Part shown: piece by piece, positions 1 to 38,258 of the stretch
How the letters are laid out: every line of letters begins with the position of its first letter
How positions within the stretch are numbered: position 1 is the first letter of the stretch
From: an uncultured Pirellulaceae bacterium
Lineage (GTDB): Bacteria; Planctomycetota; Planctomycetia; Pirellulales; Pirellulaceae
Assembly (NCBI GenBank): GCA_937928215.1
Contig: CALFWL010000070.1
Location: 1 to 38,258, forward strand
Length of the DNA stretch: 38,258 nt
Direction of reading: 5' to 3'
Position numbers and translations under genes: made by a program
The notes under the pieces: generated by a model
The model's database searches: none
Told to the model about the DNA's origin: nothing
The model's input: only the letters and a program-made list of their open reading frames with translations

Positions 1-32
1 AAAAGAAAATTCTGATATTTTTCTCCCAACGG

Positions 33-46
33 GCGGCATTTGCCGC
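33..46. other. Short inverted repeat upstream of parB
   Basis: GCGGCA (33-38) and TGCCGC (41-46) form a perfect 6-bp inverted repeat with a 2-nt loop, followed by GTTTAC. It could be an operator for the parB operon or the weak end of an upstream transcript. It does not match the canonical parS palindrome. Only the symmetry is seen; the role is unknown. Confidence 0.3.
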
Positions 47-75
47 GTTTACAGGCCCTAAGCCAATGAGGAGAA

Positions 76-858
76 ATGATGGAATCCGTAATTCAGTCCG
101 TGCCATTGGCACAGATCGTTCCCAATCCCTGTCTTCGGACACGGAGCGAAACTGAAGTCGAAACGATGGCCAACAGCCTCGGGGAAATCGGTCAGATTTC
201 CCCGATCGGAGTCATCCGTTCGAAGAATGGCTATGAGATTGTTCATGGCAACACACGGTACTTCGCCGCCGAGAAGCTTGGTTGGGAAGCAATCGAGGCT
301 CGCATCTACGCACCAGAGACAAGCGCCGCTGAGTGCATGCAACTGGCTGTCTGCGAGAACACTGTTCGAGAACAAATGAATTTTGTCGAGATGGCTGATG
401 CGTTGCACGAGTACGCGAAGCTTTGCAGTCTGACGCTTGCTCAGGCAGGCTTGAAACTCAACTTCAAGCAGTCCCAAATATCGAAGTGCCTCAAGACGGA
501 CGAGCGGTTGTCGCCCCGCAACAAGAAGCTGCTTCTGGACGCGGGCATCGGCGGTTCTCTCGCCTACTTGATTTCACAAGAACAGAAGCTCCAGGATCAA
601 CTTGTTGATGCCGTGATTGCTGAGAACTGGTCGCGGAAACAGTTAGAGCAGCACTTCCGCAATAAGCGGCAGGGCAAAGTCAAGTTCGAGTTTCGTCATC
701 TGGGCGCCAAGTTGGTGCTTGAGGTGCAGCGAAACACATCGTTTGAAAACGTTCTTGCACTGCTCAAGCAGTTCGCAGGCACCCTAAAGCGAAACAGCGG
801 CTTCGATCTCACTACAGCGGCCCGCCGCATTAAGGAGCAAGCCAATGTTCTTTCTTAA
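76..858 (+). CDS. ParB/RepB/Spo0J-type DNA-binding protein
   Basis: A 260-aa ParB-like protein. The N-terminal ParB/sulfiredoxin-like domain carries GNTRYFAAEKLGW (about residues 58-70), equivalent to the family's GxRR box, and CENTVREQMNFVEMA (about 93-107), equivalent to the ENxxREdLnpiE box. A predicted helix-turn-helix follows at about 115-150. Two consecutive ATGs (76 and 79) follow a GAGGAG at 68-73; the second has the better spacing. The 3' end overlaps the next gene by 14 nt, so the two are probably translationally coupled. No ParA is seen. The protein may partition an excised form of the element or act as a regulator; the family call is firm and the role is inferred. Confidence 0.85.
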   Translation: MMESVIQSVPLAQIVPNPCLRTRSETEVETMANSLGEIGQISPIGVIRSKNGYEIVHGNTRYFAAEKLGWEAIEARIYAPETSAAECMQLAVCENTVREQMNFVEMADALHEYAKLCSLTLAQAGLKLNFKQSQISKCLKTDERLSPRNKKLLLDAGIGGSLAYLISQEQKLQDQLVDAVIAENWSRKQLEQHFRNKRQGKVKFEFRHLGAKLVLEVQRNTSFENVLALLKQFAGTLKRNSGFDLTTAARRIKEQANVLS

Positions 859-2197
859 AACACGTACTTCAAAAGCGGAGCAGCTGCTGAGCTTGCGACA
901 AGCATCACTTGGATGCGTATTCACTGGGCGAATTGGCAGTGGGAAATCGACCGGATTGAGGCAAGTTCTCAAATTTTTGGAAGAGCAAGGCGCCTATTTG
1001 TGTATTTGCTGCATCAAGCCAGATGAAGCTGATGTTATGGGCGAGCTGTTTCCTGATGCCGTCAAGTTCACACCGTCTTCACACAAGTTCAACCTGTTGG
1101 ACTACGAGATGAGCAGGGAGGGCGGCAGCTCCAGCAATCTGGCGGCCTTCCACGACGATCTTTCCGAAGTTTTGACTCGTGCTGATAGTCAAAAGCAAGA
1201 GGCGTTCTGGAAAGGAGGTGCTCACGACACGCTAACTCATGCTTTCGAGCTTGCTCACCATGTAAGAAAGCTGCAAGGTAAACAGGCGACGTATTCTGAA
1301 GTCTATGACATCATTATGACTTCCCCTCAATCGTTGGTTGCAGCGGCTTCTCCTGAATTCCGAAAGTCACCATGCGGAATCTTCATTGAGGCACTCGGCA
1401 GACACGACCCCGCATTAGCGGAGAAGTACTGCGATTGGTTCATGAAACGCATGCCCTCTATCGGCGACAAGGCGAGGGGGGCCTTCGTGACCCAATCGCT
1501 GAATTCCATCAAGCCGTTCGTTCATGGGCCAATCGCTGAAACCGTTAATGGTCAGTCGACGATTACGCCCGAAACGATGATGGGGCAGCACACCATTCTT
1601 GCGTTTGACACGCTTACCTACGGTGTCAGCGGGCTGGCATTCAACCTGATGGTCAGCTGGCTCTGCATGGAGTGTGTTTTGCGACGCAAAGGTGACTTTC
1701 CCTACTTTGCCTTGGTCCGGGACGAGTACCACCAACTTGCCCATGCGGAGCGCGATGTTCGCACTCAGGCGGTTGGGCGTTCGCAAAAGTTCATCGGGAT
1801 CAATGCGTTTCAGTCTCTACCTGTTTTAGAGGCAGCTCTGGGGGGCGGATTGGAGGCTCAAACGCAGTCCAAAGCTCTCTACGGATTGCACGTTAACAAG
1901 TTCATGATGTCGCAGAACTGCCATGTAACGAACGATTTTAACTCAATGGTCATTGGACAAGAGAAAAGGATGTTTTTTTCAGGGTCGCAGAATCAAAGCC
2001 AAGAACTGCCTTGGTATGACGTGCTGGGAGTCGGTGCCGCACCGAACTTCGGCTATTCGCAGCAGTGGCACTACCGAGTGCCGCCGACTGCTTTCATGGG
2101 TCTTAGAGCGGGAGGACCAGACAACGACTGGACGTGTGACGCCATCTACCACTGTGGATTGGATGGCTATGAAACTGTTTCTTTTAAGCAAAGGTAA
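845..2197 (+). CDS. VirD4/TraD-like (HerA-FtsK superfamily) ATPase
   Basis: A 450-aa P-loop ATPase. The Walker A motif GRIGSGKST is at residues 28-36, very close to the N terminus. The Walker B region FALVRDEYHQLA (DE at 293-294) is followed by a GRSQKFIGINAFQSLP segment (311-324), which matches the arginine-containing and glutamine (sensor) region of conjugative coupling proteins. There is no N-terminal membrane anchor, unlike classical VirD4, so docking at the membrane may rely on the small membrane proteins encoded just downstream. A DNA-pumping or coupling role in transfer of the element is inferred; another HerA-type function is possible. Confidence 0.75.
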   Translation: MFFLKTRTSKAEQLLSLRQASLGCVFTGRIGSGKSTGLRQVLKFLEEQGAYLCICCIKPDEADVMGELFPDAVKFTPSSHKFNLLDYEMSREGGSSSNLAAFHDDLSEVLTRADSQKQEAFWKGGAHDTLTHAFELAHHVRKLQGKQATYSEVYDIIMTSPQSLVAAASPEFRKSPCGIFIEALGRHDPALAEKYCDWFMKRMPSIGDKARGAFVTQSLNSIKPFVHGPIAETVNGQSTITPETMMGQHTILAFDTLTYGVSGLAFNLMVSWLCMECVLRRKGDFPYFALVRDEYHQLAHAERDVRTQAVGRSQKFIGINAFQSLPVLEAALGGGLEAQTQSKALYGLHVNKFMMSQNCHVTNDFNSMVIGQEKRMFFSGSQNQSQELPWYDVLGVGAAPNFGYSQQWHYRVPPTAFMGLRAGGPDNDWTCDAIYHCGLDGYETVSFKQR

Positions 2198-2202
2198 TCG
2201 AA

Positions 2203-2793
2203 ATGACTACTCTAAACTCGCCGCCGGACGAATTCCGGCAAATGGACGGCACGCAACTATTTCAATCGGTTGCGGGGCTGCTGCTGATGGCAAATGAGTT
2301 CATTGGCGTTTTCTGGGCACTGCTGGTCAAGCGGCCTGGCACTGCCGGGACGCGGGCTTATTGGCGTGAAGCGGCTGGTGGCTTCTTCTTGCTTCTCGCG
2401 CTTTCGCAAAACCATTGGTTCCCGGATCAGTATGCCTTTCGGGTCTCAATTGCCCTGCTATCGATCAACTTCTGGTGGCACATCGTGGCAACGACGCTAA
2501 AGAAGGATCACGTGCATACTCAGTGCATCGGTGCATCTCGGTTCCTTGGAAGTGGCTACACGCCTCTCTATCTTGAAATCTTCACCGGGATTTTCGTTGC
2601 TGTCGGCTTCATCTTCGCTGGCATGGAACCCTACGGTCTTTTCATTCTTGCGTCAGCAGTCTGCTGCAGTCTCAAGGAAGGACTGATCGAGGAGCGTGAT
2701 CGTCAGCGCTCGGTAAAGATGGCGGATGCGATGGCTGAGCAAGCCTACATGATGCACAACTTCGAGCAATGGAAGCGAGGACAACATGGGTAA
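2203..2793 (+). CDS. Multi-pass membrane protein of the element
   Basis: A 196-aa protein of no recognised family. Four or five hydrophobic segments are visible (about residues 20-43, 58-72, 82-100, 121-141 and 144-158), followed by a charged C-terminal tail. It begins 5 nt after the ATPase gene and overlaps the next start by 8 nt, so it is in the same operon. Given that the ATPase lacks a membrane anchor, a membrane partner role is possible but unproven. Confidence 0.7.
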   Translation: MTTLNSPPDEFRQMDGTQLFQSVAGLLLMANEFIGVFWALLVKRPGTAGTRAYWREAAGGFFLLLALSQNHWFPDQYAFRVSIALLSINFWWHIVATTLKKDHVHTQCIGASRFLGSGYTPLYLEIFTGIFVAVGFIFAGMEPYGLFILASAVCCSLKEGLIEERDRQRSVKMADAMAEQAYMMHNFEQWKRGQHG

Positions 2794-3001
2794 GTCTTAC
2801 GACGACCTGAAGAACATGTTCGACAAAGGTCGCTATGAAATGGCTCAAGGACTGAGGGCCACTCAGGAAGCTGGATACCTGGCCCCCGAGTATCAGAGTC
2901 ACAGCATGGACGAGAAACAAACGTCTTACCTAGAACAGGTGCAAGACGGAATGGAAATTTCCCAACCCCAGCCCGAACGCCAACAGGAGGTGCAGCCATG
3001 A
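2786..3001 (+). CDS. Small hydrophilic protein, unknown
   Basis: A 71-aa charged protein rich in Gln and Glu, ending in a Pro/Gln tail; no domain recognised. Its ATG lies inside the 3' end of the membrane-protein gene (8-nt overlap), and its TGA overlaps the next ATG in an ATGA arrangement at 2998-3001. Real coding is supported mainly by this chain of tight overlaps. Confidence 0.6.
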   Translation: MGKSYDDLKNMFDKGRYEMAQGLRATQEAGYLAPEYQSHSMDEKQTSYLEQVQDGMEISQPQPERQQEVQP

Positions 3002-3171
3002 ACGAAAACATTTTGATGTTGAAGATCATGATGGGGTTTTCCGTTCCCTACATGCTGTACGCCGCTTATATCGCAGTTCGTGTTTTTCGCCAGAAGAACG
3101 CTGTGGAGCGACAGCTTCAAGCGTGGCGGAAACGGCGTGAGCAATTACTCGCAGAAAGGGGGCAAGCATGA
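2998..3171 (+). CDS. Small single-pass membrane protein (57 aa), unknown
   Basis: This short gene begins at the ATGA overlap with the gene before it and ends at TGA 3169-3171, which overlaps the next ATG at 3168. An AGGAGG lies at 2986-2991, well placed for the start. The product has one hydrophobic segment at about residues 5-28 and a basic, helical C-terminal tail with several Arg and Gln. The overlap pattern and ribosome binding site make it a credible gene. No family is recognised. Confidence 0.65.
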   Translation: MNENILMLKIMMGFSVPYMLYAAYIAVRVFRQKNAVERQLQAWRKRREQLLAERGQA

Positions 3172-3413
3172 TTCTCTTGTTTCGACTCCTTTGGCGATGG
3201 TCGTCGCTAGTCTGCTTTATAAGCATTCCGCCGTTGCTGTTCTGGGCGCACGTGCAAGAAGCAATGCCCGTTGGCTACGGAACGCTGTTGCTGTTCGGGT
3301 TCTGGTGTTTCATACCGTTTGGAACGGTCTGTGAACTCGCGCAGAAACGAGACCTAGCACGTCATCGAATTTTCAATATTCAGCTCGAACTAAGGAGGCT
3401 TAATCATGACTGA
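3168..3413 (+). CDS. Small two-pass membrane protein (81 aa), unknown
   Basis: Two hydrophobic segments (about residues 2-27 and 36-56) are followed by a charged, probably cytoplasmic tail. It overlaps the genes on both sides (4 nt and 8 nt). Similar size and position in the operon suggest a membrane assembly with its neighbours; no homology is recognised. Confidence 0.6.
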   Translation: MILLFRLLWRWSSLVCFISIPPLLFWAHVQEAMPVGYGTLLLFGFWCFIPFGTVCELAQKRDLARHRIFNIQLELRRLNHD

Positions 3414-3690
3414 ACGAGAGTTTGCACATGAATCACGGAAGGCCAAGTGGCATCCCAATCGGATTCGAGCTTGGATCTACTGTAAAAATCGGTATGGAAC
3501 GTCGTTTCCTGATGACTCTTGGTCACTCGACCAAGTTCTTGAAGTTTCCAACCAAACGTTGGAAATCTACCAGAACGCCCATCGAAGCTCCACGAAAAGT
3601 CAGATCTTGCACGGAGTCACCGAGGGTCTCACCGAAGCTGCGGTGCACATTGGGTTTCCTGCGATCAAGTCGTTTCTTGGTCGTCGTTAG
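3406..3690 (+). CDS. Hypothetical protein (94 aa)
   Basis: A soluble, basic protein with no recognised domain. An AGGAGG at 3391-3396 precedes the ATG by 9 nt, the best ribosome binding site in the operon. It overlaps the preceding gene by 8 nt and is followed within 20 nt by a leader-peptide frame. Function unknown. Confidence 0.6.
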   Translation: MTEREFAHESRKAKWHPNRIRAWIYCKNRYGTSFPDDSWSLDQVLEVSNQTLEIYQNAHRSSTKSQILHGVTEGLTEAAVHIGFPAIKSFLGRR

Positions 3691-3710
3691 TTTTTTTCTA
3701 GGAGATACTT

Positions 3711-3773
3711 ATGTTCCTTCGAATTCTGATTGCTTTTATCGTCGCATTGGTCAGTCAATCATCTCGCCGATGA
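3711..3773 (+). CDS. 20-aa hydrophobic leader peptide coupled to the HTH gene
   Basis: The ATG at 3711 is preceded by AGGAG (3700-3704) with 6-nt spacing, a strong start signal. The frame encodes MFLRILIAFIVALVSQSSRR and stops at TGA 3771-3773, overlapping the ATG at 3770 of the HTH gene in an ATGATGA arrangement. The HTH gene has no ribosome binding site of its own just upstream, so this peptide could deliver ribosomes to it. It could instead be the remnant of a small membrane protein. The coding signal is clear for so short a frame, but expression is inferred. Confidence 0.5.
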   Translation: MFLRILIAFIVALVSQSSRR

Positions 3774-4000
3774 TGACGGTCAAAGAAGCCGCAACTCGGC
3801 TTAGTGTTTCCTGTCGTTTTATCTACCGCTTATGCTCAAAAGGATTGCTCGAACATTTCAAACTCGGCAATCGAATCCGCATCACGCAAGAGGCGATCGA
3901 ACGATATTTGGAGACAAAAATAAAAAGGACGCGACAACAAACTGTTGCAACGTCCCCCACGAAATCACCAACGCTGTCCGTACTAAAGAGGCGTCGGTGA
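3770..4000 (+). CDS. Excisionase-family / MerR-type HTH DNA-binding protein
   Basis: A 76-aa protein starting MMTVKEAATRLSVSCRFIYR and continuing with KLGNRIRITQEAIERYL. This is the HTH_17/excisionase pattern: a helix-turn-helix, then a basic wing that reads the target, then a helix. A basic tail follows. The frame is open upstream to 3422, but homology starts at 3770. Position next to a convergent integrase supports a recombination-directionality factor. It may also repress or activate the element's genes. Confidence 0.75.
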   Translation: MMTVKEAATRLSVSCRFIYRLCSKGLLEHFKLGNRIRITQEAIERYLETKIKRTRQQTVATSPTKSPTLSVLKRRR

Positions 4001-4005
4001 TCGAG

Positions 4006-4032
4006 AGGCCTCGGCAATTGCCGAGGCCTTTT
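4006..4032. terminator. Bidirectional intrinsic terminator between xis-like and int genes
   Basis: AGGCCTCGGCAA (4006-4017) and TTGCCGAGGCCT (4018-4029) form a perfect 12-bp inverted repeat followed by TTTT on the plus strand. It lies 6 nt after the HTH stop codon and 12 nt before the integrase stop codon, so it can end transcription from both convergent genes. The minus-strand T-run is weaker. Confidence 0.75.
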
Positions 4033-4040
4033 GTATTAAT

Positions 4041-5033
4041 TCAAGATACCTTGCGAAGCTGGCTCAGCAAATAGTCGTTCTTTTCGCCAATGTGCTGATA
4101 GATCTTCGCCAGCATGGATGCATCTTTATGGCCCAGCAGCTTCGCGACCGTGATATGGTCGAGCCCGGCTTCCAGCCAGCGAGTGGCAGTCAAATGACGG
4201 ACCGAGTAGGCGCAGTAGTGCTTGCCCGTCTTCACTCCAATACGCCGCATTCGGCAATTGATTGCGTATGCGGTCCAAGGATTACCGAGGCTGTTGGTAA
4301 AGGCATATCCTGATCGACCTGAAATCAGACGTTTTGCCTGCTGATTCAAGTAAATCACTCGCCTCGTCTTTTTCCCTTTTGACTCAACGACTTCAAAAAC
4401 CACCTTGTCGTTGTGGACGTGCCGATGTTCGAGCATCCGGGCTTCTTGGGGCCTACACCCGGTTTCATACAAAAACGAAAGGTACGATCGAAAGGGTTCG
4501 GTTGCGTAGTTCAGCATTTGCCTGAACTCGGCTGGGGAAGGATATTCTTCCCGCCGAACCGCACTGGGCTTTTCCAGATACTTGATCGGCGACTTTTCAA
4601 TGTAGCCCTGCTTTTCGGCCCAATTGAAAGCTCGCTGGACGGCTCGCATTGCTCCACGAATCGTCGAGTTGTTCCAAGCGGGGCCGTGTGACGCAATCCA
4701 CTCGTTGACGTGCAGTGGTTTCAGGCGATCAACGGTGAGGTTCTGGTTTTGTAGCGAGTCCAGGAAGCCCTGCAAGAAATCGCTGTACCAGGAGAACGTT
4801 GTGGCCGCCCGATTATCTCGGCACCAGACCAGATACTTGTCCATGATCTCCGCGACGGTGATGGACTGCTTAAAAGGCTCAGAATCATTCGGTTGCTCAA
4901 CCTCTGCCATCAACAGGTGAAATTGTTTCTTCGCCGTTTCCTTGTTGTCACCGAGGTTGTGTCGCCGACCGTTAATCGTGACAAACCAAGCACTTCGATC
5001 TTTCCTGAACCACATTTTTGAGGGCCGCGCCAT
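4041..5033 (-). CDS. Tyrosine recombinase / integrase
   Basis: A 330-aa phage-type integrase. It has an N-terminal arm-binding-like region, a SAM-like core-binding domain (about residues 55-150) and a C-terminal catalytic domain. Catalytic candidates are R194 (in TGCRPQEAR), K219 (SKGKK), R279 in YSVRHLTATR where Tyr276 takes the place of the usual His, H302 (LLGHKD) and the nucleophile Y312 (IYQH). It is convergent with the excisionase-like gene, and its start lies about 100 nt from the tRNA fragment, the normal place for an integrase beside its attachment site. Confidence 0.93.
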   Translation of the reverse strand: MARPSKMWFRKDRSAWFVTINGRRHNLGDNKETAKKQFHLLMAEVEQPNDSEPFKQSITVAEIMDKYLVWCRDNRAATTFSWYSDFLQGFLDSLQNQNLTVDRLKPLHVNEWIASHGPAWNNSTIRGAMRAVQRAFNWAEKQGYIEKSPIKYLEKPSAVRREEYPSPAEFRQMLNYATEPFRSYLSFLYETGCRPQEARMLEHRHVHNDKVVFEVVESKGKKTRRVIYLNQQAKRLISGRSGYAFTNSLGNPWTAYAINCRMRRIGVKTGKHYCAYSVRHLTATRWLEAGLDHITVAKLLGHKDASMLAKIYQHIGEKNDYLLSQLRKVS

Positions 5034-5136
5034 AATTTTTCTCCAAAACAGTTTCGTACCGGGTTTCGTACCACGGCTTCCGAAATGTTACGGAGACGCT
5101 TGAAAAAGCGTAGTTTTTTCACCGGCATTCACCTGC

Positions 5137-5683
<547 letters not shown>

Positions 5684-6937
5684 ATGATGAAACATTTTTT
5701 CACGCTGACCGTTTTCTTGATCGCGTCCAGCAGTCTCCCTTGCTCCGCACAGGATACCGGCTTTCCATTTGTCTTGCCAACCGAAAAACCCAATCGTCCC
5801 ATGAGTGCGGCGATGGAGCGAAACTACTCCGCGTATCTGGCGCCTCGCCCAGAAAACAACGAACTGTACTCGCAGTTCAAGTACACTCGGTTGAAAGGAT
5901 TTGACTACAACCATCACGACGGAACGATTTCTCGCCGCGATCCTTCCAAAGTGATTTTCGCCAATGGCAAGTACTATGTTTGGTACACCCACCGTGAAAC
6001 TCCGACTCCCCCCAAAGGCGCTGCTGCTTCCACCGACACCGTTCCATCTAGCGATTGGGATCTAAGCGATATCTGGTACGCGACCAGCGAGGATGGATTC
6101 ACATGGGAAGAGCAGGGCGTCGCAGTGCCTCGGCCTCCCAAACCGAACGTAGGATGGCGTTCCGTTTCGACCACCGACATCCTTGTTTGGAAAGGCAAGT
6201 ATTATCTTTACTACCAAGGATTCATGGAAGCGAGCGGCAAGCGGGGCGACGATTGCCCCGTCGCGGTATCGTATGCAGACTCGCCCGACGGGCCGTGGAC
6301 GCCGCACGAAAAAGTTGTCATTCCAAACGGGGGCGAAGGCGAGTGGGATCAGTACTCGATTCACGACCCGTATCCTTTGGTCTACCAAGGGAAGATTTTT
6401 CTGTACTACAAATCCGATTTCGATGGCGATCCAAGATTGGTGCGAATGCAGGGCTTGGCGATAGCGGACAACCCACTGGGGCCATTCGAAAAGAGTCCGT
6501 TGAATCCTGTGATTAACTCGGGTCACGAAACAACCTTGTTCCCGTTCAAAACAGGGATCGCCGCATTGGTCATCCGAGATGGCAACGAACACTCGACCGT
6601 TCAATACGCACAAGACGGAGTCAACTTCGAAATCGCCTCGATCACGGGTCTGATGCCCAACGCCGGCGGGCCTTTCGTTCCTGACGCATTTACCGACACG
6701 AAAGATGGTCGAGGAATCACTTGGGGAATCTCGCACTTCACCAACGCGACCGGAAATTGGAAAAAGAATCACTCCATCCTGGCTCGTTTTGATTGCGACC
6801 TGAGCCTTGATCTTCACGACCCGCAAATGAAACGCACGGGATACTACTTCAGACCGGATATCTACTTCAGTCAGCACCTGAGCAAAGATCAGCGTCAAAG
6901 AATTACCAACGATACCAGAATGCTTCGCGCCAAATAG
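5684..6937 (+). CDS. GH117 glycoside hydrolase, alpha-1,3-(3,6-anhydro)-L-galactosidase type
   Basis: The predicted secreted enzyme would remove 3,6-anhydro-L-galactose from the non-reducing end of neoagaro-oligosaccharides. It has a signal peptide (about residues 1-22, ending CSAQ) and the GH117 N-terminal SxAxxR motif in SAAMERNY (41-48). A five-bladed propeller follows with FKYTRLKGFDY, TISRRDPSK (D86), SIHDPYP (D228) and GHETTLFP (E282). The three acids fit the catalytic set known for the family. Start chosen at 5684 (or 5687) because the signal peptide begins there; the frame is open from 5627. First gene of the cluster. Substrate among agar, porphyran and related galactans is inferred. 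Confidence 0.85.
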   Translation: MMKHFFTLTVFLIASSSLPCSAQDTGFPFVLPTEKPNRPMSAAMERNYSAYLAPRPENNELYSQFKYTRLKGFDYNHHDGTISRRDPSKVIFANGKYYVWYTHRETPTPPKGAAASTDTVPSSDWDLSDIWYATSEDGFTWEEQGVAVPRPPKPNVGWRSVSTTDILVWKGKYYLYYQGFMEASGKRGDDCPVAVSYADSPDGPWTPHEKVVIPNGGEGEWDQYSIHDPYPLVYQGKIFLYYKSDFDGDPRLVRMQGLAIADNPLGPFEKSPLNPVINSGHETTLFPFKTGIAALVIRDGNEHSTVQYAQDGVNFEIASITGLMPNAGGPFVPDAFTDTKDGRGITWGISHFTNATGNWKKNHSILARFDCDLSLDLHDPQMKRTGYYFRPDIYFSQHLSKDQRQRITNDTRMLRAK

Positions 6938-6969
6938 CGTTCCATCCAGTCGCGACAGAAGCAACCGAA

Positions 6970-9471
6970 ATGGACCACAGCAAACTCATGAACAAGACAA
7001 AGTTAACGGCCCGCCTTTTCGCAATAACTTGCTGCGTTTCCGTGTTCGCCGTTCAAGCGGTCGCCAACGCGAGCGATAACCATCGGAAATCGTTTAACGA
7101 AGGCTGGAAGTTTCACAAGGGCCAGGCCGAGGGAGCCAACGCCACAAAATTTGATGACTCAAAGTGGCGGTCCGTTGAGCTGCCTCATGATTGGGCGATC
7201 GAAGGACCTTTCGACGTAAAATACAACGCTCGCTGTGGAGGCCTTCCTTTCCACGGCACAGGTTGGTACCGCAAAACGTTTGACATCCCGTCCGACGCCC
7301 AAGGCAAGTCCGTGTTCGTCACTTTCGACGGAGCGATGTACAACGCGCATGTCTGGATCAACGGCCACTTCTTAGGCAATCGGCCATTTGGCTACATCGA
7401 ATTCCAACATGACCTGAGCAAACATCTGAATTACGGCGGCTCCAACGTGATCGCTGTAAAGCTCGCGCCGGAAGATCTTTCCAGTCGATGGTATCCGGGA
7501 GCGGGACTGTACCGAAACGTCTGGCTAGACGTTCGCAACCCGATCCACGTGGCGCATTGGGGCACTTATGTTACCACACCTGAAATCAACGACGAAATCG
7601 CGATCGTGCGGGTTGAAACGAAGCTTGCAGGCGACCGGGCTGGTAAAGAAGTTAAAGTCCAATACGAAGTGTTCGATCCGGCTGGAAAGTCCGTGGTCTC
7701 TAAAGGAATGAACGCTGGCTGGGTAAGCGTCTTCGAGCTGGGCGTTGCAAAGCCCGAACGCTGGACGCTCGATTCACCTGCGCTCTACACGTTGAAAACA
7801 TCCGTCACGGAAAATGGAAAAGTGGTGGATGTCACGCAAACTCGTTTTGGCATTCGGACCATCGAGTTTTCCAAAACGGGCGGCTTCAAACTGAATGGAC
7901 AGCCGACTCGCATCAACGGCGTCTGCCTGCATCACGACAACGGTCCGCTTGGAGCCGCCGTCAATCGCCGCGCGATTCAGCGAAAACTGCAGATCATGAA
8001 ACGGATGGGCGTGAACTCGATTCGCACCAGCCACAATCCACCGTCCAACGAACTGCTGGATCTTTGTGACGAATTGGGCCTGCTGGTTCAAGTCGAAGCG
8101 TTTGATGTTTGGAAAATTGCAAAAGTTCCCAATGGCTACAACAAGTTTTTCGACCAGTGGAGCGAACGCGATATCAAAGACATGGTGCGACGTGATCGAA
8201 ATCATCCGTCGGTGTTCATGTGGAGTATCGGCAACGAAATTCTCGAGCAGGCCAAGGCTGACGAAGGCCCTCGCGAAGCGAAGCGTTTGAATGACTTTGT
8301 GAAGGAAATTGACACGACTCGGCCAACGACCTGCGGCTTCAATAACTGGCCTCGTCCCTACAAAACCGGTATGGCGGCCCAAGTTGACATCGCCGGCATG
8401 AACTACAAACCGCTCGCTTACGGCGACCCGGTGAACGAATATCTTTCTGATACTCCTGTGGTCGGATCGGAGACTTCGTCATGCACCAGCAGTCGAGGCG
8501 TCTATCACTTGCCCATTGAAAAGTACAAAACTCACGAATCAAACCAAGTTTCCAGCTACGACTTGATCGGTCCTCCGTGGGCCTATCCTCCGGATGTTGA
8601 ATTCGATGCGTTGGAGAAAAACGCAGAAGTCATGGGCGAGTATGTTTGGACAGGTTTTGATTACCTAGGTGAACCCACGCCCTACGGTGGAAAAGACAAC
8701 AGCACCAACGGTTACTGGAATGCCGACTGGCCGGCACGCAGTTCGTATTTTGGAGCCGTCGACTTGTGTGGATTCCCCAAAGACCGTTTCTATCTTTACC
8801 AGAGCCAATGGACGACAAAACCGATGGTTCATGTCCTGCCTCACTGGAACTGGGAAGGTTCCGGGCAGCAGAACATTCCTGTTTTCGCCTACACCAACTG
8901 CGAAGAAGTTGAATTGTTTGTCAATGGCACATCGATGGGGCGCAAGGTCAAGGGAAAAGACTTGACCAAGATTCTGGTGTCATTTCTTCGATACGACAAA
9001 GATCACTTCATGTCCAAGTATCGTCTGTCGTGGAACGTCCCATTCGCACCTGGCTCGCTTCGAGCCGTCGGTTACATCGATGGCAAGCAAGTCGCCGAAA
9101 AGGAAATCAAAACGGCTGGACCACCGGCCAAAGTCACACTGGTTCCCGATCGAACGGAACTTTCGGCTGACGGAAACGACCTTTCATACGTGACCGTACG
9201 CATCGAGGACGCAGACGGCAACCTCTGCCCGCTGGCCTCAAACCTAGTCCACTTCAGTGTCAAAGGAGCCGCAACGATCGCTGCCGTCGGGAATGGCAAC
9301 GCGTCAACGACTGCTCCGTTCATCGCGAACCAACGAGAGGCGTTCAACGGTCTTTGCATGTTGATCGTCAAGTCTTCGAAAAAACCCGGTTCCGTCTCGA
9401 TTCAGGCGGACTCAGTGGCGTTAACCCCCGGTAGCGCATCGCTGACCATTGTCACGAAACAGAAAAAGTGA
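6970..9471 (+). CDS. GH2 family glycoside hydrolase (beta-galactosidase type)
   Basis: An 833-aa exo-glycosidase with an N-terminal signal region (the start could also be ATG 6988), a sugar-binding jelly roll (GTGWYRKTFDIP, WINGHFLGNRPFGY), an Ig-like domain, a TIM barrel (NGVCLHHDNGPLG, NSIRTSHNPPS) and C-terminal beta domains. The acid/base is E423 in WSIGNEILEQ and the nucleophile E501 in VVGSETSS. It follows GH117 by 32 nt. Alternating GH117 and GH2 exo-enzymes are known to strip agar-type oligosaccharides residue by residue, so beta-D-galactose release is the likely reaction. GH2 members vary in substrate, so exact specificity is not certain. Confidence 0.88.
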   Translation: MDHSKLMNKTKLTARLFAITCCVSVFAVQAVANASDNHRKSFNEGWKFHKGQAEGANATKFDDSKWRSVELPHDWAIEGPFDVKYNARCGGLPFHGTGWYRKTFDIPSDAQGKSVFVTFDGAMYNAHVWINGHFLGNRPFGYIEFQHDLSKHLNYGGSNVIAVKLAPEDLSSRWYPGAGLYRNVWLDVRNPIHVAHWGTYVTTPEINDEIAIVRVETKLAGDRAGKEVKVQYEVFDPAGKSVVSKGMNAGWVSVFELGVAKPERWTLDSPALYTLKTSVTENGKVVDVTQTRFGIRTIEFSKTGGFKLNGQPTRINGVCLHHDNGPLGAAVNRRAIQRKLQIMKRMGVNSIRTSHNPPSNELLDLCDELGLLVQVEAFDVWKIAKVPNGYNKFFDQWSERDIKDMVRRDRNHPSVFMWSIGNEILEQAKADEGPREAKRLNDFVKEIDTTRPTTCGFNNWPRPYKTGMAAQVDIAGMNYKPLAYGDPVNEYLSDTPVVGSETSSCTSSRGVYHLPIEKYKTHESNQVSSYDLIGPPWAYPPDVEFDALEKNAEVMGEYVWTGFDYLGEPTPYGGKDNSTNGYWNADWPARSSYFGAVDLCGFPKDRFYLYQSQWTTKPMVHVLPHWNWEGSGQQNIPVFAYTNCEEVELFVNGTSMGRKVKGKDLTKILVSFLRYDKDHFMSKYRLSWNVPFAPGSLRAVGYIDGKQVAEKEIKTAGPPAKVTLVPDRTELSADGNDLSYVTVRIEDADGNLCPLASNLVHFSVKGAATIAAVGNGNASTTAPFIANQREAFNGLCMLIVKSSKKPGSVSIQADSVALTPGSASLTIVTKQKK

Positions 9472-9474
9472 ACC

Positions 9475-10527
9475 ATGCACCATCCAACTGAGCGTTTACT
9501 ATCGCGATTCAGGGCGTCGTCACTGAAACATTTAGCATGCTTGCTGCTATTTACGACTGGCCATGTCGGCGACCTGTTCGCAGTGGATCTTCCCAGCACC
9601 GTGATCTTGATTTCCGATAACACGCGTGCGAGAGAATTACCGCCAGATGGTTCCTCCGCGTGGAGCCCTCCAACGCGCGGTGACACAACGGGATCGAAGT
9701 TTATCCGTTGGAATTCCGTCTCCAGTGAGCATCGTGCTAAGCGTAAAAGCTCGAGCGCCAATCTGCTCCGATTCAATCAAGTCAAAACAGGACGCGGTGG
9801 GTCGAGCATTGAGCAAACATTCTCTGCTCCGTTCCCTACACCGATTACTTGTGCTGCGACGAAGAACGATGATCCGAAAGACGGCCAACCGGTGCTCATT
9901 TTTGAAGATGCTTTCGAAGGCAGAGAAGGGCTCGGTAATGCATACGTAAACAAGGATCCGACGGGAAAAGCGTGGACAATCAAGGATGGTGTCTTATTCG
10001 CCAGCCAGGTGAACCCCAAACATGGTTGCGTGATGCGCAAGCCAATGAAGTTCGCCGATCTGGATGTCGAATTCGATTTTCGTTTCAACGGCGGCAAAAG
10101 CTTCAATTTCGTGGTCGACGACCAAAAAGAAAAATCAGTTCACGCCGGTCACATTTGCCGGGTGTCCGTCTTCAAGAACAGCATCATGGTCGGTGATGAT
10201 AAACTTGGAGCCATGAACCGTGACGTTCGCGCCCAGCGACTGGATCCCAATTTGCCCAAGGCCAAGCAAAAGGCTCTAGAAGAACTACTCAAGCGTACGC
10301 GAGCGTCGGGCAAGATCAAACTTGAGTCCAAGCAGTGGCATACCTTGCGAGTCCAAATCGAAGGCGAAACCATGCGAGCGTTTCTGGATGGGAAACTTGC
10401 TACCGAACTGACATCCGCCGGGTTTGCTCACCCGACCAAGACGCAATTCGGCATGACCGTGAACGGTTCCACCATCGACTTCGACAATCTGAAAGTCTAC
10501 CAAAACGCGGCTGATGGGTCTCGATGA
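9475..10527 (+). CDS. Secreted DUF1080/LamG-like protein with an aberrant N-terminal insertion
   Basis: The C-terminal part (about residues 135-345) is a concanavalin-like fold of the DUF1080 / 3-keto-disaccharide-hydrolase type: AWTIKDGVLFAS, FADLDVEFDFRF, KQWHTLRVQIEGE and IDFDNLKVYQ. The start ATG lies 3 nt after the GH2 stop, and a hydrophobic signal-like segment follows at about residues 19-36. Residues about 40-125 are low-complexity, Ser/Arg-rich and unlike a protein domain. That stretch contains a sequence resembling the dispersed repeat family near 9600-9660, suggesting an insertion or a degraded segment. The protein may still be secreted and act on or bind sugars. Confidence 0.6.
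   Translation: MHHPTERLLSRFRASSLKHLACLLLFTTGHVGDLFAVDLPSTVILISDNTRARELPPDGSSAWSPPTRGDTTGSKFIRWNSVSSEHRAKRKSSSANLLRFNQVKTGRGGSSIEQTFSAPFPTPITCAATKNDDPKDGQPVLIFEDAFEGREGLGNAYVNKDPTGKAWTIKDGVLFASQVNPKHGCVMRKPMKFADLDVEFDFRFNGGKSFNFVVDDQKEKSVHAGHICRVSVFKNSIMVGDDKLGAMNRDVRAQRLDPNLPKAKQKALEELLKRTRASGKIKLESKQWHTLRVQIEGETMRAFLDGKLATELTSAGFAHPTKTQFGMTVNGSTIDFDNLKVYQNAADGSR
9605..9660. repeat. Possible degenerate copy of the CCGGAT dispersed element
   Basis: The minus-strand sequence here contains CTCTCGCACGCGTG and then ATCGG and AAATCAA, closely matching the centre of the copy at 10554-10620 (TCTCGCACGCGTG, then ATCGG and TAATGAA). The outer parts have diverged. It lies within the odd N-terminal stretch of the secreted DUF1080-like gene. 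By-eye similarity only. Confidence 0.35.
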
Positions 10528-10553
10528 TCAAGCATTTACAAATGAGTGTCTTA

Positions 10554-10640
10554 CCGGATGAAAACAGTTCATTACCGATTTCACGCGTGCGAGATAAAAT
10601 TGAATCCGATAGTTTATTGCGGGGCATGGTTGGACAAATC
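10554..10640 (-). repeat. CCGGAT dispersed repeat, copy A
   Basis: Begins CCGGATG at 10554 on the plus strand; the other end is ATCCGAT at about 10614-10620, with a more weakly conserved flank beyond. On the minus strand it reads CGGATTCAATTTTATCTCGC and then GTGAAATCGGTAATGAA, matching copies B to F. It lies 26 nt after the DUF1080-like gene, in the 248-nt gap before the sulfatase. Confidence 0.75.
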
Positions 10641-10775
10641 CTTGCATTTCGAAAGATAGCGATCACCGTTCGCTTGATGTTTCACCTCTCGCTCCAGCCC
10701 AGATAAATCTAAGTATTCACGGGCAACAGATGATCGAAATGAACCGGTCTCTTCTGACAAACAGCAAAGGAAGTC

Positions 10776-12284
10776 ATGTTTTCTCCCACCGCGTGGCCCG
10801 GCAAGGTCGTGTTTTCTTGCACCGTGTGCTTGGTCGTTGTTTCGACTTCGTTAGCGAACGATCGTCCCAATATCCTGTTCGTCGTCGCGGACGACATGTC
10901 TCACGCGAGCATTTACGGCGACCAGTTTTTGCACACGCCAAACTTCGACTCGATCGCTCGCGAGGGTTTACGATTCAACCGGATGTACACGCCCAGCAGC
11001 AAGTGCGCGCCGTCACGAGCCGTCATGTTGACAGGACGCAATCCATGGCAGCTTGGATGCATGGCAAACCATAAGCCGGTCTGGCGGGCCAGCGTCAAAA
11101 GCGTCGTTGAGGTACTTTCAAACAACGGCTATTTCGCAGGCTTTACCGGCAAAGGCTGGGACCCAGGAATTCATCCGAAAGACCGTCTATTGACGGGGAT
11201 CGAGTACAACCGTTTGCTCGTGCAGGATCCTCCAACGTCTAGAGTTGCGAAATATGATTACGCTGCAAACTTCAACGAATTCCTCAGCGACAGACCAGAC
11301 GACCAGCCGTTCTTTTTCTGGTACGGCTGCAAGGAGCCTCATCGAGGTTACGAATTCAAAAGTGGTGTCAGAACCGGGAAGGATCTGGCGTCGCTGACAT
11401 TCGCCCCGAAGTTCTGGCCGCACGTGGATGTCGTGAAACATGATGTGCTGGACTACGCAGTCGAGGTCGAATACTTCGATCAACACTTGGGTCAGATTCT
11501 TGAGCACTTGAAAAACGCGGGCGAACTTGGCAACACGCTGATCATTGCCACGTCGGATAATTCAATGCCGTTCCCGCGATTCAAGGGACATCCCCACGAG
11601 TATTCGACTCGCGTCCCGTTCGTAGCAAAGTGGCCTGGTCACATCAAAAAGCCCGGGCGTGAATGCAACGACTTCGCCAGCTTCATCGATCTCGCCCCGA
11701 CATTCTTGGAAGTCGCGAATATTGGTTGTGACTCATCGGGAATGCTGCCGATGCAGGGAAAAAGCTTGACCGATTTCTTTTCCGATGCGGTTCGCGGGCG
11801 CGATCATGTGCTGACAGGTCGAGAACGAAACGACATGTGCCGCCCCAACGGCTGGGGCTATCCAGTCCGTTGTATCCATCGCGGTGACTTCGTTTACCTG
11901 CACAACTTTGCGCCGGATCGCTGGCCGTGCGGAACCGTGGAATCGAGTTACCGAGACACCGATGGCGGCCCGACCAAAACCGAAATTATGCGTCGGCAGC
12001 GGGAAACGCCCTTTTACGAACTTTGTTTTGGAAAACGACCGCAACACGAGCTGTACAACGTGGTTAAAGATCCGTGGTGCGTGGACAACCTAGCATCGGA
12101 CAAGCCACATGCGGCCACGTTAAATCAGCTGAAAACGGAGCTATTCGAAAAACTTGCCGCTCAGAATGACCCTCGCGTCAACGGAAATGGCTTGTTTTTC
12201 GACGAATGCCGACCGGAACGTCAGCAAGAGTATGCAGAACTGGTCAGGCAGGTAAAAATGAAAAAGACAAAGACAAAAAAGTAG
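10776..12284 (+). CDS. Secreted sulfatase (S1 family)
   Basis: A 502-aa type I sulfatase. A signal peptide precedes [14 protein letters not shown], which carries the metal-binding Asp pair. The maturation motif [13 protein letters not shown] places the formylglycine cysteine at C77. Further metal or substrate residues are expected in [14 protein letters not shown], where the usual DNG reads DNS; the MPFPR segment recalls subfamily S1_8. AAGGAAG just before the ATG is a good ribosome binding site. In this cluster it would remove sulfate from red-algal galactan oligosaccharides, but the position specificity cannot be read from sequence. No FGE or anSME maturase is encoded here. Confidence 0.88.
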
Positions 12285-12343
12285 CGTGTCCTTTGCACCG
12301 CATTGACGACTCAATCTTTCGAACAAACCCACAAGGCCAACCC

Positions 12344-13714
12344 ATGTCAAATAACAACAAGTCACGCCGTCAATTCCTTGGCAGCGCTGCCGCGATGGCT
12401 GCCGCAGCGTCGGTACCTTATCACTTCACGGCGTCTCGTTCGATCGAGAAGATGAAGAACAGTCGCTTGCAATACGCACTAATCGGCGCAGGCGGAAACG
12501 GCTCTCGGACAGCCCCCGTCGCCGCCGAGTTTGTCGACGTGCTGGCCGTTTGCGATGTTGACGAAAATCACCTTCGCGATGTCAATCAAGCTCTGACTGG
12601 TGGCAAGGCGGACACTTACGCCGACTATCGTGAAGTGCTCGCTCGGCCCGACATCGACGTGGTTCAGATATCAACGCCTGACCACTGGCACACGAAAATC
12701 CTGATTGAAGCGATGCTCGCTGGCAAAGACGCTTACTGTGAGAAACCTCTTACGTTGACAATCGACGAAGGAAAACTGATTCGCCGTGTTCAAAAAGAAA
12801 CGGGGCGAATCGTACAGGTTGGGACTCAACAACGCAGCAGCTTTGACAAGTTCAACAAAGCCCTGGCCATCATCGCTGCGGGACGACTAGGGAAACTAAG
12901 AAAGATCACGGTCGGCATCAATTCATCCGGTTGGAGTCCGCCTATCCCAGAGGCCGACGTGCCCGACGGTTTGGACTGGGATCGTTGGCTTGGCCCCAGC
13001 CCGGCGGCTCCCTATCGCTATCTGGAACGTCCGAAGCGAAAACCGGGGCAAGGTTTCACCAATGGACACGCTCAGTTTCGCTGGTGGTACGAGCGGTCTG
13101 GTGGAAAGCTTACCGATTGGGGAGCCCATCATGTTGACATCGCCATGCTGGGAATTGCAGCAGCCAACCAGAACAACGATCCTGTCTCCGTCGCGGGCAC
13201 AGCGAAGCACAATACGAAGTTCAAGGACGGAATGCCTGTAGATACAGACCGCTACAACACCGCAATGCAATTCGATCTGCACGTCGCATTTGCCGGCGGA
13301 GATGTCGACATGAACATCCGACACGATGGCGACAACGGCATCATGTTTGAAGGAGAAGCGGGCCGCATTTTCGTCAACCGTGGCAAACTGGTTGGCAAGC
13401 CTGTCGAAGAACTGGCATCCAATCCATTGCCGGAAGACGCGATCGCAAAAATATATCGCAACATGCCGATGATGCAGAACGATCGCCAAGCTCACTGGGC
13501 CAACTTCATTCACGCCATCGAGAATCAAACATTGCCGATTTCCGATGTTCACTCGCACATGAAAATGCTGAACGTCTGTCATCTTGCGGGGATTTGCTGT
13601 CGACTGGGTCAAAAAATCGAATGGGACCAAGCGAGCGAGATGATTGTCGGTAACGAATTGGCCGCCAGCATGATGAAACGTCCTTATCGTGAAGGTTACG
13701 AGATTGACATGTAG
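12344..13714 (+). CDS. Tat-exported Gfo/Idh/MocA oxidoreductase (paralog 1)
   Basis: A 456-aa NAD(P)-dependent sugar oxidoreductase. The start at 12344 is chosen because the Tat motif SRRQFLGSAAA follows it directly; the frame is open further upstream without homology. It has a Rossmann fold (ALIGAGGNGSRTA, VCDVDENHL), the STPDHWHTK motif, the catalytic-lysine motif YCEKPLT (K134) and GGKLTDWGAHHVDIA. It is closely related to the second oxidoreductase at 14834. With DUF1080 proteins on both sides, a role in oxidising sugar C3 to allow keto-glycoside cleavage is inferred. Tat export with bound cofactor is typical for these planctomycete proteins. Confidence 0.9.
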   Translation: MSNNNKSRRQFLGSAAAMAAAASVPYHFTASRSIEKMKNSRLQYALIGAGGNGSRTAPVAAEFVDVLAVCDVDENHLRDVNQALTGGKADTYADYREVLARPDIDVVQISTPDHWHTKILIEAMLAGKDAYCEKPLTLTIDEGKLIRRVQKETGRIVQVGTQQRSSFDKFNKALAIIAAGRLGKLRKITVGINSSGWSPPIPEADVPDGLDWDRWLGPSPAAPYRYLERPKRKPGQGFTNGHAQFRWWYERSGGKLTDWGAHHVDIAMLGIAAANQNNDPVSVAGTAKHNTKFKDGMPVDTDRYNTAMQFDLHVAFAGGDVDMNIRHDGDNGIMFEGEAGRIFVNRGKLVGKPVEELASNPLPEDAIAKIYRNMPMMQNDRQAHWANFIHAIENQTLPISDVHSHMKMLNVCHLAGICCRLGQKIEWDQASEMIVGNELAASMMKRPYREGYEIDM

Positions 13715-13772
13715 CGTGCCGCGACCAAGCCGGAATGAAAGAACAGCCGCAGCAACATCCCTTGATCAGCAC

Positions 13773-14741
13773 ATGAATAACAGAATCTTGGACCGTCATA
13801 GAATACAACGACTCGTTATCATGACGGTGTTGCTGCCGTTGTCGACCGCTTTTGGCCAGCTCAAAGACACACCAACTTGGACGGATCCAGAGGTCGCTGC
13901 AAAGGAGTTTCCAGGATTCGCCCTGATGGGTGAATACATCAACGACAACGAAGCGATTCAGGTCGTCCCTGCGGACGGGAAATTCTACCTATCTATCTAT
14001 TCTGGCGGGCTGCCGGGGGCCGGTTGGGATTACGGAAAAATTCAGCATGAATGGGTCACTGAAGACATGCTTGCCGCGCGGCTGGATGGCTACAAAAAAA
14101 TCGACCGCGCTTCAAAACTGGAATTCACCGCCCCTCCCGAAGGAGCGATTGTCCTGTTCGATGGTAACAAGCGTGGTCATTGGGCGTTTGGCAAGGTCGC
14201 CAACGGATACCTGCTTGCTGGCGCGAAAACAAAGCGCAAGGACTTCAAAGATTTGAAATTGCATTTTGAAACCCGCATCGTCCTGCGGCCCGAACTGCAA
14301 CTGGCTCATCCGAATCGCGGAAATAGTGGCGTGTTTCTGTTGGGAGCTTACGAAGTTCAGATCTGCGACACCTTCGGTGTTGATTTTGCCCCCGATCGCT
14401 GGACGGTAGACCGCGTCATGAAGCGTCCCGACACTTGGTGCGGTGCCATTTATGGATTGAACGAACCCAAAGTCAACATGTGCCTACCGCCGCTCGCTTG
14501 GCAATCTTTTGATATAGAATTCACGGCCGCCAGATTCGACAACCACAAAAAAAAGATCTCGGATGCGCGAATGACCGTGCACCAGAACGGCGTGCTGATC
14601 CATGACGACGTAGCGTTGGAGCGTGGAACCGGCGGAAGTCCCTCCGGGCCGCGTGCCGAGGTCCCATCTGGTCCGATAGTCTTCCAGAATCACAGCAGCC
14701 CTAACGAATTTCGCAACATCTGGGTCGTCGAGAAAAAATAG
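13773..14741 (+). CDS. Secreted 3-keto-disaccharide hydrolase-type protein (DUF1080)
   Basis: A protein of about 322 aa. The ATG at 13773 gives an N-terminal region with a hydrophobic segment ending at about STAFGQ; a later ATG at 13821 is also possible. The C-terminal half carries DUF1080 hallmarks: EGAIVLFDGN, the HFETRIVL strand, NRGNSGVFLLGAYEVQICD and a closing PIVFQNH / FRNIWVV. The family includes enzymes that cleave 3-keto-glycosides. It sits between the two Gfo/Idh/MocA genes, which would make the keto-sugar substrate. The N-terminal 130 residues lack a recognised domain. Confidence 0.85.
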   Translation: MNNRILDRHRIQRLVIMTVLLPLSTAFGQLKDTPTWTDPEVAAKEFPGFALMGEYINDNEAIQVVPADGKFYLSIYSGGLPGAGWDYGKIQHEWVTEDMLAARLDGYKKIDRASKLEFTAPPEGAIVLFDGNKRGHWAFGKVANGYLLAGAKTKRKDFKDLKLHFETRIVLRPELQLAHPNRGNSGVFLLGAYEVQICDTFGVDFAPDRWTVDRVMKRPDTWCGAIYGLNEPKVNMCLPPLAWQSFDIEFTAARFDNHKKKISDARMTVHQNGVLIHDDVALERGTGGSPSGPRAEVPSGPIVFQNHSSPNEFRNIWVVEKK

Positions 14742-14833
14742 TCGCCCAGCCGAATCCGTTAAACTCAAGAACGCGTACAACGCGATCCGATCCACCCAAC
14801 GTCACCCACATTTTTTTAGCAACAGAAATTCCC

Positions 14834-16234
14834 ATGCTCGCACCACTCAACAAGAACCGCCGAAAATTTCTCCAGACGACAACCTCGGCAGCTGCCGCCA
14901 CCCTGTTTCCCTTCTCCAGCGTCAAAGCAAACGACACGAAATCATCTAACGATCGACCCTCGTTCGGTGCGATCGGGCTCCGCAATCAAGGCTGGGCAAT
15001 CACAAGAAGTGCACTCGCGGCAGGAGCTGACGTGGTCGCCTTGGCGGATGTGGATTCCAACGTGCTTGGAGTCGCCGCTGACAAAATGGTAGCCGGGCGG
15101 AGCCGCGGTAAGTCAGAGGCCGAAAGGGAAAAAATCAAAAAACCTGACACTTACAAAGACTACCGAAGTATTCTCGAAAGAGACGACATCGACGCTGTGC
15201 TGATTGGGACTCCCGATCATTGGCACACCAAAATTGCTGTCGAAGCGATGTACTCGGGCAAGGACGTTTATTGCGAAAAACCCCTGACGCTGACCATCGC
15301 GGAAGGAAAACTGATCGAAAAAGTCATCAAAGAAACGGGACGCATCTTTCAGGTTGGAACGATGCAGCGTTCGCAGAAACTGTTCCTGCAAGCCGTTGCT
15401 CTTGTCCGCAGCGGACGCATTGGCGACATCAAGAAAGTCACTTGCGGCATCAATGGATTTCCCGGTTCACCCGAAATTCCTGTTGCCTCCGTCCCAAAAG
15501 AGCTGGACTGGGATTTCTGGCTTGGCCCTGCTCCAAAAGTCGACTACCGCGCGCTGCCAGAACTTCGTGAAGGCTACGGCGGCGGGGTTCCTCTTTACAG
15601 CAACGGCCACTACTCGTTCCGCATGTGGCATGCTTATGCCGGCGGCAAGCTGACCGACTGGGGAGCCCATCATGTTGACATCGCCAACTGGGCATTAGGC
15701 TTTACCGAAACAGGGCCCAGCAAAATCACGCCGCTCGATTTTGAAATGGCGGTCGAGCACAAGGACGGCTACCCAGTGGTTGATAACCGATACAATTGCG
15801 CTGCGAAGTTCAAAATCCAAGTCGATCTACCCAACGATGTCGAGATGGTCATCACCAGTGAAGGCGACAATGGAATTCTGTTCGAAGGCACCAAGGGTCG
15901 CTTCTTCGTCAACCGTGGCAGAATCGCAGGCAAGCCGGTCGAGGATCTGGAAACCAATCCACTTCCCGAAGGTGCCCTTGAAGAAGTTTACGGTGGCCCT
16001 CTCGTTGGCAACCACGTCAAGAATCTCATCAACGGGATGAAGACACGCACGCAACCAATTTCCGACGTTTGGTCTCATAACCGAATGCTTGAAATCTGCC
16101 ACCTTTCAAACATTGCCATGCGACTGAACAGGCCGCTCAGCTGGGATCCGGACAACCGCACGATCGTAGGCGATGAAGTCGCCAGTAGCTTCATGTCGCG
16201 AGAGTATCGCAAAGGCTATGAGATTGAAATGTAG
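14834..16234 (+). CDS. Tat-exported Gfo/Idh/MocA oxidoreductase (paralog 2)
   Basis: A 466-aa protein with a Tat-type signal NRRKFLQTTTSAAAATLFP, a Rossmann fold with the cofactor loop IGLRNQGWA and ALADVDSN, the IGTPDHWHTK motif, YCEKPLT (K149) and GGKLTDWGAHHVDIANW. It shares with paralog 1 the DNGI-FEG..GR.FVNRG segment and the closing YR-GYEI-M, so the pair probably arose by duplication and then diverged in the substrate region (about residues 190-260). Last gene of the cluster. Confidence 0.9.
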   Translation: MLAPLNKNRRKFLQTTTSAAAATLFPFSSVKANDTKSSNDRPSFGAIGLRNQGWAITRSALAAGADVVALADVDSNVLGVAADKMVAGRSRGKSEAEREKIKKPDTYKDYRSILERDDIDAVLIGTPDHWHTKIAVEAMYSGKDVYCEKPLTLTIAEGKLIEKVIKETGRIFQVGTMQRSQKLFLQAVALVRSGRIGDIKKVTCGINGFPGSPEIPVASVPKELDWDFWLGPAPKVDYRALPELREGYGGGVPLYSNGHYSFRMWHAYAGGKLTDWGAHHVDIANWALGFTETGPSKITPLDFEMAVEHKDGYPVVDNRYNCAAKFKIQVDLPNDVEMVITSEGDNGILFEGTKGRFFVNRGRIAGKPVEDLETNPLPEGALEEVYGGPLVGNHVKNLINGMKTRTQPISDVWSHNRMLEICHLSNIAMRLNRPLSWDPDNRTIVGDEVASSFMSREYRKGYEIEM

Positions 16235-16390
16235 GCCGTTCCATCATGGCAAGTGCAATCGCTCATCCATGATCCTGAACAAATGTGTTCTCCAGCGGCG
16301 ATGAGACTCCGTTGGCGACTGTCGTCATGCCGGCATCGCCGACGGTAAACGTCCACGAAAAACTCCGATGCATATCAACGCACACGTTGA

Positions 16391-18253
16391 TCAATCCGGG
16401 TTGATGGACTGAACCAGCGCAATGACGCTCTGGCCGTTCTTCGGTTGAAGCTCATGATCCGCCGTGCTGATCGTCACGATTTTTGATTTGTCGATCACCA
16501 ACAAAACCATGACATCCTCGCCGTGCTCGTGCAGAAAATCTTTGAACGTAAATTCTTCCGAAATGCTCGTTAGTTTCGGACGGTATCCGTTTTCGTAAAC
16601 TTTCTGAAGTCGCTGCTCGCTCCACGCCTCCGCGAATAATTCACGACCTTTTGAAACCTCGCCAATTTTCGCTCGTTCACCTTTCTTGGCGTCACGGGCC
16701 AACAACCGGTAGACGTTCTGACTGCCAAAGACGTGCGAAAACTGGGCGGCAGCCATCGCGTTGACCGCATCGTTCTTCGTCAGCGCAAGAAATTTCCCAA
16801 TGCCTGCCAGATCAACTTCTTCTTGAGCAAATTCGGACAATACACTTTTGCAGTAGGCCGTTAGGCCAGCCATTTTTGCCGCCGCCACATTGCGGTAGTT
16901 CGTATCGAGCAGCACAACCGAATAACCAGCTTCCTTGAGAACCAAAGCCAGATCGCGAATCCATGGTGAAGCGCCGCCAAATAGGATTCCTTGTGGATTC
17001 GCATCCGCCAACCCCAGTCGTCTGGCCAGCGAGGCGGCTCCTAGGCCGTACACGGCAACGGTTCCAACAATCAACATAAAAGTCGCCGGCACAAGCATCT
17101 GAGCGTCGTGCATAAACTGCTCGCCTTGGTCTGCCGATGACAAAATACGCAACGAGAACACGCTGACGACAGCCGCCGCCACGATCCCACGAGGTGCCAG
17201 AAACGCCAAAAATAGTTTCTCGTTCGGCGCCATTTTTGACTTCCACATCGCGGCCAATACGGAAACGGGTCTGACAATCAAAATCATCAACGCGACAAAC
17301 AGCACACCTTTCCAGCCAACCTCTCCAAGCACCGCCAGATCCAACCGCGAACCGAGCACGATAAACAGGCTTGAGATTAGGAACACACCAAGGTTTTCCT
17401 TGAATTCAACGACGTGCTCGATCGAGATACTTTTCTGATTCGCAAGATAAATTCCCATCACGGTCACGGTAACCAGCCCTGATTCGTGCATCATCCAATT
17501 TGACAAAGCAAAGACACTCAAGGCGGCAGCCAGAAACGCGAGCCCATGAAGGTAGTCAGGTAACCAGTACCGTTTCACGATCTGTGTCAGCAGCCACGCC
17601 GTCGCGCACCCGATACCGATTCCGATCAACGCCGTTTTCAGCATTCCAACCAACGGTGAATGTATTACCGCATGCCCTGCGGGATGATGGTGCGAATGGA
17701 ACAACTGCTCAAACACCAGCACCGCTAAAATCGCGCCGATTGGATCGATAATGATCCCTTCCCATTTGACCACCGCGCCAATTTTTCGCTCGGGCCGAAT
17801 ATGGCGTAACAACGGCGAGACCACCGTCGGTCCGGTCACGACTAAAATAGCTCCCAATAAAACCGCCAGATGCCAATGGATCCCAAGTACACACCAGGCA
17901 AACAGGCTGCCCAGAATCCAGGAAACGAGAACACCAATCGTGCACAGCCGAACAACTGCCCCACCCGCGGCGGCTCGCAGTTCACTGAATCGAAGCGAAA
18001 GCCCGCCTTCGAACAAAATCACGGCCACCGCCAGCGACACCAGCGGAAAAACCAGCTTCGGTCCGAGCATCTTTGCCGAATCATCGTTGCTCAGTTGAGT
18101 CAGAATCTCGTCAGGATTCATCCAGAAACCTAGCACCACTCCGAATCCTAGCAACAATAAAATTGACGGAACTCGTATCCACCACGCCAACAACTGCGCA
18201 AGCATTCCCAAAAGAGGCACCAACGCAAGGTAATAAAAAATTGTGTCATCCAC
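16391..18253 (-). CDS. Cation/proton antiporter (CPA1 / NhaP type) with TrkA-N-like domain
   Basis: A 620-aa protein. The N-terminal 400 residues hold about 12 hydrophobic segments of the Na+/H+ exchanger fold, including the ion-binding WEGIIIDPIGAI and FLAPRGIVAAAV regions. The C-terminal 200 residues form a TrkA/RCK-like nucleotide-binding domain (GILFGGASPWIRDLALVLKE, VVLLDTNYRNVAAA) followed by a TrkA-C-like tail. It likely exports Na+ or K+ in exchange for H+, gated by a dinucleotide. Single gene, convergent with the carbohydrate cluster, from which it is separated by about 156 nt. Confidence 0.88.
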   Translation of the reverse strand: MDDTIFYYLALVPLLGMLAQLLAWWIRVPSILLLLGFGVVLGFWMNPDEILTQLSNDDSAKMLGPKLVFPLVSLAVAVILFEGGLSLRFSELRAAAGGAVVRLCTIGVLVSWILGSLFAWCVLGIHWHLAVLLGAILVVTGPTVVSPLLRHIRPERKIGAVVKWEGIIIDPIGAILAVLVFEQLFHSHHHPAGHAVIHSPLVGMLKTALIGIGIGCATAWLLTQIVKRYWLPDYLHGLAFLAAALSVFALSNWMMHESGLVTVTVMGIYLANQKSISIEHVVEFKENLGVFLISSLFIVLGSRLDLAVLGEVGWKGVLFVALMILIVRPVSVLAAMWKSKMAPNEKLFLAFLAPRGIVAAAVVSVFSLRILSSADQGEQFMHDAQMLVPATFMLIVGTVAVYGLGAASLARRLGLADANPQGILFGGASPWIRDLALVLKEAGYSVVLLDTNYRNVAAAKMAGLTAYCKSVLSEFAQEEVDLAGIGKFLALTKNDAVNAMAAAQFSHVFGSQNVYRLLARDAKKGERAKIGEVSKGRELFAEAWSEQRLQKVYENGYRPKLTSISEEFTFKDFLHEHGEDVMVLLVIDKSKIVTISTADHELQPKNGQSVIALVQSINPD

Positions 18254-18387
18254 GAGAGCACAGCCTTGACAGGAGACGATTCGAAAGACAAATCATTAGA
18301 ACTTGCCACGTTGCGAATGATAAGCGGACTTTCGAAGTACGAAGGGCGAAGTACCTGTTCGAAAACATACGTCTCGTTTGTTGATTC

Positions 18388-18492
18388 AGCACTCGCGAAT
18401 CAATAAGTTGCCGGATGAACATGATTCCGTGCCGATTTTACGCGAGCAAAATGAAATCAATTCCGGCGGTTATTGTTGGGCAAGTGCGAAGA
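18388..18492 (-). repeat. CCGGAT dispersed repeat, copy B
   Basis: The core runs from CCGGATGAACATGATTCC (from 18411) to AATTCCGG (to 18466). Conserved flanks are AGCACTCGCGAATCAATAA on one side and, on the minus strand, CACTTGCCCAACAATAACCG on the other. It aligns along its whole length with copy D. It lies in the 288-nt gap between the antiporter start and the DUF2459 stop. Confidence 0.85.
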
Positions 18493-18541
18493 CAACGAGC
18501 TGCCAACAAATATGGTGCCGCCACCCATCGCACCGAAAAAC

Positions 18542-19285
18542 TCATGGTGCGAGATCAAGAATCTCATCTCTTGGCAAGTACAGCATCGGCGACTTCGGCA
18601 TCGGGGTTAGCCATGGAACTCGAACGCCAGCGGCAGCCAAGGCTCGCCCGACCCAGGAGTTGCAAGTATTCAGAGCATGATAATGACCGCGGCTTTCAAA
18701 AAACGCGTCGCGACTTCCATAGGCTGAACCAGAGATCGCGATCCGCCTACCGGAGTCATTGGTCTCGAATGATGTTTCAATAAAGTCGACCAATTTTCGG
18801 TATTGATTCTTCGATATCAACACGGACCGTTTTTCTCGGCCGTACGAGTCAGCCGAAGTATAGGCTACGTGCATGCAACTGTCGGATGGGATCAACAGGG
18901 CGTTTGCAGCCGTTCCAACTTTCAAATCATCCCACGTTGGTGTTTCAATGAAAAACCCTTTGTCTCCCCAACCAAATGCCACGTGGGTTGCTGTTAAGGT
19001 TGATCCGGAAAACAAATCGTTTGGAAACTCATGACGCCAATCGATGGTCGAGTTCGAAACCGGAATGATCAAGTCTGCGTGGACGGCGTTCGACGTTACG
19101 TGAATCAGCACTCCATCCGGATCGGGCTGAAAGTCATTGTTGACCGGAATCAAACCAACGATCACGATCGTCACGTACAACGCTAGGAGCAAAACCGTTG
19201 CCTTGCAAAGTCGTTTAAACCACTTCCAAACTCGCCCTCGAACATTGACGCTGTCGTGATTCGATTGCTCGGACATTTTGATCAT
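18542..19285 (-). CDS. DUF2459 / TIGR02117 family membrane-anchored protein
   Basis: About 247 aa from the ATG at 19285 (a start at 19351 would overlap the photolyase-like gene). One N-terminal transmembrane segment (VLLLALYVTIVIVGLIP) is followed by an extracytoplasmic domain: HVTSNAVHADLIIPV, ATHVAFGWGDKGFF, TPTWDDLK, GSAYGSRDAFFE and ALNTCNSWVGRAL. This pattern matches DUF2459, whose conserved His and Cys suggest a papain-like fold, although no activity is established. It follows the photolyase-like gene by 37 nt and may be cotranscribed with it. Confidence 0.75.
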   Translation of the reverse strand: MIKMSEQSNHDSVNVRGRVWKWFKRLCKATVLLLALYVTIVIVGLIPVNNDFQPDPDGVLIHVTSNAVHADLIIPVSNSTIDWRHEFPNDLFSGSTLTATHVAFGWGDKGFFIETPTWDDLKVGTAANALLIPSDSCMHVAYTSADSYGREKRSVLISKNQYRKLVDFIETSFETNDSGRRIAISGSAYGSRDAFFESRGHYHALNTCNSWVGRALAAAGVRVPWLTPMPKSPMLYLPRDEILDLAP

Positions 19286-19322
19286 CCGTATGGAATGAAT
19301 GGAAGGATGTCGCGACCTGATT

Positions 19323-20819
19323 CTACATTTGATCCAGCCACGTTTCTGCATTGTTCAAATGAGCTTGTCGTTTTTCGTTATCCATTTTCTTCACCATCGC
19401 GCACATCATCGCCCAGCGAGGATTTTTCGACAGCTCATCCGAGTGATTCCAAATCCACCGCCAATAAAGCCCATCCCAAACGTCGCACCAATCGCCCTTT
19501 TTGTAGTGGCTCATTTTTCTGACGTACGAACTGCCGCTAAAGTAAGGCTTGGTCGTGATCTGGCCTCCATCGGCGTGTTGGCTCATCGCATAGGCGTTGG
19601 GAACCATCACCCAATCGTAGCTGTCGACGAACATCTCCATGAACCAGCGATAGATTTCGTCCGGATCGAACTCGCACAGGAACATGAAACCTCCCAGCAC
19701 CATCAGCCGCTCGATGTGATGGCAGTAACCCGTTTTTATGACGCGACCAATCACGTCATCGATTGGATCGATCCCAGTTGTTCCCTCGTAGAAACAATTG
19801 GGGATCGAGCGAGTATGATTCCAATGGTTTGTCGTTCGCATCGACACGCCGATATCTTGATAGGTCGCTCGAATGAACTCGCGCCAGCCAATGACTTGGC
19901 GAACGAATCCTTCCACCGAGTTGAGTGGCGTGGCGTGCTTTTCTCCATGAGCCAACGCGGCTTTGATGACTTCGTCGGGCGTCAACAATCCGATGTTCAA
20001 CGCCGGCGTCAATACACTGTGCCAAAGCCATGACTCGCCCTGAACAATCGCGTCCTCGTAAATCCCAAACTGTTCGAAACGGTGCTTGAGAAAGTGCCGC
20101 AACCATTTTTTTGCGTCGACACGCGACGTCGGATAGTAGAGCTGGGCCAAGTCGCCCGGGTTATCGGGAAATTTTTCGTTAATGTAATCGACAGCGGCCA
20201 AATCAATTTCGTCGTGGTTGAGTTTCAAGATCTCTGGGATATCGTTCAGCAGTTTTTTTGGCACTTTCTTACGATTCTCCGCATCGAAGCTCCACTGACC
20301 GCCGACAGGTTCATCGCCAGCGTCCATCAAGATGTTCAGGCGGCGACGTTGAAGCTTGTAGAAGTCCGCTTGGAACCATCGCTTTTTTCCTTCGCGGTAG
20401 TCAATGTTTTGCTCGCGACTGTTAAGAAAACCTGGGTTGGGAAGAAACTCGATATCAACCTTCAACTTTCGGCTGATTCGATTGAGACGTTTTTCAAGAA
20501 TAAAATCGGTCGGATCGGCAACCAGCAGCTTTTTCGGGCTGGACTTGAGCGATTTGCAAATTTCTTCCAAGTGCTTCTGCAAAGCATCGGGGGCGGGATC
20601 GTAGCCGAAGTACTGTGTCTGGAACCCTTGATCCACTAACCATGCTTGGTAGCGTTTCATGGTGGCTCGGTGGAGCCATAATTTCTGCTTGTGGAAGCGT
20701 GCAGGATAATGATGATCACCGAAGAACAGACTGTCCTCAATCAATACCACGCGAGATAGAACCAACTTCAAGCCCGGATGTTCTTCGAACAACTGATTGG
20801 GGAAAACGATCAGATTCAA
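19323..20819 (-). CDS. FeS-BCP / prokaryotic (6-4) photolyase-like flavoprotein lacking cluster cysteines
   Basis: A 498-aa member of the deoxyribodipyrimidine photolyase-related family. The N-terminal Rossmann-like antenna domain (LIVFPNQLFEEHP) is followed by the helical FAD domain: FVRQVIGWREFIR, TGYCHHIERLMVLGGFMFL, DSYDWVMVPNAYAMSQHADGG and YFSGSSYVRKMSHY. Family members normally continue with a CxxC...C segment that ligates a 4Fe-4S cluster. Here that stretch is MSHYKKGDWCDVWDGLYW, shorter and with a single cysteine, so the cluster is probably absent. Repair of (6-4) photoproducts or light sensing are both possible. Divergent from a class I photolyase. Confidence 0.85.
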   Translation of the reverse strand: MNLIVFPNQLFEEHPGLKLVLSRVVLIEDSLFFGDHHYPARFHKQKLWLHRATMKRYQAWLVDQGFQTQYFGYDPAPDALQKHLEEICKSLKSSPKKLLVADPTDFILEKRLNRISRKLKVDIEFLPNPGFLNSREQNIDYREGKKRWFQADFYKLQRRRLNILMDAGDEPVGGQWSFDAENRKKVPKKLLNDIPEILKLNHDEIDLAAVDYINEKFPDNPGDLAQLYYPTSRVDAKKWLRHFLKHRFEQFGIYEDAIVQGESWLWHSVLTPALNIGLLTPDEVIKAALAHGEKHATPLNSVEGFVRQVIGWREFIRATYQDIGVSMRTTNHWNHTRSIPNCFYEGTTGIDPIDDVIGRVIKTGYCHHIERLMVLGGFMFLCEFDPDEIYRWFMEMFVDSYDWVMVPNAYAMSQHADGGQITTKPYFSGSSYVRKMSHYKKGDWCDVWDGLYWRWIWNHSDELSKNPRWAMMCAMVKKMDNEKRQAHLNNAETWLDQM

Positions 20820-20855
20820 TGTTGGTTCTCAGCAGTTGGCGAATCAATTAGGTTA

Positions 20856-20935
20856 GTGTCAGGCTTGGTCCAGTAAGGCGATACGGACCAACAATTGTTT
20901 GCCGCTACATTTGCTTACCGCCAATAGTCTGACAC
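20856..20935. promoter_or_regulatory. Nested inverted repeats between divergent photolyase genes
   Basis: The 127-nt gap between the two photolyase starts holds two nested inverted repeats. The inner pair is TTGGTCC (20865-20871) with GGACCAA (20885-20891); the outer pair is GTGTCAG (20856-20862) with CTGACAC (20929-20935). They may be operators for coordinated control of the divergent genes, or RNA structure in a leader. No promoter hexamers stand out. Symmetry is seen; regulation is inferred. Confidence 0.4.
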
Positions 20936-20946
20936 GGACAACATTC

Positions 20947-22365
20947 ATGGGATCCTTGGTCTGGTTTCGACGCGATCTGCGAATCAATGACAATCCGGCA
21001 CTGTACCATGGAGCTGCCGCCGCAACAGATGGCACCGTTGGACTGTTTGTCATCACTCCCGACCAATGGATACAACATGACGACTCGCCAGCCAAAGTCT
21101 GTTTCTGGCTGCGAAATTTGGAGGCTCTGTCCGACTCGTTGGGCAAATTGAATATTCCGCTGGTCGTCAAATCTTGCGACGCGTTCGATCAAGTGGCTGA
21201 CATCGTGATCGAGGTCGCCAAGGCGAACGGCTGCGAACATTTGGCTTTTAATCGCGAGTACGAAGTCAACGAATCGCGGCGTGACGATGCCGTGATGGCG
21301 GCCTGCCAGCAGGAAAACATCGCCGTTCAGCGGTTTCACGATCGAGTGATTGTTCCTCCAAAAGAAATCGCAACCGGTGACGGCAATTTCTACAAGGTCT
21401 ACACTCCCTATCGAAAAGTTTGGACCGAGCGAGCAATCGATCGTGCCAATACGCTTCCCCCACCGAAAAAACAAAAGCGGATCGAGGTGAAGTCGTCAAA
21501 AATCCCAACCACCGTCAAAGGTTTCGATTTTGGCAATGCCCGAGAAGACCTGTGGATCGCTGGTGAAGCCGAAGCGAACAGGCGTCTGAAAATATTCAGC
21601 AGTCGCATCAAGCAGTACGATGACGCGAGAGACATTCCATCCATCAATGGTACTAGTCTGTTATCGCCGTATCTGGCCGCTGGAGTCATCTCTCCACGCC
21701 AATGCCTTGCCGAAGCGCGAGCCCACAACGCCCAGCGGATGGGTGGTGATTCCGGCGCGGCGGTGTGGATCTCGGAACTTATTTGGCGAGACTTTTATAC
21801 GCACGTGATGGTTGGCTTCCCTCGAGTGTCAATGCATCAACCATTCAAGCTGAAAACGGAAAAGCTTGACTGGCGAACAAGCAAAAAAGATCTACAGGCA
21901 TGGAAGGACGGGCAGACCGGCTATCCAATCGTCGATGCAGGAATGCGACAGTTGAAGCAAACCGGTTGGATGCACAATCGACTACGGATGGTGACGGCCA
22001 TGTTTTTGACCAAAAACCTGTTGATCGATTGGCGCCTGGGAGAAAAGCACTTTATGGAAACACTTGTTGATGGCGATTTGGCAGCGAACAATGGGGGCTG
22101 GCAATGGTCGGCCTCGACGGGGACCGACGCAGTGCCATACTTCCGGATTTTCAATCCCTTCAGCCAGAGCAAGCGGTTCGACAACGAAGGCAAGTTCATC
22201 AAGAAAATGTGCCCGGAACTTGAATCGGTCCCTGCGGCTCAACTTCACGATCCGAAGAAGTTGACCGAAGCCATCAAGACCCACGATGCCGACTATCCCG
22301 CCATGGTGGTCGACTACAAAGAGGGGCGTGAACGAGCGCTGGCGGCCTTCAAATCGCTGGATTGA
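20947..22365 (+). CDS. phr: Class I CPD deoxyribodipyrimidine photolyase
   Basis: A 472-aa protein, the usual length for class I photolyases. The start at 20947 is chosen because MGSLVWFRRDLRINDNPAL is the canonical beginning; the frame is open from 20899. It has the antenna domain, then the FAD domain with WISELIWRDFYTHV, GMRQLKQTGWMHNR, MVTAMFLTKNLLIDWRLGE and the NNGGWQW-ASTGTDA-PYFRIFNP block that binds FAD and the pyrimidine dimer. It uses light to split cyclobutane dimers. The antenna cofactor (folate or deazaflavin) cannot be read safely. Confidence 0.93.
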   Translation: MGSLVWFRRDLRINDNPALYHGAAAATDGTVGLFVITPDQWIQHDDSPAKVCFWLRNLEALSDSLGKLNIPLVVKSCDAFDQVADIVIEVAKANGCEHLAFNREYEVNESRRDDAVMAACQQENIAVQRFHDRVIVPPKEIATGDGNFYKVYTPYRKVWTERAIDRANTLPPPKKQKRIEVKSSKIPTTVKGFDFGNAREDLWIAGEAEANRRLKIFSSRIKQYDDARDIPSINGTSLLSPYLAAGVISPRQCLAEARAHNAQRMGGDSGAAVWISELIWRDFYTHVMVGFPRVSMHQPFKLKTEKLDWRTSKKDLQAWKDGQTGYPIVDAGMRQLKQTGWMHNRLRMVTAMFLTKNLLIDWRLGEKHFMETLVDGDLAANNGGWQWSASTGTDAVPYFRIFNPFSQSKRFDNEGKFIKKMCPELESVPAAQLHDPKKLTEAIKTHDADYPAMVVDYKEGRERALAAFKSLD

Positions 22366-22466
22366 ACCGATTCACTCGGACCGTGATCCCGCTATGAGGA
22401 AAGGGGTGGCTGTAATAAACTGAACCTTCCCCAATCCAATTTTGACCAATCGACACGGAGAACATC

Positions 22467-23399
22467 ATGCCTCGAGGTAAGACATTCGATAACGCGACCG
22501 CCGCCGTTGGCGATACCCCGATGATCAAGATCAATCGCCTAGTGCCGCAAGACCACGCAACGGTGTTCGCAAAATGTGAGTTCTTTCAACCACTCAACAG
22601 CGTCAAGGATCGGCTGGGAACCGCGATGATCGAAGCGGGCGAACGTGATGGGCACATCAAGACCGACACTCATATCGTCGAACCGACCAGCGGAAACACC
22701 GGCATCGCGCTGGCGTTTGTCTGTGCCGCGAAAGGTTACAAGCTGACTCTGACGATGCCCGATTCGATGTCGGTCGAGCGTCGTACGTTACTCAAGCAGT
22801 TGGGTGCCAACCTGGAATTAACTCCCGCCGCCGAAGGCATCCCCGGCTCCATTCGCAAGGCGATGGACATCGTCAACAGCGACCCGAACGCATGGATGCC
22901 TCAGCAGTTCGAAAATCCTGCTAACCCCGACATGCACGAACGAACCACCGGTCCGGAAATCTGGGAAGACAGTGGTCACGACATCGACGCGATCGTGGCA
23001 GGCGTCGGAACAGGTGGAACGATTACCGGCGTCGCTCGTTACCTGAAGTCAAAGAACCCGAACTTCCAGGCGTTCGCGGTCGAGCCCGACACGTCAGCCG
23101 TGATCAGCGGTGAAGAACCGGGCAAGCACAAGATTCAGGGCATCGGAGCTGGCTTCGTCCCCAAAAACCTCGATAAAAGTTTGCTCGACGGTGTGCTGAA
23201 GGTCAGCAGCGACGACGCTTTTATCTGGGGCAAGCGATTGGCCAGCGAGGAAGGTATCGTGGCTGGCATCAGCAGCGGAGCCAACATGTGTGCCGCGGCG
23301 GAATTGGCGGCTCGCCCTGAAATGAAAGGCAAACGCATCGTCACGATCATGTGCAGCCTTGGCGAACGTTACCTGTCCACGCCTCTGTTCGAGGCGTAG
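22467..23399 (+). CDS. cysK: Cysteine synthase (O-acetylserine sulfhydrylase)
   Basis: A 310-aa PLP enzyme that makes L-cysteine from O-acetylserine and sulfide. PLP lysine K47 lies in LNSVKDRLG. EPTSGNTGIALAFV is the substrate loop, GVGTGGTITGVARYLK binds the cofactor phosphate, and ISSGANMCAAAELA closes the active site. Single gene with an ACGGAGA ribosome binding site a few bases before the ATG. A palindrome TTCGAAAA/TTTTCGAA follows the stop codon (about 23405-23421) and may end the transcript. Confidence 0.93.
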   Translation: MPRGKTFDNATAAVGDTPMIKINRLVPQDHATVFAKCEFFQPLNSVKDRLGTAMIEAGERDGHIKTDTHIVEPTSGNTGIALAFVCAAKGYKLTLTMPDSMSVERRTLLKQLGANLELTPAAEGIPGSIRKAMDIVNSDPNAWMPQQFENPANPDMHERTTGPEIWEDSGHDIDAIVAGVGTGGTITGVARYLKSKNPNFQAFAVEPDTSAVISGEEPGKHKIQGIGAGFVPKNLDKSLLDGVLKVSSDDAFIWGKRLASEEGIVAGISSGANMCAAAELAARPEMKGKRIVTIMCSLGERYLSTPLFEA

Positions 23400-23490
23400 C
23401 GAAGATTCGAAAAATTTTCGAACACTCCGCCAGATTCCAGTGATATAAACGTGCGGCACTTTGAGTTCATCTCATCTTTAGCTACGGTTG

Positions 23491-24083
23491 ATGTCCATCC
23501 CCGAATTCACGTTCCAATCGGACGTAGCTCCACCGGTTCCGATCCATCGGTTCACGGTCGAGAATGTCACGCGTTGGGCAAACAAGGTGTGATTGGGCCA
23601 GCAGACCGCGTGGAACTACTGGAAGGATTGATCGTTCGCAAAACGAATCAGCTCCCTCCTCACAGCTTCGCGGTCCAGATGCTGTCACGTTCGTTGTACG
23701 CAAACGTCCCTGAATCGTTTGTCGTTCGATGTCAACTTCCTGTCACGCTGTCGGCCAGCGAACCCGAGCCAGATTTTGCGATTGTCACTGGAACAACTGA
23801 CAACTATCGACAGCGCCATCCGTTTGGCGATGAATGCCGTCTGTTGGTCGAAGTCGCCGATTCTTCACTGGCACGTGACTTGGGCAAGGCGGCGATTTAT
23901 GCTTCGGCAGGCGTGGAGGAGTACTGGATTATCAAAATACCAACCCAGTCAGTGCTACGAATGCGAAAACCGGCCGCAGGACGTTACGCGGAGATCGTTG
24001 AATTTCAACGGGCGGAATCTATCAACTTTCAACTGGCAGATTTATCGTTTAGCCTGCCACTTACCGAAGCATTTCCTGCCTGA
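23491..24083 (+). pseudogene. Uma2-family (DUF820) PDDEXK nuclease-like gene with an N-terminal frameshift
   Basis: The C-terminal part is a typical Uma2 protein: ADRVELLEGLIVRKT, SEPEPDFAIV, RLLVEVADSSLARDLGKAA and YASAGVEEYWIIKI, with the PDDEXK acids in PDFAIV and the VEVAD strand. The expected start, MSIPEFTFQSDVAPPVPIHR followed by FTVENVTRWANK, is read from ATG 23491 in another frame that stops at TGA 23590-23592. One extra A at about 23584-23585 would join the two. The long in-frame extension upstream of the break is not family-like. This is a real mutation or a sequencing error; a GTG at 23589 could also give a truncated protein. Confidence 0.75.
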
Positions 24084-24131
24084 AACGGGAGCCAAATAGT
24101 AAACGCCGTTTGCTCGCGCTTACATCGGCGA

Positions 24132-25397
24132 TTACATCAGCACCTTCAACGTTTCCACAAAACGAAACACGTCTTCGAACGAGTTGTACAGTGGTACCGG
24201 CGCGGCGCGGATCACGTTGGGTTCACGCCAGTCGGTCATCATGCCACGCGATTCAAGCTGATCCTGAATCGAGCGACCTGCGACGCCGATCAGCTGAAAC
24301 GATAATTGACAACCTCGCTGTTCGGGATCGGTGGGAGTGATAACGTTGACTTGATCCCCCAGCGCTTGCTCAAGCAGTTGCTGAAAGTATGCGGTCAGCT
24401 GGAGCGATTTCTCACGCAGCGGTGCGATTCCACCCACGTCGGCGAACACGCTCAAGGACGCACGCACTGCGGCCATCGACAGGATTGGCGGATTGCTCAA
24501 CTGCCAGCCCTCGGCGGTTGGGATGGGTTGAAAATGATTCTTCATCTCAAATCGCGTTTGTTTATCGTGCCCCCACCAACCCGCCAATCGTGGTAGCTTC
24601 GGATTGGTCACGTGTTTTCGATGGACAAAACAGCCAGCTACCGAACCAGGGCCGCTGTTGAGATATTTGTAAGAACACCACGCGGCGAAATCAATGTTCC
24701 AGTCATGCAGCGACAGCGGAACATTGCCTGCCGCGTGAGCCAGATCCAGGCCAACAATCGCGCCGACCGAATGAGCAGCCTCGGCAACGCCAGCCATATC
24801 GATCACTTGGCCGGTGTAGTATTGAACTCCCGGCAACAGCACAACCGCCAGCGATTCGCCCTGCTGTCGGATCAGATCGCACAACGTGTCGGTTTCTAAG
24901 GTCGCTTGTCCGACAGCACGATTCGCTACGATCAATGATTCCGCAGGATCGAAACCGTGATGCTTGATTTGCGACTCCGCCACTTGATAATCAGACGGAA
25001 ACGCGTGTTCCTCAATCAGAATTTTATGACGCTTGCGATCAGGTCGATAGAACGTGGCCAACATCAGGTGCAGGTTCACCGTCAGCCCATTCATCATCAC
25101 CACTTCATCTGCTTGGGCTCCGACCAGGTCAGCCATCGGCTGCGTCAGGAATTCGTGATAGGGCATCCACGGCAGATCCGATTCGAAATGACCCCGCACG
25201 CCAAGCTGTTGCCATTTTTCCAGCTCGATCTGAACAAATTCGGCGGCACGTCGCGGCTGCAGACCAAGCGAGTTGCCAACCAGATAGACTTCGGGCAGCC
25301 CATTCTCTCGTTCAGGGATCCAGAACTCGGATCGCCATTTGCCCAAGGGATCGGACGTGTCCAGTTGACGTGCAAATTCGAGTGAGGTGGAGTTCAT
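24132..25397 (-). CDS. kynU: Kynureninase
   Basis: A 421-aa PLP-dependent hydrolase that converts kynurenine or 3-hydroxykynurenine to anthranilate or 3-hydroxyanthranilate plus alanine. It has VYLVGNSLGLQPR near the start, MNGLTVNLHLMLATFY, LLPGVQYYTGQVIDM, GLDLAHAAGN with the PLP-binding Asp, and CSYKYLNSGPG with the Schiff-base lysine. Length is normal for the family. It lies 50 nt downstream of the 3-hydroxyanthranilate dioxygenase gene on the same strand, so the two consecutive pathway steps are probably cotranscribed, for tryptophan breakdown or NAD synthesis. Confidence 0.95.
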   Translation of the reverse strand: MNSTSLEFARQLDTSDPLGKWRSEFWIPERENGLPEVYLVGNSLGLQPRRAAEFVQIELEKWQQLGVRGHFESDLPWMPYHEFLTQPMADLVGAQADEVVMMNGLTVNLHLMLATFYRPDRKRHKILIEEHAFPSDYQVAESQIKHHGFDPAESLIVANRAVGQATLETDTLCDLIRQQGESLAVVLLPGVQYYTGQVIDMAGVAEAAHSVGAIVGLDLAHAAGNVPLSLHDWNIDFAAWCSYKYLNSGPGSVAGCFVHRKHVTNPKLPRLAGWWGHDKQTRFEMKNHFQPIPTAEGWQLSNPPILSMAAVRASLSVFADVGGIAPLREKSLQLTAYFQQLLEQALGDQVNVITPTDPEQRGCQLSFQLIGVAGRSIQDQLESRGMMTDWREPNVIRAAPVPLYNSFEDVFRFVETLKVLM

Positions 25398-25447
25398 GTC
25401 GTTACGATTGCTGCGATCGGATGGGCAAGAGGGACGAAGAATCGCCG

Positions 25448-26116
25448 TTACGGCTCGGGCGGAGCCTCACAATCCCGAACAGGCGCAGCCTCACAATCCC
25501 GAACAGGCGTAGCCCCACAATCCCGAACGGACGCGGCTTCGTTCTCGCTTGCGGTCTTACCGCTCTGCGGCTGGGCCATCGACATTTCAAACTCGCCCGC
25601 TCGTTCGACCACGGTTCCACACGCCTCGCACGTGCGAACCTGTTCTGGACCATTCCAGAACTCGTCCATTACTCGGTGCAAATCCTGATCGATGTGCTTA
25701 AGTCGAAACTCGGCTTCATGAACAAGGTGCTGATCGGCATTACAATACCAGCGCAGTTTGTCGACCGTACCTTCCGGGCGAGGAAATTCGACGATCAAAC
25801 CAAGTGTTCCGCCGGGGCGCTGCGGACGATGCGGAATCAAGCGAGGCAACAACCACATTTCTCCTTCACGAACAATGATGTCGTGCGGATCACTGCCATC
25901 GAGCGGACGAATCCGAACAGCGATGTCGCCCTTCAGCTGGTAGAACAACTCTTCTGTTTCATTGACGTGGTAGTCGTTCCGCGCGTTCGGCCCTTTGGAA
26001 ACAAACACAATCACATCGTCTGCTTCCCGGTAGAATTGCTTGTTCATCACGGGTTCTTTGAACTCATGATCGTGTTCTTGAATCCACTGCATCAGGTTGA
26101 ACGGTTGAGTGACCAT
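25448..26116 (-). CDS. 3-hydroxyanthranilate 3,4-dioxygenase with repeated Cys-containing tail
   Basis: A 222-aa cupin dioxygenase opening the 3-hydroxyanthranilate ring. The start is set at 26116 (MVTQPFNLMQWIQEH); an extended frame upstream is not family-like. Iron ligands lie in NDYHVNETEELFYQLKG and in the LIPHRPQRP strand. Bacterial members carry a second, rubredoxin-like iron site made of two CxxC motifs. Here the first reads WYCNAD, with one Cys missing, and the second CEACG is intact, so the site looks impaired. The C-terminus is extended by three 8-residue units of the VRDCEAAP type. Upstream gene of a pair with kynureninase. Confidence 0.9.
   Translation of the reverse strand: MVTQPFNLMQWIQEHDHEFKEPVMNKQFYREADDVIVFVSKGPNARNDYHVNETEELFYQLKGDIAVRIRPLDGSDPHDIIVREGEMWLLPRLIPHRPQRPGGTLGLIVEFPRPEGTVDKLRWYCNADQHLVHEAEFRLKHIDQDLHRVMDEFWNGPEQVRTCEACGTVVERAGEFEMSMAQPQSGKTASENEAASVRDCGATPVRDCEAAPVRDCEAPPEP
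25464..25535. repeat. Three 24-bp tandem repeats in the dioxygenase 3' end
   Basis: Three adjacent 24-bp units (25464-25487, 25488-25511, 25512-25535) share the core CACAATCCCGAACAGGCG, with few changes in the third. They are in frame with the dioxygenase and encode repeated VRDC-A-P units at its C-terminus. Copy number may vary by slippage. Confidence 0.85.
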
Positions 26117-26199
26117 GTTTGACTCGACAAAAAAATGTTTACACACTCTACATCTGCGACCCACTGCGTTCCGATCGAATCGACTCAGTTCGTGCCGCG

Positions 26200-26545
26200 T
26201 TTGAAAATTGTCAGCTCCAAAGAACCCGACCCTCGATTGTTATGTGTATGGATGATAATGGTTTTCGAGGCGTCTGCGGCAACATGGATTCCGTCTTTCA
26301 GCTCGCCCCGTTCATTGAGCAACCGTCACGCATAAACCAACACACCAAAGTTCGGCCGGAACTCCCGCTGAACAATTTGGTCGATCGGTTTGTAAAGTGG
26401 CTTGTCCGCGGTGAGCAAAAACGAACTTGCTTGGCCACCCGCAGAAAAACCAAGCGAATGAACTTCGTCAAAAACAAGATTCATTCGATGGCCTCATCTA
26501 GCGCGGCAAATGGCGAGCAGATCTCGTTCAAAGACTTGTAACCAA
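26200..26545 (-). pseudogene. Decayed alpha/beta-hydrolase (acetyl-esterase-like) fragment
   Basis: On the minus strand, pieces in different frames spell out an alpha/beta-hydrolase. First comes a fragment with PFAALDEAIE, then MNLVFDEVHSLGFSAGGQAS with the GFSAGG nucleophile elbow, running on to REFRPNFGVLVYA and a stop. After that, LNERGELKDGIHVAADASKT resembles the segment before the acid Asp in acetyl-esterase-like hydrolases. The start and catalytic His region are not found. The fragment abuts dispersed repeat C at its upstream end. It fills most of the gap between the dioxygenase start and the NHL gene end. Not expected to be functional. Confidence 0.65.
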
Positions 26546-26550
26546 ATGGT

Positions 26551-26630
26551 TGCTCAATGGAAACGATTCGCCACCGATCTTACACGAACGAGACGAAACT
26601 GAATCAGGTAGTCTATTGTCTGGCAAGTCT
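26551..26630 (-). repeat. CCGGAT dispersed repeat, copy C
   Basis: The minus strand reads GACTTGCCAGACAATAGACT, then CTGATTCAGTTTCGTCTCGT, then GTGTAAGATCGG, aligning with copies B and D. Its outer CCGGAT ends have drifted to CCTGAT and TTGAGC. It starts exactly at the stop codon of the NHL gene and ends against the hydrolase pseudogene. Confidence 0.75.
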
Positions 26631-27826
26631 TAAACTCGAGTCAACTTTGTCACTCGCCCGCCTTCCACCCACTCGGCCACGATGATGTTGCCCTCCGAGT
26701 CGAAGCAAGCATCGTGCGGGTGCAGAAATTTTCCATCCTGCCATGCCTTCGGATCTTTTCGCATCTGCATTTTGTTGGCCAACAGCTGCTTTCGATATCC
26801 AGCGTCGTCACCCAGACGCGCCACAATGTTGTCGTCCGCATCCATCAAAGTGATGCGTGCCTGAAGTTCTGGCACCAGCATCAAATCGCCTTGAATGTCG
26901 ATGTTGGCGGGCAGAAGAAAGCCATCCATCGTCTTCAAGTGTTCACCTTCAAGCGTCAACCACTGTAGCCGATTGTTACTTCGGTCTGTGATGACGATTC
27001 TTTGCTGATCCGAATCGCGTCGATCAATCCACAAGCCGTGAGGCAACCGAAACTGACCGTCATCGGTACCACTTTTTCCCATCGTGGAAACGTATTTACC
27101 GTCTTTGTCATGGCGATGAATCACCCAAGCTCCATAACCATCGGCAACCAAAAATCCGCCGTCGTCCAGAAACGCAACGTTGGTTGGCTTGTAGTTGTCG
27201 CGTCGATTCCAGACCGAGATAAAATCTTTGTCGTCGCCAGCTGCGTAAAGCGGCTTGCCATCGACCTCCGCTTCCATCGGAGCGCGATGTTCCCAAACCT
27301 CCTCTCCGTCCAGCGTCAATTTTGCGAACACGCGATGACCGACGACCGTCGTGACGTAGATGAATTCCTCGCTGCCTTCTCGCTTGATCTCAAGTCCATG
27401 TCCGCCGCCTTGGCACTTCTGACCGAGACCGAATGACTTGATGTACTTACCTGACGGCTCGAACACGAAAATGGAGGGGTGATCGGACAACTTGGCGTCG
27501 CCCATATGAATGACATAGACTCGACCCTGGCTGTCGACCGCAACGTTATGTGTCACCTGCCAATGAAACTGACCTGGCAATTGAAAATGATCGTGGCTGA
27601 TCTGGTAGTGATAGTCACCTTCACCAACGATCGCTCGACTGTCTGTCTTATCATCGGTGTGGATGGCCGGAGCGGAAACTTGAGCCCGCAGTGCACTGCC
27701 GGCACTAGAGGTGAAGGTCGCTGCACTCGCGACAGTGATGCCTTGGATAAATTTTCGTCGGCTGACGGTAGAATTAGACGAATGTTTCTGGTTCACGGCT
27801 GGCCTCCAGACTTCAGAATGATGCAT
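26630..27826 (-). CDS. Tat-exported six-bladed beta-propeller (NHL repeat) protein
   Basis: A 398-aa protein with Tat signal SRRKFIQGITVASAATFTSS at about residues 23-42, then NHL-type blades: THNVAVDSQGRVYVIH, SIFVFEPSGKYIKSFG, PTNVAFLDDGGFLVADGYG, FRLPHGLWIDRRD and HPHDACFDSEGNIIVAEW. Related planctomycete proteins are often annotated as peptidylglycine-lyase-like, but no lyase residues can be confirmed here. Possible roles are binding or a lactonase/lyase activity outside the cytoplasm. A later ATG nearer the Tat motif is possible. Confidence 0.8.
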   Translation of the reverse strand: MHHSEVWRPAVNQKHSSNSTVSRRKFIQGITVASAATFTSSAGSALRAQVSAPAIHTDDKTDSRAIVGEGDYHYQISHDHFQLPGQFHWQVTHNVAVDSQGRVYVIHMGDAKLSDHPSIFVFEPSGKYIKSFGLGQKCQGGGHGLEIKREGSEEFIYVTTVVGHRVFAKLTLDGEEVWEHRAPMEAEVDGKPLYAAGDDKDFISVWNRRDNYKPTNVAFLDDGGFLVADGYGAWVIHRHDKDGKYVSTMGKSGTDDGQFRLPHGLWIDRRDSDQQRIVITDRSNNRLQWLTLEGEHLKTMDGFLLPANIDIQGDLMLVPELQARITLMDADDNIVARLGDDAGYRKQLLANKMQMRKDPKAWQDGKFLHPHDACFDSEGNIIVAEWVEGGRVTKLTRV

Positions 27827-28107
27827 CTTGTTCAGTTTTAGATCGCAACCACAGGAAATGCACGCCCAACGTTTAACACTGGCAAGCAGTCAATATACCG
27901 ACAATTGAATCCACCAAAGGATAAAACTTGCTTCGCGCAGCATGACCGTCGCCACAGCTTCGCCAAACTGCCATTCGGTGCACGTTGCAAATTCTAGACT
28001 TCGGCGTTGAGTTTGGCTGCCAAGCCTGATCCGCGATTGCTATCAACCAACGCGCCACACGTCACTATCGCGGCTACGAATGAGAGACTTCGAATGGGAA
28101 CTGCCGT
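27827..28107. other. Intergenic region, no gene seen
   Basis: A 281-nt stretch between the NHL gene start and the end of the second sulfatase gene. No frame on either strand has family-like sequence and no dispersed-repeat copy is recognised. The promoter of the NHL gene should lie here. Confidence 0.5.
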
Positions 28108-29571
28108 CTACTTTGTTCCACTTTTCCATAGTTTTATGTTCGTGACATCGTTGGTCGCTTTCGGGCCGCGGGTGCTACGCCCACGCTTGATGTCGGACTC
28201 CAACTGAGCCAAAAGCTGCTCGGCAACGCCTGGCTTTGACTCGTAAAGATTGGTGGTCTCACTGGGATCGTTCTCGATATCGTATAGCTGAGCGATCGGA
28301 GCACCCGATTTTTTAGCCGCGTTCTCCTTTGGTGCGGTCCAACCGCCGGAGCCTCGGGCCAACAACAACTTCCACGGACCAAGCCGGTAAGAGAAGTGGC
28401 CGCTGGACGAATGATGAATCACGCCAGCTCTTGTTGAAACAATCGGCTGGCCAGAGAACGCCGGCAGTATGCTGACACTATCCTCCGCAGCCGCTGGCGG
28501 AATATCCACGCCAAGAATGCTCGCACAGGTGGCAAACAAGTCAGTGTGGCAAACAAGTTGCTCGCTTGCTGAACCCGCTTCAATCTTTCCAGGCCATCGC
28601 GCAATGAAGGGCACGCGGTGGCCTCCGTCCCACAAATCCGCCTTGGACCCACGATAGTGAGCACTCACGTGATGCCCTTGTTTTCGCAGCGCGCGAATAT
28701 CTGCCGACTTTGAGCAGCCGTTGTCGGAAGTAAACACCACCAAAGTATTTTCCGTGAAGCCGTTGCGATCGAGAGCATCCAAAATCTCACCGAAACCTGC
28801 ATCTGTTTCCATCACAAAGTCACCATACTTCCCCAATCCGCTTTTCCCTTGCCACGCTTCAGTTGGCAAGATCGGTGTGTGTGGAGATCCATACGGCACG
28901 TAAAGGAAGAAAGGCTGCGACCGGTCCGACTTGGCTCGTTCTTCAATGTACTCGACCGACTTACGGGTGAGCCGAGGAAGCATATTGATTTCGGCGTCAT
29001 GCATGATCACCTGATCGTTTTCGATCACGCCTTTCATCTCACCGGCATGATGGAACCCATGGAAATAGTCGAATCCTCGCGTTGTTGGACCATCCGGGAT
29101 TTTGCTGCCCACAGGCGCGAGTTTCTTTTTCTTCTTGCGCTTCAAGATTTCGCCGGTCGTTGGATCGGCATATTGAAAATCCAGATGCCACTTGCCAATG
29201 ATCCCTGTGTGGTAACCATGGTCCTTCAGAAAACCCGCCACCGTCAGCCGATCCTCCGCAATTAGATTGGGAGCAAAACCTTGCGTAACGCCTTTTTGCA
29301 GCCGAGTACGCCAACTGTAGCGTCCGGTAAGCAAGCCATATCGAGTTGGCGTACAAACCGATGAACCGGAATGAGCATCGGTAAAGATCATGCCCTCCTT
29401 AGCCAAGCGATCAGCCGAGGGCGTAGGGATCTTGCCATGCTTGGGATTCAGGCACTGGATGTCGCCGTAGCCCAGATCGTCACACATTACGTACACGATG
29501 TTTGGCTTATCTGCATTGGCTCGTGTCGCCAGCGCCGTGAGCGCGCAGAACAGAAGGGCAAGCATTCTCAT
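28108..29571 (-). CDS. Secreted arylsulfatase (S1 family)
   Basis: A 487-aa sulfatase from ATG 29571 (MRMLALLFCALTALATRANA signal peptide). A longer in-frame start at 29640 would put the N-terminus inside repeat copy E and is rejected. Motifs are KPNIVYVMCDDLGYGD (metal-binding Asp pair), SVCTPTRYGLLTGR (C73 is the formylglycine precursor), TGIIGKWHLDF, YGSPHTPILPT and FTSDNGCSKSAD. A KRKKKKK stretch near residue 147 is unusual. It lies outside the galactan cluster, so its substrate is open; S1 arylsulfatase is secure. Confidence 0.9.
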   Translation of the reverse strand: MRMLALLFCALTALATRANADKPNIVYVMCDDLGYGDIQCLNPKHGKIPTPSADRLAKEGMIFTDAHSGSSVCTPTRYGLLTGRYSWRTRLQKGVTQGFAPNLIAEDRLTVAGFLKDHGYHTGIIGKWHLDFQYADPTTGEILKRKKKKKLAPVGSKIPDGPTTRGFDYFHGFHHAGEMKGVIENDQVIMHDAEINMLPRLTRKSVEYIEERAKSDRSQPFFLYVPYGSPHTPILPTEAWQGKSGLGKYGDFVMETDAGFGEILDALDRNGFTENTLVVFTSDNGCSKSADIRALRKQGHHVSAHYRGSKADLWDGGHRVPFIARWPGKIEAGSASEQLVCHTDLFATCASILGVDIPPAAAEDSVSILPAFSGQPIVSTRAGVIHHSSSGHFSYRLGPWKLLLARGSGGWTAPKENAAKKSGAPIAQLYDIENDPSETTNLYESKPGVAEQLLAQLESDIKRGRSTRGPKATNDVTNIKLWKSGTK

Positions 29572-29623
29572 TTGAATTTTTTCTCGTCTGAAATAAAAGA
29601 TTCTTAAACGTGTTTGGCTTATG

Positions 29624-29708
29624 GATTTGCCCGACGACACACCGCCGGATTCGATTTCATCTCGCTAGTTCAAAACCGGTGATCAATCATTTTGATTCGG
29701 CAACTTCA
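29624..29708 (+). repeat. CCGGAT dispersed repeat, copy E
   Basis: GATTTGCCCGACGACACACC is followed by CCGGATTCGATTTCATCTCG and then TTCAAAACCGG, closing with GATTCGG. It matches copies D and F along the whole core. It lies about 50 nt upstream of the sulfatase start, between divergent genes. Confidence 0.85.
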
Positions 29709-30062
29709 CTTTGCAAATCCTTAAACTCTCATCCTGCTGGGTCTTGGCCCTTCTTACTCAAAGCTACTTGCTTCGCACTCGCCAAGAGATAAACGATGGA
29801 TTTAGATACTCGAAACTCAAGTATCTCATAGCCTTATCGTCTTACAATTCCGCAGGTTATTGCTTCGCGAGTGCTTAGGTCACAGAATCGACGAAAGGCC
29901 AGATGAAACACCTCATTTGCAAACTTAATAACGCGAACGCACCCAGACTGCGCGCCAGACCGATTTCGGTTCGCTGACAGCAGCAGGAAAGTACGCTAAA
30001 TTGAACCTCTCGGCATTATTAGCCGTTTTCCATCAAATACCGCTACACAGCTTTCAGCCATC
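29709..30062. other. Intergenic stretch with hairpin and partial repeat
   Basis: No gene is recognised between copy E and exonuclease III. It contains a 7-bp hairpin AGATACT (29804-29810) / AGTATCT (29820-29826). The block GGTTATTGCTTCGCGAGTGCTTAGG spread over about 29854-29878 resembles, on the opposite strand, the AGCACTCGCGAATCAATAA flank of copy B, so a partial repeat copy may lie here. GCACTCGC near 29774 is inverted relative to it. Confidence 0.45.
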
Positions 30063-30824
30063 ATGCAACTTGTCTCATGGAATGTCAATGGAATCCGAGC
30101 CGCAACGGACAAGGGCCTTCGCGAATTTGTCAGCAACGAAACCCCCGATGTTCTTTGCCTGCAGGAAACGAAAGCTCAACCCGATCAGGTGAACACGGCT
30201 TGGCTTGAAGAGCTAGGCTACCGCGGGGTCTGGAATTCGGCCAAGAAAAAAGGCTACAGCGGCACGGCAATATTCTCTCGAGTGGCTCCAAAGAAAACTT
30301 CGATCGGCATGAGCATCGCAGAGCACGACGACGAAGGACGAATCGTCACCGCCGAGTTTGATGACTTTCAACTGGTGACGGTCTACACGCCGAACTCCCA
30401 GCGAGAACTGGCGCGGCTTCCTTACCGTCAACAATGGGACACTGATTTTCTGAAGTGGCTGAAAAAACTGCGTCGCAAGAAACCCGTTATCTTTTGTGGT
30501 GACTTGAATGTTGCTCATCAGGAAATCGATCTTGCCAACCCAAAAACGAATACTCGCAATGCCGGGTTCACTCAGGAAGAGCGTGACGGCCTGACGAGGA
30601 TGCTTGACGCAGGCTTCAAGGATTCGTTTCGCGAATTCGAATCCGGACCGGAACACTATTCGTGGTGGACCTATCGCATGAACTGCCGAGCCCGAAACAT
30701 CGGTTGGCGGTTAGACTATTTCTGCGTGGACGAAAAAATCTGGAGCCACGTGCACGACGCGAAGATTCGACCTGAGATCAAGGGCTCGGACCACTGCCCC
30801 GTAGAGCTGACGCTCAAAGTTTGA
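30063..30824 (+). CDS. xth: Exodeoxyribonuclease III (AP endonuclease)
   Basis: A 253-aa EEP-superfamily nuclease that cuts at abasic sites and trims 3' ends. Motifs are MQLVSWNVNGIRAA at the N-terminus, LCLQETKA (E35, metal ligand), VYTPNSQ, FCGDLNVAH (Asp/Asn pair), NIGWRLDYF and KGSDHCPVEL with the catalytic Asp-His. Normal length for the family. It begins a repair block with sbcD and sbcC on the same strand. Confidence 0.94.
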   Translation: MQLVSWNVNGIRAATDKGLREFVSNETPDVLCLQETKAQPDQVNTAWLEELGYRGVWNSAKKKGYSGTAIFSRVAPKKTSIGMSIAEHDDEGRIVTAEFDDFQLVTVYTPNSQRELARLPYRQQWDTDFLKWLKKLRRKKPVIFCGDLNVAHQEIDLANPKTNTRNAGFTQEERDGLTRMLDAGFKDSFREFESGPEHYSWWTYRMNCRARNIGWRLDYFCVDEKIWSHVHDAKIRPEIKGSDHCPVELTLKV

Positions 30825-30921
30825 AATGATTTGTGGGCGAGCATCTTGGCATCGGCTGGTTTCTCAATCGGGTTTGATCGGTGGCGTTCACTGAGAAGCC
30901 TCACTTTTGCGCGATTATTTC

Positions 30922-31033
30922 AACCGCGAAAGAAACGAAACATGCGAAAACCGTGCTCTTGAAAATAGATTAAAACACCGTGTCAACCGATTCTGACTTT
31001 CGTTCATTTCGCGTCTTTCGCGGTCGCTGATCC
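30922..31033. repeat. 112-bp direct repeat, left copy
   Basis: Identical to 31459-31570 except for 5 positions, at an offset of exactly 537 nt. Its ends are inverted: ACCGCGAAAGA near the left end, and on the opposite strand ACCGCGAAAGA near the right end, each followed by spaced CGAAA blocks. Both copies end in GATCC. It can fold as one long imperfect hairpin and looks MITE-like. Confidence 0.9.
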
Positions 31034-31066
31034 TGTCTTCAACCTCCCGGCAGCAAAGGCCCAACG

Positions 31067-31450
31067 ATGGATGTCCTGTACAAAGACGAGAGCTACCAAA
31101 TCATGGGAGCCTGCTTCGAAGTTTATAAAGAGAAAGGTTGTGGGTTCGTCGAACCGGTTTATCAGGAATGCCTTGAAATCGAACTGGGCCTGCAACAAAT
31201 TCCCTTTACCGCGCAGCTTGATTTGGAACTGGGATACAAAGGGCGACAACTGAAACAAGTTTACAAACCTGACTTTGTTTGCTTCGATAAGATCATCTTG
31301 GAAATTAAAGCGGTATCCAAGTTGACGGACGACCACCGTGCACAGATTCACAATTACGTAAAAGCGACGGGTTACAAACTGGGACTGTTGGTCAACTTCG
31401 GTCACTTTCCCAAAGTCGAGTGGGAGCGAATTGTTCGTGAACAGAAGTAA
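31067..31450 (+). CDS. GxxExxY family protein (PDDEXK_3-like)
   Basis: A 127-aa protein of normal family length. MGACFEVYKEKGCGFVEPVY contains the eponymous GFVEPVY. YKPDFVCFDKIILEIKA carries PDDEXK-like D and ExK residues, followed by DDHRAQIHNYVKATGYKLGLLVNFG. The fold predicts nuclease-like activity, but no biochemical function is established for the family. It starts 33 nt after the left 112-bp repeat and ends 8 nt before the right one. Confidence 0.88.
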   Translation: MDVLYKDESYQIMGACFEVYKEKGCGFVEPVYQECLEIELGLQQIPFTAQLDLELGYKGRQLKQVYKPDFVCFDKIILEIKAVSKLTDDHRAQIHNYVKATGYKLGLLVNFGHFPKVEWERIVREQK

Positions 31451-31458
31451 TTCTCCCT

Positions 31459-31570
31459 AACCGCAAAAGAAACGAAACATGCGAAAACTCTGCTCTTGAA
31501 AATAGATTAAAACACCGTGTCAACCGATTCTGACTTTCGTTCATTTCGCGTCTTTCGCGGTTGTTGATCC
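31459..31570. repeat. 112-bp direct repeat, right copy
   Basis: Same length as the left copy and 107/112 identical by direct comparison. Differences are one base in the left arm, two near position 30 and two just inside the right end. It ends three bases before the sbcD start codon, so it supplies the whole upstream context of sbcD, including any ribosome binding or promoter signals. Confidence 0.9.
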
Positions 31571-31573
31571 ACC

Positions 31574-32998
31574 ATGCCCAAACAATTGCAACTCGACATC
31601 GGCCCGGATGAGGAACCGGCTCGCGGAGAAACCGTTCAAAACGGGACGGCGGATGATGGAGAAAACCGCTACCGAGTTCTTCACACAGCAGATTGGCATC
31701 TGGGTAAAACACTCGATCGTCTATCGCGGGAGGATGAACACCAACGGTTTCTGGATTGGTTATTGGAATCGATCAAGGAACTCAAAGTCGACTGCCTGCT
31801 GGTCGCCGGAGATGTTTTCGACTCGCCCAGACCGCCGCAATCTGCCGAGAAAATGTATTTTTCGTTTCTGGCTCGACTGCACAAAGAAACCAACTGCGTT
31901 GCGGTCATCACATCCGGCAACCACGATTCACCCCGACATCTGGACGCACCTCGGCAGGCACTAAAAGCGTTGGACGTGCATGTCGTCGGCGAACTACCCG
32001 CCGATATAAATGATTGCGTCGTTACGTTACCGGACACAGAACAGCCGCAACTGCTGATCGCGGCGATGCCATTTTTGCGTGACCGCGACATCCGCACGGG
32101 GCAGTTGGGTGAAAGCGCCGAAGAAATCAGCAAGTCACTGCAAGCGGGAATCAAGCGCAGTTACCAAGAGGCTTTGGATGTCTGCAAGGCCATTCGAAAA
32201 AAGCAACCTCAGGCCGCGCTGATGGCAGCCGGGCATCTGACGATCAGCGGTTGTTCGACTCAAGAGAAGAAGTTGCCTGATGGCGAGCTACCGATTCACA
32301 TCGGTGGCTTGGGCGAGGTCGCAGCAGAGACCTTTCCGCCCGAGTTCAGCTATGTGGCTTTGGGACACATTCATCGCAGCCAGTCGTTCGACAAGAACGC
32401 GAAGGGATTGCCACACGTGGCTTACAGCGGCTCTCCGATCCCACTCAGTTTCAGCGAAGCCGGACATCAAAAAACCGTGCGGTTACTGGACTTCGCGGAC
32501 GGCAACTTCGTGGCTCAATCCAAATTGGCAATTCCGACGCGTCGTGAGTTGGTTCAGCTGAAGGTAGCTCGCGACGAACTGACGGAAACACTCGCATCAT
32601 TTGCTCCCCCCACGGCCGAGCTGGAAACGTGGGTCGAACTCGTAATCGAAACCACACGTGAGCACGAACCGCTGCACGAACTGGTGGAAAGCCTGACCGC
32701 CGATTCCAACTACCGGGTCGTCAAGACGGTCGCTCAATGGGTTGGCGAAAACGCTCGCTTGAGCAACAACGATCTCGGGTTGCCCGCTGACGAACTTGAA
32801 AACGTGCTTGCTGATCCGCGAGAAGTATTCAGTCTGCGGCTGGAACAAGAGATCGGCCTTGATGAAGACGAGCGACTGCAACTTCAGACGGCGTTCGACG
32901 AACTGATCGACCTGCAAGCTCAACGGGACCCGGACGACGCATCCCACTTCAAGGTTGCCGCTCCACACATGCGCACGGGCAAGGCGGCCACCTCATGA
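31574..32998 (+). CDS. sbcD: Exonuclease SbcD (Mre11-type)
   Basis: A 474-aa metallophosphoesterase, the nuclease subunit of SbcCD, which processes hairpins and double-strand ends. Motifs are VLHTADWHLGKTLD, LLVAGDVFDSPRPP, VITSGNHDSPRHLDAPR, MAAGHLTISG and YVALGHIHRSQSF. About 33 N-terminal residues before VLHTADWH are extra and acidic; family members usually start close to this motif, so translation might begin elsewhere, though no better ATG is seen. Overlaps sbcC by ATGA. Confidence 0.94.
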   Translation: MPKQLQLDIGPDEEPARGETVQNGTADDGENRYRVLHTADWHLGKTLDRLSREDEHQRFLDWLLESIKELKVDCLLVAGDVFDSPRPPQSAEKMYFSFLARLHKETNCVAVITSGNHDSPRHLDAPRQALKALDVHVVGELPADINDCVVTLPDTEQPQLLIAAMPFLRDRDIRTGQLGESAEEISKSLQAGIKRSYQEALDVCKAIRKKQPQAALMAAGHLTISGCSTQEKKLPDGELPIHIGGLGEVAAETFPPEFSYVALGHIHRSQSFDKNAKGLPHVAYSGSPIPLSFSEAGHQKTVRLLDFADGNFVAQSKLAIPTRRELVQLKVARDELTETLASFAPPTAELETWVELVIETTREHEPLHELVESLTADSNYRVVKTVAQWVGENARLSNNDLGLPADELENVLADPREVFSLRLEQEIGLDEDERLQLQTAFDELIDLQAQRDPDDASHFKVAAPHMRTGKAATS

Positions 32999-35900
32999 AG
33001 ATCCTAAAAATCGAATTCGAAAACTTGAACTCGCTGCGTGGCGAACAGACAATTGATCTCGAATCGGGTGACCTTGCCGAAGCAGGGATCTTTGCGATTA
33101 CGGGTCCGACGGGAGCGGGCAAGTCAACGATTCTGGACGCGATAACGCTGGCCTTGTACGGCAAGGCTGCTCGTTACGGAGCGTCCCCCAGCCCGGAAAA
33201 CATGATGAGCCGCCACACTGGTCACTGCCGATCAGAAATTGTTTTTGAAACTTCGGAGGGTCGGTTTCGCGCGGCATGGCAGCTGAATCGCGCGAGAAAA
33301 AAACCAGACGGAAAAGTTCAACAGGCTAGGCACCAAGTCTTCGACCACGAGGACACACCATTGACGCAGAAAATCAAGGAAACGTCCGGAAAAATTGAAG
33401 AGCTGATCGGGCTGGACTTCGATCGATTTCTGCGGTCGGCTCTTTTGGCTCAAGGCGAGTTTGCTAAATTTCTGAAGTCGGATGTCAATGAACGCTCACG
33501 GCTTCTGGAGAGTCTGACCGGGACCAGCATCTATTCTGATTTGTCTCAATTGGTTTACGAACAATACAAAGACCGAGAAAATCAACTCAAGCAGCGAGAG
33601 GCGATACTCGATGCCGTCGTGCTGCTTACCGTCGATGAATTGAAGGAGAAACAGACCCAAAGCAAAGCCCTAGAAGTTGAACTTGAATCGCTGAAGAAGA
33701 AACAAAAGGCGGCCAACGAGCGAGTCGAACTAGGCAAGCAATCGCGTGAGGCGACCGCGTCGAAGCAACAACTGACCACAACATTGAAGTCGCTTGAGGA
33801 ACAGGGCAAAGCATTGGCGGCGGATGAACAACGTTTGAAATGGCACCAGAAAGCAGTTACCTTCAAACCTGACTTGGGAAAAATCGACCAGCAACGGACG
33901 CAATGTTCGGATGCCGATAAACAAGCGCGGCTTGCGGTTGAGCAAACCGAAACGTCTGGCCAAACGCTAAAACTTCAACTGCATCACGCCGACACGTGGC
34001 TGGCCGATCGCAACCAACAGCTCCAGAAAGAGTTAGATGCCGAATCCGGACGGCAGACGACGTTGACAGGTCAACAAACGTTGGCGACAAAATGGCTAAC
34101 GGCAAACGCAGTCGACAAAACGCTGGCTGAGGCGATCCCTAGTATTCGAACCTGCTTAGCCAAATTATCCTCGAGCCGACGAAGCGGCCGCGAAGCGACG
34201 GCACGTTTGGAAAGACTCGCCGGGACACTGGAAAAGACGGAGGGATCGATCCAACAGTCGAAGAAGGATCTTGATTCACTTACGACGGTGATTGACAAAC
34301 AGCAGGAAGCGTTGAACAAACAGCTAGAATTGCTGTCGCAGGAACTGGACGGTGCGGATTCGGACAGGTTACACGAACAACGAGATCGGTTAACGGAAAA
34401 GATCGCGGCCCTGACGGCAATGGCCGGACAAGAAGTCGAGGCCAAGGAACTAAAACAAGCGATCAACACGAAACAAACATCCGCAAAGGAGAAGAAAGGC
34501 GACACTGAGCAACAGGAACGCGAACTCAAGAAAGCGACGGAAGCGGCAAAGGATCAAGAAGAAACCTGTGCTGCACTCGAAATCGCCGTCGAACAGGCTC
34601 GGCTGGTCGCAGATTTGGCGGAGCATCGGGCCAACCTCAAGGACGGCGAAGAATGCCCGCTGTGTGGTTCGCTGGAACATCCGGCGGTCGATGGGGAACC
34701 GGCATCACCTTTGGCAACCTTGCAACAGCAGCTTGGCAAAGCTCGTAAGTCGTTGACGAAACTGGCGGCGACACAGCAGGCTCAAGCAGAGCGACTGACA
34801 CTGGCCAAGGCATCGCTCCAAACCAAGCTGCAAGAAATCAAGAACGACCAAGAGCGTCTTTCGAAACTCAATCTGAACCTCAGCCAGCAAGCGACCAAGC
34901 TGGAGCTCTCGGCCGAGGAAGCAAAAGATTTGACCGCGACGAAGACGGCGGCCGAGCTTCAGTTCGATCAATTCAAACGGCGAATGTCGCAGGTTGACGT
35001 TCTACGTGTATCGGTACAAAAGTGTGAAAAAACTGTTCAGCAAAGCTTGGGCCAGCAAGATTTACTCGCTCAGACTCTGAAATCAGCCGAGGCCAACCTG
35101 GCTGACCTGAAAAGTCAACAAACCGAGGCGACGCAGCAACTGGAATCCGCCAACATCGATGTTCAACACCAAACGCAGCAACTGAAAAAGCTGCTTGAGC
35201 CGTTCAAGTTAACGACTCCCGACCTAGAAGCGATCGAGCAGTTTCAACAATCACTTGATCGACGTAGCCAAGCGTTTCAAGCCCGAACCAATGAATTGAG
35301 CCAACTGGAATCGCAATTGGTCAAAAGCCAACAAGTGGCCAAAGATCTCCTGCGTGAACAGCAAGAAACCGCACGCGAGTTGTCGCGGGTGGAAACGTGG
35401 ACGCGAGAAGAGCCCCTGCGTTCGGCTAGTTTGCCTGCGGCCGCCAACTTGAGAGATGCGCTCGCGTGGTCAACCGTGACAGAACTGGCAGAAGAATTGG
35501 GCTCACTTCGCACAGCATGGCAGCAAGCGGTCGAACGAGAACAGGTTCGGGTAAACGCGGCGACCGAGAGTCGGAAGGCATTTACTACCGCGTCTGCGGC
35601 ATTTCTAGCAAGTGCAGTGCAGGGCGGTTTCGAAAGTGTTGCTCAACTCCAATCGCAATTGCTCTCTGACGACGCCGCTGAGACAATCGCCAACCGCTTG
35701 GAGCAACACAAAGAACAACTCAACAAAACGCGTGGGCAACTGGAACAGCTAGAGGAAACTCTGACGTCGCTCAAGGAAAAATCGGCTCCCGACGAACAAG
35801 AACTCGCAAAGCAGGTCGCCGAATTAGAGCAACTGGAAAACGACGCGAACCAAAAACAACAGCAACGTACCACCATCGAAAACGCTCTCGATGCCGATCT

Positions 35901-36465
35901 TCAACAAAGGAAAAAACAAGAACAGGCGCACAAGGAATTGCAAAACCAGCGTCAGCAGTTGGTAACGTGGCAAAGACTCAACGAGATCATCGGCAGTGCA
36001 GATGGCAAAAAATTTCGCACGTTCGCTCAGGGAATTTCGTTGGACCTAGTGATCCGGCACGCGAACCAACACTTGACCGAACTGAGCACGCGATATCGTT
36101 TGCAACGGCGTGCGGCGGATTCTCTGGGGCTAGAAATTTGCGACTTGCATCAGGCAAACGCGTTGCGTCCGATGGAAAGCTTGTCCGGTGGCGAGAGCTT
36201 TGTGGTTTCGCTCGCGTTGGCGTTGGGCTTGTCCGATCTGGCCGGGCAATCGGTTCGAATTGACTCGTTGTTCATCGACGAAGGTTTCGGAACGCTCGAC
36301 CCAGAGACACTCGACATGGCCGTCGCGGCATTGGAACGCTTGCAGGCTCGTAACAAAACGATTGGCGTGATTTCGCATGTTGAACTACTCAAGGAACGCA
36401 TCACGACTCAGATTCAGGTACAACCCAATGCAGGCGGAACCAGCGAATTGAAAATCGTGGCGTGA
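32995..36465 (+). CDS. sbcC: Exonuclease subunit SbcC (Rad50-type SMC ATPase)
   Basis: A 1156-aa ATPase partner of SbcD. Walker A GPTGAGKST is at residues 37-45. Two very long Gln/Glu/Lys-rich coiled coils surround a zinc hook CPLC (C554, C557). The C-terminal lobe holds the ABC signature LSGGESFVVSLALALGLSDLA and Walker B LFIDEGFGTLD, then a D-loop and GVISHVELLKERI. Its ATG overlaps the sbcD TGA, so the two are coupled. Length is normal for SbcC. Confidence 0.96.
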   Translation: MKILKIEFENLNSLRGEQTIDLESGDLAEAGIFAITGPTGAGKSTILDAITLALYGKAARYGASPSPENMMSRHTGHCRSEIVFETSEGRFRAAWQLNRARKKPDGKVQQARHQVFDHEDTPLTQKIKETSGKIEELIGLDFDRFLRSALLAQGEFAKFLKSDVNERSRLLESLTGTSIYSDLSQLVYEQYKDRENQLKQREAILDAVVLLTVDELKEKQTQSKALEVELESLKKKQKAANERVELGKQSREATASKQQLTTTLKSLEEQGKALAADEQRLKWHQKAVTFKPDLGKIDQQRTQCSDADKQARLAVEQTETSGQTLKLQLHHADTWLADRNQQLQKELDAESGRQTTLTGQQTLATKWLTANAVDKTLAEAIPSIRTCLAKLSSSRRSGREATARLERLAGTLEKTEGSIQQSKKDLDSLTTVIDKQQEALNKQLELLSQELDGADSDRLHEQRDRLTEKIAALTAMAGQEVEAKELKQAINTKQTSAKEKKGDTEQQERELKKATEAAKDQEETCAALEIAVEQARLVADLAEHRANLKDGEECPLCGSLEHPAVDGEPASPLATLQQQLGKARKSLTKLAATQQAQAERLTLAKASLQTKLQEIKNDQERLSKLNLNLSQQATKLELSAEEAKDLTATKTAAELQFDQFKRRMSQVDVLRVSVQKCEKTVQQSLGQQDLLAQTLKSAEANLADLKSQQTEATQQLESANIDVQHQTQQLKKLLEPFKLTTPDLEAIEQFQQSLDRRSQAFQARTNELSQLESQLVKSQQVAKDLLREQQETARELSRVETWTREEPLRSASLPAAANLRDALAWSTVTELAEELGSLRTAWQQAVEREQVRVNAATESRKAFTTASAAFLASAVQGGFESVAQLQSQLLSDDAAETIANRLEQHKEQLNKTRGQLEQLEETLTSLKEKSAPDEQELAKQVAELEQLENDANQKQQQRTTIENALDADLQQRKKQEQAHKELQNQRQQLVTWQRLNEIIGSADGKKFRTFAQGISLDLVIRHANQHLTELSTRYRLQRRAADSLGLEICDLHQANALRPMESLSGGESFVVSLALALGLSDLAGQSVRIDSLFIDEGFGTLDPETLDMAVAALERLQARNKTIGVISHVELLKERITTQIQVQPNAGGTSELKIVA

Positions 36466-36496
36466 CAGATGATGCTCGCGCGACTACATTGCGTTC

Positions 36497-36578
36497 GGAT
36501 TCGACAGACGACAACTACCGGATTCCATTTCATCTCGCTTGTGTAAAATTGGCAATGAAACATTTTCCTACGGTCACT
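36497..36578 (+). repeat. CCGGAT dispersed repeat, copy F
   Basis: GATTCGACAGACGACAACTA is followed by CCGGATTCCATTTCATCTCG and then GTGTAAAATTGGCAATGAAA, closing near CCTACGG. Clear alignment to copies D and E. It lies in the 136-nt gap between sbcC and the NusG-like gene, close to the latter's start. Confidence 0.85.
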
Positions 36579-36601
36579 TTTTTACCCGCAAATCCACACT
36601 C

Positions 36602-37168
36602 ATGCCGATCTTGAAAGAAGAAGCCGATATCTATCCAGACGATTTGCTGGACGATGCGACGTTGCTCAAACTTTTGAATGAAGACCGTTCGTGGTGGTGC
36701 GTTTACACGATCTCTCGCCGCGAAAAAGATCTGATGCGGAGGCTTCAAGCCTTGGAAGTGCCGCATTATGGACCAATGATTCCCAAACGCTATCGATCGC
36801 CCAACGGTCGGTTACGAACATCGTTTATCCCAATGTTCCCAAATTACGTGTTCATGCTGGCCAACGAGGATGAGCGAGTGCAGGCCATGACCACCAACTG
36901 CGTATCAACCTGCAATGCGGTGGTCCAACACGAGGCCTTGGTCGAGGACTTGCGGCAGGTTCACAAGATCGTTAACCAAGGCGAAGCGTTGACACCCGAG
37001 GCCAAGTTGCAAGCTGGTTCAAAGGTTCGCGTGCGCAGTGGGCCATTCGCGGGACTTGAAGGTAATGTGCTCCGACGACACGGGAAAACCCGCCTTTTGC
37101 TGTCCGTCCGCTACCTCGAGCAGGGCGTTTCCATGGAAATGGACGAGGCTTTGCTGGAAGCCGTCTGA
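36602..37168 (+). CDS. NusG-like antitermination factor (RfaH/UpxY-type paralog)
   Basis: A 188-aa protein from ATG 36602; the frame extends upstream only into repeat copy F. NGN domain: WWCVYTISRREKDLMRRL, VPHYGPMIPKRY and the FPNYVFM strand. KOW domain: GSKVRVRSGPFAGLEGNVLR. Lack of neighbouring secE or ribosomal-protein genes, and a GDP-fucose synthase downstream, point to a specialised operon antiterminator for a polysaccharide locus rather than housekeeping NusG. That assignment is inferred from context. Confidence 0.85.
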   Translation: MPILKEEADIYPDDLLDDATLLKLLNEDRSWWCVYTISRREKDLMRRLQALEVPHYGPMIPKRYRSPNGRLRTSFIPMFPNYVFMLANEDERVQAMTTNCVSTCNAVVQHEALVEDLRQVHKIVNQGEALTPEAKLQAGSKVRVRSGPFAGLEGNVLRRHGKTRLLLSVRYLEQGVSMEMDEALLEAV

Positions 37169-37562
37169 TAGCATCGCCGCCCCGCCCCCGTCACATTCGT
37201 TCCAAACTGTCCTGTCGGCACGGATTCGGCAAACTCGTGCCAAGCCAACCTTTCCTCGGCGTGGCAATCCTGAAGATTTGACTATTCTCGGCACTTAGGA
37301 TCGAGCGGCTAATTAAAGTGTTGTTTCGTTCCGCGAAAGCAACGTTTCAAGCAACTTTCGCCGAGCGAAAGGCGACACTTATTTGTCGCACGCACCTTAC
37401 CTTTTTCGAAAACCCTCAGAGACAAGGCTTACTCGCCCTGTCGGCGTGTCGGGTAAGGGGTACGATATAGGGCTCGAATGCCAACGATTTTTAATGGGGT
37501 GTCACCCGAGGGAACGGAGTGCGCGCCAAACTGGAAAATTGCCAAGAGCCGATCCGAGCAAG
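37169..37562. other. Long untranslated stretch before GDP-fucose synthase
   Basis: No gene is seen. The stretch holds an inverted repeat GCGAAAG (37333-37339) / CTTTCGC (37355-37361). With copy D it makes 538 nt between the NusG-like gene and the TTG start of the next gene. This is a plausible site for a promoter and for an antiterminator-responsive leader, but no ops-like element is recognised. Confidence 0.45.
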
Positions 37563-37667
37563 GACTTGCCAAACAATGACTACAGGATTCGATTTCAGCT
37601 CGACCGATTAAAAACGGCAATGGACCATGAATCATTTCCATCCGGTTACTCGTTTATTCGCGAGTCC
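37563..37667 (+). repeat. CCGGAT dispersed repeat, copy D
   Basis: GACTTGCCAAACAATGACTA, then AGGATTCGATTTCAGCTCGA, then ATTAAAAACGGCAATGGACC, then CATTTCCATCCGG, ending with TATTCGCGAGTCC. Together with copy B it is one of the most complete copies, including the outer GCGAGT flank. It ends 39 nt before the GDP-fucose synthase start. Confidence 0.85.
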
Positions 37668-37706
37668 TAACCTGACTTTGAAAACCCTGCTGAATTCAGA
37701 CTTATT

Positions 37707-38258
37707 TTGACTGATCCACTTAAACAACGACCCATTTTTCACGATCAAACTGTCTACGTTGCCGGTCACCGAGGCATGGTAGGTTCGGCGGTTATGAGAT
37801 CGCTTGAATCTAGTGGCTATTCGAACATCATTACTCGGACCAGCAGCGAGCTGAATTTGTGCGACCAAGCCGCCGTCGCCGAATTCTTCGAATCTCAAAA
37901 ACCCGACGTTGTGATTTTTGCGGCAGCAAAGGTCGGCGGAATTCACGCAAACAAAACGTATCCTGCGGAGTTTCTCTACGAAAATCTGACGATGGCTTCC
38001 AACGCGATCCACGCAGCGTATCAGGCGGGTGTGAATCGATTCCTGTTTTTGGGCAGCACTTGCATTTATCCCCGAATGGCTCCTCAGCCGATGGTGGAAG
38101 ACTGTCTGCTGACCAGTCCGCTTGAAACCACCAACGAAGCGTATGCACTGGCAAAAATTGCCGGGCTGAAACTCTGCGAACACTATCGAAGTCAATATGG
38201 CGTCCTGTTTCACAGTGCAATGCCGACCAATCTGTACGGGCCGGGCGACAACTATCAT
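37707..38258 (+). CDS. fcl: GDP-L-fucose synthase, N-terminal part (runs off the window)
   Basis: The first 184 codons of an NADPH-dependent epimerase/reductase making GDP-L-fucose from GDP-4-keto-6-deoxymannose. Cofactor motif [38 protein letters not shown]; the catalytic region [15 protein letters not shown]; the active-site Tyr and Lys in [12 protein letters not shown]; then [13 protein letters not shown]. The only possible start in frame is TTG 37707 (giving [20 protein letters not shown]), because TAA lies upstream at 37668-37670. It probably heads a surface-polysaccharide gene cluster with the NusG-like gene. Confidence 0.92.

Follow-up and report, generated by a model that had tools for sequence, protein, structure and literature searches.

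The GxxExxY unit and its neighbours

The DNA under study (from now on the window, i.e., the whole stretch of 38,258 bp that was analysed) belongs to contig C70 of the source genome, G000, whose assembly comprises 4.15 Mb in 247 contigs. Two palindromic repeats of 112 bp, located at 30922–31033 and 31459–31570 on the forward strand and delimited by repeat comparison, genome search and iteron scan, bracket one gene of the GxxExxY family, which was named by NCBI merely from a motif. An earlier note on this DNA had described these repeats as nearly identical; the repeat comparison confirmed its five mismatches and placed them at repeat positions 7, 31, 32, 104 and 106, i.e., the left and right repeats are 96% identical direct copies. 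The gene (31067–31450, forward strand, 127 aa) is the only open reading frame with a family match between the repeats. Its product matches TIGR04256 (E 9e-41; 138.9 bits for a curated cut-off of 35), which makes it a member of the GxxExxY family, and also PF13366 (PDDEXK_3; E 6e-41; 140 bits for a curated cut-off of 22), so that the single gene for a PDDEXK-like protein reported in that note is indeed present.

Upstream of the unit, a frame at 30063–30824 matches Exo_endo_phos and fits xth. Downstream, a frame at 31574–32998 matches Metallophos and fits sbcD, and another one at 32995–36465 matches AAA_23 and SbcC_Walker_B and fits sbcC. A profile search of the open reading frames beside the unit gave no transposase match, in agreement with the earlier note, and no Rfam match was obtained in the interval 30800–31700.

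In the left repeat, inverted arms at 30923–30949 and 30998–31024 are 78% complementary over 27 nt. The arms of both repeats are made of three iterated units, CGCGAAAGA-AACGAAACA-TGCGAAA, and a relaxed scan for such triplets located (i) the outer, left arm of the left repeat at 30925–30949 (forward strand; CGCGAAA-AACGAAA-TGCGAAA); (ii) its inner, right arm at 30998–31022 (reverse strand; CGCGAAA-CGCGAAA-AACGAAA); (iii) the left arm of the right repeat at 31462–31486 (forward strand; three units); and (iv) the outer, right arm of the right repeat at 31535–31559 (reverse strand; three units). Over the entire window, the scan returned these four arms and one further match at 2519, which is taken as chance. 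The inverted ends with CGAAA blocks of the earlier note are therefore real as inverted arms, and a description as three iterated units fits them better than one as simple inverted ends.

The encoded protein

The AlphaFold2 model of the 127-aa protein (pLDDT 95.5; pTM 0.88) has its best matches among solved folds in SSO0001 (4ic1; E 2e-4), which we take to be a Cas4 protein, LHK-Exo (3syy) and lambda exonuclease (3slp). All 49 aligned close relatives share residues E29, D69, E79, K81 and Q93 without exception. The predicted fold, together with these conserved catalytic residues, places the protein in the PD-(D/E)XK nuclease superfamily, and catalysis has probably been kept. Residues 20 and 21, to which we return below, lie in the model at the end of helix 1 (residues 6–23), eight residues ahead of E29. 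Against the PADLOC defence library, the best match was PDC-M36A (E 0.0028; 14.5 bits), too weak to count the protein among anti-phage systems.

Copies of the unit in the source genome

A comparison of the 112-bp repeat with the whole of G000 gave 13 matches (E ≤ 0.001). Eleven of them are partial copies, distributed over contigs C49, C59, C64 and C93, where no GxxExxY gene was found by protein search. The recurrence of the repeat across this genome is not chance. The same type of search found four GxxExxY genes in G000, on contigs C70, C96, C237 and C209. Inspected by eye, each of them lies between copies of a repeat particular to that gene: CGCGAAA for C70, CACGAAT for C96 (close to the contig start, and hence with a short left flank), CACGCGAAGG/CGCTAAG for C237, and CGCGGAG/CGCAGAG for C209. 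On C49 (positions 2419–5786), tandem units of approximately 310 bp can be seen by eye to mix palindromes of the CGCGAAA type and of the CTCACGCAAAGG type.

Inverted arms around GxxExxY genes

Eighty relatives were taken from a genome collection; by their record titles, they belong to Planctomycetota, Verrucomicrobiota, Acidobacteriota, Kiritimatiellota, Lentisphaerota, Calditrichota, Ignavibacteria, Nitrospinia and others. The flanks of 350 bp gave an inverted match score of at least 30 in 72 of these 80 relatives, and direct repeats above the 99% control level in 23 of them, so that direct duplication, as seen in the window, is the minority form. More genes, taken from 60 related genomes, were then added to this set, and 138 of the resulting 170 loci were used (partial genes, short flanks and duplicates were dropped). 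At the same threshold, 111 of the 138 genes lie between inverted arms, compared with 16 of 1280 equally spaced control windows at the same loci. Control loci of panC and aroA never reached the threshold (0 of 43, out of 50, once the two of the source genome and five that were cut or short had been excluded). No inverted arms at threshold were found for 27 of the 138 genes, nor for 33 of the 87 in a fresh set described below. The association of gene and arms is supported across phyla. The repeat is thus neither a local peculiarity nor without association with GxxExxY genes, as the counts above and a presence/absence difference between panC and lgt (see below) make clear.

Records from a plasmid collection reached the arm threshold in two of eight cases (Bacteroides and Bernardetia). 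By eye, one can discern an inverted match of 11 nt, with one unit, in the Treponema record, an arm on the upstream side only in the Sphingomonas record, and a gene-free palindrome downstream in the Gemmatirosa record. In Sphingomonas (L490, upstream arm only) the gene is located inside a run of fab genes, and in Bacteroides (L488, both arms present) directly 3' of radA. Among viral contigs, five stretches matched the arm pattern and none of them encodes a GxxExxY relative; the search of phages gave no match.

These data bear on two suggestions of the earlier note, namely excision of the gene through recombination of the direct repeats, and a functional link between the site and sbcD. Copies that are 96% identical could certainly recombine. 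Nevertheless, direct duplication is the minority form, the three other GxxExxY genes of G000 are on other contigs, and the closest unit known from a congener is not beside sbcD. Furthermore, a long SbcD match occurs in only two of 28 genomes of the genus, G000 itself and G003 (35% identity). The link to SbcCD is thus left without support, and excision at an sbcD-linked site is barely credible as an account of the unit. The SbcD-like/SbcC-like pair (31574–36465) may itself have been acquired, or often lost. Since the junction between xth and sbcD is not kept in the genus, that between panC and lgt was used instead as empty-site comparison.

Anatomy of the arms

The common unit of the arms is C-R-C-N-R-A-X, where the A at position 6 was imposed by the unit search and X is A, T or G and nearly constant per element. 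A typical arm holds three such copies at a spacing of 8–11 bp; 9 bp is the most frequent value, the G class having 8 and 9 bp and the T class 9 and 10 bp. When the motif alone was searched for, in a set of 141 elements that admitted shorter flanks than the 138 genes, facing triplets appeared on both sides of 58 elements and in none of 1045 control windows; 50 elements had triplets on one side only and 33 on neither side. In all 58 testable elements, X is identical in both arms (re-paired arms: mean 22.4, maximum 36). The unit spacing, compared free of alignment, agrees between arms in 52 of 58 (re-paired: mean 20.1, maximum 32); the figure derived from the alignment, 59 of 63, is in part a product of the alignment itself.

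The earlier note had stressed that each repeat can fold into a hairpin. Single-strand folding of the 112-bp repeat turned out to be only weakly better than that of shuffled sequences (z -2.70 and -0.90), and mirrored units are just slightly more alike than non-mirrored ones; on these two grounds, the hairpin was rejected as the main feature. Given how little mirrored units stand out in similarity, the arms are better accounted for by six similar binding sites than by base pairing.

Cognacy of protein and arm class

The class letter X follows the phylogeny of the protein. On a tree of 109 of the 113 classified elements, built from few columns and with many unresolved forks, X changes nine times, compared with 43.6 times after shuffling, and none of 200 shuffles was as low; the G class forms one side of a supported branch. 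When X was shuffled within genomes (26 elements in eight genomes), at least 12 changes were needed in all 1000 trials, and genome composition does not therefore explain the match between class and phylogeny. Arm classes are, in short, cognate to the proteins that they surround.

Two residues covary with X. N occupies position 21 in all 22 proteins of the T class, and in none of the 59 of the A class or the 28 of the G class; H occupies position 20 in all 28 proteins of the G class, in one of 59 of the A class and in one of 22 of the T class. In the protein of the window these residues are Y20 and K21, encoded at 31124–31129 (forward strand). A rule based on both residues, fixed before the first hold-out test, was right for 11 of 13 elements, the two misses being proteins with H20 and N21 and with T arms. 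A refined rule in which N21 is considered first was drawn up after that test (on the training set, it was right for 108 of 109). It was applied to a fresh set of other paralogues from 50 whole genomes, for which 100 loci were sampled out of at least 119 matches listed; 130 loci led to 88 new elements (40 were already known or duplicate), of which 87 were examined and 46 classified. Here the refined rule gave 36 correct answers out of 46 (shuffled: mean 22.3, maximum 32 in 5000), and the original one 37 out of 46, so that the refinement brought no gain. Among the ten misses are members of a GKGH subfamily, which combines T arms with H-R or H-G at these residues, a G-arm element that is clean yet has N21, and several elements whose arms are ill defined. 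Supported branches offer only three independent contrasts between A and T, and all three agree (p 0.25). The position of residues 20–21 looks involved in iteron recognition, as far as covariation can tell; in any case, these residues are no universal code.

Arms in genomes with and without the gene

At least three arms were found in 33 of 35 gene-bearing genomes and in three of 25 genomes without the gene (Fisher p 4e-11, a nominal value, as the genomes are related). With the A/T-arm pattern alone, the figures are 28 of 35 and one of 25. Five of the seven remaining gene-bearing genomes reach at least three arms with the G-arm pattern (G001, 23; G006, 3; G013, 97; G046, 23; and G048, 30), and the classified genes of G001, G013 and G046 do fall in the G clade; in the other two, G009 and G057, the G-arm pattern is not found and the overall number of arms is below three. 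Backwards patterns served as controls. For the A/T pattern they returned at most four matches per genome and strand, and for the G pattern 18 and 19 in G050, 12 and 4 in G053 and 6 in G031; given such high controls, part of the G-type counts in these three genomes reflects composition. Arms with no detected GxxExxY gene occur in G012 (56), G030 (24) and G028 (3); in G012 and G030 the gene may have been lost or may fall in an assembly gap, or the arms may have another partner. The presence of arms throughout a genome thus depends on the gene.

Seven genomes with complete listings hold 138 arms, among which there are 16 facing pairs within 1 kb, 15 with gaps of 22–140 bp and one with a gap of 428 bp, in which a GxxExxY gene is located; two other pairs are back to back and six point in the same direction. 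Out of 40 sampled arms, 14 have a clear partner within 250 bp. Many arms are solitary, and some arm matches resemble coding sequence. Palindromes of the CACGAAA, CGCAGAG or CACGGAT type recur between genes of the environmental genomes studied, and we know of no cause for them.

The gene itself is patchily distributed: within the genus it is present in 14 of 28 congeners, several paralogues of different class may share a genome, and some copies contain stops or match the profile only in part. These features must be weighed against a reading that makes the protein a domesticated host factor, one that binds to the arms in regulation, DNA maintenance or defence, the repeats having spread long ago by other means. 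Cognate classes and residue covariation would also arise from a DNA-binding regulator, and in the Bacteroides, Bernardetia and Sphingomonas records the gene is tightly placed among housekeeping genes. Nevertheless, a host factor does not sit well with the patchy presence in congeners, the paralogues of different class, the damaged copies, the weak match to the defence library or the lineage-specific insertion described in the next section. We regard this reading as quite unlikely.

Signs of movement

Most of the genomes compared are metagenome-assembled genomes. In 24 genomes of the genus, panC and lgt are adjacent (both found in the fetched stretch; 26 genomes have panC). The spacer between them measures 12–245 bp in 23 congeners and 869 bp in G000, and only in G000 does it hold a GxxExxY gene with palindromes; none of the 23 congeners without the gene at this site has an iteron triplet there. 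Judged by comparison with these congeners, the paralogous unit of G000 between panC and lgt is an insertion, with one clean presence/absence junction. The proposal of the earlier note, i.e., an unrecognised mobile-like unit composed of a small nuclease-like protein and a palindromic repeat, finds support both in this insertion and in the association across phyla. A similar comparison between aroA and cfa, intended for a gene-free palindrome, is only suggestive: among 24 loci examined, the pair lies within the fetched stretch only in G000 (spacer of 659 bp; one relaxed arm) and G020 (278 bp; none), and the two align too poorly to fix the ends. No target-site duplication was found in spacers that are too diverged to fix the ends of the insertion, and no product of excision was found either.

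The unit of the window is also present in another genome, G006, at another site (contig C412, as we take this locus to be), with a protein that is 83% identical. The comparison covers the right side, as the fetched stretch ends too soon on the left; there, the DNA beyond the last repeat is unrelated and similarity stops at the repeat end. In G000 as well as in G006, both flanking repeats carry the loop sequence typical of the respective genome, which indicates that repeats are copied or homogenised locally.

A third case is the unit on C209 (within the stretch 2666–6010), which splits an hsdM gene: the matches to HsdM_N and to the first part of N6_Mtase (profile positions 51–136) are found on one side of it, and that to the end of N6_Mtase (254–311) on the other. 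A gene for a Y1 (IS200-like) transposase adjoins this unit, at about 600 bp from the GxxExxY gene. One might then regard the GxxExxY gene as passive cargo in a miniature inverted-repeat transposable element (MITE) moved by an unrelated transposase, all the more so because inverted terminal arms and gene-free copies resemble MITEs. Yet Y1-like frames, searched with two Y1 transposases (from loci L217, on C209, and L308), occur in only one of 170 unit loci, so that the neighbour on C209 is not general, and no transposase match lies beside the unit of the window. Furthermore, arm class agrees with the GxxExxY tree, even among paralogues of one genome, and arms go with the gene across genomes. Passive cargo is therefore very improbable.

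Apart from this, the congener spacers at loci L309, L332 and L308 contain other hairpin repeats (CAGCTCTCCGAGCTGATAGCGGC; GGTAGCCGGACTCGCCAGA...), and an IS200-like transposase frame at L308 resembles that of the C209 locus.

Interpretation

In our opinion (with a probability of roughly 0.7), the unit is a one-gene selfish element, probably mobile and devoid of a transposase, whose PD-(D/E)XK protein would recognise and likely cut the iteron arms, host repair then copying the palindromes. According to this proposal, (i) the GxxExxY protein would recognise inverted arms made of three C-R-C-N-R-A-X iterons, with residues around 20–21, at the end of helix 1, helping to set base X; (ii) it would, most likely, nick or cut DNA at or near the arms; (iii) host repair or recombination might then copy the palindrome, sometimes together with the gene, to a new or a resident site; and (iv) the gene-free arm-loop-arm palindromes scattered in the genome would be non-autonomous copies. 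The protein would thus act in trans on its repeats as RAYT/TnpA-REP proteins do on REP repeats, with an unrelated enzyme. DNA binding, cutting and movement, as well as who moves whom and how, are what we infer from the patterns described above.

The main rival assigns movement to the gene alone: palindromes would be resident, and GxxExxY would be a homing-type parasite that cuts gene-free palindromes and is copied in between their arms. Such homing would account for the position of the gene between the arms, in place of the loop, and for the flanking palindromes of G000 and G006 with their genome-typical loop, as if the gene had entered a local palindrome or been homogenised with it. On the other hand, arms are rare where the gene is lacking (at least three in only 3 of 25 genomes), which is not what independent host sequences would look like, and no iteron triplet awaits the gene between panC and lgt in the 23 congeners that lack it there. 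Homing is, on the whole, unlikely, and the selfish element that spreads its palindromes remains our preferred reading.

By linking GxxExxY genes to the palindromes of environmental genomes, the data provide this family with a probable DNA target, with a candidate position for recognition and with a testable function; they also suggest a route for palindromes to spread without a transposase.

Comparison with known systems

With its fold neighbours SSO0001, LHK-Exo and lambda exonuclease, the GxxExxY protein has in common the fold, the D-ExK residues and QxxxY-like residues; it differs from them in being a minimal protein of 127 aa. We know of no member of these families that is tied to a cognate dispersed palindrome.

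Genes of two unrelated families have the same layout as GxxExxY units. Firstly, inverted arms surround the S23p/IVS (PF05635) gene in 20 of 21 loci, compared with two of 105 windows (21 of 30 loci, the rest being cut by contig ends, and counted irrespective of location in rRNA), and their arrays have, by eye, a unit period of about 7 bp. In the intervening sequence (IVS) of the Coxiella 23S rRNA, tandem heptamers are located upstream of an open reading frame whose product, in the portion of the paper available to us, is a four-helix-bundle pentamer with no nuclease fold (PMC4990558). The S23p protein is unrelated to GxxExxY and the motif is another one; the unit of the window, located between protein genes and encoding a PF13366 protein, is not a 23S rRNA intervening sequence. 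Secondly, DUF559 (PF04480) loci reach the same inverted score in 12 of 24 cases (24 of 30 loci, the rest being cut by contig ends; no control windows), namely in 11 of 14 with more than 100 bits and in one of ten weaker ones. Their palindromes are of the type CCCTCTCCC...GGGAGAGGG / GGGTGAGGG (L265–L274 and L288), and one of the 12 loci, L268, aligns over other sequence. DUF559 differs from GxxExxY in its protein family and in a repeat without triple iterons.

A broader claim can be put forward tentatively, as somewhat more doubtful than probable: GxxExxY units might constitute a new class of transposase-free selfish elements in many phyla, in which a minimal PD-(D/E)XK nuclease would read iteron palindromes via residues 20–21 and spread them by cut-and-repair, and S23p/IVS and DUF559 might have converged on the same lifestyle. 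If this were true, the intervening sequences of 23S rRNA would exemplify a general type of element. Should the parallels with S23p and DUF559 be borne out, a single framework would embrace several orphan gene families as well as rRNA intervening sequences.

As for the literature, open-access articles (the preprint server bioRxiv being outside this scope) contain, in the text accessible to us, no report of a pairing between GxxExxY genes and palindromes; those dealing with GxxExxY do not, in the same accessible text, have repeats as their subject. Six arm strings had no match in the open-access literature, and nothing relevant to a pairing of DUF559 with palindromes was found in it.

The closest known relatives in layout are REPtrons and TIRtrons. 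A REPtron consists of REP palindromes and a RAYT (TnpA-REP), i.e., a Y1 HUH transposase (PMC8266576; PMC3733652). As far as the available parts of these sources go, it resembles the GxxExxY unit in three respects: (i) a small single gene between palindromes; (ii) dispersed gene-free copies; and (iii) co-evolution of protein and repeat. The second of these, dispersed non-autonomous copies tied to the gene, is borne out by the 33 of 35 versus three of 25 genomes given above. The two systems differ in their enzyme, an HUH transposase in one and a PD-(D/E)XK nuclease in the other (the gene of the unit belongs to PF13366, and Y1-like frames are confined to one of 170 loci), and in their repeat, which is a short GTAG-tagged REP hairpin in REPtrons and three iterated 7-mers (C-R-C-N-R-A-X), with no such tagged hairpin, in GxxExxY arms. 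TIRtrons, in turn, have a RAYT-like gene flanked by inverted repeats, and some of these repeats make up families (PMC3733652). They have a gene between inverted repeats in common with the GxxExxY unit; they differ in their tyrosine transposase, and C-R-C-N-R-A-X iterons are not among the features described in the accessible part of that source. In general terms, the kind of system, a protein with cognate dispersed palindromes, is already known, and it is the enzyme class that is new to this role in the portion of the literature examined.
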